A stretch of 64,000 nucleotides of DNA. It comes from Thermophilibacter immobilis (GTDB lineage: Bacteria; Actinomycetota; Coriobacteriia; Coriobacteriales; Atopobiaceae). Under the pieces are notes generated by a model. It saw only the letters and a program-made list of their open reading frames with translations. It ran no database searches and had not been told where the DNA came from. The stretch spans positions 372,001 to 436,000 of the forward strand of contig NZ_CP063767.1 in NCBI RefSeq assembly GCF_015277515.1, written 5' to 3'. A program made the position numbers and the translations under genes. Shown in pieces: positions 1-64,000 of this stretch. Each line of letters opens with the position of its first letter. Within the stretch, counting starts at the first letter, position 1.

Positions 1-573
1 CGCGAGATCTACCTGCGCCCCTTTGAGATCACGGTCAAGGAGGCCACCTGCGAGATGAAGTACATCGCCGATGACGCGGGCACCGTCAAGACCAAGACCA
101 TGCCGGGCTGCACGGGTATGATGAGCTCCTTCAACTACGTGGGTGCCGAGTGGTCGGGCGGGCGCAAGAGCCTGTGCACCAACGTCCTGCGCAACGAGTG
201 GGGCTTCACCGGCTGCATGATCACCGACTTCAACCTCTACGGCTATATGGAGAAGAACCAGGCCCTGGCCGGGGGCACCGACCTACAGCTCACCTATTCC
301 GCGATGACGCCCAACTTCAAGGGCACCAACACCGCGACCGTCGTGGCGCAGATGCGCGAGGCGATGCACCGCACGCTCTTCACGGTGGCCAACTCCAACG
401 CCCTGCAGGGCATGGCGCCGGGCTCCAAGGTGAGCTACGGAACGGCTCCGTGGCAGATGGGCGTCTGGGGTGGCAGTGCCGTGCTTCTGGCTGGTGCCGC
501 CTTCTTCGGGTATCGCGCCTACAAGGCCAACCGCACGCTGGCCGCGGCCAAGAAGGACGAGGACAGCGAGTAG
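1..573 (+). CDS. GH3 beta-glucosidase, C-terminal part (5' end outside window)
   Basis: The open frame runs in from the window edge. It carries the late part of a glycoside hydrolase family 3 catalytic domain: LRPFE near the start, then MSSFNYVG, VLRNEWGFTG and the ITDF motif, where the Asp is the position of the GH3 catalytic nucleophile. After this domain come a hydrophobic segment (about residues 155-173 of the visible part) and a short charged tail ending KKDEDSE. The enzyme is therefore probably anchored at the outer face of the membrane by its C-terminus and acts on extracellular beta-linked glucosides. Having the catalytic domain last, just before the anchor, is a permuted order compared with classical GH3 (catalytic domain first, sandwich domain second). 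Remnants of related GH3 genes lie at 1042-1613 and 17555-17803. The family call is firm; substrate is unknown. Confidence 0.85.
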   Translation, partial: REIYLRPFEITVKEATCEMKYIADDAGTVKTKTMPGCTGMMSSFNYVGAEWSGGRKSLCTNVLRNEWGFTGCMITDFNLYGYMEKNQALAGGTDLQLTYSAMTPNFKGTNTATVVAQMREAMHRTLFTVANSNALQGMAPGSKVSYGTAPWQMGVWGGSAVLLAGAAFFGYRAYKANRTLAAAKKDEDSE

Positions 574-620
574 GGGACGGCTGATCACTGGCCCAACCGC
601 GACCGCTCACGGCCGCGGTT

Positions 621-728
621 GCTCACGAATCCGGGGCTGTGGCACGTGGGGGCTTCTCCTCACGTGCCCCAGCCCCCGTTTCATGCGCATCCGGCGTCCG
701 TAGCTGCCACGGCCCCGGATTCGTGAGC
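621..728. repeat. Palindromic intergenic element, copy 1
   Basis: A 24-nt arm at 621-644 (starts GCTCACGAATCCGGGG) is matched by its inverted copy at 705-728 with one mismatch. A nested pair GGCACGTG (641-648) and CACGTGCC (661-668) lies inside. A related element with the same outer sequence and the same CACGTG core lies at 14452-14519, so this is a dispersed family rather than a simple terminator. It sits just after the GH3 gene and before decayed genes. It could be a REP/MITE-like element or a transcribed hairpin; no U-tract follows. Confidence 0.7.
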
Positions 729-755
729 GCACCTCGGGATGGAGTCGCCGGCTTC

Positions 756-870
756 ATCGAGTGCGCGAAAGTCCTCGTTATGTGATAGGGGCCGAGCCCC
801 GCCAACTGGGAAAACACTACCGAGAACCGCGCTCTTCTCGTCCACGTAGCCCGACTTTCGCGCACTCGAT
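756..870. repeat. Inverted-repeat element with perfect 18-bp arms
   Basis: ATCGAGTGCGCGAAAGTC at 756-773 is repeated exactly in inverted orientation at 853-870, enclosing about 80 nt with no credible coding sequence. A smaller hairpin (CCCTG/CAGGG) follows at about 878-891. The element lies between the palindrome at 621-728 and a kinase remnant. It looks like a small non-autonomous element or a structured RNA. I saw no second copy of these arms in the window. Confidence 0.6.
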
Positions 871-883
871 TTTGGGCCCTGCG

Positions 884-1045
884 TCACAGGGCTTCCGGGC
901 TGTGGAGCACCACGTTGAGGTAGGAGAGGTCGCCGTCGACGTCTGCGTGAAGCGTGCCCCCATAGCGCCGGGCGATCGCGCTCATGGAGCGAACGCCAAA
1001 GCCGTGGTTTGCGGTGTCCGGCTTAGTCGTCATCGGAAGTATTGC
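884..1045 (-). pseudogene. Remnant of a GHKL sensor histidine kinase (AgrC-like C-terminus)
   Basis: The minus strand encodes TTKPDTANHGFGVRSM followed by SAIARRYGGTLHADVDG and ends at a stop at 884-886. The pattern T-K-P-D-x3-N-H-G-F-G-x-R-S-M is the ATP-lid and G box of GHKL (HATPase_c_5) kinases of the AgrC/citrate-sensor type, and the fragment stops where such kinases normally stop. Upstream, the frame runs into a stop at 1046-1048 and no other part of a kinase or response regulator is visible. Only about 50 residues of a protein that normally exceeds 400 remain, so this is a dead 3' fragment. Its 5' side abuts the GH3 remnant on the other strand. Confidence 0.7.
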
Positions 1046-1613
1046 CTACTCCGATGTCCATCGTCATGCTCAAGGACAAGGGCGGCGTGATTAAGAATAT
1101 GGGGAGCATGCCGCCGACGGCCCCCGCGTGCGCGAGGAGCCTATCTCCGGCAACGTGGTCGACGGCGTCAAAGAGAACCGCAGCTATCTTGGGCAGAAGG
1201 CAACCGTGGTCAACTCCGACGAGCTCACGCTCATCCAGGGCAGCGTGGCTCTCATGCAAGACAAGCCCGTCGTGGTCTGCCTCAACGCCACCAAGCCCAT
1301 GGTCTTCTCCGAGTTCGAGTCCGAGGTCTCAGAAATCCTGATGGGCTTTGGGACCAAGGGCACCGAATTCCTGAACATTCCTGCCGGTCATGCTGAGCCC
1401 TCTGGCCTTTTGCCCCTGCAGATGCCGGCCAGCATGGACGCTGTCGAGGCCCAGCTCGAGGACGTCCCCCGCGACATGGACTGTCACGGGGGCTCCGAGG
1501 GCAACGAGTACGACTTTGCCTATGGCCTCAACTGGTCCGGGACAATTGACGATGAGCGAACCAAGACCTATAAGGCCGATCCGCTCACCGCGTCAGAGTA
1601 CCTCAAGCTGTAG
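1042..1613 (+). pseudogene. Degenerate GH3 beta-glucosidase, C-terminal sandwich domain remnant
   Basis: Two frames together give a GH3 C-domain. Frame 1 carries SIVMLKDKGGVIKN at about 1054-1098. From 1128 another frame carries KPMVFSEFESEVSEILMGFG, PSGLLPLQMPASMDAVE, DVPRDMDCHG and YDFAYGLNWSGTI, ending with a natural-looking C-terminus. These are the nucleotide-fold and QMP segments of GH3 C domains. The catalytic domain is absent and the frame breaks near 1100-1130, so the gene is inactive. It lies about 470 bp after the first GH3 gene and probably derives from a neighbouring paralog by deletion. Confidence 0.75.
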
Positions 1614-1615
1614 CC

Positions 1616-1982
1616 ATGGGGAGGGAGCAGACATCTCGTCTCTCCCGCAGGAGGAGGGCCGTCCTCATCGTGGCGGCCCCCCTTGTCGCGCTGCTCGCGG
1701 TGGGCGCGACCCTTCTCAGGACGACGTCGGGGACCAAGGGACTGGGGCGCTTCTATGTGGGTACCTGGCGCGGGTCGGTGAACACGGCGGCACGGTCGAT
1801 CTACGGGAACGTCTCGGGCAAGGAATATCTGTTCGAGCTCGTGATGGAGTCAGACGGCAATGCTCGTTTGACGACGCTCGACGGCCATTGAGCTTACCGT
1901 CGTGGATGACGCCACGCTCGCAGCTCCAGCCCAGGCCTTTGGCGTTGAGCGATTCGATACCATACACTTCGAGTACTCCTAG
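1616..1982 (+). pseudogene. Small membrane-anchored or secreted protein, probably frameshifted
   Basis: The ATG at 1616 gives 91 residues: a basic N-terminus (RLSRRRR), a hydrophobic segment (about residues 15-33), then KGLGRFYVGTWRGSVN and KEYLFELVMESDG. The frame ends abruptly at TTLDGH. The next frame continues with LTVVDDATLAAPAQAFGVE and a stop at 1980-1982, which reads like the missing end of the same small beta-rich domain. A deletion or frameshift near 1880-1895 is the simplest reading. The GTW start resembles the lipocalin-like segment at 20487-21337. No function assigned; a real 91-residue protein is the alternative. Confidence 0.45.
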
Positions 1983-2069
1983 ACAGCCGCCTTCCACGCG
2001 GACCGCCTTGCGAGCTCCGGGCATAGTCCCACCTTAAAGTGGGTAGGAAAATAAATTGATAATGACCGT

Positions 2070-2085
2070 CATTCACGTGTGAATG
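2070..2085. promoter_or_regulatory. Inverted repeat upstream of the P-type ATPase gene
   Basis: CATTCAC-GT-GTGAATG forms a 7-bp-arm inverted repeat about 60 nt before the chosen ATPase start, after an AT-richer stretch (2049-2064). It is the right size and place for a repressor site controlling the ATPase. No adjacent regulator identifies the binding protein. Confidence 0.4.
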
Positions 2086-2144
2086 CGAAGCGCCTCCCAC
2101 AGGAGGCATTCGACTCCCGTCACCCGACCTATGAAACGAGGAGC

Positions 2145-4829
2145 ATGAAGTACTGGAACGTTTCTGTCGAGAAGGCCCTGGAAGAGCTGGACACACGCGT
2201 CAAGGAAGGCCTCTCCGTGCAAGAGGCGCGCCGTCGCCTGGACGAGCACGGCGCGAACGCCTATCAGCAGGCAAAGCCCGAGAGCGTTGCCTCCATGGTG
2301 CTGCGCCAGTTCAAGGACGTGGCGAACATCATCCTGCTCGTGGCGGCGGCGCTCTCGCTCGCGCTGGCCGTTCGCGAGGGGCATGGCTACCTCGAGCCCC
2401 TGGTGATCTTTGCGATCATCGTCTTGAACATGACGCTCGCCGTCACGCAGGAGCGCGGGGCCGAGCGCGCGCTCGAGGCCCTGCAAAACCTTAACAGCCC
2501 CTCCTGCCTGGTGCTGCGCGGTGGCGCGCGTCTGGAGATCGATACCGCCGACGTGGTGTGCGGAGACGTGCTCCTGCTCAAGACCGGCGACTTCGTGGCT
2601 GCCGACGCGCGCCTCGTCGAGGCGATCGGGCTCAGCGTGGACGAGTCCTCGCTCACCGGTGAGTCCGAACCCGTGGAGAAGGACGCCTCCGTGCTCATCG
2701 AGGACGACGTGCCCATCGGCGACCGTCTGAACATGGTCTTCTCGGGGTGCCTGGTCACGGCTGGCAATGCCAAGGCCGTAATCTGCGCCACCGGCATGCA
2801 GACCGAGATGGGCAAGATCGCCGGCTACCTCAACAACACCCAGAAGCTCCAGACCCCGCTCCAGCGCCGCCTCAACCGTGTGAGCCGCACGCTTAGCGCG
2901 ATTGCCGCAGCCGCGGCGGCGGCCCTTCTCGCCGGGGGCCTCAGGCAGGGAGAGGAGTTCTGGGCCATGGTCCTGGCGGCGGTCTCGCTTGGCGTCGCGG
3001 CCGTGCCCGAGACGCTGCAGCTCATCGTCACGCTCACGCTCACCCAGGGCATCAAGAACATGGCGGGCAAGCGCGCGCTCATCAGGAAGCTTCCCGCCGT
3101 GGAGACGCTCGGCTCGACCTCGGTCATCTGCTCGGACAAGACGGGCACGCTCACGCAGAACTGCATGAGCGTGCAGCGCGCCTGGGTGTCGGGCTCCGCG
3201 CCCGTGGCGGTGAGCGAGGAGGCGGTCGCGGGTCCCGTCTGCGAGCTCATCCACAAGCTGTCGCTTGCCAGCAACGCCACTCTGGAGCCGGACGGCGAGG
3301 GTGGCGAGAGAATCGTCGGCGACGCCACCGAAAGCGCCATCTTGCGCCTGCTCCTTTCCAGCGGCGAGGCCTGCGGTCAGCTCGAGGAGCGCATGCCGCG
3401 CGTGGGGGAGGTCCCGTTCTCCTCCGCGCGCAAGATGATGACGAGCGTGCATGCGTTGCCCGAGGGAGGCTACCTCGTGCTCACGAAGGGGGCTTTCGAC
3501 CGCATCCCGTTCGCGGCGGTGGACGAGGCCACGCTCGCCGAGCGCCGGGCCATGCACGACGCCTTCGCAGGCGACGCCCTGCGCGTGATCGCGCTGGGCA
3601 GCCGTCGCGTCGAGGGGCTGCCCCAGAGTGGCAACCTCGAGGAGCTGGAGGGCGACCTTACATTCGAGGGCATCATAGGGCTTATCGACCCGCCTCGCCC
3701 CGAGGCCGCCAAGGCCATCCAGACGGCGCGTCGCGCGGGCATACGAACGGTCATGATCACCGGCGACCATGCGGCCACGGCCGCGGCGATCGCCCGGCAG
3801 ATCGGCCTCATCGGCGACGGAGGAACGGTGATCACGGGCCGGCAGCTCCAGGCGATGTCCGACGAGGAGCTCGTGGACAACGTGCGTGACTACTCCGTCT
3901 ACGCGCGCGTCTCGCCAGAGGACAAGATCCGCATCGTCGAGGCGTGGCAGGAGCGGGGCGAGGTCGTTGCCATGACGGGCGACGGCGTGAACGACGCTCC
4001 CGCGCTCAAGGCCGCCGACGTGGGCGTGGCCATGGGGCAGGCCGGAACCGAGGTTGCTAAGGCTGCGGCCGACATGGTCCTTATCGACGACAACTTCGCG
4101 ACGATCGTCGAAGCGGTGCGCGAGGGCAGAAACGTCTTCTCCAACATCAAGCGCACAATCTACTTCCTGCTCGTGTGCAACCTGTCCGAGATCGTGGTCA
4201 TGCTCGGGGCGCAGCTCGCGGGCTGGGGCATGCCCCTCACTCCGGTCATGCTTCTGCTCATCAACGTGCTGGGAGACGGCGTCCCTGGCCTGCGCCTCGC
4301 TCAGGACGTGAGCGACGGGCGCATCATGGGGCGCAAGCCCATCGGGCGCCAGGAGAGCTTCTTTGCGGGCGGTCTCGTGCGCGTGATCGCGCAGCAGACG
4401 CTGGCCTTCACGGTCGTGAGCATGCTCGCGTTCTGGCTCGGCGCCTTCGTCTGGCTGCCGGGCGGAGCAGGGCCCTCGCTTCTGGTGGGTCGGACCATGT
4501 GCTTTCTGGTCGTGGCCTTCACGAGCGTGCTGCACATCTTCACGGTGCGCAGCCGCGCCTCCGTCTTTAAGCGCACCGTGCGCGATAACCTGCCGCTCGT
4601 GTGGAGTGCCGTGGGTATTATCGCCGTGCTCAGCGTACTAGCGCTCGTTGCTCCGCTGGGCGCGATCTTTGGCCTTGTGCCGCTGGGCCCCGCGAGCTGG
4701 GCCTGCGTGTTTGGGCTCTCCTTGGTTCCCACCCTCGTGGCTGAGGTGGTCAAGCTCTGGGACAACCGCTCAGAGTCCGAGCACTACCGCCGCCTCCTCC
4801 TGCGCCATCGCAACGTGGGCGAGGAATAA
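2145..4829 (+). CDS. P-type cation-transporting ATPase (P2-type, Ca2+-ATPase-like)
   Basis: An 894-residue ion pump that would export a cation, probably Ca2+, at the cytoplasmic membrane using ATP. The N-terminal cation-ATPase domain (about 1-65) is followed by the actuator with TGES at 171-174, the phosphorylation motif DKTGT with Asp331, MITGDH, the hinge TGDGVNDAP (about 612-619), and a C-terminal set of membrane helices. The start at 2145 is preferred over an upstream in-frame GTG at 2079 because AGGAG lies just upstream of it. Two membrane motifs are unusual: the M4 motif reads VPETLQ (288-292) instead of PEGLP, and M6 reads NVLGDGVPG (Asn707, Asp711) with Gly where Thr is usual. Ion specificity is therefore less certain than the family. 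The XRE gene follows after 9 bp. Confidence 0.9.
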   Translation: MKYWNVSVEKALEELDTRVKEGLSVQEARRRLDEHGANAYQQAKPESVASMVLRQFKDVANIILLVAAALSLALAVREGHGYLEPLVIFAIIVLNMTLAVTQERGAERALEALQNLNSPSCLVLRGGARLEIDTADVVCGDVLLLKTGDFVAADARLVEAIGLSVDESSLTGESEPVEKDASVLIEDDVPIGDRLNMVFSGCLVTAGNAKAVICATGMQTEMGKIAGYLNNTQKLQTPLQRRLNRVSRTLSAIAAAAAAALLAGGLRQGEEFWAMVLAAVSLGVAAVPETLQLIVTLTLTQGIKNMAGKRALIRKLPAVETLGSTSVICSDKTGTLTQNCMSVQRAWVSGSAPVAVSEEAVAGPVCELIHKLSLASNATLEPDGEGGERIVGDATESAILRLLLSSGEACGQLEERMPRVGEVPFSSARKMMTSVHALPEGGYLVLTKGAFDRIPFAAVDEATLAERRAMHDAFAGDALRVIALGSRRVEGLPQSGNLEELEGDLTFEGIIGLIDPPRPEAAKAIQTARRAGIRTVMITGDHAATAAAIARQIGLIGDGGTVITGRQLQAMSDEELVDNVRDYSVYARVSPEDKIRIVEAWQERGEVVAMTGDGVNDAPALKAADVGVAMGQAGTEVAKAAADMVLIDDNFATIVEAVREGRNVFSNIKRTIYFLLVCNLSEIVVMLGAQLAGWGMPLTPVMLLLINVLGDGVPGLRLAQDVSDGRIMGRKPIGRQESFFAGGLVRVIAQQTLAFTVVSMLAFWLGAFVWLPGGAGPSLLVGRTMCFLVVAFTSVLHIFTVRSRASVFKRTVRDNLPLVWSAVGIIAVLSVLALVAPLGAIFGLVPLGPASWACVFGLSLVPTLVAEVVKLWDNRSESEHYRRLLLRHRNVGEE

Positions 4830-4838
4830 AGAAGCGCC

Positions 4839-5210
4839 ATGAAGACACTGAATGAACATATCGAAGCCCCGCGAGAAAATTCTGAGTTTGATCGCGTTTG
4901 GCGTGAGGGAGAAGGCAAGTATCAGGCGATGCGCGCTTTCGTACGGGCTCGTACGAAAGCGGGAATCTCTCAAAGGGGACTCTCCGAGGCAGCGAGCGTG
5001 CCACAGAAAACGATCAGCCTCATCGAAACGGCGGACACGAACACGACCGTTCGCACGCTCTCCAAACTTGCGAGAGGAATGGGGAAGGTGCTGACGATTC
5101 GTTTCGCTGATGCCGACGAGCACGAGGCGCGGGCATCGCGTCAGGCATGTGATGTCGAGTGCGGTGCGCAGCTTGCCCGCCTGAGCTGTCCACTTTTAAG
5201 CGCACGATAG
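4839..5210 (+). CDS. XRE-family HTH protein, HigA-like antitoxin without visible toxin
   Basis: A 123-residue protein with a helix-turn-helix of the Cro/C1 type: RTKAGISQRGLSEAASVPQK then TISLIETADTNTTVRTLSKLARGMG (about residues 38-85). The leader MKTLNEHIE...FDRVWREGEGKYQAMRAFV is typical of HigA-like antitoxins that pair with RelE/HigB toxins. The usual partner would lie immediately upstream, but that position is occupied by the ATPase, 9 bp away, and no small toxin gene is visible nearby. The tail after residue 90 is low in recognisable structure. Probably an orphan antitoxin or transcriptional regulator co-transcribed with the ATPase. Confidence 0.75.
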   Translation: MKTLNEHIEAPRENSEFDRVWREGEGKYQAMRAFVRARTKAGISQRGLSEAASVPQKTISLIETADTNTTVRTLSKLARGMGKVLTIRFADADEHEARASRQACDVECGAQLARLSCPLLSAR

Positions 5211-5294
5211 GAACGGGAGCCGTCGTGTGCCTGTCGTCGGACGCGTTCGCGATAAACTCCACGACGTGGGCCCTTCCCGTCTGGGCTGTATGAG

Positions 5295-5311
5295 CGGTCG
5301 CATTGCGACCG
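5295..5311 (-). terminator. Hairpin just after helD
   Basis: CGGTCGC at 5295-5301 pairs with GCGACCG at 5305-5311 across a 3-nt loop, 4 bp beyond the helD stop. It lacks a clear U-tract on the minus strand, so it may be a weak or Rho-assisted terminator. Confidence 0.35.
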
Positions 5312-5315
5312 GGTG

Positions 5316-7430
5316 CTACCCCAGAAGCGGCGTGAGCGCCCCCTGGGCGAGCACGGTGACGCGGTGCATTGCGCGCGAGAGAGCGGTGTAGAGCTGGCGG
5401 CGCGCGAGAGGCGTGTCGGGGTAGACCTCGGCCTGGGCGTCGGGGACGATCACGTGGTCGAACTCGAGCCCCTTGGCCATGCGCAGGCTGAGAAGGACCA
5501 CGCCGGTGACCGGCAGGTCGCTGTCGTGGTCCACCACGCAGACCCCCTCGCCGAGCTGCTTGGAGAGCCAGCTCACGCGCGCGTCGCTCTGTGCGATGAC
5601 GGCGGTGAGGCCCGCGCCGGGCTCGGACACCGCGGCGCGCAGGGCGCGCAGGTAGTCATCGCGCTCGGCAAACGCCTGGATGGTCGGCTTGACGCCCTCG
5701 CGCTGCACGGAGGCAAGGCGGAGCCGCTCGTCGTGCTTGACCAGTCCGGCAAAGAGGGCCGTGATCTCGGGGGAGGAGCGATAGCTCGTGAGCAGGCGGC
5801 ATTCGTCCACGCTGCCGTGACTTTCCCGAAAGATCTCCGCGACCTGAGGAAAGGTGGCCGTCCCCTCGGAGATGGCCTGGTTCTCGTCACCCAGAAGCAG
5901 GAAGTGCGCGCGCGAGAAGTAGCGCGCGAGCACCATGAGCTGGGCCTCGGTGTAGTCCTGAACCTCGTCCACCATGACGAAGCGCGCGGTCTTCTCGCCG
6001 GTGTCCGTGAAGATGAGGCGCAGGTAGAGCCATTCGGTCGCCGAGAGCGCCGGCTGGCTCAGAAGGCGCATGCCCACGCGGTCGAGGCGCAGCCACGCGA
6101 GGCGCTCGATCTGGTCGTGCGCTCCGGAGAAGCGACTCTCCACGAGGCGGCGCGTGTATGTGACGGTCTCGGCGTCGCCCTCCGGAGAGATCGTCTCGCC
6201 AAAGAGCTCGACCTGCTGGTCAACGTCGAGGCCGAGCATCTCCTCCTGGAGGCCCTCGTCCTTGGCCATCTGCGTGAAGCGGCGGTCCAGCCGATCGTGT
6301 AGCTCGTCTGTGACCAGGGCGGTGAAGCGCGGGCCCACGCCAAAGCGCTCGAACTTGCGCACGGCACCCACCACCTGGCTCACCTTGAGAAGCACCTCTC
6401 CCTCGCAGCGGATCTCGCGCAGGTCGTCGGGCTCGAGCACGAGGTCACGAGAGGAATCCTCCAGGTGGCGTAGGGTCTTCGTCGAGGTGGAGCGGCCCAG
6501 GTCGCGCTCGCCGGCACCCTGCTCGGCCACGAAGCTCTTCCAGGTGAGGGTCTGCGGGTTGGCCTCGCCCATGGATGGCAGGACGGTGTCGATGTAGCGC
6601 TCGAACACCGCGTTGGGCGTGAAGAGCCAGACCTGGTCCTCGCTGAGCGTCTTGCGCTTGCGATAGAGCAGGTAGGCGATGCGCTGCAGGAGCACGGAGG
6701 TCTTTCCGGAGCCCGCGATGCCGTTGACGAGAAGCACGGGCACGTCATCGTGACGCACGACCTCGTTCTGCTCGCGCTGGATCGTGGCGGTGATGGCCTT
6801 GAGCTTCTCGGAGTGGTGGCTCTTGAGCGCGCTCAGGAGCAGCGAGTCCTCGATGGCCACGCTGGTGTCGAAGTAGGAGTTGAGCTGGTCGCGCACGATG
6901 TCGAACTGACGGCGCAGCGTGAGGTTGACCGTGCGCTCGCGCCCGTCCACGGAGTAGCTCGTGGGGCCCATCTGCTGGTTGTAGTAGGTCTCGGCCACGG
7001 GACTGCGCCAGTCCACCACGATCGGGCGGCTGTGCTCGTCGGTGATGCCAGCGGTCCCGATGTAGACGTCGCGCGCGGGGCGGCCCGGGCGCATCTCGAG
7101 CGTGACCTTGGCAAAGTAGGGCTGCATGAGCAGGAGCGTTACGCGACGGAGCTTGTCGACGTTGGAGTCGTGGTACTGGTTGTAGACGTCGATGATGTTG
7201 TTGAGCGTCTCGATGGCGGCGAGGGTCTCCATGGTCTCGTCCGAGCTGTTAAAGTTCAGGCGAACCTCCTCGCTCATGTCGATGAGGTCCTGGCGCGCGC
7301 CGGCGTGGTTGGAGTCGAGGTCGCTCGTTATGTTGTCGCGTATCTTGAGCAGCCAGCCGTAGACCTCGCTCAGGTGGGCCTGCTCCTTTGCGAGAATGGG
7401 ATCATCGTGCTGGTTGGGCGTGGTGTCCAT
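5316..7430 (-). CDS. helD: HelD-like superfamily 1 helicase
   Basis: A 704-residue UvrD/Rep-type ATPase of the HelD group. Known members bind RNA polymerase and clear stalled complexes. The N-terminal part (about 1-100) is a predicted coiled coil, as in HelD arms. Walker A is GIAGSGKTS with Lys243, followed by RIAYLLYR. Later motifs include FVMVDEVQDYT (Walker B), LLLGDENQAI and LTSYRSSPEI, with MRMAKGLEFDHVIV-like sequence and YTALSRAMH near the end (motif VI). The start at 7430 is chosen because CAGGAGGAAC lies directly upstream; an upstream extension to 7532 has no such site. Monocistronic, divergent from the GtrA gene. Confidence 0.88.
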   Translation of the reverse strand: MDTTPNQHDDPILAKEQAHLSEVYGWLLKIRDNITSDLDSNHAGARQDLIDMSEEVRLNFNSSDETMETLAAIETLNNIIDVYNQYHDSNVDKLRRVTLLLMQPYFAKVTLEMRPGRPARDVYIGTAGITDEHSRPIVVDWRSPVAETYYNQQMGPTSYSVDGRERTVNLTLRRQFDIVRDQLNSYFDTSVAIEDSLLLSALKSHHSEKLKAITATIQREQNEVVRHDDVPVLLVNGIAGSGKTSVLLQRIAYLLYRKRKTLSEDQVWLFTPNAVFERYIDTVLPSMGEANPQTLTWKSFVAEQGAGERDLGRSTSTKTLRHLEDSSRDLVLEPDDLREIRCEGEVLLKVSQVVGAVRKFERFGVGPRFTALVTDELHDRLDRRFTQMAKDEGLQEEMLGLDVDQQVELFGETISPEGDAETVTYTRRLVESRFSGAHDQIERLAWLRLDRVGMRLLSQPALSATEWLYLRLIFTDTGEKTARFVMVDEVQDYTEAQLMVLARYFSRAHFLLLGDENQAISEGTATFPQVAEIFRESHGSVDECRLLTSYRSSPEITALFAGLVKHDERLRLASVQREGVKPTIQAFAERDDYLRALRAAVSEPGAGLTAVIAQSDARVSWLSKQLGEGVCVVDHDSDLPVTGVVLLSLRMAKGLEFDHVIVPDAQAEVYPDTPLARRQLYTALSRAMHRVTVLAQGALTPLLG

Positions 7431-7579
7431 GTTCCTCCTGCACTGACGTAAAAGTCGAATAGACCATGCTACGCTTTGGGGCGGACGCCGACAAGTGTGG
7501 CGGAGCCCGCCGGATGGTCGCGCGCCCGTCACCCGCTTCGGGCTTTGGCGTATCCTTGAGCCCGATCAAGGGGAGAGTC

Positions 7580-7987
7580 ATGCGCAAGCTCATCGAGCAG
7601 CTTCTGAAGTTCGGCGTCGTGGGGACCATCGCGTTCGCCATAGACTACGGCGTCCTCATGCTGCTCTCGCAGGGCCTGGGCTGGGACCCGGTCTTCTCGG
7701 CGGGCGTGTCGTTCTGCGTCTCGGTGGTGTTCAACTACCTCGCGTCGATGCGCTTCGTGTTCACGCACCGCGACGACCTGAGCCGTCGTGGCGAGTTCGT
7801 GATCTTCCTCGCGCTGTCTGCCGTGGGCCTGGTCATCAACGAGCTCTGCATGGCCGCGGGCGTCGCCGCGCTCGGGGACTCGGCCCTCATGGTCACCCTG
7901 GCCAAGCTCTTTGCCACGATCGTGGTCATGGTTTGGAACTTCTTCTCGCGCCGGCGCTGGCTCGACGCCGGCGACCAGGCGTCCTAG
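7580..7987 (+). CDS. GtrA-family membrane protein (predicted lipid-linked sugar flippase)
   Basis: A 135-residue protein with four predicted membrane helices, beginning MRKLIEQLLKFGVVGTIAFAIDYG, the hallmark start of GtrA. The conserved FNYLASMRFVF loop and the final VWNFFSRRRWLD are typical of the family. GtrA proteins are thought to flip undecaprenyl-phosphate-linked monosaccharides across the membrane. The start is set by GGGGAGAG just upstream. The gene converges with the GT2 gene, leaving 3 bp between stops. With GT2 and YfhO nearby, it completes a three-part surface glycosylation system. Confidence 0.88.
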   Translation: MRKLIEQLLKFGVVGTIAFAIDYGVLMLLSQGLGWDPVFSAGVSFCVSVVFNYLASMRFVFTHRDDLSRRGEFVIFLALSAVGLVINELCMAAGVAALGDSALMVTLAKLFATIVVMVWNFFSRRRWLDAGDQAS

Positions 7988-7990
7988 CCC

Positions 7991-9001
7991 CTAGCTGCGC
8001 GCGTCCACGTGGCGCGGCTGCTCCCCGCTGCGCTCGAAGCCCGTCTCGCGCAGCCGTCCGCCCTCGCTCACGACCACGCGGCGGGCGATGTAGACGGGGC
8101 GACCCTTGCCCTCCACGTAGATGCGGGCCACGTACTCACCAATGATGCCCAGCGTGAGCAGGGTGAGGCCTCCCAGCAAGAGGATGAGGCACACGATGGT
8201 GGGATAGCCCTCGGGGGTGTTCTGGAGGCCGAACGCGTCGTAGAGCACCATGAAGAAGTAGACGACCGACGCGATTGCCGCCGTCGACCCGACCCAGGTC
8301 GCGAGCTTGAGCGGTACCGTCGAGAAGGCAAAGATGCCGTCGGTGGCGTAGCGCATGAGCTGGCGCAGGGACCACTTGCTGCTGCCCGCCGCGCGCGGAG
8401 AGGGCTCGTAGGCGAACGGGATCGTCTCGAAGCCAACCCAGGCAAAGAGCCCCTTGGAGAACCGGTGGTACTCGGGCATGGCGAGAAGTGCCTCGGCGAC
8501 GTCGCGGCGGAACACGCGGAAGTCCGAGGCGTCGGGGACCATCTTGGAGGTGCCGTCCGCCATGGCCTTAAAGATATGGTAGAACGCCTCCTTGAGCGCA
8601 GCGTGCAGCGCCCCCTCGTGTCGCCTCTCCTGGTAGGCGGCCACGCAGTCGGCCTCGGGGTGGGCCATGAGCTTGCGATACATGGCCACGAGCGTCTCGG
8701 GCTCCTGCTGGAGGTCGGCGTCCATGATGCCCACGGCGTCGCCCGTGGCGTGCGAGAGCCCGGCGAGCAGCGCCGCCTCCTTGCCAAAGTTGCGCGAGAA
8801 GTCTACGCATACCACGTGGTTCGCCCGGCCCGAGCGGGCGAACCTCTCGAGGAGCTGCCAGGTGTCATCAGAGCTTCCGTCGTTGACGAGCACGAGCTCG
8901 TAGTCAAGGCCCGCCGCGTCAAACGCGGCCGTGGCCCGATCGAAGAGGAGCGGCAGGCACTCGTGTTCCTCGTAGCAGGGAACGACTACCGAAAGGTTCA
9001 T
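7991..9001 (-). CDS. GT2 glycosyltransferase, undecaprenyl-phosphate sugar synthase type (GtrB/CsbB-like)
   Basis: A 336-residue enzyme. The GT-A domain starts MNLSVVVPCYEEHECL, has VLVNDGSSDDTW and the metal/nucleotide motif MDADLQQEP (about residues 95-103), then SRNFGKEAALLAGL. Two C-terminal membrane helices (about 230-255 and 265-290) precede a cytosolic tail. This is the layout of GtrB, CsbB and YfdH, which move a sugar from a nucleotide donor to undecaprenyl phosphate on the inner leaflet. The gene is divergent from ydjC/yfhO and converges on gtrA, so the three partners are not one transcript. The sugar cannot be read from sequence; CsbB-type enzymes use GlcNAc. Confidence 0.88.
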   Translation of the reverse strand: MNLSVVVPCYEEHECLPLLFDRATAAFDAAGLDYELVLVNDGSSDDTWQLLERFARSGRANHVVCVDFSRNFGKEAALLAGLSHATGDAVGIMDADLQQEPETLVAMYRKLMAHPEADCVAAYQERRHEGALHAALKEAFYHIFKAMADGTSKMVPDASDFRVFRRDVAEALLAMPEYHRFSKGLFAWVGFETIPFAYEPSPRAAGSSKWSLRQLMRYATDGIFAFSTVPLKLATWVGSTAAIASVVYFFMVLYDAFGLQNTPEGYPTIVCLILLLGGLTLLTLGIIGEYVARIYVEGKGRPVYIARRVVVSEGGRLRETGFERSGEQPRHVDARS

Positions 9002-9134
9002 GTGCCCCTCCTGTTGCTTGCGTGGCAGGTGTGCGTCGGAGGACGTTGGACTGATGCATACCCACCGGCTTCACCTATACTAGCCGCCGCGGTAAGAATC
9101 TACCTGCGGCACACGGCGAGAGGGGAGCGCTCAC

Positions 9135-10058
9135 ATGCCCGTCATCATTCATGCCGATGACTTTGGCATCACGCCTGAGCAGTCTCGCAGGATCCTCGAG
9201 TGCTGCGCGGATGTGCCAGGCGGCCGGGGTGTGCTGAACTCGCTGAGCGTCTTTGCCAACTCGCCGCGCTTCGACGAGTGCGCCGAGCTTTTGGACGGAC
9301 GTCCGGACGCCCTGCGCGTGGGCGTGCACCTCAACTTCGTGGAGGGGACCTGCTGCGCCGACCCGGCCGAGGTGCCCCTGCTCGTAGACGGCCGCGGACG
9401 CTTCCGGCTGGGCTACGGGGGACTTCTTGCGGGTTCCTTCGGCTCGCATGCCTCCGAGTTGAGCCACCAGCTCGAGGTGGAGGCCGCAACTCAGGTCGCG
9501 CGCGTGGTGAGACGCTTTCCGGAGCTTGCCGGCCACCTGCGCCTGGACGCGCACCAGCACACCCAGCTCATTCCCGCGGTCTTCTCGGCGGTGCTTGCCG
9601 TGGCCCAGAGACCCGAGTACCACCTCGACTACCTGCGGATTCCCGTCGAGCCCACCTCGACGTTTCTGGCTGCGTCCGTGGTGGGCTCCATCAAGCCCGT
9701 GAACTGGGTCAAGCACGCGCTGCTCAACTTCCTGTGGGCGCGCGACCGCCGGATGCTGGCCGCCTCCGGCCTTCCCGCTGCCGACGAGCTCTCCGCCGTC
9801 TTCTGTGGCGTGCTCTTCTCGGGTCACATGGACGAGAGGCGCGTGTGCGCCGTGCTGCCCTCGCTCCTGGAGCGCTCAGGGCAGGCGGGCACCAACCTTG
9901 AGCTGCTCTTCCATCCCGGTCGCGTGTCGTGTGCCGAGGATTGCCTGAACCCGGAGCTTCCCGGCTTCGTGGCCTTCTCATGTGGGGAGGGGCGCGACGT
10001 GGAGTACGACGCGCTGCGCTCGCCTGCTCTCTCGGCCGCGCTTGAGGGGGCGGCGTAG
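9135..10058 (+). CDS. YdjC/ChbG-family carbohydrate deacetylase
   Basis: A 307-residue protein starting MPVIIHADDFGITPE. HADDFG supplies the metal-binding Asp pair of the YdjC fold, and VGVHLNFVEG and RLDAHQHTQLIP supply the His ligands and active-site region. Characterised relatives (ChbG, HpnK) remove acetyl groups from N-acetylated sugars. RBS GAGGGGAG precedes the ATG. It sits 3 bp before the yfhO-like gene, indicating translational coupling, so it probably acts on the same N-acetylhexosamine that the YfhO/GT2 pair handles, for example to expose a free amine. That role is inference. Confidence 0.82.
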   Translation: MPVIIHADDFGITPEQSRRILECCADVPGGRGVLNSLSVFANSPRFDECAELLDGRPDALRVGVHLNFVEGTCCADPAEVPLLVDGRGRFRLGYGGLLAGSFGSHASELSHQLEVEAATQVARVVRRFPELAGHLRLDAHQHTQLIPAVFSAVLAVAQRPEYHLDYLRIPVEPTSTFLAASVVGSIKPVNWVKHALLNFLWARDRRMLAASGLPAADELSAVFCGVLFSGHMDERRVCAVLPSLLERSGQAGTNLELLFHPGRVSCAEDCLNPELPGFVAFSCGEGRDVEYDALRSPALSAALEGAA

Positions 10059-10061
10059 CCC

Positions 10062-12863
10062 ATGGCGGAGAAAACCGTGACCGAAGACACTGCGGGCGAC
10101 AATAGCAGACGTGCACAAGCCCCGCGTCCGCTCGCGTGGCTTGTGCGAGCGCGCGGCTACGAGTACCTGCTTGCGCCGCTTCTGGCCTTCGTGGTACTCT
10201 GCGCGGCCTTCGCCGTGCGGGGCATCTACCCGTTTGGCCAGACGAGTGTGGCCCTCTGGGACATGGACATCCAATACGTGGGCCTGTTCGGCTGGCTCTC
10301 CAACGTCATGCACGGCCAGGGATCGCTCTTCTACTCGTTTTCCCAGGGCATGGGCGAGGGCACGGCGGCGACGGTCGCCTACTACCTTGCCAGCCCGTTC
10401 AACCTGCTTGCGTGGTTCTTCCAGCCCGAGGACGCTCCGCAGCTCATGAGCTGGCTCACGCTGCTCAAGCTCTCGTGCGCGGCCCTGAGCTGCTATGCGT
10501 TTTTCCGTCTGCGCCACCGTCCCGGGACCGTGTACGTGCTGCTCGCCGTCGTCTACGCGCTGTGCGGCTACGCGGTGGCCGAGTGCAGCAACATCATGTG
10601 GCTCGACGGCGTCATCATGCTGCCGCTCGTGGCGCTGGGCACCTGGCGGCTCGTGCGCCGGGGAACGTGTCTGACGCTGTTCGTGAGCGTGGCGGCTGCC
10701 GTGACGTTCAACTGGTACACGGGCTACATGGACTGCGTCTTCTCCGTCCTGTACTTTCTGGTCTGCTGGCTCGACCTGTCGCGCGGCGAGCGGCGCGTCC
10801 GCGTGGGGGGCCGCTATGCGCTAACGATGCTTCTGGGCGTGGGCGCGAGCCTCGTGATGTTCCTCCCGGCGGTCCTGGGGCTGCTCGCCACCAAGGAGGG
10901 CGGCGGCTCCCTTCTGGAGAACATGGCCCACCTGCGCTTCTCCTACAACCCCTCGAATCTTCTGGCCTCGTTCGCGCTCACGGCCACGCCGTCGAGCGAC
11001 TGGGACCGGATGGCCCCGCTCTACACGAGCGCCCTCGCCGTCGTGCTCGTCGTCTCCCTCCTGCTCAACCGCGGGGTTCCGCGTCGTCGGCGCGTCCTGG
11101 CCGCGGGGTTGCTCGCGTTCATGGCGGTCTCGGTCTGCGTGGTTCCGCTCGACGTCATGTGGTCGGGATTCAAGCCGGCGACCTCGTACTTCTTCCGCTA
11201 CGCGTACGTGGTCTCGTTCGCGGTGGTGCTCGTGGCGGCCCAGGGTGCCGAGGCATTGGGCGGCCTGGAGGTCCGCGAGCGCCTACGTACGCTGCTCGCG
11301 GCCGCGCTTCTCGCCTGCCTGGGGATCGGCCTCGCGGTGATGAACGTCAAGCTGTACACGCGTCAGAGCCCGGTGGGCATGGGCGCGCTTCTGGCGACGT
11401 TCGCGCTGCTCGTGGGCTTTGCCCTGCTGGCCTGCGTGGCGGCCGGGCCCAGGAAGGGGCCCGCGCGCGTCGCGCTTGCGGTAACGGGCGTCCTGTTGGC
11501 GGTCGAGCAGGGGGCCAACGCCGCCTCGGTCTTCTCGCACTACACGCGCAGCGTGGACGACTGGGGCACCTATGTCTCTGAGTTGAGCTCCACCTACGAC
11601 CAGATGGAGCGCGAAGACGACGGCCTGCGCGTGGCGCAGACGGACTTCTCCTTCAGGGGCGAGGGGGCGAACCACGCCACCACCACCGAGGGCTTTCTCA
11701 TGGGGGCCTCGGGTCTCTCCGAGTACACCTCCACGATGGGCAGCCCGATGGTCGACCTGCTGACGCGCCTGGGCTACTCGGGCACGAATGAGATCTTCGG
11801 CTACTACGACAACGTGCCCATGACGCCCACCGACGCGCTCCTGGGCGTCGACTACACGATCTCTCGGGTGCAGCCCCCGCTCACGGAGCTCGTCGGGGCC
11901 GTGGACGTGCCCTACCCGGGGTACAGCCTGTGGAGAAGCACCGTCGACCTGCCCGCGGCCTATGGCATCGCGGCGGGGGCGGGCGACGTCACGTGGCCGG
12001 AGGTCGTCTTCGACAACCAGGATGCCTTTGCGATCAAGGACATCCAGGACGAGTGGCAGGGCTTCTCGCTCGTCAAGGACCCGTTCGCCAACCAGGAGGC
12101 GATGCTGGCCAACATGACGGGCCAGGACGCCTCGGGACTCTATGCGGATGCGCAGGTCTCTGAGCTCACGGATGCCACAACGACGGACTCGCGCACGTGG
12201 ACCGTGACGATCTCCCAGGACGGGCCCACCTACCTGCACGTTCCCATCATGTCCACGCTGCGCCAGCACTGCATGGTCTCGGTCGACGGCGCGGACGTGC
12301 AGTCGGTGGGAAACAACTTCGACAACGGCGTGATCTACCTCGGGGAGCATACGGCAGGTCAGGTCCTCCAGGTCACGGTGCGCCTGACGCCGGACGTGGC
12401 AGGAACCCAGACCGTGAACGGCACGCTCGCGGGCGGTCTCGACGGGGTGGCGGAGCAGATCCTTGCGGGGTCGTCCTCGTCTGACCTGCTCGTGGTGCGC
12501 ACGCTCGACGTGAGCCGCTTTCTGGAGCTGCGCGGGGCGCTCGACGACGACGCGACGAGCGTGGAGAGCTTCGAGGACGGCCACGTGAGCCTGAGATTCT
12601 CCGCCGAGAAGGACGAGACGCTCCTCACGGTGATTCCCTACGACACGGGCTGGCACGTCACAATCGACGGGGAGCCCGCCGAGGTGCGCAAACTTTACGA
12701 GGGGCTCTGCGGCGTGGACGTGAGTGCGGGGGAGCACCAGGTCGAGTTCACCTACGAGACGCCGGGGCTGGCCGCGGGTGCCGTGGCGAGCGTCGCGAGC
12801 GTGGCGGCCTTTGCGGCCTGGCGTGGGCTTGCGCGGCGCAGGCGTCTGCATGAGCACGCCTAG
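10062..12863 (+). CDS. YfhO-family membrane glycosyltransferase
   Basis: A 933-residue protein. About twelve hydrophobic segments fill residues 30-470, followed by a large extracytoplasmic region (about 480-900) and a last membrane helix near 905-925. The first outer loop contains ALWDMDIQY, giving a D-x-D like that of GT-C enzymes. YfhO in Bacillus takes the sugar made by CsbB from undecaprenyl phosphate and puts it on lipoteichoic acid outside the cell. Here the gene follows the YdjC deacetylase by 3 bp, with GT2 and GtrA next door. The acceptor in this organism is unknown: teichoic-like polymer, lipoglycan or protein. Confidence 0.85.
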   Translation: MAEKTVTEDTAGDNSRRAQAPRPLAWLVRARGYEYLLAPLLAFVVLCAAFAVRGIYPFGQTSVALWDMDIQYVGLFGWLSNVMHGQGSLFYSFSQGMGEGTAATVAYYLASPFNLLAWFFQPEDAPQLMSWLTLLKLSCAALSCYAFFRLRHRPGTVYVLLAVVYALCGYAVAECSNIMWLDGVIMLPLVALGTWRLVRRGTCLTLFVSVAAAVTFNWYTGYMDCVFSVLYFLVCWLDLSRGERRVRVGGRYALTMLLGVGASLVMFLPAVLGLLATKEGGGSLLENMAHLRFSYNPSNLLASFALTATPSSDWDRMAPLYTSALAVVLVVSLLLNRGVPRRRRVLAAGLLAFMAVSVCVVPLDVMWSGFKPATSYFFRYAYVVSFAVVLVAAQGAEALGGLEVRERLRTLLAAALLACLGIGLAVMNVKLYTRQSPVGMGALLATFALLVGFALLACVAAGPRKGPARVALAVTGVLLAVEQGANAASVFSHYTRSVDDWGTYVSELSSTYDQMEREDDGLRVAQTDFSFRGEGANHATTTEGFLMGASGLSEYTSTMGSPMVDLLTRLGYSGTNEIFGYYDNVPMTPTDALLGVDYTISRVQPPLTELVGAVDVPYPGYSLWRSTVDLPAAYGIAAGAGDVTWPEVVFDNQDAFAIKDIQDEWQGFSLVKDPFANQEAMLANMTGQDASGLYADAQVSELTDATTTDSRTWTVTISQDGPTYLHVPIMSTLRQHCMVSVDGADVQSVGNNFDNGVIYLGEHTAGQVLQVTVRLTPDVAGTQTVNGTLAGGLDGVAEQILAGSSSSDLLVVRTLDVSRFLELRGALDDDATSVESFEDGHVSLRFSAEKDETLLTVIPYDTGWHVTIDGEPAEVRKLYEGLCGVDVSAGEHQVEFTYETPGLAAGAVASVASVAAFAAWRGLARRRRLHEHA

Positions 12864-12994
12864 GGTGTTTATCGCCGTGGCGGCCTGCCGGGGCGCACGG
12901 AATCGCTCGTGAGAGACGCCAATGTGCGCGCCCGGGCAGTCTCGGCACGGTCTCATGCGCGCAGATGCGCCAAGCGCCTTGTTCCTACCCCTGC

Positions 12995-13010
12995 TGAGTA
13001 AAAATACTCA
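12995..13010. promoter_or_regulatory. TGAGTA-AAAA-TACTCA operator-like repeat
   Basis: A perfect 6-bp-arm inverted repeat with an AAAA centre lies 14 bp before the start of the broken AAA/DUF4143 gene and next to its ribosome binding site (GGGAGGTGG). Its position suggests autoregulation by the ATPase product, but the window gives no direct evidence of the binding protein. Confidence 0.5.
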
Positions 13011-13023
13011 ATGGGAGGTGGAC

Positions 13024-14219
13024 ATGTACCAGAGAGATCAGGTTGCGACCATAGCGCAGCGCATGGTCGAGAACGGTAACTCCCTCATGCAGGTGGTGGT
13101 GGGTCCCCGTCAGACGGGGAAGAGCACCATGCTCTTCCAGGCGCTCGGGCAGTCAAAGGCGGCAAGTCACTTTGTGAGCGCAGACGATCCCCTTGAGCCC
13201 TCTGCGGGCTGGCTCAGAACAGAGTGGCAGCAGGCGCGCAACATGGTGCGCGCTGCTGCTGGGGCCGTCACGGTCCTTATCGTTGACGGGGTCCAGAAGG
13301 TCGACCGCTGGCCCACCGTGGCCAAGTCGCTCTGGGATGCCGACCGGCGAGCAGGCCTCTCCCCCAAGGTCTTTCTAAGTGGGTCCTCCTCCCTGCTGCT
13401 CCATAAGGGTCTCGAGGACTCCCTGATGGGAAGGTTCGAGCTCATCCACTCTCCCACTGGAGCCTGGGTGAGTGCCGCGAGGCCTTCGGATACTCGCTTG
13501 ACGACTTCCTCCTCTACGGAGGCTATCCCGGTGCAGCGCGCTTTGCGGCCGACGAGGGTCGATGGACGGCCTACCTCAGGGACGCAGTCATCGAACCGAC
13601 CATCTCTCAGGACGTCCTCCAGCGGGAGGACGTGCGCAAGCCCGCGCTCATGCGCTCGCTCTTCAGGCCGGGTGCGACGTACTCCGGCAAAGAGCTCTCC
13701 TACACGAAGATGGTCGGGCAGCTCCAGGATGCGGGAAACACCGTAACCGTGGCCCACTGCCTCGATCTTCTGGGCAAGGCGGGCATCTTGGCCGCTATTC
13801 CCAAGTTCGATCCCAAGGAGCTCGTGCGTCGGCGCAGCTCGCCGCGACTGATGGTGTATGACACCTCACTCATGACGGCAACCTCCGAGAAGGGCCGCGA
13901 CCGGCTTCTGGGCGAGCTCGACCTGCGGGGGCATCTCGTGGAGTCGGTCGTGGGGGCCTTCCTGCTCGCCCGCGCACCCCAGGAGGGCTTCGAGGTGTTC
14001 TGGTGGCGTGAGGGGACCAAAGAGGTGGACTTCGTGCTGCAGCGAGGCGGGGCGCTCACGGTCCTTGAGGTGAAGAGCGGACACGAGAGTTCCCAGAGCG
14101 GCATGGCGGAGTTTCTCGCGCGCCATCCCGAGGCTCGTCGAATCATCGTGGGAGGTACGGCAGCGGGGGCCTGCGGCCTCGAGGAGTTTCTTCTTGGCGA
14201 GGTGCCGCTGTTCTGGTGA
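13024..14219 (+). pseudogene. AAA ATPase with DUF4143 domain, frameshifted
   Basis: The first frame gives an AAA_14 ATPase start: Walker A GPRQTGKST (residues 27-35), then TVLIVDGVQKVDRW and VFLSGSSSLLL. Near 13450-13458 the natural continuation (WSLGECREAFGYSLDDFLLY, then GGYPGAARFA) moves to another frame, which runs to 14219 and contains the DUF4143 end: SPRLMVYDTSLMT, FEVFWWREGTKEVDFVL and VLEVKSG. Loss of one C in the run at 13452-13456 would explain the break. Walker B also reads VDGVQK where the family has DE-V/I-QK, so the catalytic Glu is missing. Both lesions point to a real pseudogene, though the frameshift alone could be a sequencing error. Family members resemble antitoxin-like or mobile ATPases of unclear role. 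Confidence 0.75.
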
Positions 14220-14451
14220 GGGCTCTTGTTGGGTTGAACGTGCTCCCATTTCCGCGTCGCCTCGTCGGATGCTGGATTGGGGAACACTCTTGATGCAACT
14301 GCGAGGAAGAGGCCCCAAAGCGCGTTCTCGCTTTGACGTTTTCCCCAGGTGTCAAGAGGGACCCTGGTGCATCAAGAAAGCGTCCCAATCGGAGAGGTCG
14401 CCCGGGGACGAGCGCCGGGGCCTGACTCTGGTTCCGCTTCGGCTCGGGCGT

Positions 14452-14519
14452 GCTCACAAATCGGGGGCTGGGGCGGGCGAGAAGTACCTCTCACGTGCCA
14501 CGGCCCCGATTTTGCAAGC
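14452..14519. repeat. Palindromic intergenic element, copy 2
   Basis: GCTCACAAATCGGGGGCTGGGGC at its left end is matched imperfectly in inverted orientation by the right end (GCCACGGCCCCGATTTTGCAAGC). The outer bases and the TCACGTGCCACGGCCCC block recall the element at 621-728. The rest of the 14220-14561 gap shows no gene or other structure I can support. Confidence 0.6.
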
Positions 14520-14561
14520 GCAAGCGCGCCCGCGCCCGTGACCCCACCTGGGGCGACGCCC

Positions 14562-17165
14562 CTACCCCTCGTCGTCCACGAACCCCACGCGATAGGCCGA
14601 GAAGACCACGGACCCCTCGTCCTGCGTGGCGTCGAGGTCCACGTCGGCCCAGATGCCAAAGTCATGATCGTCGTCGGAGTCGCGGAAGATCTGGTGCGCG
14701 TGCCAGACGTGGGCGTCCTTCTCGTCGGACTCGTCAAGAAAGAGGTAGGCCGCAGAGCGGGCGTCGCCTCCCAGCAGGATCTCCTCGTGCTCCTCGTGGA
14801 AGGCCCCGAGCACCCGCTGCCAGACCGGCGCGCGCCAGCCCCACTCGGCGTCAAGGCGCCCCAGCTCGTCCACGTTGCCCATCGCCGCCGCGCGCACGCG
14901 TGCGAACAGGGCGTTTCTCACGAGCAGCGTGAGGGCGCGCCGGTCGTGGACCACCTCGTCGGCCGCCTCGGGTGGGGCGGCGTCGAGCCCTCCGTCGGCC
15001 GAGCCAGCCGCCGTCCACTCGTCCACGAGCGAGGAGTCCACCGAGCGCACCACCAGCCCCAGCCAGGCGATGATGTCCTCCAGACGCTCGTCGCGCTTGT
15101 CGGCGGGAACGGTGCGGTCGAGGGCGCGAAACGCCTCCGAGAGGTAGCGCAGGAGCGTCCCCTCCGAGCGCGCGATGCCGTAGCGCCCTATGTACTCCTT
15201 GAAGTCGCTTGCCGTCTCCACCATGTCGCGCAGGACGGACTTGGGCGAGAGCGCGAAGTCGCTCGCCCAGGGCACCTTGGCGCAGTACTCGGCGAAAGCA
15301 GCCTCGAGCAGCTCCTCGAGCGGCTTGGGGTAGGTGACCTCGGCCAGGCGCTCCATCCGCTCGTCGTACTCCACACCGTCGGCCTTCATCTCGGCCATCG
15401 CGCGGTCGCGCGCGGCGCGCTGCTGGGCGCGCAGGATCTGGAAGGGGTCCTCGAGCGTGGCCTCGGCCAGGGATATGACGTCGAGCGCGTAGGTCTCCGA
15501 CGCGGGGTCCAAAAGCTCGAGCGCGGCGAGGAGAAACGGCGAGAGGGGCTGGTCGAGCGCGAAGTCGTCCGGCAGGTCCACCGTGGTGCGGTAGCTGGTG
15601 CATCCGTCCGGCCCCTCCTCGCGCACGACCACGCCCGCATCCATGAGCGTGGCAAAGATCTCGTCGGTGCGCGTGGAGAGACGGGCCTTCTCGTCTTCGG
15701 GCTGCGCGGAGTCGGCGACGAGCGCGTGGACGCGGGCCCAGGCGTCGCCGCCCCGCTCGACCTCGGCGAGCACCATCGAGTGCGTGACCTTCATCCGGGG
15801 GCGCAGGGGCTCGGGCACGGCGGACTCCAGGCGCTCGAAGGTCTGCTTGTTCCAGCCCACGAAGCCCTCGGGAGGCTTCTTCGTCTTGATCTTGCGCGCC
15901 TTCTTGGGGTCGCCGCCGGCCTTGGCGAGCGCGCGGGCGTTCTCGATGTCGTACTCCGTGGCCTGGGCGATGACCCGGCCCTCGGTGTCAAAGCCCGCGC
16001 GACCGGCGCGCCCCACGATCTGGTGGAACTCGCGCGCGTTGAGGTGGCGCATGCGGCGCCCGTCGAACTTGGAGAGCGCCGTGAGGACGACGGTGTGAAT
16101 GGGCACGTTGATGCCCACGCCGAGCGTGTCGGTCCCGCAGATCACGGGCAAGAGGCCCCGCTGCGCGAGCTTCTCCACGAGCAGGCGATAGCGCGGCAGC
16201 ATGCCCGCGTGGTGCACGCCCACGCCGCAGCCCAGGAGGCGGCGCAGCGTCTTTCCGAAGGTGGTGGTGAAGCGCGTGGACTTGATGGCATCCTTGATTG
16301 CCTCGCGCTGCTCCTTGGTGGAAACGCCGTAGCTGGCCAGGGACTGCGCGCTCGTCAGAGCCGCGTCCTGCGAGAAGTGCACGATGTAGAGGGGAGCCTC
16401 GCCCGCGCGCAGGGCGAGTTCGACGGTCCCCTCGAGCGCCGTGTCCACGAACTCGTAGGAGAGGGGCACGGGGCGCGCCGCGTCGGCGATGGTGTCTACG
16501 GTGCGCCCGCCCGTGTGCTCCGCGAGCGCCCCTGCGATGGTGGTGGTGTCGCCGAGCGTGGCGCTCATGAGCAGGAACTGCACGTGGGGCAGGGTCAGGA
16601 GCGGGACCTGCCAGGCCCAGCCGCGATCCGGGTCGGCGTAGAAGTGGAACTCGTCCATGGCGACGCAGCCCACGTCGCAGGCGTCTCCCTCGGCGAGCGC
16701 CTGGTTGGCCAGAATCTCGGCGGTGCAGCAGATGACGGGGGCGCTCGCGTTGATCGAGGCGTCGCCGGTGATCATGCCCACGTTCTCGGGGCCCAGGAGC
16801 TCCACGAGGTCAAAGAACTTCTCGCTCACCAGGGCCTTGATCGGGGCGGTGTAGTAGGCGCGGCGATCCGTGCAGACGCTCATGAAGCACATGCCCAGGG
16901 CTACGAGGGACTTTCCCGAACCGGTGGGCGTGCCCAGGATGAGGTGGTCGCCTGCCGCGACGGACAGGAGGGCCTCCTCCTGGTGGGGCCACAGCTGCAT
17001 CCCGCGCGCGTCGACCCAGCCAAGGAAGAGGTCGAGGGCCTCCTCGGCGGAGAGGTTGGGATAGCTCCTGTCGTCGGGCCAGGGGATGAGCCGGCCCAGG
17101 GAGCCAGGGGCGTTGGGCCCGCCGTCGAGCGTCTCTGCGGTTGTGGTCTGGTCAGGGTCGGCCAT
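14562..17165 (-). CDS. DEAD/DEAH-box (Ski2-like) helicase with DUF3516 C-terminus
   Basis: An 867-residue helicase. Motif Q/I region: MQLWPHQEEALL then TPTGSGKS (79-86). Motif II is DEFH (171-174), motif III SATLG (about 201-205). Motifs V/VI appear as CGTDTLGVGINVP and IVGRAGRAGFDTEG. The second half carries the DUF3516 region typical of actinobacterial members, ending in an acidic tail with FSAYRVGFVDDEG. Such enzymes resemble RNA-processing Ski2/Mtr4 helicases, but their substrate in Actinobacteria is not settled. A GGAGGAGA site precedes the ATG. Monocistronic. Confidence 0.88.
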   Translation of the reverse strand: MADPDQTTTAETLDGGPNAPGSLGRLIPWPDDRSYPNLSAEEALDLFLGWVDARGMQLWPHQEEALLSVAAGDHLILGTPTGSGKSLVALGMCFMSVCTDRRAYYTAPIKALVSEKFFDLVELLGPENVGMITGDASINASAPVICCTAEILANQALAEGDACDVGCVAMDEFHFYADPDRGWAWQVPLLTLPHVQFLLMSATLGDTTTIAGALAEHTGGRTVDTIADAARPVPLSYEFVDTALEGTVELALRAGEAPLYIVHFSQDAALTSAQSLASYGVSTKEQREAIKDAIKSTRFTTTFGKTLRRLLGCGVGVHHAGMLPRYRLLVEKLAQRGLLPVICGTDTLGVGINVPIHTVVLTALSKFDGRRMRHLNAREFHQIVGRAGRAGFDTEGRVIAQATEYDIENARALAKAGGDPKKARKIKTKKPPEGFVGWNKQTFERLESAVPEPLRPRMKVTHSMVLAEVERGGDAWARVHALVADSAQPEDEKARLSTRTDEIFATLMDAGVVVREEGPDGCTSYRTTVDLPDDFALDQPLSPFLLAALELLDPASETYALDVISLAEATLEDPFQILRAQQRAARDRAMAEMKADGVEYDERMERLAEVTYPKPLEELLEAAFAEYCAKVPWASDFALSPKSVLRDMVETASDFKEYIGRYGIARSEGTLLRYLSEAFRALDRTVPADKRDERLEDIIAWLGLVVRSVDSSLVDEWTAAGSADGGLDAAPPEAADEVVHDRRALTLLVRNALFARVRAAAMGNVDELGRLDAEWGWRAPVWQRVLGAFHEEHEEILLGGDARSAAYLFLDESDEKDAHVWHAHQIFRDSDDDHDFGIWADVDLDATQDEGSVVFSAYRVGFVDDEG

Positions 17166-17438
17166 GTATGTCTCCTCCGTGTTCGTGGCCTCCCATTCTA
17201 CGCGCCCATGCGAGCTCCCGCCCGCGCCCGGGTGCCGCAGAGCGACCTCCCCCCGCCAGACGTGACGAGAAACGAACAGCTTGCGTCAGGCGGTTCTCGC
17301 TCGCGAGCTCGTGGCCTATGCTAGGGGGCAACGAGGGAAAGCGAGCTTCCCGTCCGGACGCCCTACGCAGTAAACGAGTCGGCCCATCCCCTCCTTCTCC
17401 TGGCTCAGTCTGGGCGTCGCTGCACTCTCGTCTGACCC

Positions 17439-17468
17439 CAGAGGCCCGGATCTTGCTCCGGGCCTCTG
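17439..17468. other. Perfect 12-bp hairpin in an otherwise gene-poor gap
   Basis: CAGAGGCCCGGA (17439-17450) and TCCGGGCCTCTG (17457-17468) pair exactly around a 6-nt loop. No U-tract follows on either strand, so it is not a standard intrinsic terminator. It may be a remnant or Rho-type signal upstream of the minus-strand helicase. The rest of 17166-17554 shows no gene I can support. Confidence 0.5.
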
Positions 17469-17554
17469 CCGTGGGGTGTCGCAGACCTTCGTTCCCAACG
17501 GGACGGCCTCGCTTCCCTCGGTCGCAAAGCCCGAGGTCCACGAGGGGCGACGGC

Positions 17555-17803
17555 CCCGCGGGCATCGCGGTCTACGTGAGCGAGGCAGGACACTGTGGCT
17601 ACCCGAGCGAGTACCTCGTCGTCCAGACGTGGAACACGCAGCTCGCCCGCTCCCTGGGCGAGGCGATAGGCGACGAGCTCCTGGTCGCGGGCATGAGCGG
17701 CTGGTGCGCGCCCGCCCTGAGCTGCCATCGCTACCTCTATGCGACTGCCAGCTCGAACGCGATGAACGGGCGGGGCCCCACGGTGCGCGTGACCTACGTC
17801 TAG
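17555..17803 (+). pseudogene. GH3 catalytic-domain fragment
   Basis: The frame encodes YLVVQTWNTQLARSLGEAIG then DELLVAGMSGWCAPALSCHR. This corresponds to the segment of GH3 catalytic domains around the L-A-x2-x-G-x-x-x-G and W-x-x-P-A-x-x-x-H-R motif. Upstream and downstream GH3 parts are missing, and the fragment ends at an unrelated stop at 17803, 9 bp before the pyrE stop on the other strand. A decayed internal piece of a beta-glucosidase, the third GH3 locus in the window. Confidence 0.65.
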
Positions 17804-17812
17804 CTCGTACGC

Positions 17813-18475
17813 CTACCTCACGCCGTAGCGCTCGTAGTAGGTGTCGAGCGCGGCCCCGAGTTCGGGGGTGATGACGCTTCCGCCGAGGGCCTCCCTCACC
17901 TCGGCCATGCTCACGATCGAGGCCACGGGAAAGCCGTAGCGCTCCTGGATCTCCTGCTGGGCCGTGACGCGTCCGCCCTTGCCTACCTCCATGCGATCGA
18001 GCGAGACGATAAGTCCCTTGACCTCGACGCGTGCCGCGCCGGTCACGAGGGGGTAGGTCTCGTCGATGGATTTGCCTGAGGTGGTGACGTCCTCGATCAT
18101 GACCACGCGGTCCCCGTCGGCAAGGGGCGAGCCCAGAAAGCTTCCGGCGTCCGCCCCGTGATCCTTGGCCTCCTTGCGGTTGGCGCAGTAGCGGACCTCC
18201 TTGCCGTAGAGGTCGTGCAGAGCGATCGCACAGGACACGGCCAGGGGAATGCCCTTGTACGCAGGCCCGAAGAGCACGTCGAAGTCCAGGCCAAAGTTGT
18301 CATGGATGGCATGCGCGTAGTATTCGCCCAGTCGTTTGAGCTGCGAGCCGGTCACGTAGGCACCGGCGTTCATGAAGAACGGCGACGTGCGCCCGCTCTT
18401 GAGCGTGAAGCTTCCAAAGGTGAGGACGTTGGACTCGGCCATGAAGTCGATGAACGAACGCTGGTAGTCTTCCAT
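17813..18475 (-). CDS. pyrE: Orotate phosphoribosyltransferase
   Basis: A 220-residue type I phosphoribosyltransferase that makes orotidine 5'-phosphate from orotate and PRPP in pyrimidine synthesis. The PRPP motif reads RVVMIEDVTTSGKSIDE (about residues 120-136). FGSFTLKSGRTSPFFMNAG near the N-terminus and FGPAYKGIPLAV are orotate-binding segments of PyrE. The start at 18475 follows GAGAGGAGACCC; an upstream extension lacks family similarity. A TAGAAT -10-like box is visible on the minus strand near 18525. No other pyr gene is adjacent. Confidence 0.93.
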   Translation of the reverse strand: MEDYQRSFIDFMAESNVLTFGSFTLKSGRTSPFFMNAGAYVTGSQLKRLGEYYAHAIHDNFGLDFDVLFGPAYKGIPLAVSCAIALHDLYGKEVRYCANRKEAKDHGADAGSFLGSPLADGDRVVMIEDVTTSGKSIDETYPLVTGAARVEVKGLIVSLDRMEVGKGGRVTAQQEIQERYGFPVASIVSMAEVREALGGSVITPELGAALDTYYERYGVR

Positions 18476-18726
18476 GGGTCTCCTCTCGGCGCGTGCGCGT
18501 CGCTTGGTTTCATGACACGGTAATTCTAGCCGCAGGCGCGCTGCTAAGGCCCAAACTGCAGAAATGCGTCGCGTCGACGCCCGCCGCGGGGCCATCAAAG
18601 TCCCCGGCTCTTGCGGAAGAGAGCCAGGAGGAGCAACGTTCGTTGCGGTAGAGTGGGGCGGGATAAACTGCGGGCGGGGCGCACGACCTTTCAGATGCGC
18701 TTCTCCCTCGTACGAAGGGGCACCCT

Positions 18727-20130
18727 GTGGAACGCACCAGAATCGTGCAGCTCTATGCAGATATCGAGCAGCTCGGAGACACCGTCGTCACCGTGGCGGG
18801 CTGGGTCCGCTCGATTCGCGACATGAAGAACTTCGGCTTCGTTACTCTGAACGATGGCAGCTGCTTCAAGGACCTGCAGGTCGTCATGAACCGAGGCGCG
18901 CTCGGCAATTACGACGAGATCGCTGCCATGGGAGTGGGGTCAGCGCTCGTCTGCACGGGCACGCTCGCGCTCACGCCCGATCGCCCGCAGCCCTTCGAGC
19001 TGCAGGCGTCAAGCATCGTGATCGAGGGTGCCTCCGCCCCGGACTACCCCATGCAGAAGAAGCGCCAGACGCGCGAGTTCCTGCGCACCCAGCAGCATCT
19101 GCGCAGCCGTACCAACCTCTTCCGCGCGATCTTTCGCGTGCGCAGCGTCGCTGCCGCCGCGATTCATAGTTTCTTCCAGGAGCGCGGCTTCGTTTACGTG
19201 AACACCCCGATTATCACCACCTCGGATGCCGAGGGTGCGGGGGAGATGTTTCGCGTGACCACGCTCGACGTGGCCAATCCCCCGCTCCTTGAGGATGGCT
19301 CGGTCGACTGGTCCCAGGACTTCTTCGGCCAAGCCGCCAACCTCACCGTCTCGGGACAGCTCCAGGCCGAGAACTTCGCCCTCTCCTTTGGAGACGTCTA
19401 CACCTTTGGTCCGACCTTTCGCGCCGAGAACTCCAACACGCGTCGTCACGCCGCGGAGTTCTGGATGGTCGAGCCCGAGATGGCCTTCTGTGACCTTGCG
19501 GGGGATATGGACTGTGCCGAGGCCATGCTCAAGTATGTGATCGGCTCCGTGATGGACGCCTGCCCCGACGAGATGGCCTTCTTCAACAAGTTCGTCGACA
19601 AGGACCTCGTCGAGCGTCTGACACACGTGGTCACCTCGGACTTCGCACGCGTGAGCTACACCGAGGCCATCAAGATCTTGCAGGAGGCAGTCGACTCGGG
19701 CCACGACTTCGAGTATCCCGTGGACTGGGGATGCGACCTGCAGACCGAGCACGAGCGCTACCTCACCGAGGAGCACTTTGGCAAGCCGACCTTCGTCACG
19801 GACTACCCGGCCAAGATCAAGGCGTTCTACATGCGCCTCAACGACGACAAAAAGACCGTCGCCGCTGCCGACTGTCTGGTGCCCGGCATCGGCGAGATCA
19901 TCGGCGGCTCCCAGCGCGAGGAGCGCCTCGACGTGCTCGAGCGGCGCATCACCGAGCTGGGCATGAGCATCGACCAGTATCGTACCTATCTTGACCTGCG
20001 CCGCTATGGTGGCTGCCAGCACGCGGGCTTTGGCCTGGGCTTTGAGCGCCTGGTCATGTACCTCACGGGCGTGGACAACATCCGCGACGTCCTACCGCAC
20101 CCGCGCACCGTGGGCAGCGCCGACTTCTAG
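18727..20130 (+). CDS. asnS: Asparaginyl-tRNA synthetase
   Basis: A 467-residue class II aminoacyl-tRNA synthetase. The N-terminal OB anticodon-binding domain (about 1-115) has [19 protein letters not shown]. The catalytic core contains [20 protein letters not shown], then [20 protein letters not shown] (motif 2) and [15 protein letters not shown] (motif 3), and ends [14 protein letters not shown]. AsnRS-type signatures and absence of an AspRS insertion favour Asn over Asp. The start is GTG with AAGGGG upstream. A plausible -35/-10 pair (TTGCGG, TAAACT) lies around 18639-18665. Monocistronic, divergent from pyrE. Confidence 0.95.
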
Positions 20131-20231
20131 GGGGACGGCCCCGGGCGGCGCGCTATCGTCGGGTACTCGGATTCGGGCGCTCGTGTTTGGGGTATCATCG
20201 CGGAATTGCGTTTCTGACGCGGGAGGGATTC

Positions 20232-20486
20232 ATGGGCTTTCACTGCTCGGATTGTGTGTACAGCTCCTTTGTCTTCCAGGAGGAGACCCGGACGTATCAG
20301 GGCGCGTGCAGTCGCGGCTACACGCTCACCGACCCGCGGGTTCGTCAGAGTCCCAAGAATCGCTTCGCGGTGCGTCCCGACCAGCTCGTTCCCACGATCG
20401 ATCCCTTTGGAAACGAGTATTTGCGCACGTCGAACGTTTGCCACCAGTTCCTGCGCCCCCAAGATGCTTCGGCCGAGGCTCGCTAG
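20232..20486 (+). CDS. Small cysteine-containing protein, unknown function
   Basis: An 84-residue protein starting MGFHCSDCVYSSFVF, with four cysteines: a C-x2-C pair near the start (5 and 8), one in GACSRGY and one in NVCHQF. That spacing could bind zinc or an iron-sulphur centre. No signal peptide or membrane helix. The start follows GGGAGGGATTC. I do not recognise the family. It is followed at once by a truncated secreted-protein remnant. Confidence 0.6.
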   Translation: MGFHCSDCVYSSFVFQEETRTYQGACSRGYTLTDPRVRQSPKNRFAVRPDQLVPTIDPFGNEYLRTSNVCHQFLRPQDASAEAR

Positions 20487-21337
20487 TCCCCTTGGTTGAA
20501 CCGTCCCCTCCCAACAGCGGTTTCCCACAGAAGCTCGCCTCGAACTTCGTGGGAACCTGGGAGATGTACTCCGCCACCTTTGAGGACGGCCCCGTCACGA
20601 ACGAGGACTACCAGGAGCTGACAGACTACGGCATGCACACGACGCTTGATCTTGACGATGACGGAGAGCTGCTCGTCGACACCTTTGGCAGCCAGCACTT
20701 CGGAACGTGGAAGATCAAGGACGAGCGCACCCTCTCGCTCACGATTGACGGCGATTCGGTCGACGCCCCGCTCGAGGACGGCATGCTGACCATCTCTTAC
20801 GACGGCGAGTCCATGGTCTTCGAGAAGACCGACGCCACGCCCAACATGGATCGAGACCCCTCGGAGAACGCGGGGGACTTCTCGGGCTTCGAGGACACTG
20901 AGGAGACCACAAGCACCACGGACGATACGTCCGATTTCTTCTCCGCTGAGACGGACTTCTATGTCAACAGCTATGTGTCTGACGTGACCGAAGACAGCCC
21001 CCTGAACGTCGTCGTGGCCGATGACGAGAACCTCTCCATCACGGTCTACGCTGTGGGCACGGACTACGAGGGCGACACGGGCTACCTCATGACGGTCGAG
21101 AACAAGACTGACGAGGACCTTGTGGTCCTGGGGACCAGCTTCACGGTCAACGGCGCCTCCGTCAGTGACGACTACGCAACGCTCGCTCGCCCCGTTCCCG
21201 CAGGGCAGACGCGCAAGGCGTTCCTCTTCTTTGACCAAGACGTCGCCACGGTATCCGAGGGCTCGACGTGCACGGGCATGATCGGCGCCTTCGACGCGAG
21301 CGACAACAACGCGGGAATCTACGACCTGAGCATCTAG
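20487..21337 (+). pseudogene. Secreted lipocalin-like protein lacking its signal region
   Basis: From about 20520 the frame encodes a beta-rich domain (FVGTWEMYSATFEDG, then FGTWKIKDERTLSLTIDG), a Ser/Thr/Asp-rich linker (about 20890-20945), and a second beta domain containing YVNSYVSDVTEDS and LMTVENKTDEDLVVLG. These acidic, two-domain proteins normally follow a signal peptide or lipobox, which is absent. No ATG with a ribosome site precedes the first domain; only TTG (20492), GTG (20549) and an internal ATG (20564) are available. It looks like a decapitated lipoprotein or surface protein fused to the end of the preceding gene. Some translation from an internal start cannot be excluded. Confidence 0.55.
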
Positions 21338-21417
21338 GCTGCGGTACCAGACGGTTATGATGGGGGCGGGACGCCAGGTGGCGCCCGCCCCTTCTCACAT
21401 ACCAATGAGGTGATTCC

Positions 21418-22395
21418 ATGTCAGACATCACGCGCGACCTGATCTTTCCCGCTCCCGTCTTTCACGAGAAAATCTGGGGAGGCCGTCGGCTTGCCACGGA
21501 CTTTGGCTACGAGATTCCCTTGGGCCCCATTGGGGAGTGCTGGGCGATAAGCGCGCATCCCAACGGCGACTGCGCCATCGACGGGGGAGCCTGGGACGGC
21601 CTTCTCCTCTCCGAGCTCTGGGACGCCCACCGCGAGCTCTTTGCCGGGGCTAAGGGGGACCGCTTCCCGTTGCTTATCAAGATCATCGACGCCAAGGAGG
21701 ACCTCTCGGTGCAGGTGCACCCCGATGACGCCTACGCCGCCGCGCACGAGAACGGATCTTTGGGCAAGCGCGAGTGCTGGTACGTGCTCGCGGCTGACGA
21801 GGGTGCCACGATTGTGGCGGGCCAGCACGCGCACGACCGTGCGGAGTTCAAGCAGATGGTCGACGAGGGACGCTGGGACGACCTGCTCAACAAGGTGCCC
21901 TGTCACGTCGGCGACTTCTTCCCCATCGAGCCGGGCACGATTCACGCGATTCAGGGCGGCACGATGGTCCTCGAGACCCAGCAGTCCTCGGATGTGACCT
22001 ATCGCGTCTATGACTACGACCGCGTGGGGACCGACGGCAAGCCGCGCGACCTGCACCTCGCGCAGTCTCTGGACGTCACGGACTATGACCAGCAGATTCC
22101 GACCTCGGGCGCGGTGACGGCCCCCGAGATCGATGGCGTGACGAAGCTCATGAGCTGCCCCAGCTTCGTGGTCGAGCGCGTTCGCGTTGCGGGCCCGAAG
22201 ACCCTTGAGCAGCCATGGCCGTTTGTCTGCGCGAGCGTCATCGAGGGCGAGGGTACGGCCGTAGTCGAGGCGGCAGGCGTGACGCACGAGGTCGCGCGCG
22301 GCACGCACTTCCTCGCGCCCTCCGCGTGCGGTCAGCTGACGCTCACGGGTGCCATGACCCTCGTCATCTCCCACCTGCCCGATTCCGCCCTTTAG
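21418..22395 (+). CDS. manA: Mannose-6-phosphate isomerase, class I
   Basis: A 325-residue cupin enzyme interconverting mannose 6-phosphate and fructose 6-phosphate. Zinc ligands are visible in LSVQVHPDD, GKRECWYVL and EPGTIHAI, with WGGRRL near the N-terminus. The length fits the short Gram-positive ManA type. An ATTGAGGTGATTCC leader supplies the ribosome site. It stands alone and ends before a bidirectional terminator shared with mscL. It links mannose uptake to glycolysis and to GDP-mannose supply for surface glycans. Confidence 0.93.
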   Translation: MSDITRDLIFPAPVFHEKIWGGRRLATDFGYEIPLGPIGECWAISAHPNGDCAIDGGAWDGLLLSELWDAHRELFAGAKGDRFPLLIKIIDAKEDLSVQVHPDDAYAAAHENGSLGKRECWYVLAADEGATIVAGQHAHDRAEFKQMVDEGRWDDLLNKVPCHVGDFFPIEPGTIHAIQGGTMVLETQQSSDVTYRVYDYDRVGTDGKPRDLHLAQSLDVTDYDQQIPTSGAVTAPEIDGVTKLMSCPSFVVERVRVAGPKTLEQPWPFVCASVIEGEGTAVVEAAGVTHEVARGTHFLAPSACGQLTLTGAMTLVISHLPDSAL

Positions 22396-22443
22396 GGCCT
22401 GGGCTCGCGGGGCGGCCGCTCCCGCGCAGGACGATCAAAAGAG

Positions 22444-22472
22444 CCGCAGGCAGACGACGTGTCTGCCTGCGG
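22444..22472. terminator. Bidirectional intrinsic terminator between manA and mscL
   Basis: CCGCAGGCAGAC and GTCTGCCTGCGG form a perfect 12-bp stem with a GACGT loop. TTCTT follows on the plus strand, and AAAAGAG precedes it, giving CTCTTTT on the minus strand. It serves the convergent manA and mscL genes. Confidence 0.85.
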
Positions 22473-22517
22473 TTCTTGGCTAAGGACCTTGCGGCGAACC
22501 CAATCCCCCCAAAGGGT

Positions 22518-22937
22518 CTAGGCGTGGAGCTCGGAGCCGCAGTGCGGGCAGCGCTTGGCGCCGGCCTTGACCTCCTCGAGGCAGAACGGGCAGGTGGGGG
22601 CAGGCTCCTCGACGGGCTCGGCCGCGCCCTTGTGGGAGAGCGAGTCCATCTTGTCGCGCATGGTGTTGATTGCCTTGATCATGCAGAAGACCACGAGTGC
22701 GATAATCAGGAAGTTGACTATCTGGGAAAGGAAGTTGCCTATGTTCATGCCAAAGAACACCAGGTCGGGGGCGAGCTCCCCGCCACCGGTTATGGTGGCT
22801 ATGAGCGGTGTAATGATGTCGCCCACGAGTGAGTTCACGATGCTTGTGAAGGCGCCGCCGATGATGATGCCGACGGCCATGTCCATGACGTTGCCGCGAG
22901 CGATAAACTCCTTGAACTCATTCATAAAAGACTTCAT
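22518..22937 (-). CDS. mscL: Large-conductance mechanosensitive channel with C-terminal zinc ribbon
   Basis: A 139-residue channel that opens under hypo-osmotic stress. The N-terminal helix and first membrane segment read FKEFIARGNVMDMAVGIIIG, matching MscL, and the second membrane segment (about 68-92) is QIVNFLIIALVVFCMIKAI. Residues 1-105 are ordinary MscL. The last 25 residues add C116-x2-C119-x10-C130-x2-C133, a zinc-ribbon pattern, replacing the usual amphipathic C-terminal helix bundle. The tail may assemble the pentamer through metal or sense redox/metal state. That is inference. RBS GGGTTCTC is weak; the start is set by family similarity. Confidence 0.92.
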   Translation of the reverse strand: MKSFMNEFKEFIARGNVMDMAVGIIIGGAFTSIVNSLVGDIITPLIATITGGGELAPDLVFFGMNIGNFLSQIVNFLIIALVVFCMIKAINTMRDKMDSLSHKGAAEPVEEPAPTCPFCLEEVKAGAKRCPHCGSELHA

Positions 22938-23021
22938 GCGAGAACCCTTCTTGAAACCAGTTGCGAGCCCGTGCGGGCGCGGACGAGACGCACCAACTAT
23001 AGCGCCTGCGCAACGCCTCGG

Positions 23022-23495
23022 CTAGCGCGGTGATCTGCCCCGGCCCAACTCGTCGGTGTCGAGCAGCACCGTGAAGGGCCCGTCGTTGACCAGGCTCACC
23101 TGCATGTGCGCGCCAAAGACGCCACGTCCCGCGCGCTCGCTGCCGAGCGTCTCCTCGGCGAGCTCGCAGAACCGCTCGTAGAGGTGGCGCGCCAGCTCGG
23201 GCTCGGCAGCGCCGGTAAACGACGGACGCAGGCCGCGTCGGGCGTCGGCGAAGAGCGTGAACTGGCTCACCACGAGCACCTCGCCTTCCGTGTCCAGAAG
23301 CGAGCGATTGATCCTGCCGTCCCCGTCGGCACAGATGCGCAGGTGGGCGACCTTGTCCCACAGCCGGCGCGTGAGGGCCTCGTCGTCGGTGGGAGCCACG
23401 CCCAGAAGCACGAGGTAGCCTGCGCCGCAGCTGCCCACGACCTTGCCGTCCACCTCGGCCCGCGCCTCTTCGACGCGCTGGATGAGCGCGCGCAC
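23022..23495 (-). CDS. dtd: D-aminoacyl-tRNA deacylase
   Basis: A 157-residue enzyme that hydrolyses D-aminoacyl-tRNA (and Gly-tRNA-Ala mischarges) to protect translation. It begins with MRALIQRVEEARAEVDGK and has the two catalytic signatures VSQFTLFAD (about 78-86) and VNDGPFTVLLDT (near the end). The start is GTG at 23493-23495, one base after the stop of the M32 peptidase gene, so the two are translationally coupled; its ribosome site lies inside the upstream gene. Confidence 0.92.
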   Translation of the reverse strand: MRALIQRVEEARAEVDGKVVGSCGAGYLVLLGVAPTDDEALTRRLWDKVAHLRICADGDGRINRSLLDTEGEVLVVSQFTLFADARRGLRPSFTGAAEPELARHLYERFCELAEETLGSERAGRGVFGAHMQVSLVNDGPFTVLLDTDELGRGRSPR

Positions 23496-23496
23496 C

Positions 23497-25050
23497 CTAC
23501 GCCCCCAGGCGGTAGAGCGCCGTGAACTTCTCGGTCAGGTAGTCGGTGTAGCAGGTCGCCGAGAAGGGCTCGCCGCAGGCCGCCTCGATGAGCTCGCCGG
23601 AGTCCTTGGAGCGCCCCCAGCGCCAGATGCGCTCGCCCAGCCAGCCGCGCACGGGCGCGAGGTCGCCCGAGGCGCAGACGGCGTCGAAGTCCATGCCGCC
23701 CGCGACCATCGCGGCCTTGATCTGCGCCCCAAAGGCGCTGCCCAGGGCGTAGGTGGGAAAGTAGCCAAAGCTGCCGTCGGACCAGTGGGTGTCCTGCAGG
23801 GCGCCGCGCGCGTCATCGGGCACCGTGACGCCCAGGTACCGCTGGTACTTCTCGGCCCACAGGCCCGGCACGTCGGCGGCCGTGGCCTCGCCCGAGAAGA
23901 GCAGCTGCTCGATCTCGTAGCGCACGATGATGTGCAGGGGATAGGTGAGCTCGTCGGCGTCGCAGCGAATGAGGCCCGGCTCCGCGCAGTTCTCGGCGAG
24001 GTAGAGCTGGTGGGCCGTCACGCGCGAGAGCTGCCCGGGGAAGCGCGCCCGCATGACCTCGAGCAGCGGCTCGGCGAAGGCCTCCGAGCGGCCCACGATG
24101 TTCTCGAAGAAGCGGGACTGGGCCTCGTGCATGCCCATTGACGTGCCACCCTTGAGCGAGGTGAAGCGATAGGAGGGATCGACCCCCTGCTCGTAGAGGG
24201 TGTGGCCGCCCTCGTGCAGCATCGAGAAGACGTTGGAGAGGACGTTTTGGGGGTAGACGTGGCTGGCGATAAGAACGAATCCCGTGGACGGCCCGCCCGT
24301 GAAGGGGTGCTCCGTGCGCCCGAGCCACAGGGCGTCCTCGTCGACGCCCTCGAGGCGCATGAGATCGTGGGCGAGCGCCCACTGGCGCTCCTCGTCGTAG
24401 CTCCCGTCCATGCAGGCGTGGCTGGGCTTGCGACGGCTGGCCATGCAGTCGGCCAGAAGCGGCACGACGCAGTCCTTGACCTGGTCGAAGAAGCGGTCAT
24501 AGAAGGCGCGGTCGCTGCCCCACTCGTTCTCGTTGAGCCAGACGTCGTAGGGGTCGGCCTGGGCGTCTCGCGCGCCCGCCATGGAGCGCAGGGCGCCCAC
24601 GATGCGGTCGAGGTAGGGCTCGAAGCTCGCCCAGTCGTCGGCCGCCTTGGCGCGGCGCCAGACGTCGTTGGCCTCGCAGGTGAGACGGCTGAAGGCGGCC
24701 TGCTCGGCGGCTGGCACGTCCAGCAGGGACGCCCGGTCGCGGCGCAGGATCTTGATCTGGGCCAGGTGCGTGTCCCCCAGAAGCTCGGGGCACTGCTCGA
24801 GACGGTCGAGCAGGCGTCCCACCGCAGGCTCGCAGAGCGTCTCCACACGGGTCTGCTCGAGGGTGGCCATGGCCTCGCCGCGCTCCTCGGTGGCGCGCAC
24901 CGGATCGATCACGGGTCCCAGGGAGCCTATCTCGTCAAGGGCGTAGCGCAGCGAGAAGAGCGTGCGCTCGAGGTCGTCGAGCGCCTCCATGTCGGCTCGC
25001 GGGTTGGCGAGGGCCGCGTTGAGCTGCTGCGTATCGGATGTGTCTGGCAT
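23497..25050 (-). CDS. M32-family metallocarboxypeptidase
   Basis: A 517-residue carboxypeptidase of the thermostable carboxypeptidase 1 (Taq) family, which trims C-terminal residues from cytosolic peptides. The zinc motif HEGGH lies in SMLHEGGHTLYEQG (about residues 267-280), and family segments SHACMDGSYDEERQ-like and FGYFPTYALGSAFGAQI are present. Length fits M32 (about 500). The start is chosen at MPDTSD after CAGGAGGGACC. It heads a two-gene unit with dtd. Confidence 0.92.
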   Translation of the reverse strand: MPDTSDTQQLNAALANPRADMEALDDLERTLFSLRYALDEIGSLGPVIDPVRATEERGEAMATLEQTRVETLCEPAVGRLLDRLEQCPELLGDTHLAQIKILRRDRASLLDVPAAEQAAFSRLTCEANDVWRRAKAADDWASFEPYLDRIVGALRSMAGARDAQADPYDVWLNENEWGSDRAFYDRFFDQVKDCVVPLLADCMASRRKPSHACMDGSYDEERQWALAHDLMRLEGVDEDALWLGRTEHPFTGGPSTGFVLIASHVYPQNVLSNVFSMLHEGGHTLYEQGVDPSYRFTSLKGGTSMGMHEAQSRFFENIVGRSEAFAEPLLEVMRARFPGQLSRVTAHQLYLAENCAEPGLIRCDADELTYPLHIIVRYEIEQLLFSGEATAADVPGLWAEKYQRYLGVTVPDDARGALQDTHWSDGSFGYFPTYALGSAFGAQIKAAMVAGGMDFDAVCASGDLAPVRGWLGERIWRWGRSKDSGELIEAACGEPFSATCYTDYLTEKFTALYRLGA

Positions 25051-25240
25051 GGTCCCTCCTGCAGAAAGGCGATGTTCGCATGACCCAAAGTGTACCTCGC
25101 CCGGCCCCCTGACCGACCGCTTGGGCCGCTCGGGGCACATTCTGCGCAAAGGACGCGTACCTTGCGTGCGCCAGACCGTATCATCAGGAAATGCGGATAC
25201 GAAGAGCGGGCTACGGGCCCGCTCGCTAGGGAGGGCTTCC

Positions 25241-26191
25241 ATGGACAGGGTACTGGGCATCGACGTGGGCGGCACGAGCATCAAGGTTGGTCTCTTCACC
25301 CCGGAGGGGGAGCTTCTTGAGGAGCGCAAGATCCCCACGCCTGCCCTGGTGGGACAGGTGGCCTACGACGTGGTCACGGACGGCATCACCCGCGTCCTTA
25401 CGGCCCATGACAGCGTGCCGAACGACGTGATCGCCTGCGGGCTGGACATTCCCGGGCCCGTGGCCGACGACGGCACCGTGGGCTTTCTGCCCAACATCGA
25501 GCTCGACCCCGAGGGGCTCGTCGGGGCGATAAGCGCCGTCTTCTCGCATGCGACGGTGGCCTTCGTCAACGACGCGAACGCGGCCGCGCTCGGCGAGATG
25601 TGGGCCGGCGTGGCGCACGGGACGTCGAGCTTTGTGTTCATCGCGCTCGGCACCGGCGTGGGGGCCGGCGTCGTGGCCAACGGACGACTGATCGCGGGTG
25701 CCTTTGGTGCCGGCGGGGAGGTCGGCCACATTACGGTTAACAAGGACGAGACGCTCGTCTGCGGCTGCGGCCGGCGCGGCTGCTTGGAGCAGTACGCCTC
25801 CGCCAAGGGCATCGTGCGCCTCTACCTCGCGGAGTGCGAGCGTCGTGGGGTCACGCCGGTCCCCATCGAGCACGCCACGGACACCCTCTCGGTCTTTCGC
25901 GCCCTAGCCGCGGGCGACGACTGCGCCAAGCTGGCCGTAGACCAGATGTGCGAGTACCTCGCTCTCGCCATGTCCCAGATATCGTGCGTGGTCGACCCGG
26001 CGATGTATCTGATCGGCGGCGGGGTGGCCGGGGCGTTTGCCACCTTCGCGCCGGCGCTGCGCGCGCGCTTCTTGGCGCGCGCCCTGCCCACCTGCAGGGG
26101 CGTGCGCATCGAGGCGGCGAGCCTGGGCAACCAGGCTGCGATGTACGGCTGCGCCTACGAGGCCCTGCGCCTGCACGGGGAGCTCTCGTAG
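25241..26191 (+). CDS. ROK-family sugar kinase (glucokinase-like)
   Basis: A 316-residue kinase. The phosphate-1 motif is GIDVGGTSIKVGLF. The catalytic Asp lies in VNDANAAALGE, the glycine-rich ALGTGVGAG follows, and the ROK zinc site is CGCGRRGCLEQYAS. Lack of a helix-turn-helix at the N-terminus separates it from ROK repressors. It most resembles actinobacterial and Firmicutes glucokinases, but ROK kinases also take mannose, fructose or N-acetylhexosamines, so the substrate is open. GGGAGGGCTTCC precedes the ATG. Confidence 0.87.
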   Translation: MDRVLGIDVGGTSIKVGLFTPEGELLEERKIPTPALVGQVAYDVVTDGITRVLTAHDSVPNDVIACGLDIPGPVADDGTVGFLPNIELDPEGLVGAISAVFSHATVAFVNDANAAALGEMWAGVAHGTSSFVFIALGTGVGAGVVANGRLIAGAFGAGGEVGHITVNKDETLVCGCGRRGCLEQYASAKGIVRLYLAECERRGVTPVPIEHATDTLSVFRALAAGDDCAKLAVDQMCEYLALAMSQISCVVDPAMYLIGGGVAGAFATFAPALRARFLARALPTCRGVRIEAASLGNQAAMYGCAYEALRLHGELS

Positions 26192-26230
26192 CGCGACGAT
26201 GCGCTTCGTTCCGAGACGTCACGCCGCATG

Positions 26231-26270
26231 TGCCCCCATCGAGTCCCCTCGGTGGGGGCATTTCGATTTG
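26231..26270 (+). terminator. Intrinsic terminator after the ROK kinase
   Basis: TGCCCCCATCGAG (26231-26243) and CTCGGTGGGGGCA (26248-26260) pair with one mismatch around TCCC, followed by TTTCGATTT. Confidence 0.8.
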
Positions 26271-26348
26271 CGTCGTTTTTTCACAAGGGAAAGCATGTAA
26301 AAGCAGGTAGAGCTACGAACTTGTATGGTCCTGCCAAAAAACATACTT

Positions 26349-26377
26349 TTGTTTTCTTACTAAATTTTTTGTATACT
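26349..26377 (+). promoter_or_regulatory. Sigma-A type promoter of the fructose operon
   Basis: TTGTTT (26349-26354) and TATACT (26372-26377) are separated by 17 bp in an AT-rich block that contrasts with the GC-rich surroundings. It lies 110 bp before fruA. Confidence 0.65.
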
Positions 26378-26403
26378 TATGAAAAGGTACTTCTTCTCGT
26401 GTT

Positions 26404-26417
26404 ATATTCATGAATAT
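26404..26417. promoter_or_regulatory. Palindromic operator candidate of the fructose operon
   Basis: ATATTCATGAATAT is a perfect 14-bp palindrome about 27 bp downstream of the -10 box, a repressor position. The DeoR-type gene at 29102-29905, at the end of the same operon, is the natural candidate to bind here or nearby. Confidence 0.5.
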
Positions 26418-26486
26418 TGTGAGGGCTTACCATGGAGCGCTCACACGAAACGGTGCCATCGGGCACCCAGGCGAAAGGAGTGACAG

Positions 26487-27995
26487 ATGGCAAGCGAGAG
26501 CACTACGTACGACCTCTTGGCCGTGACGGGCTGCCCCACGGGCATTGCGCACACCTTCATGGCAAAGGAGGCCCTCGAGAAGGCCGCCGCCGAGCGCGAC
26601 CTCACCATCAAGGTCGAGACCCAGGGCCAGGCGGGCGTGGAGAACGAGCTCAGCGCCCCTGAGATCAAGGCGGCCAGGGCCGTGATCCTTGCCGCCGACA
26701 AGGACGTCCAGCCCGAGCGCTTCACGGGCAAGCCGGTCATCAGCGTCGGCGTGACGGCCGCCATCAAGGATCCCAACGCGCTCATCGACAAGGCTCTTGC
26801 GGCTAAGGCGACCGGAGAGCTCTCCGACGAGGTCGCCTCGGCGGACGGGGGAGACGTCTACCAGGAGCGGGAGTCCGTAGGGCACCAGATCTACAAGCAC
26901 CTGATGAACGGCGTCAGCCACATGCTCGTCTTCGTGGTCGCCGGCGGCGTGCTCACGGCCCTGTCGTTTCTGTGGGGCATCACGTCCTTCGACTCCACGG
27001 CGGCCGACTACAACTCGTTTGCCGCCATGCTCAAGATCATCGGCGGCATTGCCATGAACCTCATGGTGCCCGTGCTGGCCGCCTACATCGCCGAGTCCAT
27101 CGGCAAGCGCCCGGCTCTGGTGCCCGGCTTCGTGGCCGGCATGATCGCCATCCAGGGCCTGCCCGTCTCGGCCGAGACGGGCCTCATCGACGCCGGTGGT
27201 GCCGGCGTCGGCTTTGGCTTTCTGGGCGGCATCGTCGGCGGCTTTCTTGCCGGCTATGTGATCCTGGGTCTCGAGAAGCTCCTGTCGGGTCTGCCCAAGA
27301 ACCTGAACGGCCTCAAGGCGATGTTTTTGTACCCCCTCCTGTCGACGCTCGTCGTCGGTCTCGTGATGCTGGGCATCTCGGGTCCCATGGCCGCCATCAA
27401 CACGGGGATGATGAGCTTCCTGAAGGGCCTCAGCGCCGCTGGCCCGGTGGCCCTTGGCCTGGCCATTGGCTGCATGTGCGCCTTTGACATGGGTGGCCCC
27501 GTCAACAAGGCCGCCTACGTCACCGGCACGATGATGCTCACCGCGGCACTCGAGGCCGGCGTCGGGACACCGGACTACAACTTTGGCACCAACTTCATGG
27601 CTGCCGTCTCCGCCGCCTGCATCGTCCCGCCTCTCATCACCTCGTTCGCGGTCCTCGTGGGCAAGAAGTACTTCTCGCAGGAGGACCACGACGCCGGAAT
27701 CGTCAACCTCATCCTGGGCAGCACGCACATCACTGAGGGCGCCATTCCGTTCATGACCAAGAACATCTGGCCCGTCATGCCCATCATGATGCTCGGCTCC
27801 TCGATCGCCTCCATCCTCACGATTTTCTTCGGGGTGCACGACCCCGCGCCTCATGGTGGCTTCCTCGTGCTGCCGGTCGTTGACGGGGGCCTCCTGTGGG
27901 TCCTGGCCATTCTCATCGGCGCGGTCGTGGGTGGCATCCTGTTCGTGATCTTCAAGAAGCGCGAGTACGACAAGAACGGCGGCGTGATCAAGTAG
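26487..27995 (+). CDS. fruA: Fructose-specific PTS enzyme IIBC
   Basis: A 502-residue membrane permease that imports fructose and phosphorylates it to fructose 1-phosphate. The IIB domain (about 1-105) contains VTGCPTGIAHTFMA, where Cys16 is the phosphorylated residue. The IIC domain (about 130-495) has some eight membrane segments and the fructose-family sequence FDMGGPVNKAAY. No IIA domain is fused here and no fructose IIA gene is adjacent, so phosphate must come from a IIA encoded elsewhere. RBS AAAGGAG. Followed by a hairpin and fruK. Confidence 0.93.
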   Translation: MASESTTYDLLAVTGCPTGIAHTFMAKEALEKAAAERDLTIKVETQGQAGVENELSAPEIKAARAVILAADKDVQPERFTGKPVISVGVTAAIKDPNALIDKALAAKATGELSDEVASADGGDVYQERESVGHQIYKHLMNGVSHMLVFVVAGGVLTALSFLWGITSFDSTAADYNSFAAMLKIIGGIAMNLMVPVLAAYIAESIGKRPALVPGFVAGMIAIQGLPVSAETGLIDAGGAGVGFGFLGGIVGGFLAGYVILGLEKLLSGLPKNLNGLKAMFLYPLLSTLVVGLVMLGISGPMAAINTGMMSFLKGLSAAGPVALGLAIGCMCAFDMGGPVNKAAYVTGTMMLTAALEAGVGTPDYNFGTNFMAAVSAACIVPPLITSFAVLVGKKYFSQEDHDAGIVNLILGSTHITEGAIPFMTKNIWPVMPIMMLGSSIASILTIFFGVHDPAPHGGFLVLPVVDGGLLWVLAILIGAVVGGILFVIFKKREYDKNGGVIK

Positions 27996-28031
27996 GATGA
28001 CGTCGCGTACAGGCGAGTGCCTGTCAGGGGG

Positions 28032-28049
28032 CCCGGCGCTTGCGCCGGG
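28032..28049 (+). other. Intercistronic hairpin between fruA and fruK
   Basis: CCCGGCGC and GCGCCGGG form an 8-bp stem 31 bp before the fruK start, with a CTCCTCT tail too short for full termination. It probably stabilises the upstream message or tunes the fruA:fruK ratio. Confidence 0.5.
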
Positions 28050-28079
28050 TCTCCTCTGCCGAATCCCTGGGAGGAAGTC

Positions 28080-28997
28080 ATGATCTACACGCTCACCACC
28101 AACCCCGCCATCGACCTGAACGTCACGACGGGCACGTTGAGCACCGATCGGGTCAACCGTACGCGTGACGCCGTCTACACGCCCAACGGCAAGGGCCTGA
28201 ACGTCTCGTTCGCCCTCGGCCACTACGGCGTGGACTCGCAGATCCTGGGCTTCTTCGGGGGCTTCTCGGGTGACTACATCGTGCGCGAGGCCGCGCGTCG
28301 GTGTCCGGTGCGCCCCGTGACGATCGACGGCATCACGCGCGTCAACGTATTCGTGACTACTCCTGAGGGGGAGTACAAGCTCCCCAACGCCGGCGCCGCC
28401 GTCTGTCGCGAGAAGCAGGTGGAGATGCTCGACCTCCTGCGAGAGGCGGGTGACCTCTCGTGTCTGGTGGTGTCCGGCAGCCTGCCTCCCGGGGTCGACG
28501 CGGGCTACTACGACGAGCTGGTCGACGTCGTGCGCGCCCGCGGCGCCGAGCTCGTGCTCGACATCTCGCACCCGCACCTCGCCGAGCTGGTGGCCAGGCG
28601 CCCCCTGCTCATCAAGCCCAACGACGAGGAGGTCGCCGCCATCTTTGGCGTTGACGTAGGAGACGAGGGGGGCGCTCTGGCGGCTCTGTCAGAGCTCCAT
28701 CGGCGTGGCGCCCAAAACGTGCTGCTCACCCTAGGGGGCGAGGGGGCCTACTTCTCCGACGGGGCTCACGTCTGGCATGCGAGCGCGGCCAAGGTCAAGG
28801 TCCTCTCCACGGCCTGCGCCGGAGACGCCACGCTCGCGAGCTTCCTTTCCGTGTGGCTCGAGGACCGCGGCGCCGTCGAGCGGGCCCTCATACGGGCCAT
28901 GGCAACGGGTGCCAACGTCGCCATGAGCGCGGGACTGGGGGACTTTTCCCTCGTTGACGATCTCGCCCGGCAGGTCGAGGTTACGCGCCTCGTCTAA
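28080..28997 (+). CDS. fruK: 1-Phosphofructokinase
   Basis: A 305-residue PfkB-family kinase converting fructose 1-phosphate to fructose 1,6-bisphosphate. It begins MIYTLTTNPAIDLNV, then NGKGLNVSFAL (the substrate/gly-gly motif), SGSLPPGVD and, near the C-terminus, CAGDATLASF holding the catalytic Asp. Family members usually read GAGDS here, so CAGDA is a slight variant. GGGAGGAAGTC precedes the ATG. It follows fruA and precedes the DeoR regulator, the usual fru operon set. Confidence 0.92.
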   Translation: MIYTLTTNPAIDLNVTTGTLSTDRVNRTRDAVYTPNGKGLNVSFALGHYGVDSQILGFFGGFSGDYIVREAARRCPVRPVTIDGITRVNVFVTTPEGEYKLPNAGAAVCREKQVEMLDLLREAGDLSCLVVSGSLPPGVDAGYYDELVDVVRARGAELVLDISHPHLAELVARRPLLIKPNDEEVAAIFGVDVGDEGGALAALSELHRRGAQNVLLTLGGEGAYFSDGAHVWHASAAKVKVLSTACAGDATLASFLSVWLEDRGAVERALIRAMATGANVAMSAGLGDFSLVDDLARQVEVTRLV

Positions 28998-29101
28998 GGA
29001 ACCTCTCACCGAGTTTTGGTTTCCCTGGCAGAGAGAAGCAAAAGACGGAGGGCGGGGGAGCATACTAGAGGGGGCCAAAGCCGATGAAGGGGGCGTGGGG
29101 C

Positions 29102-29905
29102 ATGACGACGGAAGAGACGCGCGGGCGCATGCTGGCTGCCGAGCGCCGCCAGCGCATCGTTGACCTCCTGGAGCGTCAGCCGTCGGTCCTGGTCTCGGAC
29201 ATCTGCGCCGAATGCGGTGTCTCGGCCGTCACCGTTCGCTCCGACCTCGACTACCTTGAGCGCGAGGGTCGACTCAAGCGCACCCATGGCGGCGCGGTTC
29301 CCGTCTCGACGTACGTGGTCCCCCGCGTGTCCGAGCGCGTGCGCAAGAACGCACGCGCCAAGCAGGCCATCGCGCTGCGTGCGGCCAAGCGGGTGAGCGA
29401 CGGTGAGATGATCCTCGTGGGATCGGGCTCGACCACCCTCGAGTTCGTGAAGGCCCTGCGGAGCAAGCGCGACCTCACGATCATCACGAACGCCTGTCAC
29501 GTCATCGAATACGCCGAGCAGCACCTGCGCGAGGCCGTGATCATGTCGACGGGGGGCGTGCTCGAGCGGGAGTACCGTCACTACTACGGTCCGATCCTTT
29601 CCGCGAGCCTCGCCGACGTCTACGTGGACGAGGTTTTTCTGGGCGCGGACGGGTTCGAACCTAGCTTTGGCTTTCTGGCCGAGTACGAGCAGACCGCCTA
29701 CGCCAAGTCCGAGTTCATGCGTCACGCGCGCACCAGGACCGTGCTGATGGACGCCACGAAGGTGGGGGCAGGTCGCTCCTTCGCGCGCTTCGCCAAGCCG
29801 GAAGAGGTCGACCTCGTGATCATGGACGAGGACCCCGACGGGGTCGTGCGCGCGGCCTGCAACGCAAGCGAGCGCGTGGTCGAGGTCGTCGAGGCGCGCG
29901 CCTAG
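29102..29905 (+). CDS. DeoR-family transcriptional regulator (FruR-like)
   Basis: A 267-residue repressor. The N-terminal HTH contains RRQRIVDLLERQPSVLVSD and VSAVTVRSDLDYLEREGRL, followed by the DeoR signature RTHGGAV. The C-terminal DeoRC sensor domain has VGSGSTTLEFVKAL, where such proteins bind a phosphosugar. Placement behind fruK suggests fructose 1-phosphate as effector and the fruA promoter as target. Start 29102 is preferred over 29084 because AAGGGGG lies at the right distance. Its stop overlaps the stop of the convergent flavoprotein gene in the sequence CTAG. Confidence 0.88.
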   Translation: MTTEETRGRMLAAERRQRIVDLLERQPSVLVSDICAECGVSAVTVRSDLDYLEREGRLKRTHGGAVPVSTYVVPRVSERVRKNARAKQAIALRAAKRVSDGEMILVGSGSTTLEFVKALRSKRDLTIITNACHVIEYAEQHLREAVIMSTGGVLEREYRHYYGPILSASLADVYVDEVFLGADGFEPSFGFLAEYEQTAYAKSEFMRHARTRTVLMDATKVGAGRSFARFAKPEEVDLVIMDEDPDGVVRAACNASERVVEVVEARA

Positions 29906-31080
29906 CCTTCTGACGACGTGCTCTCCGGCTGCCAGGCGGGCCGGGCGTCCAGGTCGACGCGGGCCTTGCGCCATCCTGCCTCGGCCGCGAGCTTGTAGGC
30001 GAGACGCGGCACGGGGCAGCGAGCCTCGAGCGCGGCGTCGAGGCGCTGCCCGGCCAGAGCCGCAAAGACGAGCTGGTCAATGGCCTCCGACCTGCTCTGA
30101 CGCATCCTCCCCATGCGCGGCCCGCGCGTCGTGGGCAGCACCATGCCGCCCCCGCCCACGGCGAGACCCCCGCACCAGGTGCCCCCCGTCGCGCGACAGA
30201 AGTTCTCGAGCACCGTAAACGACGGAAGAATCTGGTCGGCCTCGTAGAAGCCGAGGTTGGAGATCGCGTAGACGCGCGTGCCCGGCGCGAGCGTGCGCTC
30301 CCGTGCCCAGCGCTCGAGGCGCTCAATGAGCCCCGAGGGCGGGGCGTCCACGTAGAGGGGGTAGCCCAGGACGAGCGTGTCCGCCCGGGAGAGGGAGTCC
30401 TCGCCCACGAACGCGGGGGCCGACTCTCCCGCGTAGACGCCCAGGGCCTCCCAGAAGTCGGCGAGAAGCGCGTGCGTCGCGCTCTTCTCGCCGCGGGGGC
30501 TCGCGTTGAGAAGGGCCACGTGCCGAGGGACTCCGAGGGGGGTGGAGAAGTACTCGGGCTCGGGCGCAGACTCGTCCGAGCGCTCCTCGAGGCCGCATGC
30601 GCGTGGGTCCGCTGGGAACCAGACGCCCCGTAGCTGCGCGCCCTGGTTCACGGCATTTGCCGCTGAGAGGTGCTCGAAGCACGAGCGCTCGCGCGCGGTC
30701 GTGGGGCCGTAGAGCCAGATCTTCTCGGTGAAGGTGCGCGGGTAGCGCAGGCGATGGTGCATCTGGCCGCCCGCGATCCTGAAGTTGGGATGCAGGTAGG
30801 GCAGGGTGCGCTCGAGGGCGCGCTTGACGAGGCCTCCGTAGCCGCCGAATGAGTTTTCTGCGATGACCCAGAGCTCGTCGGTGGCCCCAAGCAGGGGGCC
30901 CAGCTCGACGAGGCCGTCGCGTAGCACACAGCGACCCGGCGTGCGCGTCCAGCACCCGAAGCAGCCCACGCAGGCGTGACTGGCCTCGATCTGCTCACGT
31001 CCTATGACCACGTCGCAGCGCTCGTCAAGTCCCAGTCCCGCGCGCGCCGACCTGTCAAGGTCGCAGATGACGGTTCTCAT
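29902..31080 (-). CDS. Tandem flavodoxin-like (NAD(P)H:FMN oxidoreductase-type) protein
   Basis: A 392-residue protein made of two related halves. The first (about 1-180) has a cysteine cluster ACVGCFGCWTRTPGRC, resembling Fe-S flavoproteins of the NADPH-dependent FMN reductase family, and WVIAENSFGGYGGLVK. The second (about 188-392) restarts with HVALLNASPRGEKSATHALL, the flavin-binding phosphate loop of the same fold, and VLGYPLYVDAPPSGLIE. Such fusions probably pass electrons between two flavins, but the partner and substrate are unknown. It stands alone on the minus strand, overlapping the DeoR stop. Confidence 0.72.
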   Translation of the reverse strand: MRTVICDLDRSARAGLGLDERCDVVIGREQIEASHACVGCFGCWTRTPGRCVLRDGLVELGPLLGATDELWVIAENSFGGYGGLVKRALERTLPYLHPNFRIAGGQMHHRLRYPRTFTEKIWLYGPTTARERSCFEHLSAANAVNQGAQLRGVWFPADPRACGLEERSDESAPEPEYFSTPLGVPRHVALLNASPRGEKSATHALLADFWEALGVYAGESAPAFVGEDSLSRADTLVLGYPLYVDAPPSGLIERLERWARERTLAPGTRVYAISNLGFYEADQILPSFTVLENFCRATGGTWCGGLAVGGGGMVLPTTRGPRMGRMRQSRSEAIDQLVFAALAGQRLDAALEARCPVPRLAYKLAAEAGWRKARVDLDARPAWQPESTSSEG

Positions 31081-31180
31081 GAAGTCTGCCTCCTTTTGCC
31101 CGCTCGCTCGGGTGGGTCACCGGTTGAGGAACCTATCACATCGTATACGAGGTATCGGTCAGCCCTATCCTGAGCAGAAA

Positions 31181-31209
31181 GGCGGCGCACCCAAGAAGGG
31201 CACGCCGCC
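31181..31209 (-). terminator. Terminator of the class II aldolase gene
   Basis: On the minus strand GGCGGCGTGCCC pairs with GGGTGCGCCGCC (one wobble) and is followed by TTTCTG. It lies about 30 bp beyond the aldolase stop. Confidence 0.65.
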
Positions 31210-31240
31210 GGCTGACTGCTCTTCGAAAAGCCGGGAGCTG

Positions 31241-32092
31241 CTACGCCTTGTGCGAGGAGCCGAGGTTGTCCATGTGGCTGGAGACGACCTCCGCGATTGC
31301 GTCCATGCCGGGCTTGGATGGCTTCTTGGGGTCAAAGTTGGCGGGGTTCTCGCTCATGTAGCCCATGAAGCCGCGCGTGAACGCCTGACGGAGCTCGGTG
31401 GCGTAGTTTACCTTGCAGATGCCATTGGCGATGGCCTCGGCGACCTGGTCGTCGGGCACGCCCGAGGTGCCGTGGAGCACCAGGGGTATGTCGAGACGGC
31501 CGCGAATATCCCTGAGGACGCCCTGCTCGATGTGCGGGGTGCCCTTGTAGACGCCGTGCGCGGTGCCCACGCCGACGGCGAGCGACGTGCAGCGGGTACG
31601 CGCCACGAACTCCTCGGCCTGGTCTGGGTCGGTGTAGGGGTTCTCGCCCTCCACGGCCGGCCCGTCGTCCTCCTTGCCGCCGACCTTGCCGAGCTCGGCC
31701 TCGACGGGAATGTCCAGAGGCGCGGCGACCTTGGTGACGGATGCGGTGAGCGCTACGTTGTCCTCGAACGGGACGTGAGAGCCGTCGATCATGACGGAGG
31801 TGTAGCCCGCGCGCATGGCCTGGACGCTGCGATCAAAGCTGTCGCCATGATCAAGGTGAAGGGCTACGGGAACGCTTGCGGCCTCGGCGGCCACGCGGCA
31901 CATCGCGGAGAGGTAGTCGAGGCTCGCGTACTTGATGGTGCCAGGCGTGGTCTGCAGGATGACGGGGGAGCGGCGCTCCTCCGCGGCGCGGATGACGGCC
32001 ATGACGAACTCGAGGTTCTCGATGTTGAACGCGCCGACCGCGTAGTGCCCGGCCTGGGCGTCGAGCAGCATTTCCTTCGTGGTGACGAACAT
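31241..32092 (-). CDS. Class II ketose-bisphosphate aldolase (tagatose-bisphosphate type)
   Basis: A 283-residue zinc aldolase splitting tagatose 1,6- or fructose 1,6-bisphosphate into two triose phosphates. Metal and substrate residues are seen in LHLDHGDSF, VEAELGKVGGKED, GTAHGVYKG and LHGTSGVPDDQV, followed by GICKVNYATELRQAF. The short form and these motifs match the GatY/KbaY group. Given the neighbouring tagatose-6-phosphate-type kinase and amino-sugar genes, TBP is the more likely substrate, but FBP cannot be excluded. The start at 32092 follows AAGGGAG. Divergent from the DeoR2-HAD pair. Confidence 0.88.
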   Translation of the reverse strand: MFVTTKEMLLDAQAGHYAVGAFNIENLEFVMAVIRAAEERRSPVILQTTPGTIKYASLDYLSAMCRVAAEAASVPVALHLDHGDSFDRSVQAMRAGYTSVMIDGSHVPFEDNVALTASVTKVAAPLDIPVEAELGKVGGKEDDGPAVEGENPYTDPDQAEEFVARTRCTSLAVGVGTAHGVYKGTPHIEQGVLRDIRGRLDIPLVLHGTSGVPDDQVAEAIANGICKVNYATELRQAFTRGFMGYMSENPANFDPKKPSKPGMDAIAEVVSSHMDNLGSSHKA

Positions 32093-32332
32093 TCGAACTC
32101 CCTTCTTCCGCCGGACGGCGTCCGGCCCTGTGGCGTTGTCACCATTGTACGTGCGACGCGCGGCACTCTTAGCCTGCGCGGGGAGCAGATGGGAGAGGCT
32201 GGGCTGCCGAACGGCAAGCAAACGAAGGCTCTCTCGAGTGCCCTGCGGCTCCGGACGACCCAGGAAGGTCCCCCGGACAGGTCTCTAGACACTTGGAGAC
32301 GGTTTTCGAAAGCGACGGGAATTTTAAAAAAG

Positions 32333-32379
32333 AAAGGAAAAGACCTGTGATATCTTGCTCTTAAGGAAAGTAAAGGAAA
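32333..32379 (+). promoter_or_regulatory. Three AAGGAAA repeats in the aldolase/DeoR2 intergenic region
   Basis: AAGGAAA occurs at 32334-32340, 32363-32369 and 32373-32379 in an AT-rich patch between the divergent genes. DeoR-family repressors often bind repeated GAAA/TTTC blocks, so this is a candidate operator for DeoR2 controlling both directions. The rest of 32093-32421 shows no gene. Confidence 0.4.
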
Positions 32380-32421
32380 CACAATTCCGCCATAATGAGA
32401 AAAGGAGGGAGGAGCCGCCCC

Positions 32422-33216
32422 ATGCCGTCACCGTCGAGCGAAGAGCGTCGCGCCGCCATTCTCTCCATGCTTGAGAGCGCGACGTCCGTGCAGGTCACGC
32501 AGATTGCGGAGGCGTTCGGCGTCTCGCGCGTCACGGTGCGCGCGGACCTCGACGCCCTGGCCCGCGGCGGCAAGCTCCGCCGCACGCACGGGGGCGCGGT
32601 GTCGCTCTCGCGGACGCTCACCGTCTCGGTGCAGGACCGTCGCGTCAACGTGAACGTCGAGGCCAAGCGAGCCATCGCGCGCGTGGCAGCGCCGTACGTC
32701 CGCGACGGGGACGCCGTGCTCGTGGACTCGGGCACCACCGCGCTCGAGTTCGTCCGAGTCCTGGGCGATCGCACGGGCGTCACCGTCGTGACCGACGACT
32801 TCACCATCGCCGACTACGTGGACCGCTCGATGCCGGCCCTCGACGTGGTCATGCTCGGGGGCGGCCTGCGCAAGGGGCATCGCTACACGGCGGGCCCCCT
32901 GACCCTGCGCTCCCTCGAGCTGCTGCATCCGAGCAATGCCTTCGTGACCCCCACCTCCTACGTGCCGGGGCGCGGCCTCATGACCAACAACCAGGAGATG
33001 GCCGAGCTCAAGCGGGCGTTTCTGACCTGCGCCGACAAGACCTTCATCCTCATGGACGCCGCCAAGGTGCGCGCGCCCGGGCTCATGTGGTTCGGCACGC
33101 TCGCGGACGCGGACGTCGTCATCATGGACCAGGACCCCGAGGGGCAGGTCGGCGCGGACGCCGCCGAGCTGGGAGCGTGCGTCGTCGAGGCCTATACTGA
33201 GAAAAAATCCTTGTAG
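32422..33216 (+). CDS. DeoR-family transcriptional regulator (second copy)
   Basis: A 264-residue repressor with HTH segment IAEAFGVSRVTVRADLDALA and the RTHGGAV signature, then the sensor domain with VLVDSGTTALEFVRVLG. It is clearly paralogous to the regulator at 29102 but differs in the effector region. It is followed after 13 bp by the HAD phosphatase and lies divergent from the aldolase, so it may control the ketose-phosphate branch (tagatose or fructose) of this region. The start at 32422 is preferred over 32395 because GGAGG lies about 9 nt upstream. Confidence 0.86.
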   Translation: MPSPSSEERRAAILSMLESATSVQVTQIAEAFGVSRVTVRADLDALARGGKLRRTHGGAVSLSRTLTVSVQDRRVNVNVEAKRAIARVAAPYVRDGDAVLVDSGTTALEFVRVLGDRTGVTVVTDDFTIADYVDRSMPALDVVMLGGGLRKGHRYTAGPLTLRSLELLHPSNAFVTPTSYVPGRGLMTNNQEMAELKRAFLTCADKTFILMDAAKVRAPGLMWFGTLADADVVIMDQDPEGQVGADAAELGACVVEAYTEKKSL

Positions 33217-33229
33217 AGGGAACGAAGCC

Positions 33230-34045
33230 ATGGCCATCAAGCTCGTCCTGACCGACATCGACGCCACGATCCTGCCGCGCGGCGAGCGCGAGGTCTCCGC
33301 GCGCACCGTGCGCGCCTTCAACCAGGCCCTTGACGCCGGTCTCGTGGTGGGGCCGGCGAGCGGGCGCGGCTACGCATGGATTCCGGCCTTCTTTGGCGAG
33401 GACGCGCGCTGCTGCGCCACGGCGCTCGCTACCAACGGCCTGCAGATCTACTCCGCAGGCGAGAAGATCCTCGAGCGCACGCTTCCCCGTGCGGCGCTCA
33501 TGCAGATGCGCGAGATCGTGGCCGAGACGCCAGGCGCGGGGCTTCTCTGCTTCGACGAAGTCCGGCCGCTGCTCGTGGAGGGTGCGGTGGAGGATCTCGC
33601 GCCCATCTTTTCCGCCTACGCCCAGAGCTGCGTCCCCGTTGACGACGTCCCCGCGTCTCCCGTGGTCAAGGCCAACGTCTTCATGGGAGGCGACGCGTCC
33701 AAGACCGCCGCGCTCGTGGCGCGTCTGAACGAGGAGGTCTGCGAGGTGGACGTCGACCGCGCCCTGCCGCACTTCTCCAACGTCATGCCTCGGGGATGGA
33801 ACAAGGGGACCGCCCTCGTCTGGCTCTGCGGGCACCTCGGCATTGCCCCCGAAGAGGTCGTCGTCTTTGGCGACGCGGACAACGATCTGCCGCTCTTTGC
33901 CCACGTCCCCCACTCCGTGGCCGTCGCGAACGCCACGCCCGAGGCGGCTCGCGCCGCCCGCTGGCACATTGGGTCTTGCGAGGATGACGCTGTGGCTCAG
34001 GCCCTTGAGGTCCTCGCCTCCGGCGGGTGGCCGTTCGAGGGCTAG
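33230..34045 (+). CDS. Cof-type HAD-superfamily phosphatase
   Basis: A 271-residue hydrolase. Motif I is LTDIDATIL (D9-x-D11-x-T13), where DxDGT is usual, so Ala replaces Gly. The Cof-type cap follows, and motif IV is VVFGDADNDLPLF. Such enzymes dephosphorylate sugar phosphates or flavins in the cytosol. It lies 13 bp behind the DeoR regulator and probably acts as an overflow phosphatase for a sugar phosphate of the same pathway. That assignment is inference from context. Confidence 0.82.
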   Translation: MAIKLVLTDIDATILPRGEREVSARTVRAFNQALDAGLVVGPASGRGYAWIPAFFGEDARCCATALATNGLQIYSAGEKILERTLPRAALMQMREIVAETPGAGLLCFDEVRPLLVEGAVEDLAPIFSAYAQSCVPVDDVPASPVVKANVFMGGDASKTAALVARLNEEVCEVDVDRALPHFSNVMPRGWNKGTALVWLCGHLGIAPEEVVVFGDADNDLPLFAHVPHSVAVANATPEAARAARWHIGSCEDDAVAQALEVLASGGWPFEG

Positions 34046-34048
34046 CGA

Positions 34049-34081
34049 GCGTCGTCCCTCTGACGGGCCGAGGGACGACGC
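34049..34081. terminator. Hairpin between convergent HAD and PfkB genes
   Basis: GCGTCGTCCCTC (34049-34060) and GAGGGACGACGC (34070-34081) form a perfect 12-bp stem with a 9-nt loop, filling nearly all of the space between the two stops. There is no U-tract, but the location supports a two-way terminator. Confidence 0.6.
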
Positions 34082-34084
34082 GTC

Positions 34085-35020
34085 CTACGCAACCCGCTCG
34101 ACCGTCGTCCTTGCGCGCAGACCCTCGGCCACAGAGAGGTCGAAGTGGCCGGTGGAGGCAGTGAGACAGTTGGCGCTCGCGCAGCTGATCGCATAGGCCA
34201 GCTGGTCGGTGACGCTCATCCGGCGCGCCATGGCCACCGCCATGGCTCCCACCATGGTGTCTCCCGAGCCCACGGGGTTGACGACCTCGATCTTTGGGGC
34301 GTGTCCGTGAAAAGTCCCCTCGCCGCAGGCCATGACCGAGCCCTCGCCGCCCAGAGACACCACGACGCGTTCGATGCCATAGCGCTCGTGGACCTCGCGC
34401 GCGGCACCTATGACCTCGTCGATCGATGAGGGCCGACGGCCCAGGATGGCGGCGATCTCGTCGGCGTTCGGCTTGATCATGGTTGGTCGGCTCTCCAGGC
34501 TCCTGACGAGCAGGGAGCCGGACGTGTCCAGGATGACGGGAACGCCCGCGGCGCGCACGATGGCCACGAGCTCGCGGTAGGTGTCCTCGCCGGCACCCTC
34601 GGGGACGCTGCCGTCTATGGTCACGACGTCGGCCTCACCCGCGATGTGGGCGACCCGCCGCCTTATGGCCCGCATGTCCGTCTGTGCGACCGGGCGTCCC
34701 GGCTCCAGGAACTCAGTTGAGCGGCCATCAGGCTCGAGTACGTTGACGCAGCAGCGGGTCTCTGACGCCACGTTGACGAAGTCGTGCTCGATTCCGTCTG
34801 CGTCGAGCAGCTCGCAGAGCAGCCGGCCGTTGTTACCGCCCGCGAATCCCGTGGCCACGACCTTCTCGCCGCACGTGGCCACGGCGCGAGCCGCGTTCAG
34901 GCCCTTGCCCCCCGCGTTGTCGATGCAGGTGGCCACGCGCATGACGGTGCCGTCGACGAGAGGGCCTGCGAGCTGATAGGCCTTGTCGACGGAGGTGTTG
35001 AGCGTGACGGTCGAGATCAT
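34085..35020 (-). CDS. PfkB-family ketohexose-phosphate kinase (LacC/FruK-like)
   Basis: A 311-residue kinase starting MISTVTLNTSVDKAYQL, with NAGGKGLNAARAVA, DGSVPEGAGEDTY and NPVGSGDTMVGAMA (catalytic Asp). These fit tagatose-6-phosphate kinase and 1-phosphofructokinase, which cannot be separated by sequence alone. The window already has a fruK in the fructose operon, and this gene lies divergent from the amino-sugar PTS, so tagatose 6-phosphate is favoured as substrate. AAGGAGACGAC precedes the ATG. Confidence 0.85.
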   Translation of the reverse strand: MISTVTLNTSVDKAYQLAGPLVDGTVMRVATCIDNAGGKGLNAARAVATCGEKVVATGFAGGNNGRLLCELLDADGIEHDFVNVASETRCCVNVLEPDGRSTEFLEPGRPVAQTDMRAIRRRVAHIAGEADVVTIDGSVPEGAGEDTYRELVAIVRAAGVPVILDTSGSLLVRSLESRPTMIKPNADEIAAILGRRPSSIDEVIGAAREVHERYGIERVVVSLGGEGSVMACGEGTFHGHAPKIEVVNPVGSGDTMVGAMAVAMARRMSVTDQLAYAISCASANCLTASTGHFDLSVAEGLRARTTVERVA

Positions 35021-35583
35021 GTCGTCTCCTTCTGATAAGGGCCGAGGCCCGTGCGCGAACGAGTCCCCTGCATCTTAGCGTCCCTGAGACTACGGCGGAG
35101 GCGTGCCGCCCGTGCCCTCTGGTTTCGAAACCTTGCGTTTCCCGCTGAGGCCCGACCGTGCAAGGCCAGGCTTCTCTCACGCGGGGCGAGCCCCTTGCAG
35201 CTGATGAGCGATGGGCAGCCTACGACAATCAATTAAAAGAGGTACCACCTAATTAATACCAGTATCTGAAAAAATGGAAACGATAAAACACAGAAAAAAG
35301 AAGATCCAAAGTGGAATCAAGCAGGAAAACTGTGCTTAATAGATGTGATTCAATCTAATAAAGTGCCTGTCGGAAGTCTAATTTCGGTCGAACGGTCGAT
35401 TTTTACCGACAAGCGGCATCTCGGAATATTTTGCAGGAGTCATGGAGAAATCTGTTTCCAATAGGTTACAGTGGTGTAGCAAGTCACATGGTTACAACCA
35501 GTTAATCCTACGGAAAAGTGGAATGTCCTAGGATTTTCTTGCAGGGTAGGTCGTAGGGACGCCACAGACGAAGGAGGAGTGCG
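35021..35583. promoter_or_regulatory. Long AT-rich control region between PfkB and the PTS operon
   Basis: No coding sequence is seen in these 563 bases. The half nearest the PTS genes (about 35228-35540) is AT-rich. It holds ATACCAGTAT at 35256-35265, an inverted repeat of the kind bound by GntR/HutC sugar regulators; tandem CGGTCGA at 35385-35391 and 35393-35399; and the distant pair TGTCGG (35369-35374) and CCGACA (35406-35411). A good ribosome site (AAGGAGGAG) precedes IIA. The GntR regulator at 39006 is the obvious candidate binder. Confidence 0.5.
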
Positions 35584-36021
35584 ATGGTCGGCTGCATTCT
35601 CACGGGACATGGAGCGTTTGCGGAGGGCGTACAAAGTGCGCTCGAGATGGTCGGCGGGCCTCAGCCGGACTTCGTTGCCGTGACCTTTCTTGAGTCCGAG
35701 GCCGCGGAGTTTCCCGCAAAGCTCGGCGGGGCCATTGCGGACATGGCCGCGCGGTGCGGGGAGGTCGTGGTCTTCTGCGACCTGCTCGGCGGCACGCCGT
35801 TCAACCAGGCGATGATGGCTGCGGCCCGAACGCCCGGCGTCGAGGTTGTCACGGGTGCCAACCTCCCCATGCTGCTCGAGTGCATGAGCGAGCGCGGCGA
35901 GTCCACCAAGGCCGAAGAGCTCGTGGCCACGGCCGTCGAGGTCGGTCGCATGGGCATCGACCACAAAACGCTCGACTTCTCGTCTGATGACGCGGACGAC
36001 CAGGATGGCGAGGGTCTCTAA
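35584..36021 (+). CDS. PTS EIIA, mannose/sorbose/GalNAc family
   Basis: A 145-residue phosphocarrier. LTGHGAFAEG places the phosphorylated His at residue 9, and FCDLLGGTPFNQA is the second family motif. It accepts phosphate from HPr and passes it to IIB. It opens the operon IIA-YajC-IIB-IIC-IID. The tail past residue 125 is acidic and probably disordered. Its stop overlaps the next start (TAATG). Confidence 0.92.
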   Translation: MVGCILTGHGAFAEGVQSALEMVGGPQPDFVAVTFLESEAAEFPAKLGGAIADMAARCGEVVVFCDLLGGTPFNQAMMAAARTPGVEVVTGANLPMLLECMSERGESTKAEELVATAVEVGRMGIDHKTLDFSSDDADDQDGEGL

Positions 36022-36320
36022 TGCCAGTCAACTTCTGGGACAACGTGTTGGCGTCGTCGTTCGCCCTGGGCGCGCTCCTGCTCATCATGGGGCTCGTCTA
36101 CCTCATCTGGCGGGCCGTCACGCTCAAGAGGAAGCAGAGGTACTTCGCCGAGCTGCACGAGGAGCTCGCCGTGGGCAAGCCGGTCGTCTTCGGGGGAGGC
36201 ATCTACGGCACGCTCACCGAGGTCGGCGCCGAGCGCGTGTGCGTGAAGGTTCGCTCCGGTGCGGTTCTCGAGGTCTCGCGCTTCTCCGTGCAGACGATTC
36301 AGTCCGATCCCAAAAAGTAG
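36021..36320 (+). CDS. yajC: YajC-like membrane protein embedded in the PTS operon
   Basis: A 99-residue protein with one membrane helix (about 12-33), a basic stretch LKRKQRYFAELHEEL, and the YajC core VGKPVVFGGGIYGTLTEVG then VCVKVRSGAVLEVSRFSV. YajC is known as an accessory of the SecDF translocase. YajC-like genes also occur in some streptococcal mannose-family PTS operons, such as the hyaluronan-disaccharide operon of S. pneumoniae. One-base overlap with IIA means it is part of the system. It may help insert or stabilise the IIC/IID permease; that is inference. Confidence 0.82.
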   Translation: MPVNFWDNVLASSFALGALLLIMGLVYLIWRAVTLKRKQRYFAELHEELAVGKPVVFGGGIYGTLTEVGAERVCVKVRSGAVLEVSRFSVQTIQSDPKK

Positions 36321-36395
36321 GCTCTGGTAATTTGCGCCTCTGGCGCACGACATGCTGTACGACGCGCCTCAGGCGCGCTCAGGAAAGGAGAGAAG

Positions 36396-36878
36396 ATGGC
36401 GGAGCCCAACATTGTCCTCACGCGCATCGACGCCCGTCTCATCCACGGGCAGGTTGCCACCCAATGGAACTCCACGCTGGGGACCAACCTCCTGCTCGTT
36501 GCCAACGACGAGGTCGCGGGGAACACCATGCGTCAGAACCTCATGAAGATGGCCGCCCCCACGGGCGTCCAGACGAGGTTCTTCACGCTTCAGAAGACCA
36601 TCGACGTCATTCACAAGGCCGCGGCCAGACAGAAGATATTCATTATTGCCGAGAGTCCCGCTGACGTGCTCGCGCTCGTGCGCGGGGGCGTGCCCATCAA
36701 GAAGGTCAACATCGGCAATATGCATATGACAGAAGGAAAGCGGCAGGTCGCCACCTCGATCGCGGTGGATGACGCGGACGTTGCCGCCTTCAAGGAGCTG
36801 CGAGAGAAGGGGGTTGAGCTCGAGATCAGGCGCGTTCCCTCGACGCCGATCGAGGACCTTAACAAGCTATTCGCATAG
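36396..36878 (+). CDS. PTS EIIB, mannose/sorbose/GalNAc family
   Basis: A 160-residue phosphotransferase domain. TRIDARLIHGQV places the active His at residue 17, followed by NDEVAGNTMRQNLMKMAAP. It receives phosphate from IIA and gives it to the incoming sugar at the 6 position. A small hairpin (GCGCC/GGCGC) lies in the 75-bp gap before it, and AGGAAAGGAGAG is its ribosome site. Confidence 0.93.
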   Translation: MAEPNIVLTRIDARLIHGQVATQWNSTLGTNLLLVANDEVAGNTMRQNLMKMAAPTGVQTRFFTLQKTIDVIHKAAARQKIFIIAESPADVLALVRGGVPIKKVNIGNMHMTEGKRQVATSIAVDDADVAAFKELREKGVELEIRRVPSTPIEDLNKLFA

Positions 36879-36955
36879 CGGCCGTCTTGCGCGGGCCGCA
36901 GGTGCTCGCGACAAGGACCTTACGTTGTTGAATGTATATGAAAGGAGGAGCATAG

Positions 36956-37756
36956 ATGGATAACGTCTCAGCCATTCAGGTCGTTCTTATCTTCATTGTC
37001 ACGTTCATCGCGGCAATCGACCAGTTCGACTTCCTTGAGTCGCTGTACCAGCCCATCGTCACGGGTGCCATCGTCGGAGCCATCCTTGGAAACCTCGAGG
37101 TCGGACTCGTCGTCGGCGGCACGTATCAGCTCATGACGATCGGTAACATGCCGATTGGCGGTGCCCAGCCGCCCAACGCGGTCATCGGCGGCATCATGGC
37201 AACCATCTTTGCCTGCTCGCTCAACATGGACCCGAACATCGCCGTCGCCACGGCGATTCCGTTCGCCCTGCTCGGCCAGTACGGCGTGACCCTGTTCTTC
37301 ACGCTGCGCGCCCCGCTCCTGGAGTCCTTCCGCGGCGCCGCCGCCAAGGCTGACACCAAGGCTATCACCAAGCTCACGGTCATCTCCGAGGCCATTCTCG
37401 GCCTCATCTTCGCCGTCATCGTCACCCTGTTCTTCGTGGGCGGCCTCGCCGTCGGCGAGCAGGTCGTCTCGGCCATCCCCGCGTGGCTCAACGGGGGTCT
37501 CTCCGCTGCCGGTGGCATGATGAAGTTCGTCGGCTTTGGCATCCTGCTCAAGATCATGATGAGCCGCGACATGTGGGGCTTCTTCTTCCTGGGCTTCGGC
37601 CTGGCCATCATCGTGGCCGCCATCCCGGCGCTTGCCTCTCCTGCCCTGCTCATCCTGGCGCTCATCGCGTTCGGCTTCGCCTTCTGGGACTTCCAGCAGC
37701 AGACCGAGCTCGCGGGTGCCGCTGCCCTTGATGGAGGTGACGAAGATGGCATCTAA
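36956..37756 (+). CDS. PTS EIIC, mannose/sorbose/GalNAc family
   Basis: A 266-residue integral membrane protein, one half of the sugar channel. Family segments include QPIVTGAIVGAILGNLEVG then LVVGGTYQLMTIGNMPIGGAQPPN. Hydrophobic stretches cover most of residues 5-250. The C-terminal tail is acidic (ALDGGDEDGI). AAAGGAGGAG is the ribosome site. The 3' end overlaps the IID start by 11 bp. Confidence 0.92.
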   Translation: MDNVSAIQVVLIFIVTFIAAIDQFDFLESLYQPIVTGAIVGAILGNLEVGLVVGGTYQLMTIGNMPIGGAQPPNAVIGGIMATIFACSLNMDPNIAVATAIPFALLGQYGVTLFFTLRAPLLESFRGAAAKADTKAITKLTVISEAILGLIFAVIVTLFFVGGLAVGEQVVSAIPAWLNGGLSAAGGMMKFVGFGILLKIMMSRDMWGFFFLGFGLAIIVAAIPALASPALLILALIAFGFAFWDFQQQTELAGAAALDGGDEDGI

Positions 37757-38834
37757 CGAGAGATTCGAGATTCCCGCGAAGTACGAGGATCTGACCCCAG
37801 CTCCCCAGGTCGACCAGAAGACCCTGAACCGCATGGCCCTGCGCTCCTGCTTCCTGCAGTCCTCGTTCAACTACGAGACCATGCAGTCCGGCGGCTGGTT
37901 GTTCGCCATGATCCCCGGCCTCGAGAAGGTCCACACGAACAAGAACGACCTTGCGGCGTCGATGTCCCACAACCTGGACTTCATCAACACGCACCCGTTC
38001 CTCGTGACGTTCGTCATGGGCATCGTGCTCTCTCTCGAGCAGAACAAGGTCGACACCCAGACCATCCGCGCCGTCCGCATCTCTGCGGCCTCGCCGCTCG
38101 GTGGCATCGGCGACGCCCTGTTCTGGCTGACGCTCGTGCCGATTACGGCGGGCATCACGTCCAACATGGCCATCGCCGGCAGCATCGCCGGACCGATCGT
38201 CTTTCTGCTCGTCTTCAACGTCTTCCAGTTCGCGCTGCGCTTTGGTCTGATGAACTGGGCGTACAAGGTGGGAACGAGCGCCATCGACGCCCTGACCGCC
38301 AACATGCAGGCATTCACGCGTGCCGCCTCCATCATGGGCGTCTTCGTCGTAGGCTGCCTGACCGTCACTATGGGCGGCACGCAGATCAACCTGACGATTC
38401 CCAACGGCACCGCGCGTAGCCTGGCTCCGACCACGGTCGTCGTCTCCAACGAGGACGCCAAGAACTTCTCCGGCCTGGCCGCTGACACCACGACCGCCGA
38501 GGTGGGCTCCTTGGCCATGACCGACCTCGAGGGCAACCCCCTCGTGATGGCCGACGCCGACGGCAACGCGGTCACGACCGGCGAGACCGACCTGGGCAAT
38601 GGCATGACCTCCGTCACCTACGGCACGGTCAGCGAGACCCCGGTCACGTTCTCTGTGGCAGACACGCTTGACACCGTCATGCCCAAGCTCGTGCCCCTCG
38701 CGCTCGTTCTGCTCCTGTACTACCTGTTCACCAAGAAGAACTTCACCCCGATCAAGGGCATCCTCCTGATGCTCGTGATCGGCATCCTTGGTGCTGGTCC
38801 GTTTGGCTGGTGGCCCAACATCTGGGTCGCCTAG
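37746..38834 (+). CDS. PTS EIID, mannose family, with extra extracytoplasmic insert
   Basis: A 362-residue partner of IIC. Family motifs are RSCFLQSSFNYETMQSGGW, FINTHPFLVTFVMGIVLSLE and RISAASPLGGIGDALFW, and near the end MPKLVPLALVLLLYYL. IID proteins are usually about 270-280 residues. Here residues about 222-300 form an extra block (TTVVVSNEDAKNFSG, MTDLEGNPLVMADADG) between the penultimate membrane segments, predicted to face outside and rich in acidic and beta-forming residues. It could shape substrate recognition or interact with the cell surface. The IID identity is firm; the insert's role is unknown. Confidence 0.9.
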   Translation: MASNERFEIPAKYEDLTPAPQVDQKTLNRMALRSCFLQSSFNYETMQSGGWLFAMIPGLEKVHTNKNDLAASMSHNLDFINTHPFLVTFVMGIVLSLEQNKVDTQTIRAVRISAASPLGGIGDALFWLTLVPITAGITSNMAIAGSIAGPIVFLLVFNVFQFALRFGLMNWAYKVGTSAIDALTANMQAFTRAASIMGVFVVGCLTVTMGGTQINLTIPNGTARSLAPTTVVVSNEDAKNFSGLAADTTTAEVGSLAMTDLEGNPLVMADADGNAVTTGETDLGNGMTSVTYGTVSETPVTFSVADTLDTVMPKLVPLALVLLLYYLFTKKNFTPIKGILLMLVIGILGAGPFGWWPNIWVA

Positions 38835-39005
38835 CGACTGGCCGCTTTTCGGGGAGGTGCGCGGTTCTCCGTGCACCTCCCCCTGCTTCTCGCGCGCTCG
38901 TCGGGCGCGTCCGGCTTTGGGTTCTATACGTGAGGCATGGACCAGGCGGGGCTTCTCGGCCCGTGCCCGGTCCATGCCTTGGGCATAACAAGAGAGCGAG
39001 GTCAC

Positions 39006-39734
39006 ATGGGCACCGTCTCAAGAAAGCAGCCGCTCTACGACCAGCTTGTCGATCTTCTGCGCGAGAAGATAGAAAACGAGCTCGAGCCAGGTGATCTCCT
39101 GCCGTCCGAGCGCGAGCTCTCGGAGCGCTATGGCCTCTCTCGCACCACGGTCCGCCTGGCACTCAAGGAGCTCGAGACCATGGGGCTCATCAGTCGCCGT
39201 CACGGGCGGGGCACCTTCGTCTCGGACATCTCCCACGAGGCCACCAACCTCATGGGGACCTACAGCTTCACCGAGCAGATGAAGGAGCTCGGGCGGGTAC
39301 CCAAGACGATCATCCTGGAGTTCGGGGTTCGTGAGGCGGCCAAGTCCATTGCCGATCACCTGGGCATCCGCCTAGGCGAGAAGGTCTATCGCATGCGGCG
39401 GCTCCGCTTGGCCGACGAGGTGCCCATGATGGTGGAGCGCACGTATCTGCCCGTGAAGGAGTTCGTCTCGCTCAGCGCCGACGACGTGGCCCAAAAGCCG
39501 CTCTACGACATCATCGAGCAGGACTACCACCAGAAGATTCGTGCGGCCGAGGAGGAGTTCTACGCGAGCATCGCGCGCAGCGCCGACGCCGCCGCCCTGG
39601 GCATTGCCGAGGGCGCCCCGGTGCTGCAGCTCATGCGCACCACCCACAACGACAAGAACATCGTCATCGAGTATACGCACAGCGTGGCGCGCGCCGATCA
39701 GTTCACGTACAAGATCTCACATATTCGCAGCTAG
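39006..39734 (+). CDS. GntR/HutC-family regulator with UTRA domain (AgaR-like)
   Basis: A 242-residue regulator. The winged HTH is PLYDQLVDLLREKIENE then LLPSERELSERYGLSRTTVR and GLISRRHGRGTFV. The UTRA ligand-binding domain (about 80-240) follows with MEE-like TYSFTEQMKELGR and VYRMRRLRLADEVPMMVER. Members bind sugar phosphates such as GlcNAc-6P or GalN-6P. Placement between the PTS and agaS suggests it controls both. Start 39006 is set by GAGCGAGGTCAC upstream; an earlier in-frame ATG lacks a ribosome site. Confidence 0.88.
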   Translation: MGTVSRKQPLYDQLVDLLREKIENELEPGDLLPSERELSERYGLSRTTVRLALKELETMGLISRRHGRGTFVSDISHEATNLMGTYSFTEQMKELGRVPKTIILEFGVREAAKSIADHLGIRLGEKVYRMRRLRLADEVPMMVERTYLPVKEFVSLSADDVAQKPLYDIIEQDYHQKIRAAEEEFYASIARSADAAALGIAEGAPVLQLMRTTHNDKNIVIEYTHSVARADQFTYKISHIRS

Positions 39735-39764
39735 GACGCGTCCTAGCGGGAAGGGAGCATGACC

Positions 39765-40940
39765 ATGTTTGAGCTGGACACCAAGACCTTGGCATCGATG
39801 GGGGCACAGATCACCACTCGCGAGATCAAGCAGCAGCCCGACCTGTGGGGGGAGACGCTGAAGGTCTACGATCAGAACGCCGGGGCGATCGCCGCGTTTA
39901 TCGAGCGCGCGGCCGCGCTTGGCGGCAACGACCGACGCACCCACGTGGTCTTCACCGGAGCGGGTACCTCGGCCTACGTGGGCGACACGGTGACGCCGTA
40001 CCTGCGCCGTCATGGTGATGCCCCCTACTTCGTCTTCGAGGCCATTGCCTCGACCGACCTCGTCTCGGCACCCCTGGACTTCCTGCGCCCCGAGGACCCC
40101 ACGGTGCTCGTCTCCTTTGCCCGCTCCGGCAACAGCCCCGAGAGCCTTGCCGCCGTGGAGCGCGCCGGCCAGGTCCTGGACGACGTCCTCTACCTCAACA
40201 TCACCTGCGCGCCCGAGGGCAAGCTCGCCCAGCAGTTCGCGGGCGACGCCAGGAACCTGACGCTGCTCCTGCCCGGGGCCAACGACCAGGGCTTTGCCAT
40301 GACCGGAAGCTACTCGTGCATGGAGCTCCTCTCGGCCCTGATCTTTGACACCGCATCGCGCGAGGAGAAGGCCAGCTGGGTCTCCCAGATCGCCCGGATG
40401 GGACGCGAGGTCATCTCCCGCGAGCCCGAGATCCGGCACTGGATCGACCAGGACTTCAATCGCATCACCTACCTGGGGTCCGGCGCCTTCGGGGGCGAGG
40501 CGCGCGAGTGCCAGCTCAAGATCCTCGAGCTCACGCATGGCCTTATCGCCACGTCCTTCGACACCTCGATGGGCTACCGCCACGGGCCCAAGTCCTTCGT
40601 GGACGGCAAGACCCTGGTCTTTGTGCTCGTGAGCAACGACGCCTACACCCGCCAGTACGACCTCGACATCCTGGACGAGATTGGCGGCGACGGCATTGCG
40701 CGGTCCGTCGTGGCCATTCAGCAGGAGGGCGCACAGAAGTACGAGGGCGACTCCTTCACCTTTGGCAGCCAGTACGCGCCCCTGCCTGCGGCCTATCTCG
40801 CGCTGCCCTACATCATGGTCGCACAGAGCGTCTCTCTTATGACCTCCGTCAAGGTGGGGAATACTCCGGATACGCCCAGTCCCACCGGGACCGTCAATCG
40901 CGTGGTAAAGGGCGTGACCATCCACTCGTTCGAGGCGTAA
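39765..40940 (+). CDS. agaS: AgaS-family SIS-domain amino-sugar phosphate deaminase/isomerase
   Basis: A 391-residue protein with two SIS domains. The first has VVFTGAGTSAYVGDTVTPYL and LVSFARSGNSPES; the second has YLGSGAFGGEARECQLKILE, with FDTSMGYRHGPKS following. AgaS converts galactosamine 6-phosphate to tagatose 6-phosphate with ammonia release. The ATG at 39765 has AAGGGAG at the right distance; the ATG at 39759 is too close to it. Directly follows gntR and precedes the deacetylase by 10 bp. Confidence 0.9.
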   Translation: MFELDTKTLASMGAQITTREIKQQPDLWGETLKVYDQNAGAIAAFIERAAALGGNDRRTHVVFTGAGTSAYVGDTVTPYLRRHGDAPYFVFEAIASTDLVSAPLDFLRPEDPTVLVSFARSGNSPESLAAVERAGQVLDDVLYLNITCAPEGKLAQQFAGDARNLTLLLPGANDQGFAMTGSYSCMELLSALIFDTASREEKASWVSQIARMGREVISREPEIRHWIDQDFNRITYLGSGAFGGEARECQLKILELTHGLIATSFDTSMGYRHGPKSFVDGKTLVFVLVSNDAYTRQYDLDILDEIGGDGIARSVVAIQQEGAQKYEGDSFTFGSQYAPLPAAYLALPYIMVAQSVSLMTSVKVGNTPDTPSPTGTVNRVVKGVTIHSFEA

Positions 40941-40950
40941 GGAGACTGCC

Positions 40951-42105
40951 ATGAGCACGTACGCCATCTATGCCGATCGCTTTGTCCTTCCCGGCTCGCT
41001 TGCCGGCCCCGGCTACCTGCCGGTCGTTGACGGAAAGTTCGGACCCTTCACCACCGAGAAGCCCGCAGGCGAGGTCGTTGACCTCTCCGGGTCCTGGATC
41101 GCTCCGGGGCTCGTGGACACGCACATCCACGGCTTCTACGACCATGCGACGGCCGACATCGACGCCGCGGGCGTGAACGTCTCCAGCGCCGCGCTCGCCC
41201 GTCGGGGCACCACCTCCTGGCTGCCCACGACCTTCACCGAGACGCCGGAGCACATCGGCGAGGCCTGCGCCTCGATCGCCGAGGCCGACGAGAGCCGCGA
41301 GCCCGGCTTCGTGGGCGCGCGCATCCAGGGCATCTACCTAGAGGGTCCGTTCTTCACGATGAAGCACGTGGGCGCGCAGAACCCCGCGTTTCTCATCGAC
41401 CCGTCTGTGGAGGTCTTCGACGACTGGCAAAGGCGCGCCGGCGGGCGCGTCGTCAAGAGCGCGCTCGCGCCCGAGCGCGACGGCTCCGTCGCGTACGTGA
41501 CCGCGCTCGACGAGCGTGGCGTGGTCACCTGCATCGGCCACACCGACGCCACCTACGACCAGGCCCTCGCTGCCGTCAACGCCGGTGCCAGCTGCTTCGT
41601 GCACACCTACAACGGCATGCGCGGCCTGCACCATCGCGACCCCGGCGTCGTGGGCTGCGCCATGACCACGCCGTCCACCTACGCCGAGCTCATCTGCGAC
41701 GGTCACCACGTCACCCCCGCCGCCGTGGACGCCGTCGTGCGCTCCAAGGGCTGGGACCACGTGGTCCTCATCACCGACTGCCTGGGCTGCGGCGGCATGC
41801 CCGAGGGCGAATACGTAAGCGGAGGCCTTCCCGTGGTCATGCGTGACGGTGCCTGCTACCTGCGTGACAAGGACAGCCTGGCGGGTTCTGTGGCCACGCT
41901 CGCCGAGGTCGTCAAGAACGTCTACGACTGGGGAATCGTGACGGCCGACCAGGCCATCCGCATGGCGACCGAGGTGGCTGCCCGTTCCGCGCGCGTCGAC
42001 GACCGCTGCGGCTTCATCAAGCCGGGGCGCCTGGCGGACTTCGTGGTCTTTGACAAGGATCTCGAGCTCAAGGCAACCTACCTAGCGGGCGAGCTTGTGA
42101 AGTAG
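40951..42105 (+). CDS. N-acetylhexosamine-6-phosphate deacetylase (AgaA/NagA)
   Basis: A 384-residue amidohydrolase removing acetate from GalNAc-6P or GlcNAc-6P. Metal motif DTHIHGF (His58, His60), GIYLEGPFF with the bridging Glu, CIGHTDATYDQA and FVHTYNGMRGLHHRDPG follow. LITDCLGCGGMPEGEY includes the catalytic Asp. It ends the gntR-agaS operon. Context with AgaS and tagatose kinase/aldolase genes favours GalNAc-6P (AgaA role) over GlcNAc-6P. Confidence 0.9.
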   Translation: MSTYAIYADRFVLPGSLAGPGYLPVVDGKFGPFTTEKPAGEVVDLSGSWIAPGLVDTHIHGFYDHATADIDAAGVNVSSAALARRGTTSWLPTTFTETPEHIGEACASIAEADESREPGFVGARIQGIYLEGPFFTMKHVGAQNPAFLIDPSVEVFDDWQRRAGGRVVKSALAPERDGSVAYVTALDERGVVTCIGHTDATYDQALAAVNAGASCFVHTYNGMRGLHHRDPGVVGCAMTTPSTYAELICDGHHVTPAAVDAVVRSKGWDHVVLITDCLGCGGMPEGEYVSGGLPVVMRDGACYLRDKDSLAGSVATLAEVVKNVYDWGIVTADQAIRMATEVAARSARVDDRCGFIKPGRLADFVVFDKDLELKATYLAGELVK

Positions 42106-42177
42106 GGGACGCGCCCACAAGAAAACCACGCCCACATCGCGACTTTTGTGAGAGCGACGCGCCATAGAATGCATAAG

Positions 42178-42204
42178 GACCCCCGGGCAACTGGGGGTCT
42201 CTTG
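42178..42204 (+). terminator. Intrinsic terminator after the deacetylase
   Basis: GACCCCC (42178-42184) and GGGGGTC (42193-42199) pair around GGGCAACT and are followed by TCTT. It closes the amino-sugar operon. Confidence 0.6.
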
Positions 42205-42309
42205 CGTGCGGTGCATAATTCTGCCGTTTGCTCATGCAAAAGCCACAGCAGTGATAGCGGAGACAAGGTGGCAGGCTGTCCATCCCTCCCCTGAGCTCCG
42301 TCATCGTTG

Positions 42310-42424
42310 GTGCGGCCGCAAATGACAAGAGTGCTCGACTGACAAAAACCTTCGACTCCTCTACCTGTGGAAATGCGGAGCGAGGAGTGCCTCGGGGATG
42401 CTACTCTGATTTTTGCGGCCGCAC
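42310..42424 (+). repeat. 115-bp dispersed element with GCGGCCGC inverted ends, diverged copy A
   Basis: Ends are GTGCGGCCGCAAA (42310-42322) and TTTGCGGCCGCAC (42412-42424), exact inverted repeats. Inside, two 17-nt units beginning TGACAA (42324-42340, 42341-42357) are followed by CTACCTGTGGAAATGCGGAG. The layout is the same as copies at 52965-53081 and 54628-54741, but the middle has diverged. It sits in the 377-bp gap between the deacetylase and aroM, which holds nothing else apart from the terminator. Confidence 0.8.
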
Positions 42425-42482
42425 AGAAGCGATGAGTGGTGGGGGCGGCGAGGCCCGCAGCGGAGGGGCGGCTGCCGCGGAG

Positions 42483-43160
42483 CTATCCCAGAAGCTCGCT
42501 CACCACACGGGCCACGAGCGTGCGGGGGAGAAGCACGTCGAGCCCGGAGGCCTCGCGGGCGGCGTCGCGCATCGCACGCGAGAAGCCCATGCAGTCGAGG
42601 CAGAGAAACGCGGCACCCGACCCGGCGAGCCCCCGCGCGGCCTCCGTCACGCCCCCGATGCCCGCGTAGGGGCTCGCGGCCACGACGTCGACCTGGACGC
42701 CGCTGGCACTCCAGCGTGCGCGTGCCTGCTCGACCTGGGAGGTCTCGGGAACCACGACGGCCACGCTATCGTCTCCGGCAAGGGCCCGGGCGACGGAGTG
42801 GAGCAGGGGCTGCGGGAAGACGAGTGGGACGCGATGGCGCAGCTGGGGGAAGGCTCCCGTGCACAGGACGATGACCGCGCGGGCTCCCTCCCGCTCGGCC
42901 TGGTCCACGCGCGCCTGTACCAGGGGCACCACGCGCTCCCCGGAAAACGTGACCTGCGAGCCGTCGCGCATGCGTGAGACCAGCACCTCGTCTCCGGCCG
43001 CGGGCGCAAGTTCCTGCCGCACGTCCGCGAGCGTCAGATCGTCGAGGGCACCATACTGGACGAGCTCGAGGGTGTCCGAAAGGGCTGCCTTGAGGTCGTC
43101 CGTCATGTCCGTGCGTGGCGACTGCCCCACCGTGATGCCGGCTATTCTCGTCCGCGTCAT
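42483..43160 (-). CDS. AroM-family protein
   Basis: A 225-residue cytosolic protein of the AroM family, starting RIAGITVGQSPRTDMTDDL, with DEVLVSRMRDGSQV, AVIVLCTGAFPQL and FLCLDCMGFSRAMRDA. The fold resembles Asp/Glu racemase-like proteins. No reaction is established for AroM, despite its historic link to the shikimate genes of E. coli. Its ATG overlaps the DUF1177 stop (ATGA), so the two are translated together, divergent from a peptide transporter. A role in processing a transported peptide or amino-acid derivative is inference. Confidence 0.83.
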   Translation of the reverse strand: MTRTRIAGITVGQSPRTDMTDDLKAALSDTLELVQYGALDDLTLADVRQELAPAAGDEVLVSRMRDGSQVTFSGERVVPLVQARVDQAEREGARAVIVLCTGAFPQLRHRVPLVFPQPLLHSVARALAGDDSVAVVVPETSQVEQARARWSASGVQVDVVAASPYAGIGGVTEAARGLAGSGAAFLCLDCMGFSRAMRDAAREASGLDVLLPRTLVARVVSELLG

Positions 43161-44119
43161 ACGCGCTCCTGCCGGTTTCGCTGCTCGGCGTTTCCCGAGC
43201 TCTGAAAGCGACTCATGGGTCCGTAGAGCCCCACGAGGTGCGCGAACTGCGCTTCATCGTAGAAGGAGCAGGCCCCCTGCCCAAAGAGCTTGGCGGCCTC
43301 CACGGCAAAGCGCGCGGCCTCCTCGACGTCGTTTGCGTGCGTGGCACCCGTGGCGCAGCCGGCGACCATCTGCTCGGTGACGATGGCCACGCCCACGACG
43401 GGCGCATCCGTAGCGGTGGCGGGCTGCAGGATGCTGTTGAGGTGATAGAGGTCGTTGCCGTACGGCGTGACGTCCTGCTGCGAGAGGGCGAAGACCACGG
43501 GCATCTTGCCCGTCACGCGCGTCATGACGTCCATGAGGTCATCGGAGACGGACAGGAGGTAGCCCTGCATGACCGTGGGGGAGATCGCGATGCCGTTGAC
43601 GTTGATGATGCGGTTGCCCTTGGTGGTGTCGATGGAGACGATGGCATCCATCTGCTCGTCGACCTCCATCTGGTTCATGGTCTCCATGTCGATGGGCGAG
43701 TCCATGAAGGGGACCGGCTCATGCGGCAGCGTGGGAGCGTCCGGGCAGACGTGCGTGGCCACGATGACGTCGCCCGTGAGCACGTCTCCCGCCTCGTGCA
43801 TCTCCGCGAGCTTGAGTGCCGCCGCGAGGGCCGCGAGCGCGCCGTCGCCGTCGGAGACTGCGCCGATTAGCTCGGGACGGGCCCCTATGCCGCCGAGACG
43901 CCCAACGATGCCCAGCGTGGGGGCACTACCACCCGATGACTTGCCGGACGTTCCAGGGATGAGGACCTTGATGCAGTCGGTGCCGCCCCGCTCGCCGCCT
44001 ATGCGCTCGACGGTCACATCGGTCGCCCCGTGGGAGCGCAGGAAGCCCTCCACCTCTTCTCCGGAGGCGGCGGGCTTGTCGAGAAGGTCATAGATGTCGA
44101 GCACCTGGCGAAGCAGCAT
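43157..44119 (-). CDS. DUF1177-family protein
   Basis: A 320-residue conserved protein of unknown function starting MLLRQVLDIYDLLDKP. It has VIVATHVCPDAPTLPHEPVP, then FMDSPIDMETMNQMEVDEQM and AIVSIDTTKGNRIINVNG. The His, Asp and Glu residues in this block look like a metal site, which together with the context suggests a hydrolase acting on peptide-like substrates. That is inference. GGAGGGAATCCC precedes the chosen ATG. Translationally coupled to AroM and divergent from the solute-binding protein. Confidence 0.8.
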   Translation of the reverse strand: MLLRQVLDIYDLLDKPAASGEEVEGFLRSHGATDVTVERIGGERGGTDCIKVLIPGTSGKSSGGSAPTLGIVGRLGGIGARPELIGAVSDGDGALAALAAALKLAEMHEAGDVLTGDVIVATHVCPDAPTLPHEPVPFMDSPIDMETMNQMEVDEQMDAIVSIDTTKGNRIINVNGIAISPTVMQGYLLSVSDDLMDVMTRVTGKMPVVFALSQQDVTPYGNDLYHLNSILQPATATDAPVVGVAIVTEQMVAGCATGATHANDVEEAARFAVEAAKLFGQGACSFYDEAQFAHLVGLYGPMSRFQSSGNAEQRNRQERV

Positions 44120-44252
44120 GGGATTCCCTCCAAGAAGCGACGAGTCAACACGAGACAGTGTAGTACCCGGAGCAAAGGTGAGGGGAGTGGGGGGGCGGCG
44201 GCGCAACTCATGTGAAAGTGGGATGACTCCGAACCGAAACAGAGCGCCCCCC

Positions 44253-44280
44253 GATGTTTCGCATGAATGAAATAAACATC
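44253..44280. promoter_or_regulatory. Inverted repeat between DUF1177/aroM and the peptide transporter
   Basis: GATGTTT (44253-44259) and AAACATC (44274-44280) are exact inverted 7-mers 14 bp apart, roughly midway between the divergent genes. A shared operator is plausible. No regulator gene lies beside it. Confidence 0.45.
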
Positions 44281-44391
44281 CCCTCGTAAGTCACATGACG
44301 TTGCCGATGTCATCCTTCTTGGCAAAGACTGCCTTGGGGCGACGAAGGACGCTCCCGGTCGATGAACGCGTAAACAAAGGGAGGGACTGTC

Positions 44392-46038
44392 ATGAATAAC
44401 CAGAACGAGGACGAGGTCGGAGCTCTTATCGAGCAAGGGTGCCTTTCGAGGCGGAATTTTCTGCGGACCGCCGGCCTCTTTGGCCTGGGCGCGGCCGCTG
44501 TGGGCCTTGCGGGGTGCAGCTCCGATGACGGCACCACGTCTGATGCGGCCACGTCAGGCGAGCAGGCGTCCGGTGGCACGCTCGTGATTTCTCTTCCGTC
44601 TTCGCCCAAGTACCTCGATCCGATCCTGTACACGGGTACCTACGAGTCCCAGATCATCAACAGCGTCTGCGATACCCTCGTCGAGTACAAGACGGACCTA
44701 TCCGAGATCAGCACGAGTCTTGCCACGGAGTGGACCATCAGCGACGACGGTCTCACCTACACCTTCACGATTCGCGACGACGCCAAGTTCCAGCCCGGCG
44801 AGTACCAGGACGGTCGCGTGGTGACCGCCAACGATGTCAAGTACTCCCTCGAGCGCTCGGCGAACGAGTCCTCCATGAACCGTCTGAGCATGCTCGACCA
44901 CTGCAACGTTGTGAGTGACACGCAGGTCGAGTGCGTCCTGACCTCTCCCGCCGCGTCGTTTCTCACCGCCCTCACGGACGCGGGCAACGTTATCGTCCCG
45001 CAGGAGGAGGTCGAGGGATGGGGAGACTCCTTCGGCGATCACCTCGTGGGCAGCGGACCGTTCGCGCTCGAGCAGTTCGCGAAGGACCAGCAGTCCGACC
45101 TCACGCGCCACGACGGCTACTGGGGTCCCACGCCCTACCTTGATGGCGTGACCGTCAAGGTCGTCACCGACATGAACCAGGCCGCAAACGCGCTCGCCAC
45201 GGGCGAGGTCGACATGGCCACCTCGCTGACCGGCGAGGCGGTCCAGACGGTCAAGAACAACACCGACCTCACGCTCAACCAGACGCCGGGCCTGCACGTG
45301 GCCTACGTCTACATGAACCAGGTCAACGGTCCCACGGCCGACCAGCGCGTCCGCAAGGCCATCATTATGGCGGTCAACCGCGAGGATCTCACCAAGGGGG
45401 TCTATCCCTACGGCGAGGCCGTGGAGGCCAGCCTTCCCCTGCCCACGGGTAGCTGGGGCTATGACTCCTCCCTCGAGGCTGACGTTCCCTCCTACGACCC
45501 GGAGGGCGCCAAGCAGCTTCTCGAGGAGGCGGGCTACGGCGACGGTCTGAGCCTCAACCTCTACATCTCCAACACGGAAGCCCGTCTCAAGATGGCGACC
45601 ATCCTCCAGCAGAGCCTGAAGGAGAACCTCGGCATCGACCTGACCATCAACCCGGCGGACTGGGGCACCTTCAGCGCCGTTGCCGCTGCAGGTCAGGCTG
45701 ACCTGTATGGCATGAGCTGGACGTGGTACCCCGATCCCTACTTCTTCCTCAACAAGCTCTTCAGCAGCTCCGAGGTGGGGGCCCTGGGCAACGGGGCGGG
45801 CTTCAGTCACGAGGAGGTCGACGACCTCCTCGCCAAGGCGCTCGAGGTCACCGATCAGGGCGCGCGCGCTGACTACTACAAGCAGGCCCTCAAGGCAATC
45901 GTGAGCTACGACCCCATGCTCGTGTACGCGTCCGAGAACGTCAACACGGGCATGACCGGCTCCGTCCAGGGCTACGTCCAGCGCTCCGACGGCAAGGTAC
46001 TTATCACTAACCAGCAGGTGAACATCTCCAAGTCCTAA
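44392..46038 (+). CDS. Peptide ABC transporter solute-binding lipoprotein (family 5)
   Basis: A 548-residue binding protein. The leader has a twin-arginine motif SRRNFLRTAG and ends in the lipobox LAGC (Cys about residue 42), so it is probably exported folded by Tat and lipid-anchored. The mature part shows family 5 features: YLDPILYTGTYESQIINSV, WTISDDGLTYTFTIRDDAKF, NDVKYSLERSAN and SMSWTW-like GMSWTWYPDPYFFLN. Binds oligopeptides or dipeptides outside the cell for DppB-F. AAAGGGAGGGACTGTC is the ribosome site. Confidence 0.92.
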   Translation: MNNQNEDEVGALIEQGCLSRRNFLRTAGLFGLGAAAVGLAGCSSDDGTTSDAATSGEQASGGTLVISLPSSPKYLDPILYTGTYESQIINSVCDTLVEYKTDLSEISTSLATEWTISDDGLTYTFTIRDDAKFQPGEYQDGRVVTANDVKYSLERSANESSMNRLSMLDHCNVVSDTQVECVLTSPAASFLTALTDAGNVIVPQEEVEGWGDSFGDHLVGSGPFALEQFAKDQQSDLTRHDGYWGPTPYLDGVTVKVVTDMNQAANALATGEVDMATSLTGEAVQTVKNNTDLTLNQTPGLHVAYVYMNQVNGPTADQRVRKAIIMAVNREDLTKGVYPYGEAVEASLPLPTGSWGYDSSLEADVPSYDPEGAKQLLEEAGYGDGLSLNLYISNTEARLKMATILQQSLKENLGIDLTINPADWGTFSAVAAAGQADLYGMSWTWYPDPYFFLNKLFSSSEVGALGNGAGFSHEEVDDLLAKALEVTDQGARADYYKQALKAIVSYDPMLVYASENVNTGMTGSVQGYVQRSDGKVLITNQQVNISKS

Positions 46039-46061
46039 AACCCAGGCTCTTTACGATATGA

Positions 46062-46117
46062 GAGGGGGCGTGCGACACACGCCCTCCTCCTTGCCGAGGG
46101 TCGTGCAGACCTTCGGC
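46062..46117 (+). other. Two hairpins between the binding protein and permease genes
   Basis: GGGCGTG/CACGCCC (46066-46084) and GCCGAGGGTC/GACCTTCGGC (46093-46117, one wobble) are followed by CTTCTTTTT. The second is a partial terminator, fitting the usual pattern of much more binding protein than permease. Confidence 0.6.
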
Positions 46118-46148
46118 AACGCTTCTTTTTGGGGAGGGCGGCAGACAG

Positions 46149-47108
46149 GTGGCAAAGACAATTATAAAAAGGGTGCTGCAGGTCATTCCGGTCCTGTTCG
46201 TGGTCGTGACCATAACGTTCGTGCTCACCAGGATGATCCCTGGCAACCCGGCGGCTGTCATGCTCGGCCCCCAGGCGTCCCCCGACGCCATTGCCACAAT
46301 GACCGAGAAGCTTGGCCTCGACAAGCCAATGCTCGAGCAGTACGCGGATTACCTCGTGGGGATTCTGCACGGGAACTTCGGCTACTCGTACTCGTATAAC
46401 AGCTCGGTCATGCCCCTCATCTTGGGTCGGCTTCCGGCCACCCTCTCAATCACGCTGACCGGCCTCGTGCTTGCCCTCATCGTGGGCGTTCCCATTGGGG
46501 TGGTGTCTGCGCTCAAGCAGAACACGGCCTTTGACTACGTGTTCATGGTGGTCGCCCTCGTGGGCGTGTCGATGCCCATTTTCTGGCTCGGCCTCATGCT
46601 CGTGCTCTTCTTCAGCGTGCAGCTTGGATGGCTTCCCGCCCTAGGCATGGGAGCCCTCTCCAAGGGCGTCGGCGACGTGATCAGCCACATGGTGCTGCCC
46701 TGCATCTGCCTGGCCACGATTCCCGCGGCCACGCTTGCGCGCATCACGCGCTCGAGCATGCTCGAGACGATCAACGAGGACTACGTGAAGTCCCTGCGGT
46801 CACGTGGCATCAAGGAGTCAAGGGTCGTCTGGAAGCACGCGTTCAAGAACGCGCTGCCGCCCATTCTCACGGTAGTAGGGCTCCAGTTGGCCTCCGCCTT
46901 CGCGGGCGCCATCCTCACCGAGACGATCTTCTCGTGGCCGGGCCTGGGAACCCTCATCGTCAACGCGGTCAACAGCCGTGACTACGCGCTCATACAGGGC
47001 GTGGTGCTCTTCTCGGCCGTGGTGTTCGTCTTTGTCAACATGATCGTGGACATCGCATACATGCTGATTAACCCCAAGGTCAACTACGAGGGAGGGGGAA
47101 GCGAGTGA
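46149..47108 (+). CDS. Peptide ABC transporter permease, DppB type
   Basis: A 319-residue permease with six membrane helices. It starts VIPVLFVVVTITFVLTRMIPGNPA, has LGLDKPMLEQY, and the EAA-loop region SSMLETINEDYVKSLRSRGI contacting the ATPases. GTG start; GGGGAGG lies upstream. Its stop overlaps the DppC start. Forms the channel with DppC. Confidence 0.92.
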   Translation: MAKTIIKRVLQVIPVLFVVVTITFVLTRMIPGNPAAVMLGPQASPDAIATMTEKLGLDKPMLEQYADYLVGILHGNFGYSYSYNSSVMPLILGRLPATLSITLTGLVLALIVGVPIGVVSALKQNTAFDYVFMVVALVGVSMPIFWLGLMLVLFFSVQLGWLPALGMGALSKGVGDVISHMVLPCICLATIPAATLARITRSSMLETINEDYVKSLRSRGIKESRVVWKHAFKNALPPILTVVGLQLASAFAGAILTETIFSWPGLGTLIVNAVNSRDYALIQGVVLFSAVVFVFVNMIVDIAYMLINPKVNYEGGGSE

Positions 47109-48019
47109 TGGCTCAGACAAAGACCGACGCCTCCGAGATCCGTGACCTCGACGCGAGCCTTGAGATGCTCAGGCGCGAGCGACGCGCCAACAACGCCTGG
47201 CACAAGCTTCGCCGCAACAAGATGGCCGTTGTGGGTCTGGCAATCGTGGTGGTCATGGTGATTCTGGCCATCTTTGCCAACCTCCTTGCGCCCTACGATC
47301 CCAACGCGGTCGACATCTCGGCATCCTTCCAGGCGCCGGGCTCGGCGGGCCATCTGTTTGGCACCGACCAGTACGGGCGCGACCTGCTCTCCCGCATCAT
47401 CTTTGGCGCGCGTATCTCCATCTTCGTCGCCATCGGCGGCACGATCGTCGGCGCCGTCATCGGCGTGCTGCTCGGCCTCGTGGCCGGCTTCTTCGGAGGC
47501 ATCGTCGACTCCATCATCATGAGGATTATGGACGGCATGATGGCCTTTCCCTTCATCTTGCTGTCGCTCATCCTCATGACGATCCTGGGACAGGGCACCG
47601 AGAACGTGATTCTTGCCATCGGCATCGCCAACGTGCCCACCTTCGCCCGCGTCGTGCGCGGAGAGGTGCACGTGGTCAAGAACGAGGAGTACTGCAACGC
47701 CGAGCGCGTCCTCGGGGCCTCGTCGGCGCGCATCCTGTTCAGGCACATCTTTGCCAACGCCCTGTCTCCGGTCATCGTGTACTTCACGCTCAACATCGCG
47801 AGCGCCATCATCTCGGAGGCTGCGCTGTCCTTTCTCGGCCTGGGTGTCCAGCCCCCGACCGCCTCGTGGGGGTCGATTCTCTCGGAGGGCAAGACCAGCC
47901 TCCAGGGGGCCCCGCACATAGCGACGATATCCGGCCTGTTCATCCTGCTGACGGTGCTGGGCTTCAACCTGCTGGGAGACGGCATTCGCGACGTCCTTGA
48001 CCCCAAGCAGAAAAGGTAG
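47108..48019 (+). CDS. Peptide ABC transporter permease, DppC type
   Basis: A 303-residue permease with the OppC N-terminal segment (WHKLRRNKMAVVGLAIVV), LFGTDQYGRDLLSRIIFGAR, the EAA loop EYCNAERVLGASSARILFRH, and LGLGVQPPTASWGSIL. Its ATG at 47108 overlaps the DppB TGA; GGAGGGGGAAGCGAGTG gives the ribosome site. Confidence 0.92.
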   Translation: MAQTKTDASEIRDLDASLEMLRRERRANNAWHKLRRNKMAVVGLAIVVVMVILAIFANLLAPYDPNAVDISASFQAPGSAGHLFGTDQYGRDLLSRIIFGARISIFVAIGGTIVGAVIGVLLGLVAGFFGGIVDSIIMRIMDGMMAFPFILLSLILMTILGQGTENVILAIGIANVPTFARVVRGEVHVVKNEEYCNAERVLGASSARILFRHIFANALSPVIVYFTLNIASAIISEAALSFLGLGVQPPTASWGSILSEGKTSLQGAPHIATISGLFILLTVLGFNLLGDGIRDVLDPKQKR

Positions 48020-48029
48020 AGGAGGTCTC

Positions 48030-49049
48030 ATGACCACAGAATCCCAGAGCTCCCCCCTGCTTGAGGTCCACGACCTCAAGACCTACTTCCACACGGCCGC
48101 CGGCATAGCCCGCGCCGTCGATGGCGTGAGCTTCACGCTCGACAAGAACAGCACGCTCGGCATCGTGGGCGAGTCGGGCTCGGGCAAGTCCGTGACGGCC
48201 TCCTCGTTGATTCGCCTGCTTCCCAAGAACGGTCACATAGAGGGCGGCTCGGTCACCTTTGAGGGAACCGACATGCTCACCGTGAGCAAGGAGAAGCTCC
48301 TGAGCATGCGCGGCAACGACGTTGCCGTCATCTTCCAGGACCCCATGACGGCCCTCGACCCGGTCTTCAAGGTCGGCAGCCAGATGATCGAGCTCATCCG
48401 AACCCATGACAAGGTGAGCAAGGCGGAGGCCCGAAAGACCGCAATCGAGACGCTGCGCCTCGTGGGCATTCCCGAGCCCGAGGCCCGCATGGACTCCTAT
48501 CCCTACGAGCTCTCGGGCGGCATGTGCCAGCGCGTCATGATCGCCATGGCCGTGAGCTGTCATCCCAAGTTCATCATCGCCGATGAGCCCACCACGGCCT
48601 TGGACGTCACGGTGCAGGCGCAGGTGCTGGGTCTGCTCAAGGACCTGCAGGACCGTCTGGGCACGGCCATCCTGCTCATCACGCACAACATGGGCATCGT
48701 CTGGCAGATGTGCGACGACGTGATGGTCATGTACGCGGGGCGCACGTGCGAGAAGGCGCCCATGAAGGAGCTCTACACCCATCCGCTGCATCCCTACACC
48801 TGGGGGCTGCTCGACTCGACGCCCAAGCTCTCCGATGAGGCCGAGACCGATCTGAAGACCATTCCGGGAGCTCCGCCCGATCTGCGTCTCACGGGGACGG
48901 GCTGCAACTTCTGCAATCGTTGCCCGTACGCGACCGACGAGTGCCGGACGCACGTTCCCGAGCTCGTCGAGGTTACTCCCGGTCACCTCGTGGCGTGCCT
49001 GCATCAGAGCGCGTCCCATGCGCTCGTCCGTGGGGAGGCAAGAGCATGA
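48030..49049 (+). CDS. Peptide ABC transporter ATPase, DppD type
   Basis: A 339-residue ATPase. Walker A GESGSGKSV, Q-loop VIFQDPMTALDP, signature LSGGMCQRV, Walker B FIIADEPTTALDVT, and the C-terminal Fe-S-like cysteine group CNFCNRCPYATDEC of oligopeptide transporters. GGAGGTCTC before the ATG. The stop overlaps DppF (ATGA). Confidence 0.93.
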   Translation: MTTESQSSPLLEVHDLKTYFHTAAGIARAVDGVSFTLDKNSTLGIVGESGSGKSVTASSLIRLLPKNGHIEGGSVTFEGTDMLTVSKEKLLSMRGNDVAVIFQDPMTALDPVFKVGSQMIELIRTHDKVSKAEARKTAIETLRLVGIPEPEARMDSYPYELSGGMCQRVMIAMAVSCHPKFIIADEPTTALDVTVQAQVLGLLKDLQDRLGTAILLITHNMGIVWQMCDDVMVMYAGRTCEKAPMKELYTHPLHPYTWGLLDSTPKLSDEAETDLKTIPGAPPDLRLTGTGCNFCNRCPYATDECRTHVPELVEVTPGHLVACLHQSASHALVRGEARA

Positions 49050-50086
49050 CGCAAGAGAACACGCGTGCCGCGTCGGAAGCGCCGGTGGCCGACGAGAAGC
49101 GCCCCATCCTCTCGATTCGCCATCTGTCCAAGGACTTCAAGCTCAGGAGCAATCACCTGTTTGTCCCCGCATCCACCCTGCATGCCCTCACGGATGTCTC
49201 CCTGGACGTCTATGAGGGCGAGACGCTGGGCATCATTGGCGAGTCGGGCTGTGGCAAGTCCACCCTCGGCCGCTGTGTGGTGCAGCTGCATCGGGCCACC
49301 TCGGGCGAGATCCTCTATCAGGGGAAGAATGTCAACGGCCTCACGGGCGCGCCGCTCAAGGCGGTCCGCAAGGACATCCAGATGATCTTTCAGGACTCCT
49401 ACTCCTCGCTTGATCCGCGCTACACGGCGGGCAAGGCCGTCGAGGAGCCCATGCTCATCTACAAGAGCGAGTCCGACGCCGATAAGCGCCAGGAGCGCGT
49501 CCTCGAGATGATGCGTGAGGTGGGTCTCGACCTCCAGCACGTCCAGCGCTACCCGCACGAGTTCTCCGGCGGCCAGCGCCAGCGCATCAACGTGGCGCGT
49601 GCCCTCGTGCTCGGCCCCAAGATCATCGTCTGCGACGAGCCCGTCTCCGCGCTTGACGTCTCCGTCCAGGCTCAGGTGCTCAACCTCTTCCGTCACCTGC
49701 AGCGTGACCTCGGCTTGACGTATCTCTTCATCAGCCACGACCTCTCGGTCATCAAGCACATCTCCGATCGCGTGGCGATCATGTACCTGGGGCGCGTCGT
49801 CGAGCTGTGCCCCGCCAGAAACGTCTATGCCAATCCGCTGCACCCCTACACGCAGGCGCTCCTCTCGGCGGTCCCGCCGGAGAGCCCCTTTGACAAGGGC
49901 GAGCAGATCAGGCTCGAGGGAGAGATCTCGAGTCCCGTGGGGGAGCAGGTCGGCTGCCCGCTCGTCGGGCGCTGCCCCTTTCGCATGGAGCGCTGCGCGC
50001 AGGAGATGCCGGCACTCTCGGAGGCGGAGCCCGGACACCAGGTCGCCTGCTTCAAGTACCATGACGCAGCGGTGGCCGTAGAATAG
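49046..50086 (+). CDS. Peptide ABC transporter ATPase, DppF type
   Basis: A 346-residue ATPase with GESGCGKST, MIFQDSYSSLDPR, FSGGQRQRI and IIVCDEPVSALDVS, followed by the C-terminal cysteine-bearing oligopeptide segment GCPLVGRCPFRMERC. It completes the transporter. Overlap with DppD by 4 bp sets the start. Confidence 0.93.
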   Translation: MTQENTRAASEAPVADEKRPILSIRHLSKDFKLRSNHLFVPASTLHALTDVSLDVYEGETLGIIGESGCGKSTLGRCVVQLHRATSGEILYQGKNVNGLTGAPLKAVRKDIQMIFQDSYSSLDPRYTAGKAVEEPMLIYKSESDADKRQERVLEMMREVGLDLQHVQRYPHEFSGGQRQRINVARALVLGPKIIVCDEPVSALDVSVQAQVLNLFRHLQRDLGLTYLFISHDLSVIKHISDRVAIMYLGRVVELCPARNVYANPLHPYTQALLSAVPPESPFDKGEQIRLEGEISSPVGEQVGCPLVGRCPFRMERCAQEMPALSEAEPGHQVACFKYHDAAVAVE

Positions 50087-50161
50087 GCTTGTCTCGGCCG
50101 GGTCTCTAGCGGGCTCGGCCGGTATTTCATCACAGAGCTTCGAGAAGAAAGGTTCGCACGC

Positions 50162-51424
50162 ATGCCCGCAACCAAGAAGCAGCTTCATGACCAGGTCCTC
50201 GCCCACAAGCAGGACCTGGTCGATTTGTGTTCCGTCCTCATTCGGATCAAGAACCAGAGCCCGCTCGACCCCCAGGGGCCGGGGATCGACTTCGTGCGCG
50301 CCTACCTCGCGCAACACGGCATCGACTCCGAGCGCCTCGTGGCCGCGGCGGGCGAGGAATACCCCGTGGTCTATGCGCGCATGGGTTCCGACCAGGGCTT
50401 TCACGTGGTGCTCAACGGCCACGTGGACGTGGTCCCCGCGGGCAACCCCGACGGCTGGGACTTCGACCCCTTTGGGGGAGAGGTGCGAGACGGAAAGATC
50501 TTGGGCCGTGGCGCCTCGGACATGAAGTGCGGTCTCGCGGTCCTGCTCTTTAGCATGGGGGTCCTGAGCGACGCGGGCGCCGACCTCAAGGGCGACATCC
50601 GCCTGCACGTGGTCTGTGACGAGGAGATCGCCGGGTCGGGCACCCTGTGGTTCTGCGAGAACGGCTACGCCGACGGGGCCGATGCCGTCATCGTGGGAGA
50701 GCCCACCGGCCACGATACCATCGAGATCGGCCAGAAGGGCATCCTGCACCTCACACTGACCGCCCACGGCACGCCGGGCCACGGCTCCACGGGCAACTAC
50801 AAGGGCGACAACGCGATCACCAAGCTCGCGCGCGTCCTTGTCAACGTGGACGACCTCACGGCGGTGCCGGGCCACTACCTGCCCTCGCAGGAGCGCGCCC
50901 TGGCCAACTCCCGCACCATCGCCGAACGCACGATCGACCACCCGAAGGTGGCCAACGTGATCGACCACTGCTCCGCCAACGTGGGCGTCATCCAAGGCGG
51001 CGGGAAGATCAACCAAGTGCCCGACCTCGCGAGCGCCCAGATCGACATCCGCATGCCCTACGGCTGCAGGCACGAGGACGTGGTGGCCGCCGTGGACGCA
51101 TTGCTCGCTAAGAGCGGCGTCTCTGGCGTCGAGGCAGGCTACGAGTGGATCTCCGAGGGCAACTACACCGATGACGACTCCGTTCTGGTGACGAGCGTCA
51201 AGAAGAACATCGAGGACGTCTGGGGCGAGGAGTGCCTTCCTGCCTACCAGTGGGCCTCGAGCGACGCGGCGCACTATCGCGCCCTGGGATGCCCGACCAT
51301 CCAGTTCGGCCCGGCCAACAACGCCGGCATCCACGGCTACAACGAGGACGTGGACGTCGAGGACGTGGTCCATGCGGCCGAGATCTACATGCTGTCGCTC
51401 TGCGACATGCTGGGCATCGAGTAG
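50162..51424 (+). CDS. M20-family peptidase
   Basis: A 420-residue zinc peptidase of the ArgE/DapE/dipeptidase group. VVLNGHVDVVPAG gives the first His and Asp, GRGASDMKCG the bridging Asp, DEEIAGSG the catalytic Glu pair and zinc Glu, and AHGTPGHGSTG starts the dimerisation domain; GIHGYNEDV gives the last His. No signal peptide, so it acts on imported peptides in the cytosol. Its stop overlaps the Shine-Dalgarno of the S10 gene. Exact specificity is unknown. Confidence 0.88.
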   Translation: MPATKKQLHDQVLAHKQDLVDLCSVLIRIKNQSPLDPQGPGIDFVRAYLAQHGIDSERLVAAAGEEYPVVYARMGSDQGFHVVLNGHVDVVPAGNPDGWDFDPFGGEVRDGKILGRGASDMKCGLAVLLFSMGVLSDAGADLKGDIRLHVVCDEEIAGSGTLWFCENGYADGADAVIVGEPTGHDTIEIGQKGILHLTLTAHGTPGHGSTGNYKGDNAITKLARVLVNVDDLTAVPGHYLPSQERALANSRTIAERTIDHPKVANVIDHCSANVGVIQGGGKINQVPDLASAQIDIRMPYGCRHEDVVAAVDALLAKSGVSGVEAGYEWISEGNYTDDDSVLVTSVKKNIEDVWGEECLPAYQWASSDAAHYRALGCPTIQFGPANNAGIHGYNEDVDVEDVVHAAEIYMLSLCDMLGIE

Positions 51425-51434
51425 GAGGCGCGAG

Positions 51435-52919
51435 ATGAGCGAGAACGAGCAGGGCGCAGCCCAGGTGGCCACAAGCGCGGATGAGGTGCCCGAGACAAGA
51501 AGCAGCTCCCTCACCTGGCAGGTGGGTGACGAGAAGATCGACTACGTGGTCTCGGCGGGCCACCTTGACGTCATCGACCGCGCAGGGACGCTCGAGGGCA
51601 AGATGTTCAGCGTCTCCTACGTGGCACGTGAGGTCAACGGCACGCAGGTCGAGCGCCGCGCGCGACCGGTGACGTTTTGCTACAACGGCGGCCCGGGTTC
51701 CGCGTCCGTCGCGATCAACTTCGGGGGCCTGGGCCCTCGTCGCGTGGTCACGCACGGCCTCGACTTCGTGGGAGCCGACTACGAGACGGTCGACAACCCC
51801 GGAACGCTGCTGCGCCAGTCCGACCTCGTGTTCCTGGACGCCCTGGGCACGGGGTGGTCGTTCGTGGCCGAGGGGTACGGCATCGAGCGCGTCTACGGCC
51901 TCGAGGAGGACGCGCACACCTTCTGCCGCGCCATCTGCGCCTGGCTCGAGGAGAACGACCGGTGGGGTTCGCCCCTCTACATCTACGGCGAGTCCTACGG
52001 GACGATGCGTAGCGCCCTGCTCATGCGCTATCTCGGCGAGGAGCACGTGCCCCTGGCCGGCGTCGTGATGCTCTCGGCCTACTTCGACTGGACGCAGAAC
52101 CTGCCGGGGTCCGACCTGGGCTACATCGGCATGGTGCCGACGTTCGCCGCGACGGCCCAGAGCTTTGGCCTCGTGGGCGAGGGCGTCGACGAGGACGCGT
52201 GGTTCGACGCGGCCTCGGACTTTGCCAGCAGCGCCTATGCGCAGGGGCTCTTCAAGGGTGACGGCATTGACGCCCAGGAGAAGGAGGCTCTGGCGCGGCA
52301 GCTCTCTGACTTCATCGGCCTGCCCGTGGGCTACCTGCTCGCGCGCAACTGCCGCGTGGAGCTCGAGGACTTCCGCCGCGACCTTCTCGCTGCGCGCGGG
52401 CGCGTCTGCGGCCGGCTCGACCAGCGCTTCTCGGAGACGTCCCTCCTGCCCTCGCAGCGCGCCTCGTTCTACTTCGCCTGCGAGGACCCGGCCAACCACG
52501 CCCTGGAGAGCGCCTGGTACGCGGCATTCAGGGACTTCCTGCGCCACGACCTGGGCTACGAGGGGCCGGCCGCCTATCGCCTCTCGGTCTGGGGAGAGAT
52601 CGGCATCGGATGGAGGTGGGTGCATGACGAGCCGGGCTTCGACGAGACGACGGTCGCCGCGCCCAACCTGGCCTATGACATCGCCGTGGCTCTGCGTCGC
52701 AGCCCCACGACCAGGCTCTGCATCCTGGGCGGGCGCTACGACACTGCGACGCCCTGGTGGAACGCGCGCCACACCATCTCCCAGCTCTACCTGCCGCCCG
52801 AGCTCAAGGACAACATTACTTGGCACCGCTACGGGTGCGGTCACATGGCCTACACCGACGAGCCCACGCTCATGCGGATGGTAAAGGACATGGACGCCTT
52901 CTACGGGGCGCGGCGCTAA
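51435..52919 (+). CDS. S10-family serine carboxypeptidase, cytosolic
   Basis: A 494-residue alpha/beta hydrolase. Oxyanion segment CYNGGPGSAS, nucleophile IYGESYGTMR, Asp in LGGRYDTATPWW and His in YGCGHMAYTDE make the serine carboxypeptidase triad. S10 enzymes are usually secreted or vacuolar, but this one has a hydrophilic N-terminus (MSENEQGAAQVATSADE) and no signal peptide. It is translated just after the M20 peptidase (AGGAGG over the M20 stop), so the pair would degrade imported peptides. The catalytic residues look intact. Confidence 0.88.
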   Translation: MSENEQGAAQVATSADEVPETRSSSLTWQVGDEKIDYVVSAGHLDVIDRAGTLEGKMFSVSYVAREVNGTQVERRARPVTFCYNGGPGSASVAINFGGLGPRRVVTHGLDFVGADYETVDNPGTLLRQSDLVFLDALGTGWSFVAEGYGIERVYGLEEDAHTFCRAICAWLEENDRWGSPLYIYGESYGTMRSALLMRYLGEEHVPLAGVVMLSAYFDWTQNLPGSDLGYIGMVPTFAATAQSFGLVGEGVDEDAWFDAASDFASSAYAQGLFKGDGIDAQEKEALARQLSDFIGLPVGYLLARNCRVELEDFRRDLLAARGRVCGRLDQRFSETSLLPSQRASFYFACEDPANHALESAWYAAFRDFLRHDLGYEGPAAYRLSVWGEIGIGWRWVHDEPGFDETTVAAPNLAYDIAVALRRSPTTRLCILGGRYDTATPWWNARHTISQLYLPPELKDNITWHRYGCGHMAYTDEPTLMRMVKDMDAFYGARR

Positions 52920-52958
52920 CGGGTCCTTCGCCCGCCTCGCTGCAGGCGGACCCTTCTC
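52920..52958 (+). terminator. Terminator-like hairpin after the S10 gene
   Basis: GGGTCC and GGACCC with CGCCT/AGGCG inside form an interrupted stem around CGCTGC, followed by TTCTCCCC. It ends the peptide locus just before repeat copy B. Confidence 0.5.
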
Positions 52959-52964
52959 CCCTCC

Positions 52965-53081
52965 GTGCGGCCGCAAATGACAAGAACCATCGACTGACAA
53001 GAACCCTCGGCTCTCCTACCTGCGGAAACGCCGGTCGAGCCTTGCAAGCACCCCCCCCAACTTCAACTTTTGCGGCTGCAC
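52965..53081 (+). repeat. 115-bp dispersed element, copy B
   Basis: Ends GTGCGGCCGCAAA (52965-52977) and TTTGCGGCTGCAC (53069-53081), inverted with one change. Two 17-nt units beginning TGACAAGAACC lie at 52978-52994 and 52995-53011. It is identical to copy C over 82 bases from 52952 to 53033. It lies upstream of the AlbA_2 gene. Confidence 0.85.
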
Positions 53082-53152
53082 GGAAGCGATAAGCGACCGG
53101 AGCAGCGTGAGCCGCAGGCTACTTGAATCCCCCTGTTCTTCTTGGGAATTTA

Positions 53153-53181
53153 TCTACCCATATTCGATTCAATTGGGTAGA
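53153..53181. promoter_or_regulatory. Operator-like inverted repeat overlapping the AlbA_2 gene promoter
   Basis: TCTACCCA (53153-53160) and TGGGTAGA (53174-53181) are exact inverted 8-mers 13 bp apart. The right arm overlaps a TAGAAT -10-like box at 53178-53183, so binding would block transcription. It probably serves autoregulation by the product of the next gene. Confidence 0.6.
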
Positions 53182-53207
53182 ATAGAGGAGAGAAACGAGG
53201 AGGGAAC

Positions 53208-54608
53208 ATGCAGGAGAGCGACCGGATCGAATTCAAGTCGGAGCTCAGCTCCGCCCTTGCCAGGGAGGTCATCGGCTTTCTCAACGCGGAGGGCGGCACC
53301 GTCTACGTGGGCGTCGCGGACGATGGCACACCCCTCGGCGTGACCGATGCAGACGAGGCTGCTCTTCGCGTCACGAACATGGTCCGCGACGCTATTCTCC
53401 CCGACGCCATCTCCTTTGTGCGGGTGACGCTCGTGAATCCCGATGCGTGCGCGACGCTCTTTGGCACAAGGCCTACGCTGGGCCCCGTCGTGGCGGTGGA
53501 GGTCCAGCACGGAGGGAGCCGTCCTTACTACCTGGGGCGCAAGGGCCCCTCTTCGGCGGGTGTCTTCGTGCGCCAGGGTGCCTCCTGCGCCCCGGCGAGC
53601 CGTGACGCCATCCTCAAGATGATTCAGGAAAGCGTGGGCTACTCCTTCGAGGAGGCGCTCTCTCTCGATCAGGAGCTCACGTTCGAGTCGGCGCGCAAGG
53701 TGTTCTCCGAGCGCAGGGTCAAGCTGGGCGCCGCCCAGATGCGCTCCCTTCGCCTCATCAACGAGGACGGGCTCTTTTCCAACCTGGCTCTTCTGCTTTC
53801 GGACCAGTGCCCGCTCGTGCTGCAGGCGGCTACGTTCCAGGGTGTTGACGTGCTGACCTTCAGGGATCGCCGCATCTTCGAGGGGTCGGTTCTGGACCAG
53901 TTCAGGCAGGTGCTCGACTACCTTGACCTCAGAAACGACACGAGCGGCACCATAACGCTCCCCTATAGGATCGAGGTGCGCAGCTATCCCGATACGGCGG
54001 TGAGGGAGGCCCTGCTCAACATGGTCATGCATCGCGACTATGCCTCCCGGGCTGTCAATAAGGTGAGCGTGTTCGACGACCGCATCGAGTTTCTCACGGC
54101 GGGAGGCCTCGCGCCGGGCATCCGTGAGGAGGAGGTGACGAGCGGCATCTCCGTCTGTCGCAACCCGCGCTTGGCTGATGTGCTCTTTCGGCTCGGGTTC
54201 GTGGAGGCGTACGGCATGGGCTTACCCCGCGTTTTCGCCGCCTATGCGGGCCAGCCCGTCCAGCCCAGGGCGGAGGTCTCCGAGAACCTGTTCAAGCTCA
54301 CGCTGCCCAATCTCAACTACGTGAGGGAGCGGGGGGCACCCGCATGGACGAGGGGGGCGGCACCTGTCGGTGGGGTCCCCTCCGGCCTCGCTGCGCTGAG
54401 GGCGCCACGGCCCGAGCGTGCGGGGGAATCTCGCCATATGGTGTTGAACGTCGTTGGGTCGAACGGACACGTCACGCGCCTAGAGGTGGAGGAGGTCCTG
54501 GGCCTCTCGCGCTCGGGCGCGGGACGCCTCCTTGAGGGCATGGTCGCAGATGGGCTTCTCGCCAAGACGGGAGGAGGCCGCTCGACCTCATACGTCGGCG
54601 TTGCGTAG
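53208..54608 (+). CDS. AlbA_2/Schlafen-like DNA-binding protein with HATPase_c_4 domain
   Basis: A 466-residue protein. The N-terminal AlbA_2 domain (about 1-125) starts RIEFKSELSSALAREVIGFLNAEGG and TVYVGVADDG, with VFVRQGASCAPAS at its end. The middle domain has SYPDTAVREALLNMVMHRDY then FDDRIEFLTAGGLAPGI, as in the ATP-binding C-terminal domain of RecG-like transcriptional regulators. The C-terminus carries a winged-helix-like segment VTRLEVEEVLGLSRSGAGRL. Such proteins are common accessory genes whose function is unsettled; some families are linked to defence or toxin-antitoxin-like control. It is flanked by two 115-bp repeats, suggesting an acquired cassette. Confidence 0.82.
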   Translation: MQESDRIEFKSELSSALAREVIGFLNAEGGTVYVGVADDGTPLGVTDADEAALRVTNMVRDAILPDAISFVRVTLVNPDACATLFGTRPTLGPVVAVEVQHGGSRPYYLGRKGPSSAGVFVRQGASCAPASRDAILKMIQESVGYSFEEALSLDQELTFESARKVFSERRVKLGAAQMRSLRLINEDGLFSNLALLLSDQCPLVLQAATFQGVDVLTFRDRRIFEGSVLDQFRQVLDYLDLRNDTSGTITLPYRIEVRSYPDTAVREALLNMVMHRDYASRAVNKVSVFDDRIEFLTAGGLAPGIREEEVTSGISVCRNPRLADVLFRLGFVEAYGMGLPRVFAAYAGQPVQPRAEVSENLFKLTLPNLNYVRERGAPAWTRGAAPVGGVPSGLAALRAPRPERAGESRHMVLNVVGSNGHVTRLEVEEVLGLSRSGAGRLLEGMVADGLLAKTGGGRSTSYVGVA

Positions 54609-54627
54609 AAGGATCCTTCTCCCCTCC

Positions 54628-54741
54628 GTGCGGCCGCAAATGACAAGAACCATCGACTGACAAGAACCCTCGGCTCTCCTACCTGCGGAAACGCCGACGA
54701 GTCTTGCGAGCACCCTCCAACTTCAACTTTTGCGGCCGCAC
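54628..54741 (+). repeat. 115-bp dispersed element, copy C
   Basis: Perfect inverted ends GTGCGGCCGCAAA (54628-54640) and TTTGCGGCCGCAC (54729-54741). Same internal tandem 17-nt units as copy B and 82 identical bases (54615-54696). It ends about 55 bp before the pheST promoter. Same orientation as copy B, so recombination between them would excise the AlbA_2 gene. Confidence 0.85.
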
Positions 54742-54796
54742 AAACGGGAGAAGCTCCGAGCTTCGCGCGTGAGCGCGGGTCGGTCGCCACCTGTGC

Positions 54797-55085
54797 TATG
54801 ATGCCCAAAGGCTATGACGGAGAGGTTCGGACGTCGCGTTGCCGCAGGACAGAGAGGGAGCTCATCGGCTGAGAGGCTCCTCCACGGCAGAAGTCCGGAG
54901 TTCACTCCATCAGCTGCGACCTGAACGGCACCCGGCTGCGGCCGACGCGCTCACTAGGTAAGCCGTTTTCCCCACGACACGGGGTGTACAAGCGGGCCCG
55001 GTGGAGAGAAAACCACCGGGTCAACCGAGGTGGTACCGCGGAATTACTTCCGTCCTTGGGCAGAGATGCCCGGGGGCGGTTTTCT
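54797..55085 (+). ncRNA. T-box leader of pheST (phenylalanine)
   Basis: A -10-like TATGAT (54797-54802) precedes a structured leader. The specifier loop reads GGAGUUCACUCC, giving the Phe codon UUC at 54901-54903. The T-box sequence AGGTGGTACCGCGG is at 55028-55041. The terminator stem (55050-55061 with 55068-55079) ends in UUUUC. Uncharged tRNA-Phe would pair with the UUC and the T-box bulge, preventing termination and raising pheS-pheT expression. Confidence 0.93.
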
Positions 55086-55104
55086 CGTCTGAAAGGGGAG
55101 AAGC

Positions 55105-56172
55105 ATGGCGATGTCCGACGACCTCACGTCCATCGAGGCGCACGTCAAGGAGGGTCTTGCACAGGCTGCGAGCATGGAGGCCCTGGAGGCCCTACGCGTG
55201 GGGGTGCTCGGCAAGAAGGGGAGCCTGACCCAGATCATGCGCTCAATGGGCAAGGTCGCGCCCGAGGAGCGCCCGGCGATGGGCCAGCTCGCCAATACGG
55301 TGCGCGGCAACGTGGAGGCTGCGCTCGCGGCTCGTCGCGATGAGCTCTCGGCCGAGCTCATGGAGCGCAGGATGGCGGCCGACGCCTGCGACGTCACGCT
55401 GCCGGGCCGCACGCTCAACCTGGGCACGCAGCACCTCATCAGCCAGATCCGCGAGGAGATCGAGGACATCTTCGTGGGGCTGGGCTACACGGTCGAGGAC
55501 GGCCCGTACCTCGAGACCACCTATTACAACTTCACCGCGCTGAACGTCCCCGAGGACCATCCGAGCCGCTCGGCCAAGGACACCTTCTACGTGGTCGACA
55601 ACGCGCCCGAGGGCAAGGGCGCCCACGTCCAGGGCGAGTCGGACATCCTCCTGCGCACCCAGACCTCGGGCGTGCAGGCCCACGTCATGGAGTCAACCGA
55701 GCCTCCCATCTACATGATCTGCCCGGGCACCGTCTTTAGGCCGGACACTGCCGACGCCAACCACCTGCCTCAGTTCACGCAGGTCGAGGGCCTGGTCGTG
55801 GACGAGGGCATTACCTTCGGCGACCTCAAGGGCACCCTGGACTACTTCACCCGCGAGATCTTTGGCAAGGATCGCGCCACGCGCTATCGCCCTCATTTCT
55901 TCCCGTTCACAGAGCCCAGCTGCGAGGTGGACGTCTCCTGCGGCGTCTGCGGTGGCAAGGGCTGCCGCTTCTGCAAGAACACGGGCTGGCTCGAGATCCT
56001 GGGCTGCGGCATGGTCGACCCCAACGTGTTCGTCAACTGCGGCGTGGACCCCGAGAAGTACACGGGCTTCGCCTTTGGCATCGGCGTCGAGCGCGTGGCC
56101 TGCCTGCGCTACGACCTGCCCGACCTCCGCATGCTCATGACCGGTGACATGCGCTTCCTGAACCAGTTCTAA
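55105..56172 (+). CDS. pheS: Phenylalanyl-tRNA synthetase alpha subunit
   Basis: A 355-residue catalytic subunit. Class II motif 2 FRPDTADANHLPQFTQVEG, HFFPFTEPSCEVDV, and FAFGIGVERVACLRYDL (motif 3) are present. The N-terminal coiled coil (about 1-85) contacts tRNA. An insert C279-x2-C282-x4-C287-x2-C290 forms a zinc knuckle before TGWLEILGCGMVDP, found in some bacterial PheS but not E. coli. Shares the T-box with pheT, 13 bp downstream. Confidence 0.95.
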   Translation: MAMSDDLTSIEAHVKEGLAQAASMEALEALRVGVLGKKGSLTQIMRSMGKVAPEERPAMGQLANTVRGNVEAALAARRDELSAELMERRMAADACDVTLPGRTLNLGTQHLISQIREEIEDIFVGLGYTVEDGPYLETTYYNFTALNVPEDHPSRSAKDTFYVVDNAPEGKGAHVQGESDILLRTQTSGVQAHVMESTEPPIYMICPGTVFRPDTADANHLPQFTQVEGLVVDEGITFGDLKGTLDYFTREIFGKDRATRYRPHFFPFTEPSCEVDVSCGVCGGKGCRFCKNTGWLEILGCGMVDPNVFVNCGVDPEKYTGFAFGIGVERVACLRYDLPDLRMLMTGDMRFLNQF

Positions 56173-56185
56173 GAAGGAGAAGAAC

Positions 56186-58645
56186 ATGCGCATCTCATAC
56201 GAGTGGCTGAACTCCCTGGTGGACCTCCCCGACGACCCGGCCGAGCTCGTGGCCGAGTTCACGCGCACGGGCACTGAGGTCGAGGCGGTCGAGAAGGTCG
56301 GCGCCGACCTCGAGCACGTGGTCACGGCCCAGGTCGTGAGCAAGAGGCCGCACCCCGACTCGGACCACATGTGGCTCTGCCAGGTCGACGTGGGCCAGAA
56401 GAACGTGGACCCTGACGGCAACCCCGTGCCGCTGCAGATCGTCTGCGGCGCCCAGAACTTCAGCGAGGGCGACAAGATCGTCTGCGCCCTGGTCGGCGCG
56501 GTCCTGCCCGGCGGCGTCAAGATCAAGAAGAGCAAGCTGCGCGGCATCGAGTCCTGCGGCATGAACTGCTCGGAGCGCGAGCTGGGACTGGGGTCGGACC
56601 ACGAGGGCATCATGATCTTGCCGCCGGACACGCCGGTGGGCCTGGACTTCACGGACTACCAGGGTCTCTCTGACACGGTCATCGACGCGGAGATCACCCC
56701 CAACCGTCCCGACTGCCTCTCCATGTGCGGCCTTGCCGTGGAGGTCTCGGCGATGCTCAACGTTGACACCCACATCGAGCTTCCGCGCGTTGCTCACGAG
56801 TCGGGCCCGGACGCCCACGACCTCGTGGACGTGACCATCGCGGACCCCGCGCTCTGCGGCCGCTATACCGCGCGCGTCGTGCGCAACGTGAAGATCGGCC
56901 CCTCGCCGGAGTGGCTCGCGCGCCGCGTCGCCGCGGCCGGCGGGCGCTCGATCAACAACGTCGTGGACGTGACCAACTACGTGATGTACCTCACGGGTCA
57001 GCCTCTGCACGCCTTTGACCTGGGTAAGCTTTCCGATCGCGACGGAAGGCGCCACATCGTCGTGCGCGCCGCGCAAGACGGCGAGAAGCTCGTCACGCTC
57101 GACGAGACCGAGCGCACCCTCACGAGCGACATGTGCGTCATCACCGACGACGGCCTGACGCCCGTGGCGCTCGCCGGCGTCATGGGCGGCCTCAACTCCG
57201 ACATCGACGAGTCCACCTGTGACGTGCTCCTGGAGAGCGCGACCTTCTCGGCGGGCCACATCTCCCGTACGAGCCGCAGCCTCGACCTCATGAGCGAGGC
57301 CTCCATTCGTTACGAGCGCCAGGTCGACGGCGCGAACTGCGCCAACGTGGCCCAGGTCGCGGCGGCCCTCTTCGAGCAGTGCTGCGCGGCCGAGGTCTGC
57401 CCGGGCATCGTGGACGCCTACCCCGCACCCGTGGAACCGGTCGTCATCGCCTTGCGCACGGGGCGCGTGCGCGCCCTGGCCGGCGCGGCGATTCCCAACT
57501 GGTTCATGGCCGAGCGCCTGGGGCGTCTGGGATGCGCCATCGAGAAGCTCGATGTGGCTCACTACCAGGTCACGGCTCCCACGAGCCGACCCGACCTCAC
57601 CCGCGAGGTCGACCTCATCGAGGAGGTCGTGCGCCTGTGGGGCGAGGGCGACATCACGGCGACCCTGCCCGCCCCCAGAAACCACGCCGGTGGCCTCACG
57701 GTGGAGCAGCGCCGCCTGCGCCTCATCGGCTCCACGCTGCGTGCCTGTGGCCTCTCCGAGACCTCCACGTACTGCTTCGCCGACAAGGACGACCTGGGCC
57801 GCCTGAACATCCCCGAGACCGGCCGCGGCGTCCCCGTCCGGATCATCAACCCTCTCGTGGCTGACCAGTCCGAGATGCGTCGCTCGCTTCTGCCGGGGCT
57901 TCTGCGCTCGGTTTCCTACAACGTGGACCACGACGTGGACAACGTGGCGCTCTACGAGGTGGGCCGCGTCTTCTTTGGCCGCGAGCACGCGAGCCAGCCC
58001 GACGAGCCCAGCTACGTCTGCGGGGTCCTGGCGGGCAGGCGCGCCGACGACGCCTGGAACCAGCGCTTCGACGAGTACGACTTCTTTGACGCCAAGGGCA
58101 TGGTCGAGCAGCTTCTGGGTGCGCTGCGCCTCACCAAGGTGCGCTTCAAGGTGGCCGCGCCCGAGGGCTACCCCTGGCTGCAGCCGGGACGCGCCGCCGA
58201 GGTCCTGGCGGCCGGGGAGTCCGTGGGCTGGGTGGGCAACGTCCACCCGCGCTCGCTCGCCAACCTGGGCCTGGAGGTCCCGGTCGTGGCCTTCGAGCTG
58301 TCGTGTGCGGCGCTCCTGCGCCTGGCTTGCGACGAGCTGCCCTACCGAGACGTCCCCACGCTGCCCGGCGTGACGCACGACCTGGCCATCGTCGTGGACG
58401 AGTCGATCACCTACGAGCAGCTCGCGCAGCGCATTCGCTCGGCGGGAGGCAAGCTCCTGGCCGACGTGCGTCTCTTCGACGTCTACCGCGACCCCGTGCG
58501 GGTGGGGGAGGGCAAGAAGTCCATGGCCTTCTCGCTCACGTATCGCGCGGCCGATCGCACGCTGACCTCAGAGGAGGTCGAGCGAGCCCACGAGAAGCTC
58601 GTGAGCAAGGTCTGCCGCTCCACCGGCGGCGAGGTTCGCTCCTAG
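56186..58645 (+). CDS. pheT: Phenylalanyl-tRNA synthetase beta subunit
   Basis: An 819-residue subunit. It begins MRISYEWLNSLVDLPDDPAEL; the tRNA-binding OB domain (about 40-150) has HPDSDHMWLCQVDVG. B3/B4 editing domain (about 210-380) shows NRPDCLSMCGLAVEVSA-like entry and LAGVMGGLNSDIDEST; B5 follows; the C-terminal FDX-ACB domain (about 725-819) has FDVYRDPVRVGEGKKSMAFS. Edits mischarged Tyr-tRNA and completes the alpha2-beta2 enzyme. AAGGAGAAGAAC precedes the ATG. Confidence 0.95.
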   Translation: MRISYEWLNSLVDLPDDPAELVAEFTRTGTEVEAVEKVGADLEHVVTAQVVSKRPHPDSDHMWLCQVDVGQKNVDPDGNPVPLQIVCGAQNFSEGDKIVCALVGAVLPGGVKIKKSKLRGIESCGMNCSERELGLGSDHEGIMILPPDTPVGLDFTDYQGLSDTVIDAEITPNRPDCLSMCGLAVEVSAMLNVDTHIELPRVAHESGPDAHDLVDVTIADPALCGRYTARVVRNVKIGPSPEWLARRVAAAGGRSINNVVDVTNYVMYLTGQPLHAFDLGKLSDRDGRRHIVVRAAQDGEKLVTLDETERTLTSDMCVITDDGLTPVALAGVMGGLNSDIDESTCDVLLESATFSAGHISRTSRSLDLMSEASIRYERQVDGANCANVAQVAAALFEQCCAAEVCPGIVDAYPAPVEPVVIALRTGRVRALAGAAIPNWFMAERLGRLGCAIEKLDVAHYQVTAPTSRPDLTREVDLIEEVVRLWGEGDITATLPAPRNHAGGLTVEQRRLRLIGSTLRACGLSETSTYCFADKDDLGRLNIPETGRGVPVRIINPLVADQSEMRRSLLPGLLRSVSYNVDHDVDNVALYEVGRVFFGREHASQPDEPSYVCGVLAGRRADDAWNQRFDEYDFFDAKGMVEQLLGALRLTKVRFKVAAPEGYPWLQPGRAAEVLAAGESVGWVGNVHPRSLANLGLEVPVVAFELSCAALLRLACDELPYRDVPTLPGVTHDLAIVVDESITYEQLAQRIRSAGGKLLADVRLFDVYRDPVRVGEGKKSMAFSLTYRAADRTLTSEEVERAHEKLVSKVCRSTGGEVRS

Positions 58646-58684
58646 CGGCTGCGATCAAGTACGTCTGGCGCTCGGGCTTGACAG

Positions 58685-58724
58685 GCGCGGGCCCCCTGGA
58701 GCGACTCGGAGGGCCTGCGCTTTT
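58685..58724 (+). terminator. Intrinsic terminator of pheST
   Basis: GCGCGGGCCC (58685-58694) and GGGCCTGCGC (58711-58720) form a GC-rich stem with one wobble, followed by TTTT. Confidence 0.8.
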
Positions 58725-59034
58725 GAATACATGCCATGCGCTGCGAGCCAGACCCAGTTGCGGTCTCTGCGGCGAGGATGACGTCAAAAGTACAGGGCAG
58801 CGAAGGGGACCAGGTCATCCGTTGCCTGCTGCGCCCAGACAGAGGCAACGGACAAAAGCGCGCCTTTTAGGTAGTCCTGTGTAAAAGCTGCGCTATTTTC
58901 TGCCTGCGTTTTCCGTTCGATTCATCAGGCGTTTTTACAAGTATTTATTCAATAAATCAATCAAAATTCGTTGTATTACCTTAGTTTGAATAGTAAGATA
59001 CTTCAGTATTCATTAAAACTCGTCTTTTCACTAT

Positions 59035-59403
59035 TTATTTAATTACTAATGGAGCAAACCTACCAATAATCGACTTTATGACAACGCAGCCAGCAACTAC
59101 AAGAAGTGCAATTCGGGGGTCATAAAGGACAGGGATTTTCCATTTGAATATTTGCACTGCTGTTGTGAGTAATGCGATTGTCCCAAAGATATAACCCATG
59201 ATGGTGAGCGGGTGAGCAGGTGCACCGCTGATAAATTTACCGATTGTCGGCATAATCATGCACATTGCAAATCCTATTGCACCCAAAGTAATAACAGCCG
59301 ATCTCGGTCCGTTAATGAATAATATTTGCTTGTCGGATAGTCCTGCATAAACAATCAGGCCAGTTATAAGCCATTCCGCTGCCAATATTGCAATTCCTTT
59401 CAT
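59035..59403 (-). CDS. Small four-helix membrane protein, unknown function
   Basis: A 122-residue hydrophobic protein with about four membrane segments: MKGIAILAAEWLITGLIVYAG start, SAVITLGAIGFAMCMIMPTIG, TIMGYIFGTIALLTTAVQIF and ALLVVAGCVVIKSII. No recognised domain. Its ATG overlaps the TetR stop (ATGA), so it is the regulator's partner and probably its target. An efflux or stress role is possible but unproven. Confidence 0.7.
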   Translation of the reverse strand: MKGIAILAAEWLITGLIVYAGLSDKQILFINGPRSAVITLGAIGFAMCMIMPTIGKFISGAPAHPLTIMGYIFGTIALLTTAVQIFKWKIPVLYDPRIALLVVAGCVVIKSIIGRFAPLVIK

Positions 59404-60047
59404 AGTTTGTCGCTCCTTAAATACATTTTATTGAATACCGTAATATGTCTTTCTAAAAAAGATAAAGCTTCTTCATATTTTTCGGGCTGATTGTCGTATT
59501 TTGATAACAGCAAGTACAGAGGTGAATAAAACTGCAAGGCCATTACTGTTGGGTCAGCATTAATATAAATATCATTATTTATTAAATTAGTAAACACGCC
59601 TGATATATAATCTAAACCCTTGTTTAGGATTAATTCCCTGAAAAACTTACCTGCCTCCGAGGTTCGATACTGTTCTATCGTCAACATTCTGCGCAGTTGC
59701 GAACCATACTCTGTTTTGAGATAGAACTGGAACATCGTAATGCTGATTCGAAATAATTCCCCTCTTACATCACTTTTTCCCGAGAGAATATTTTCCATAC
59801 TTCCAGGGGGAGTAAAAGTAGCAACTTCCTCTTGATAACGATGCTCAATGCCTTTGAGAATTGAGTCAAAAATGTCTTGTTTTCCGCTAAAATGCTTGTA
59901 AAGGGCGCTCTCCCGTATTCCGATTTCGTTTGATATGTCACGGATACCAACTCCGTCATAGCCTCTTTCAGAAAACAGCTTTAGCGCAACTGTCAAAATA
60001 ACTTCCTTTGTATCCCGTGTTTCGTTTTTTGGCATAAGAACATCCAT
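59400..60047 (-). CDS. TetR-family regulator
   Basis: A 215-residue repressor. The TetR HTH covers about residues 15-60: ILTVALKLFSERGYDGVGIRD then IGIRESALYKHFSGKQDIFDSI. The ligand domain has no clear relatives. AT-rich codons set it apart from neighbours. An inverted repeat with 15-bp arms lies 14 bp upstream of its start, pointing to autoregulation of the regulator and membrane protein pair. Alternative start at 60035 lacks better support. Confidence 0.85.
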   Translation of the reverse strand: MDVLMPKNETRDTKEVILTVALKLFSERGYDGVGIRDISNEIGIRESALYKHFSGKQDIFDSILKGIEHRYQEEVATFTPPGSMENILSGKSDVRGELFRISITMFQFYLKTEYGSQLRRMLTIEQYRTSEAGKFFRELILNKGLDYISGVFTNLINNDIYINADPTVMALQFYSPLYLLLSKYDNQPEKYEEALSFLERHITVFNKMYLRSDKL

Positions 60048-60060
60048 CCATAAATTTAAG

Positions 60061-60100
60061 TGATCATCTGTTCACCATATTAATAGTGAACAGCTGATCA
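60061..60100. promoter_or_regulatory. TetR operator candidate with 15-bp arms
   Basis: TGATCATCTGTTCAC (60061-60075) and GTGAACAGCTGATCA (60086-60100) are inverted repeats with one mismatch and a 10-bp AT-rich spacer, in front of the TetR gene. Length and symmetry fit a TetR dimer pair. Confidence 0.75.
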
Positions 60101-60259
60101 CTTGTCAAGTGGAGGGCTAAATTCTGGCATAATATTTGACCCTCAATTGGGAGGTCGTTTAGCATATTCTACTCATTAGAGCAGGACTGTCTGGGCTTCC
60201 TGGAGACCGAGAAGGTCATTTTACGCGAGCAGCAGGCGGGGGAGGCGAGAGGCGCGCTC

Positions 60260-60970
60260 CTAGCGTTGGCCGCCTGGCGCGCAGAGCTCGAACTCGTTGC
60301 GGCGGACATGAATCAGGCCGTCGCGCTCCATCTGCGAGAGCTCGTTCGACAGGGCGCTGCGGTTGACGCTCAGGTAGCCGGCGAGCTGCTCGCGGTTGTA
60401 CGGGATCGTGAAGCGGCGGCTTCCGGCTCGCGTGGCCTCGCCGGAGAGGTAGGAGAGCAGCTTCGCGCGGATGGTCTTGGGGCTGGTGTGGAAGGCGCGC
60501 CGAGAGAGCTCGATGTTCTTGCGTGCCGAGAGCGCCAGGAGGTTCTCGACGAGCTTGGTGTGATAGGGGCAAACACTTGAGCACAGCGTGAGGACGCGCG
60601 TGACGTCGAGAAGCGCCACGCGCGTCCGCTCGACTGTCATCACGTTCACGAGCAGCGCGACGTCGGGGGCGCAGGCGTAGTTCTCGCCAAAGGCGTCGCC
60701 CGGTCCCACGTAGCCCAGCACGGACACGTTGCCCCAGGCGTCGACGTGCTCCATGCGCACGCCCCCGTCGAGCACGATGCCCAGCGCGCGGATCTTGTCG
60801 CCCATGCGAAAGATGATCTCTCTGGGCTCGAAGGTGCGCTCGCGCACGTCCAGACAGCCGAGCATGGCGGCGGTCTCCTCCCGCGCGATGCCGCGGAACA
60901 GCGCCGTGCCCATGAGCTCGCGAGCGAGCTGCTCGTGTCGTGGTGCCGTGGTCTTCTGGGACTCTTGCAT
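60260..60970 (-). CDS. Crp/Fnr-family transcriptional regulator
   Basis: A 236-residue regulator. The cyclic-nucleotide-binding-like beta-roll covers about 15-130 (FEPREIIFRMGDKIRALGIV, VGPGDAFGENYAC) and the winged HTH covers about 175-225 (YNREQLAGYLSVNRSALSNELSQM). It is divergent from hcp, as are HcpR- and NO-responsive members in other anaerobes, so it probably activates hcp under nitrosative stress. Cysteines at CSSVCPYH are not the FNR cluster pattern. Confidence 0.87.
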   Translation of the reverse strand: MQESQKTTAPRHEQLARELMGTALFRGIAREETAAMLGCLDVRERTFEPREIIFRMGDKIRALGIVLDGGVRMEHVDAWGNVSVLGYVGPGDAFGENYACAPDVALLVNVMTVERTRVALLDVTRVLTLCSSVCPYHTKLVENLLALSARKNIELSRRAFHTSPKTIRAKLLSYLSGEATRAGSRRFTIPYNREQLAGYLSVNRSALSNELSQMERDGLIHVRRNEFELCAPGGQR

Positions 60971-60985
60971 GGCTCTTCTCCATAC

Positions 60986-60999
60986 GTTGTTTTTCCAAC
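60986..60999. promoter_or_regulatory. Crp/Fnr site candidate between the regulator and hcp
   Basis: GTTG-N6-CAAC (60986-60999) is a symmetrical site in the divergent intergenic region, similar in form to TTG-N-CAA cores bound by FNR/HcpR-type regulators. Confidence 0.45.
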
Positions 61000-61063
61000 A
61001 TACACGTCAAGATACAAACACTATAGTTCCCTCGAAGCAAGGAAAACGGTGAGGGGAGCTCTT

Positions 61064-62668
61064 ATGGTCACGCTCGACAAGATCGATGCCAGCATGTTCT
61101 GCTTCCAGTGCGAGCAGACGGCCGGATGCAGCGGCTGCACGTCCAAGGCGGGTGTCTGCGGCAAGGACAACGTCACGGCGCGGGCTCAAGACGAGCTCAC
61201 CGGCGCCCTCGTGGGACTCGCTCGCGCGGCCGAGGGCAAGCCCGCCAACAGGGACGCCGCGCGTACGCTGCTCGAGGGAATGTTCACCTGCGTGACCAAC
61301 GTCGACTTCGACGCTCTGGCCGTCCAGGCCGTCACAGCTCACGTGCGGGCGGTGGCCCGCGGGCTCAACGGGGACGTGGTGCCCCAGGAGTACAACCTCG
61401 ACCGCCTCTGGAACGAGCCCGACGAGGACGTTCGCTCGGTCAAGTCGCTCATCTTGTTTGGCCTGCGCGGCATGGCCGCCTATGCACATCACGCCTTCGT
61501 GCTCGACTACGTTGACGACGACCTCAGCGAGCGCTTCTACGAGTGTCTGCGCGCCATCGGCTCGGACGGCACCGTGGCCGACCTTCTGCCGGTCGCGCTT
61601 TGCGTGGGCGAGGCCAACTACACCTGCATGGGGCTGCTCGACCGCGCCAACACCCAGAGCTTCGGCGCGCCCGTTCCCACCGAGGTGCCGCTCGCCGTGG
61701 AGCCTGGCCCCTTCATCGTGGTGTCCGGCCACGACCTCAAGGACCTCTCCCAGCTGCTCGACCAGACCGACGGGCGCGGCGTGAACGTCTACACGCACGG
61801 CGAGATGCTGCCGGCGCACGCCTACCCCGAGCTCAAGCGTCACCCCCAGCTCAAGGGCAACTTCGGTACCGCCTGGCAGAACCAGTGCCGGGAGTTCGAC
61901 GGCATGCCCGCGCCGGTGCTCTTCACCACGAACTGCATTCAGCGTCCCCGCAAGAGCTACGCAGACCGCGTGTTCACTACGGGCCTGGTGCAGTTCCCGG
62001 GTTTGCCACACATCGAGGAGGACGCGAACGCTACCAAGGACTTCTCGGCCGTCATAGACCGTGCACTCGAGCTGGGCGGCTATGATGAGCTCGAGCGCCT
62101 CACGGGCATCAACGGCGGCGCAAGCGTGACCACGGGCTTTGGCCACGACGCAGTGCTCGGCGTGGCCGATAAGGTCATCGAGGCCGTGAAGAGCGGCGCG
62201 GTGAGCCACATCTTTCTCGTCGGCGGCTGCGACGGGGCCAAGCCGGGTCGCAACTACTACACGGAGTTCGTGGAGAAGGCGCCCAAGGACTCGCTGATTC
62301 TCACGCTCGCCTGCGGCAAGTTCCGCTTCAACGATCTCGACCTGGGCACGATCGGCGGCCTGCCGCGCATCCTTGACATGGGGCAGTGCAATGACGCCTA
62401 CAGCGCTCTGGTGGTGGCCACCGCGCTCGCCAAGGCCTTCGACTGTGGCGTGAACGACCTGCCGCTCACCCTTGTGCTCTCCTGGTACGAGCAGAAGGCC
62501 GTGGCCATTCTACTCACGCTGCTCTCGCTGGGCCTCAAGGGCATCTACCTCGGGCCCACCCTGCCGGCGTTCATCTCGCCCAATGTGCTCGACACACTAG
62601 TCAAGGTCTACGACATTCGCCCGACCTCGACGCCCGATGCTGACTTGGCGATGATTCTAGGAAAGTAG
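61064..62668 (+). CDS. hcp: Hybrid-cluster protein (hydroxylamine/NO reductase)
   Basis: A 534-residue iron-sulphur enzyme. The N-terminal cluster motif is FCFQCEQTAGCSGCTSKAGV followed by CGK. Later FTTNCIQRP, VGGCDGAKPGRNYYTEF, LTLACGKFRFN and DMGQCNDAYSAL supply hybrid-cluster ligands, with GEMLPAHAYP upstream. Hcp reduces NO or hydroxylamine in the cytosol of anaerobes. The start at 61064 follows GAGGGGAGCTC. No hcr reductase gene is adjacent, so the electron donor is elsewhere. Confidence 0.93.
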   Translation: MVTLDKIDASMFCFQCEQTAGCSGCTSKAGVCGKDNVTARAQDELTGALVGLARAAEGKPANRDAARTLLEGMFTCVTNVDFDALAVQAVTAHVRAVARGLNGDVVPQEYNLDRLWNEPDEDVRSVKSLILFGLRGMAAYAHHAFVLDYVDDDLSERFYECLRAIGSDGTVADLLPVALCVGEANYTCMGLLDRANTQSFGAPVPTEVPLAVEPGPFIVVSGHDLKDLSQLLDQTDGRGVNVYTHGEMLPAHAYPELKRHPQLKGNFGTAWQNQCREFDGMPAPVLFTTNCIQRPRKSYADRVFTTGLVQFPGLPHIEEDANATKDFSAVIDRALELGGYDELERLTGINGGASVTTGFGHDAVLGVADKVIEAVKSGAVSHIFLVGGCDGAKPGRNYYTEFVEKAPKDSLILTLACGKFRFNDLDLGTIGGLPRILDMGQCNDAYSALVVATALAKAFDCGVNDLPLTLVLSWYEQKAVAILLTLLSLGLKGIYLGPTLPAFISPNVLDTLVKVYDIRPTSTPDADLAMILGK

Positions 62669-62679
62669 GGCTTTGTGGC

Positions 62680-62712
62680 GGCGCTGCGGGGAGGTCTGTG
62701 CCCTGCAGCGCC
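62680..62712 (+). terminator. Terminator-like hairpin after hcp
   Basis: GGCGCTGCGGG (62680-62690) and CCCTGCAGCGCC (62701-62712) pair with a single interruption. No strong U-tract. Confidence 0.55.
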
Positions 62713-62736
62713 CGCTCTTCGTGCTAGCATGAGCCC

Positions 62737-63405
62737 ATGCCGAGCTGGAACATACATACCGCGCACGTCGAGAGGCTCCTGCGCCAGGAGGGTGCCCCTG
62801 CGCTCGGCGTGCGCGATCCCAACGCCTTTCTGGTGGGAAACTTCGTGCCGGACGTCTACGTGGGCTACATGGTTCCGGTGACCACGTGTCGCATCGACTA
62901 CAAGATGACTCACCTCGCCGGGCGCGAACAGATCCCCCTGCCTCGGCATGACCTGTTCTGGGAGCTCTACGTCGAGGATCAGGGCGTGGTCTCAGACGTG
63001 ACGCTCGGCGCCTGGGCGCACCTGGTGGCCGACCACGTCTACAACGCGCACACGCGAGCCTACCTGAGACGGCGGGGAATCGCTCCGGGCGAGGCTGCGC
63101 GCGTGGGCAAGCAAAGCGACTTTGCCCTCTTCGGACGCACCCTCAAGATTGGCATGCGCGCGTACGTGGACGATGCGCTGCTTGCGTCCTGCAAGGACTT
63201 CCCGCAGTACTCCATTGCCGAGCCTGACGTGCGTGCCGCCGTGGAGGTCGCCGACCGCATCGTGGACGACAACCGCGTGCACCAGGTGACGGGCGATCTG
63301 ACCTATCGGCTGCTCACGGCCGAGTTCTTCGAGTCCGCTCGCGAGGAGACTAACGCCACCATACGTGACGGCCTGCGCGCGTACGCGGCCGGGCTCGCGG
63401 GGTAG
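62737..63405 (+). CDS. Zinc-dependent phospholipase C-like protein
   Basis: A 222-residue protein starting MPSWNIHTAHVERLL, with VGNFVPDVYVGY, YKMTHLAGRE and AWAHLVADHVYNAHTRAYL. These His and Asp residues resemble the Zn-dependent phospholipase C/nuclease-like family, in which they bind three zinc ions. No signal peptide, so a cytosolic hydrolase is likely. Substrate unknown. The annotation is by motif pattern only. Confidence 0.65.
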   Translation: MPSWNIHTAHVERLLRQEGAPALGVRDPNAFLVGNFVPDVYVGYMVPVTTCRIDYKMTHLAGREQIPLPRHDLFWELYVEDQGVVSDVTLGAWAHLVADHVYNAHTRAYLRRRGIAPGEAARVGKQSDFALFGRTLKIGMRAYVDDALLASCKDFPQYSIAEPDVRAAVEVADRIVDDNRVHQVTGDLTYRLLTAEFFESAREETNATIRDGLRAYAAGLAG

Positions 63406-63427
63406 AGTGAGGCGAAAAAAGGGCCGA

Positions 63428-63558
63428 GGGGACTTGTCAATAGATTCGTCGGCCCCCATCGAGTAGCAAGCCTCGCAGTGCCAGAGAATCTGCAGGTCAG
63501 AAGCCTGTCGAATTTCTCGCTACTCAGGGTACCCCGTTAAATCTATTGATAAGTCCCC
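63428..63558. repeat. 131-bp palindromic element with 19-bp inverted ends
   Basis: GGGGACTTGTCAATAGATT (63428-63446) and AATCTATTGATAAGTCCCC (63540-63558) are inverted copies with one mismatch. An inner pair GAGTAGC (63461-63467) and GCTACTC (63519-63525) lies inside, making a nested cruciform. No gene is seen within it or in 63559-63808. It looks like a MITE-type element or structured RNA. Confidence 0.7.
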
Positions 63559-63808
63559 TTTTGGGTTTGAGAGACGCGCGCGCCGCCTGGCTTCTCTGCT
63601 TAGGAATTGGGAGCCAGGGCACGAGCTGCATCTGTTTACTTAGGAAATCGTCCCTGTGTCGCGGACGAGACGACCGATACGTGCCTTACCCCCGGCTTCT
63701 TAAGTGCGCATCGGCGTCTACTCTGATGGTTGACCTGCTCGACAAGGGCGTTGCTCATCTGATGAGGTGGAACCTCACGGTGGTGTGGATGCCGGCCCGA
63801 GAGGTCAG

Positions 63809-64000
63809 CTACCCGAGGGGCTCGACCTCGTCGACGCCCAAGATCATGGTGAAAGGCGTCATGTGCGGCCACAGGGCGGCCACCTCGGCGTGCTCGGACT
63901 CATCGGGCGAGACGAGCGAGAGGCGCATGCGGACCCCGCAATGGCGCTCGGCCTTCTCGGCCGCATGAGGGCTCGCGACGTCGTAGACCAGGACGGCATG
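63809..64000 (-). CDS. C-terminal end of an unidentified protein (runs off the window)
   Basis: The minus strand has an open frame to the window edge, 63 codons: HAVLVYDVASPHAAEKAERH then MRLSLVSPDESEHAEVAALW and HMTPFTMILGVDEVEPLG, ending TAG at 63809-63811. Codon use is that of the host. I do not recognise the family from this part. It ends about 250 bp from the palindromic element. Confidence 0.45.
   Translation of the reverse strand, partial: HAVLVYDVASPHAAEKAERHCGVRMRLSLVSPDESEHAEVAALWPHMTPFTMILGVDEVEPLG

Follow-up and report, generated by a model that had tools for sequence, protein, structure and literature searches.

A YdjC-family deacetylase gene linked to a polyprenyl-phosphate sugar transferase gene in a putative GtrA/YfhO surface glycosylation locus of Thermophilibacter immobilis

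Introduction

In a 64,000 nucleotide stretch of Thermophilibacter immobilis DNA (contig NZ_CP063767.1, positions 372,001 to 436,000; here called the window), genes for a GtrA-type membrane protein, a GT2 glycosyltransferase, a YdjC-family deacetylase and a YfhO-family membrane glycosyltransferase lie side by side. The question raised by this locus is whether the deacetylase is a working part of a surface glycosylation apparatus and, if so, which of its neighbours it works with and on what it acts.

Results

Layout and flanks of the locus

The four families reported in the initial annotation are all present, each with a strong Pfam score (Table 1). The 3 bp coupling of ydjC to yfhO was also confirmed, with the ydjC stop codon at 10056–10058 and the yfhO ATG at 10062. 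GT2 (9001 to 7991) lies on the minus strand, a point absent from the initial annotation; it converges on gtrA and diverges over 133 bp from ydjC. There are three transcription units, namely gtrA, GT2 and ydjC–yfhO; as GT2 is on the opposite strand, a single four-gene operon is ruled out. The gtrA open reading frame has possible starts at 7466 and 7580, and the latter is preceded by a plausible ribosome-binding site, GGGGAGAG, and agrees with the start in relatives. A sigma-70 consensus promoter was not found in the divergent region between GT2 and ydjC.

Table 1. Features of the locus and its flanks (positions in the window)
Feature	Position	Strand	Size	Pfam match	Description
HelD-like helicase (left flank)	5316..7532	-			RNA polymerase recycling family; outside system
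gtrA	7580..7987	+	135 aa	PF04138, 86.7 bits, E 1.7e-24	GtrA family, 4 TM; putative flippase for lipid-linked sugar
GT2	7991..9001	-	336 aa	PF00535, 93.5 bits, E 1.8e-26	GtrB/ArnC/PgfS-type polyprenyl-phosphate sugar transferase; catalytic domain and 2 C-terminal TM segments
GT2/ydjC divergent intergenic region	9002..9134		133 bp		presumably shared control region, from its position
ydjC	9135..10058	+	307 aa	PF04794, 137.6 bits, E 8.9e-40	YdjC/ChbG/HpnK-type metal-dependent deacetylase, cytosolic; clade distinct from ChbG
yfhO	10062..12863	+	933 aa	PF09586, 443.4 bits, E 2.5e-132	YfhO-family GT-C membrane glycosyltransferase; D67-x-D69 in first loop; C-terminal beta-sandwich-like part
AAA_14/DUF4143 ATPase	12922..14219	+		PF13173 and PF13635	two overlapping frames, 12922-13746 and 13632-14219; outside system
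DEAD-box/DUF3516 helicase (right flank)	14562..17165	-		PF12029, E 1.4e-185	outside system

The HelD-like protein scores 346.9 bits against the NCBIfam model HelD_BACSU, under the cut-off of 419. The DUF3516 helicase is found in 30 of 31 genomes of the genus, and the best matches in relatives are 86–90% identical. In several genus-mates the two helicase genes are near-adjacent, and here the cassette occupies the gap between them; versions of the cassette in two other Coriobacteriia adjoin the same flank or flanks. The AAA_14/DUF4143 ATPase gene, the first part of which has atypical codon usage (z -3.45), is probably a pseudogene.

A recent foreign island is unsupported, the codon usage and GC content of gtrA, GT2, ydjC and yfhO matching those of the window (z -0.27 to 0.67). 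The cassette shares 70–79% identity with the copy in a relative, genome G218, and the flanking helD shares 70%. With the cassette about as diverged from G218 as helD is, recent import is no more likely than older presence followed by loss in genus-mates, or exchange by recombination via the flanks.

The glycosylation apparatus

GT2 has the form of the polyprenyl-phosphate sugar synthase-type GT-A/GT2 enzymes of CsbB/GtcA/YfhO systems, with C-terminal TM segments predicted at 241–259 and 269–287. Among PDB entries it matches GtrB (5ekp, E 2.4e-60) and ArnC (9hwj, E 1.4e-42), and it scores 240.7 bits against the PgfS model and 164.4 bits against that of ArnC, both under the curated cut-offs. The four TM segments predicted in GtrA are those of the small GtrA-type membrane flippases of the same systems. 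It is 79% identical to the GtrA that G218 encodes at this position, and a second, weaker GtrA is encoded at 638 kb in the T. immobilis genome.

The yfhO gene is the only one of its family in the genome. Its product fits the GT-C enzyme of CsbB/GtcA/YfhO systems, in which an outer loop carries a DxD motif in plain or modified form: D67-M-D69 occurs in the loop that follows the first TM segment, and in 11 sequences D67 and Y72 are invariant and Q71 nearly so. The best PDB matches to the YfhO model (pLDDT 79) are the AftD and Emb GT-C enzymes. PgfM1 and PgfM2 scores, at 188.1 and 193.6 bits, fall below the cut-offs of 1400 and 1500. When PDB sequences were searched with phmmer, neither GtrA nor YfhO returned a match.

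The YdjC deacetylase

YdjC has the fold and the Asp/His metal site of NaxD-type deacetylases, and D8, D9, H65, H140 and H142 are invariant in an alignment of 44 sequences. The best PDB match to its AlphaFold model (pLDDT 96.8) is ChbG (7vi8). It lies under every curated equivalog cut-off; the best-scoring named model is HpnK (TIGR03473; 88.5 bits, cut-off 232.6), and ChbG (NCBIfam PRK02134) reaches 50 bits of the required 227. The neighbours of ydjC are GT2, yfhO and gtrA, rather than the chitobiose/PTS operon genes of the ChbG-type context, and an ordinary ChbG was rejected by score, context and clade. No TM segment was predicted in YdjC. Members of its clade share a conserved extra segment (about residues 171–230) that is largely missing from ChbG-like controls; a membrane-binding amphipathic helix was considered for this segment and rejected, as by hydrophobic moment it comes only 106th among 290 sequence windows.

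Linkage of YdjC with GT2 across genomes

YdjC patterns were used to collect 80 loci of the YdjC clade. As expected of a NaxD-type deacetylase, the enzyme is encoded with a polyprenyl-phosphate sugar transferase both here and in its relatives: a GtrB-type GT2 lies within 500 bp of ydjC in 56/80 loci, from Coriobacteriia, Lachnospiraceae and Spirochaetia, and in 0/28 control loci with ChbG-like YdjC from the same class. The linked loci show four arrangements, with the divergent one in 16 of the 56. Some of the 24 loci with no GtrB-type GT2 in this range are truncated by contig ends, and others, Aquimarina among them, look like real exceptions.

The YdjC and GT2 distance matrices are correlated (r 0.76, 61 pairs; permutation maximum 0.15), a value uncorrected for kinship and to which shared vertical descent also contributes. 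In the GT2 tree, the YdjC-linked GT2s of Coriobacteriia form one clade (support 100/98). Two genomes in which ydjC is unlinked have their GT2 elsewhere, adjoining yfhO, yet it falls inside this clade, while two YfhO-linked GT2s without this YdjC fall outside it. Among the best 30 YfhO loci, this YdjC was present in 6 of the 8 genomes that have a GtrB-type GT2 alongside and in 1 of the remaining 22 (Fisher p 3e-4; kinship uncorrected).

Absence of co-occurrence elsewhere, which the initial annotation named as a refutation of its proposal, is contradicted: all four genes are found inside about 9 kb both in Hugonella massiliensis (L041/L106) and in an Eggerthellaceae MAG (L107). GT2, YdjC and YfhO are together at eight more loci (L033, L037, L038, L042, L101, L104, L113 and L164), of which L101 has no adjoining gtrA, and GtrA-GT2-YdjC operons are present in Spirochaetia and Lachnospiraceae. 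The grouping is not due to chance, for these families are found clustered again in further genera, orders and phyla. The GT-C partner is exchangeable, being swapped for other GT-Cs or absent from the slot, as in G218, where the cassette has no yfhO and YfhO is encoded elsewhere in the genome. Comparison of these loci indicates that the GT2–YdjC pair is the functional core, with the tightest evolutionary link between GT2 and YdjC, not between YdjC and YfhO. The original proposal of a three-part glycosylation system with a built-in deacetylase is supported in part: it is retained as CsbB/GtcA/YfhO-type machinery to which a YdjC deacetylase is functionally coupled, most likely yielding a free-amine sugar, and modified in the partner to which YdjC is tied.

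Discussion

The computed evidence covers gene identities, conserved active-site residues, folds, topology class, conserved GT2–YdjC linkage and GT2 co-phylogeny. From it we infer which sugar is used, on which lipid YdjC acts, in what order the steps run, what accepts the sugar and how the charge changes; substrate specificity is not itself readable from sequence. GT2 would load an N-acetylhexosamine (GlcNAc or GalNAc) from a UDP donor onto polyprenyl phosphate at the cytosolic side. The soluble metalloenzyme YdjC, also in the cytosol, would then strip the N-acetyl group from the lipid-borne sugar to give polyprenyl-P-hexosamine; as it has no TM segment, it should act before flipping. GtrA would bring this product to the outer leaflet, where YfhO would pass the hexosamine on. 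The recipient at the surface is probably a wall polymer rich in phosphate or one resembling lipoteichoic acid, and its net negative charge would fall. We regard this whole chain, from loading by GT2 through deacetylation and flipping to transfer by YfhO, as rather probable.

The same enzymes could instead serve an acceptor of another kind, a surface protein, by O-glycosylation as proposed for Pgf of Streptococcus mutans. PgfS and PgfM1/PgfM2 are indeed the best named models for GT2 and YfhO, and the Cnm and WapA proteins are modified by the pgf operon (PMC5856776). We nevertheless consider a protein acceptor unlikely: the Pgf scores are far under the cut-offs (240.7 of 500 for PgfS; 188 of 1400 for PgfM1), none of the flanking genes examined beside the cassette was recognised as an adhesin gene, and YfhO proteins of known target act on LTA or WTA (PMC8035078). 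Quite unlikely, in our view, is plain CsbB/GtcA/YfhO glycosylation with an N-acetylated or neutral sugar, next to which YdjC would work like ChbG on chitooligosaccharides or cell-wall fragments. It would account for the ChbG fold of YdjC, and in B. subtilis, S. aureus and Listeria the CsbB/YfhO systems add GlcNAc without any deacetylase being known (PMC8035078). However, GT2 linkage and co-phylogeny set this YdjC apart from ChbG-like ones, as do the low ChbG score (50 against 227) and the clade's extra segment. These sequence relationships, together with the separation from ChbG, make action on an unrelated oligosaccharide, the other refutation named in the initial annotation, unlikely.

The resemblance of GT2 to ArnC (164 bits; PDB 9hwj) also suggests removal by YdjC of another N-acyl group, such as N-formyl, from a lipid-borne dideoxy-amino sugar, in the manner of ArnD. 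In the Arn pathway the ArnC product is deformylated by ArnD, which belongs to the NodB-type fold family, other than that of YdjC. This difference in fold family, the lack of amino-sugar nucleotide synthesis genes within the cassette, and the N-acetyl groups removed by the characterised YdjC enzymes cited here make such a reaction highly improbable.

In Francisella, flmF2 is directly linked to naxD, and FlmK is an ArnT-type enzyme. NaxD, a YdjC-superfamily enzyme, removes the acetyl group from undecaprenyl-P-GalNAc destined for lipid A, both in Francisella and in Acinetobacter (PMC11279074), and the statement in the initial annotation that no described system of this form was known is not supported. 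FlmF2-NaxD-FlmK supplies the galactosamine of Francisella lipid A, with NaxD also in Acinetobacter baumannii (PMC11279074, PMC8306577 and PMC4688374), and in F. novicida the locus tags of flmF2 and flmK directly follow one another (PMC4688374). This system likewise combines a polyprenyl-P-sugar transferase, a YdjC-superfamily deacetylase acting on a lipid-linked HexNAc and a GT-C adding the amino sugar outside; it differs in being Gram-negative with lipid A as acceptor, whereas here the setting is Gram-positive, with a YfhO-type GT-C and the putative flippase GtrA, and the likeness drawn here is one of family and gene context. The same chemistry occurs on a hopanoid lipid, where HpnI adds GlcNAc and HpnK deacetylates it (PMC12583986), but the published scheme has no flippase or GT-C step and the HpnK score of our YdjC is 88.5 against 232.6. 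The novelty is therefore in the Gram-positive GtrA/YfhO form, lipid-linked deacetylation itself being known from NaxD and HpnI/HpnK. Among the papers searched, none names YdjC, GtrA and a glycosyltransferase together.

CsbB-GtcA-YfhO shares three families with the locus, the polyprenyl-P GT-A, the GtrA flippase and the YfhO GT-C, and a deacetylase is not mentioned in the review of such systems (PMC8035078), whereas the present locus additionally has YdjC and the GT2 subclade that belongs to it. The S. mutans Pgf system (PgfS, PgfM1, PgfE and PgfM2), the source of the best named models for GT2 and YfhO, has an epimerase and no deacetylase, and its targets are surface proteins (PMC5856776); scores here are under its equivalog cut-offs. 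The arabinogalactan galactosamine pathway of mycobacteria and corynebacteria (PpgS, Rv3632, Rv3779) is also actinobacterial and leads from polyprenyl-P-GalNAc to de-N-acetylated GalN on a wall polymer, with its flippase and deacetylase not identified as of 2022 (PMC9671496). GT2 matches PpgS weakly (27.1 bits, cut-off 370) and the polymer is another one, so the relationship is one of analogy, not membership.

A wider proposal, which we see as evenly balanced, is that these loci represent an as yet undescribed class of systems that decorate the surface with amino sugars and are widespread in gut bacteria, both Gram-positive and spirochaetal. The class would be defined by the GT2 subclade paired with its own YdjC, joined by GtrA where identified and by interchangeable GT-Cs (YfhO, PMT_2, GtrII or DUF6056) that choose the acceptor. 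It would be the Gram-positive equivalent of the amine modification of lipid A, and a charge-lowering route besides D-alanylation. By analogy only, and if the proposed chain holds, a YdjC-type enzyme would be a candidate for pathways that lacked an assigned deacetylase, such as the one that places galactosamine on the arabinogalactan of mycobacteria and corynebacteria (PMC9671496). If the proposed chain is correct, Gram-positive gut and rumen bacteria would encode, through a deacetylase added to a known system, a route other than D-alanylation to positive charge on surface polymers, and the GT2 subclade with YdjC would be a gene-level marker predicting strains with free-amine surface sugars.

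Gene layout and predicted products

The four cassette genes, all native in codon usage, form three transcription units: gtrA alone, the GT2 gene alone, and ydjC-yfhO, in which the two genes are 3 bp apart. The GT2 gene is convergent with gtrA and divergent from ydjC-yfhO, with 133 bp between them. The initial annotation had the four families and the 3 bp spacing right but left the opposite strand of GT2 unmentioned.

Cassette genes and their flanks in the window
Feature	Product	Position	Strand
helD	HelD-like helicase	left flank
gtrA	GtrA	7580-7987	+
GT2	family-2 glycosyltransferase	7991-9001	-
ydjC	YdjC	9135-10058	+
yfhO	YfhO	10062-12863	+
AAA_14/DUF4143	ATPase, probably broken	12922-14219, right flank
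DUF3516	helicase	right flank, after the ATPase

GT2 belongs to the GtrB/ArnC/PgfS-type polyprenyl-phosphate sugar transferases and has two predicted C-terminal TM segments; its nearest solved structures are GtrB (sll0501) and ArnC. GtrA has four predicted TM segments. YfhO was modelled with moderate confidence (pLDDT 79). Its top solved matches are AftD and Emb, both mycobacterial GT-C enzymes, and its first loop carries a D-M-D motif with an invariant D67. The YdjC model (high confidence, pLDDT 96.8) matches ChbG, and D8, D9, H65, H140 and H142 are kept throughout a 44-sequence alignment. As its scores fall far below the curated cut-offs for ChbG (50 versus 227) and HpnK (88.5 versus 232.6), YdjC is a family member without a named subfamily.

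Linkage of GT2 and YdjC

A YdjC match was found in 41 of 248 Coriobacteriia genomes. When these were split by similarity to the window YdjC, 12 genomes formed a close group (phmmer E < 1e-50) and the remainder were ChbG-like. A window-type GT2 gene directly adjoins ydjC in 10 of the 12. In the remaining two, G214 (Ellagibacter) and G153 (Senegalimassilia), ydjC lacks this neighbour and adjoins a gene for a large membrane protein, and the window-type GT2 gene is elsewhere in the genome, adjoining yfhO. YfhO was present anywhere in the genome in 11/12 of the close group versus 55/236 others (Fisher p 2e-6, uncorrected for kinship).

When named genomes were scanned using the clade alignment, 80 loci were retrieved. 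They belong to Coriobacteriia, Clostridia (Lachnospiraceae among them), Spirochaetia and Aquimarina. A GtrB-type GT2 (HMM score >= 340 bits) lies within 500 bp of ydjC at 56 of the 80, compared with 0/28 ChbG-like controls from Coriobacteriia (Fisher p 7e-12, uncorrected for kinship; the 80 include six Coriobacteriia from the class survey). GT2 is upstream in the same direction at 35 of these loci, divergent at 16, downstream at four and convergent at one. That the pair persists in several different gene orders argues more strongly for a shared function than a single adjacency would.

Distances between paired YdjC and GT2 proteins are correlated (r 0.76, 61 pairs; permutation maximum 0.15), which is expected in part from shared descent. 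In the GT2 tree, the YdjC-linked GT2s of Coriobacteriia form one clade (22 rows, support 100/98) that takes in both unlinked GT2s from genomes with a window-type YdjC. The GT2s of G111 and G240, which adjoin YfhO in genomes without a window-type YdjC, fall outside it. With these two sequences as outgroup, the tree is suggestive, rather than proof, of a GT2 subclade that tracks the presence of window-type YdjC.

Partner genes

The GT-C and flippase partners of the GT2-YdjC pair are exchangeable. YfhO adjoins the pair mostly in Coriobacteriia; other neighbours are PMT_2-like proteins (L034, L036, L136), GtrII (L128) and DUF6056 proteins (L118, L121), several of these calls coming from weak Pfam matches. 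In Spirochaetia (L125, L130, L134, L142, L151) and a Lachnospiraceae MAG (L136), GtrA immediately precedes the pair in what looks like a GtrA-GT2-YdjC operon, with Pfam confirmation of GtrA in L125. The initial annotation had proposed surveying Coriobacteriia for co-occurrence of the four families, and all four were found together in the window, Hugonella massiliensis (L041/L106) and an Eggerthellaceae MAG (L107).

At two Eggerthellaceae loci (L041 10751-11284, L107 7286-7720), GT2 has as its neighbour a small protein with two TM segments that matches zinc ribbons weakly. In uncultured Olsenella RUG001 (G246, L042 5380-10250) and G231 (L038 7759-12625), a GT2/ydjC/yfhO cassette lies within the ribosomal-protein S10 operon, between apparent rpsJ and rplC (named from N-terminal sequences), breaking a usually contiguous operon. 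In deep Coriobacteriia (L051 8546-12003, L054 5990-9442), another YdjC subfamily clusters with a different GT2 and with a 10-11 TM protein, perhaps a flippase of the Wzx type. These loci may represent one more association of GT2, flippase and deacetylase.

Genomic location

The helD and DUF3516 genes are approximately 80-220 bp apart in five genus-mates (L219, L225, L226, L227, L229), and different inserts separate them in others; this junction may be a site of variable content. Inserts at L213, L214, L218 and L230 vary by species, reaching approximately 12 kb in L230. In G218, from a different genus, the same slot holds gtrA-GT2-ydjC without yfhO, and at L101 GT2-ydjC-yfhO adjoins helD, the contig ending on the right-flank side. 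Within the genus, only two of 31 genomes carry a YdjC, the second (88% completeness, 7% contamination) being counted without subfamily assignment. The adjacent AAA_14/DUF4143 ATPase is split over two overlapping frames, the first part atypical in codon usage.

Proposed pathway and known systems

The four proteins probably act in sequence. GT2 would put a HexNAc onto polyprenyl phosphate, cytosolic YdjC would deacetylate the lipid-linked HexNAc, GtrA would flip the lipid-linked sugar, and YfhO would pass the HexN to an outside acceptor; the activities, sugar and acceptor are candidates. TM prediction found no segment in YdjC, so deacetylation ahead of flipping is the simplest order.

Gene content at approximately 920-930 kb of the same genome (L237 7490-16374) suggests a phosphocholine-bearing, teichoic acid-like polymer as candidate acceptor. 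This lic-like cluster, which has no direct link to the cassette, includes two nucleotidyltransferase/choline-kinase fusions, an EamA transporter and a sulfatase-like protein scoring just under the Pfam cut-off. One of its ORFs is an unusual fusion of YidC-like (60KD_IMP) and Glyphos_transf domains.

GT2, GtrA and YfhO make up the same three-part apparatus as CsbB/GtcA/YfhO, for which a review names no deacetylase (PMC8035078), whereas the cassette includes YdjC. The YdjC-superfamily enzyme NaxD deacetylates undecaprenyl-P-GalNAc and, from its published description, is a precedent for the proposed deacetylation (PMC11279074); HpnK is a second (PMC12583986). According to a 2022 paper, neither the deacetylase nor the flippase of the mycobacterial galactosamine pathway had been identified (PMC9671496). 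The combination is new relative to the open-access literature, and an earlier description in a subscription journal is possible. As both the CsbB/GtcA/YfhO apparatus and deacetylation by NaxD and HpnK were already known, the novelty is in the combination and not in a new principle.
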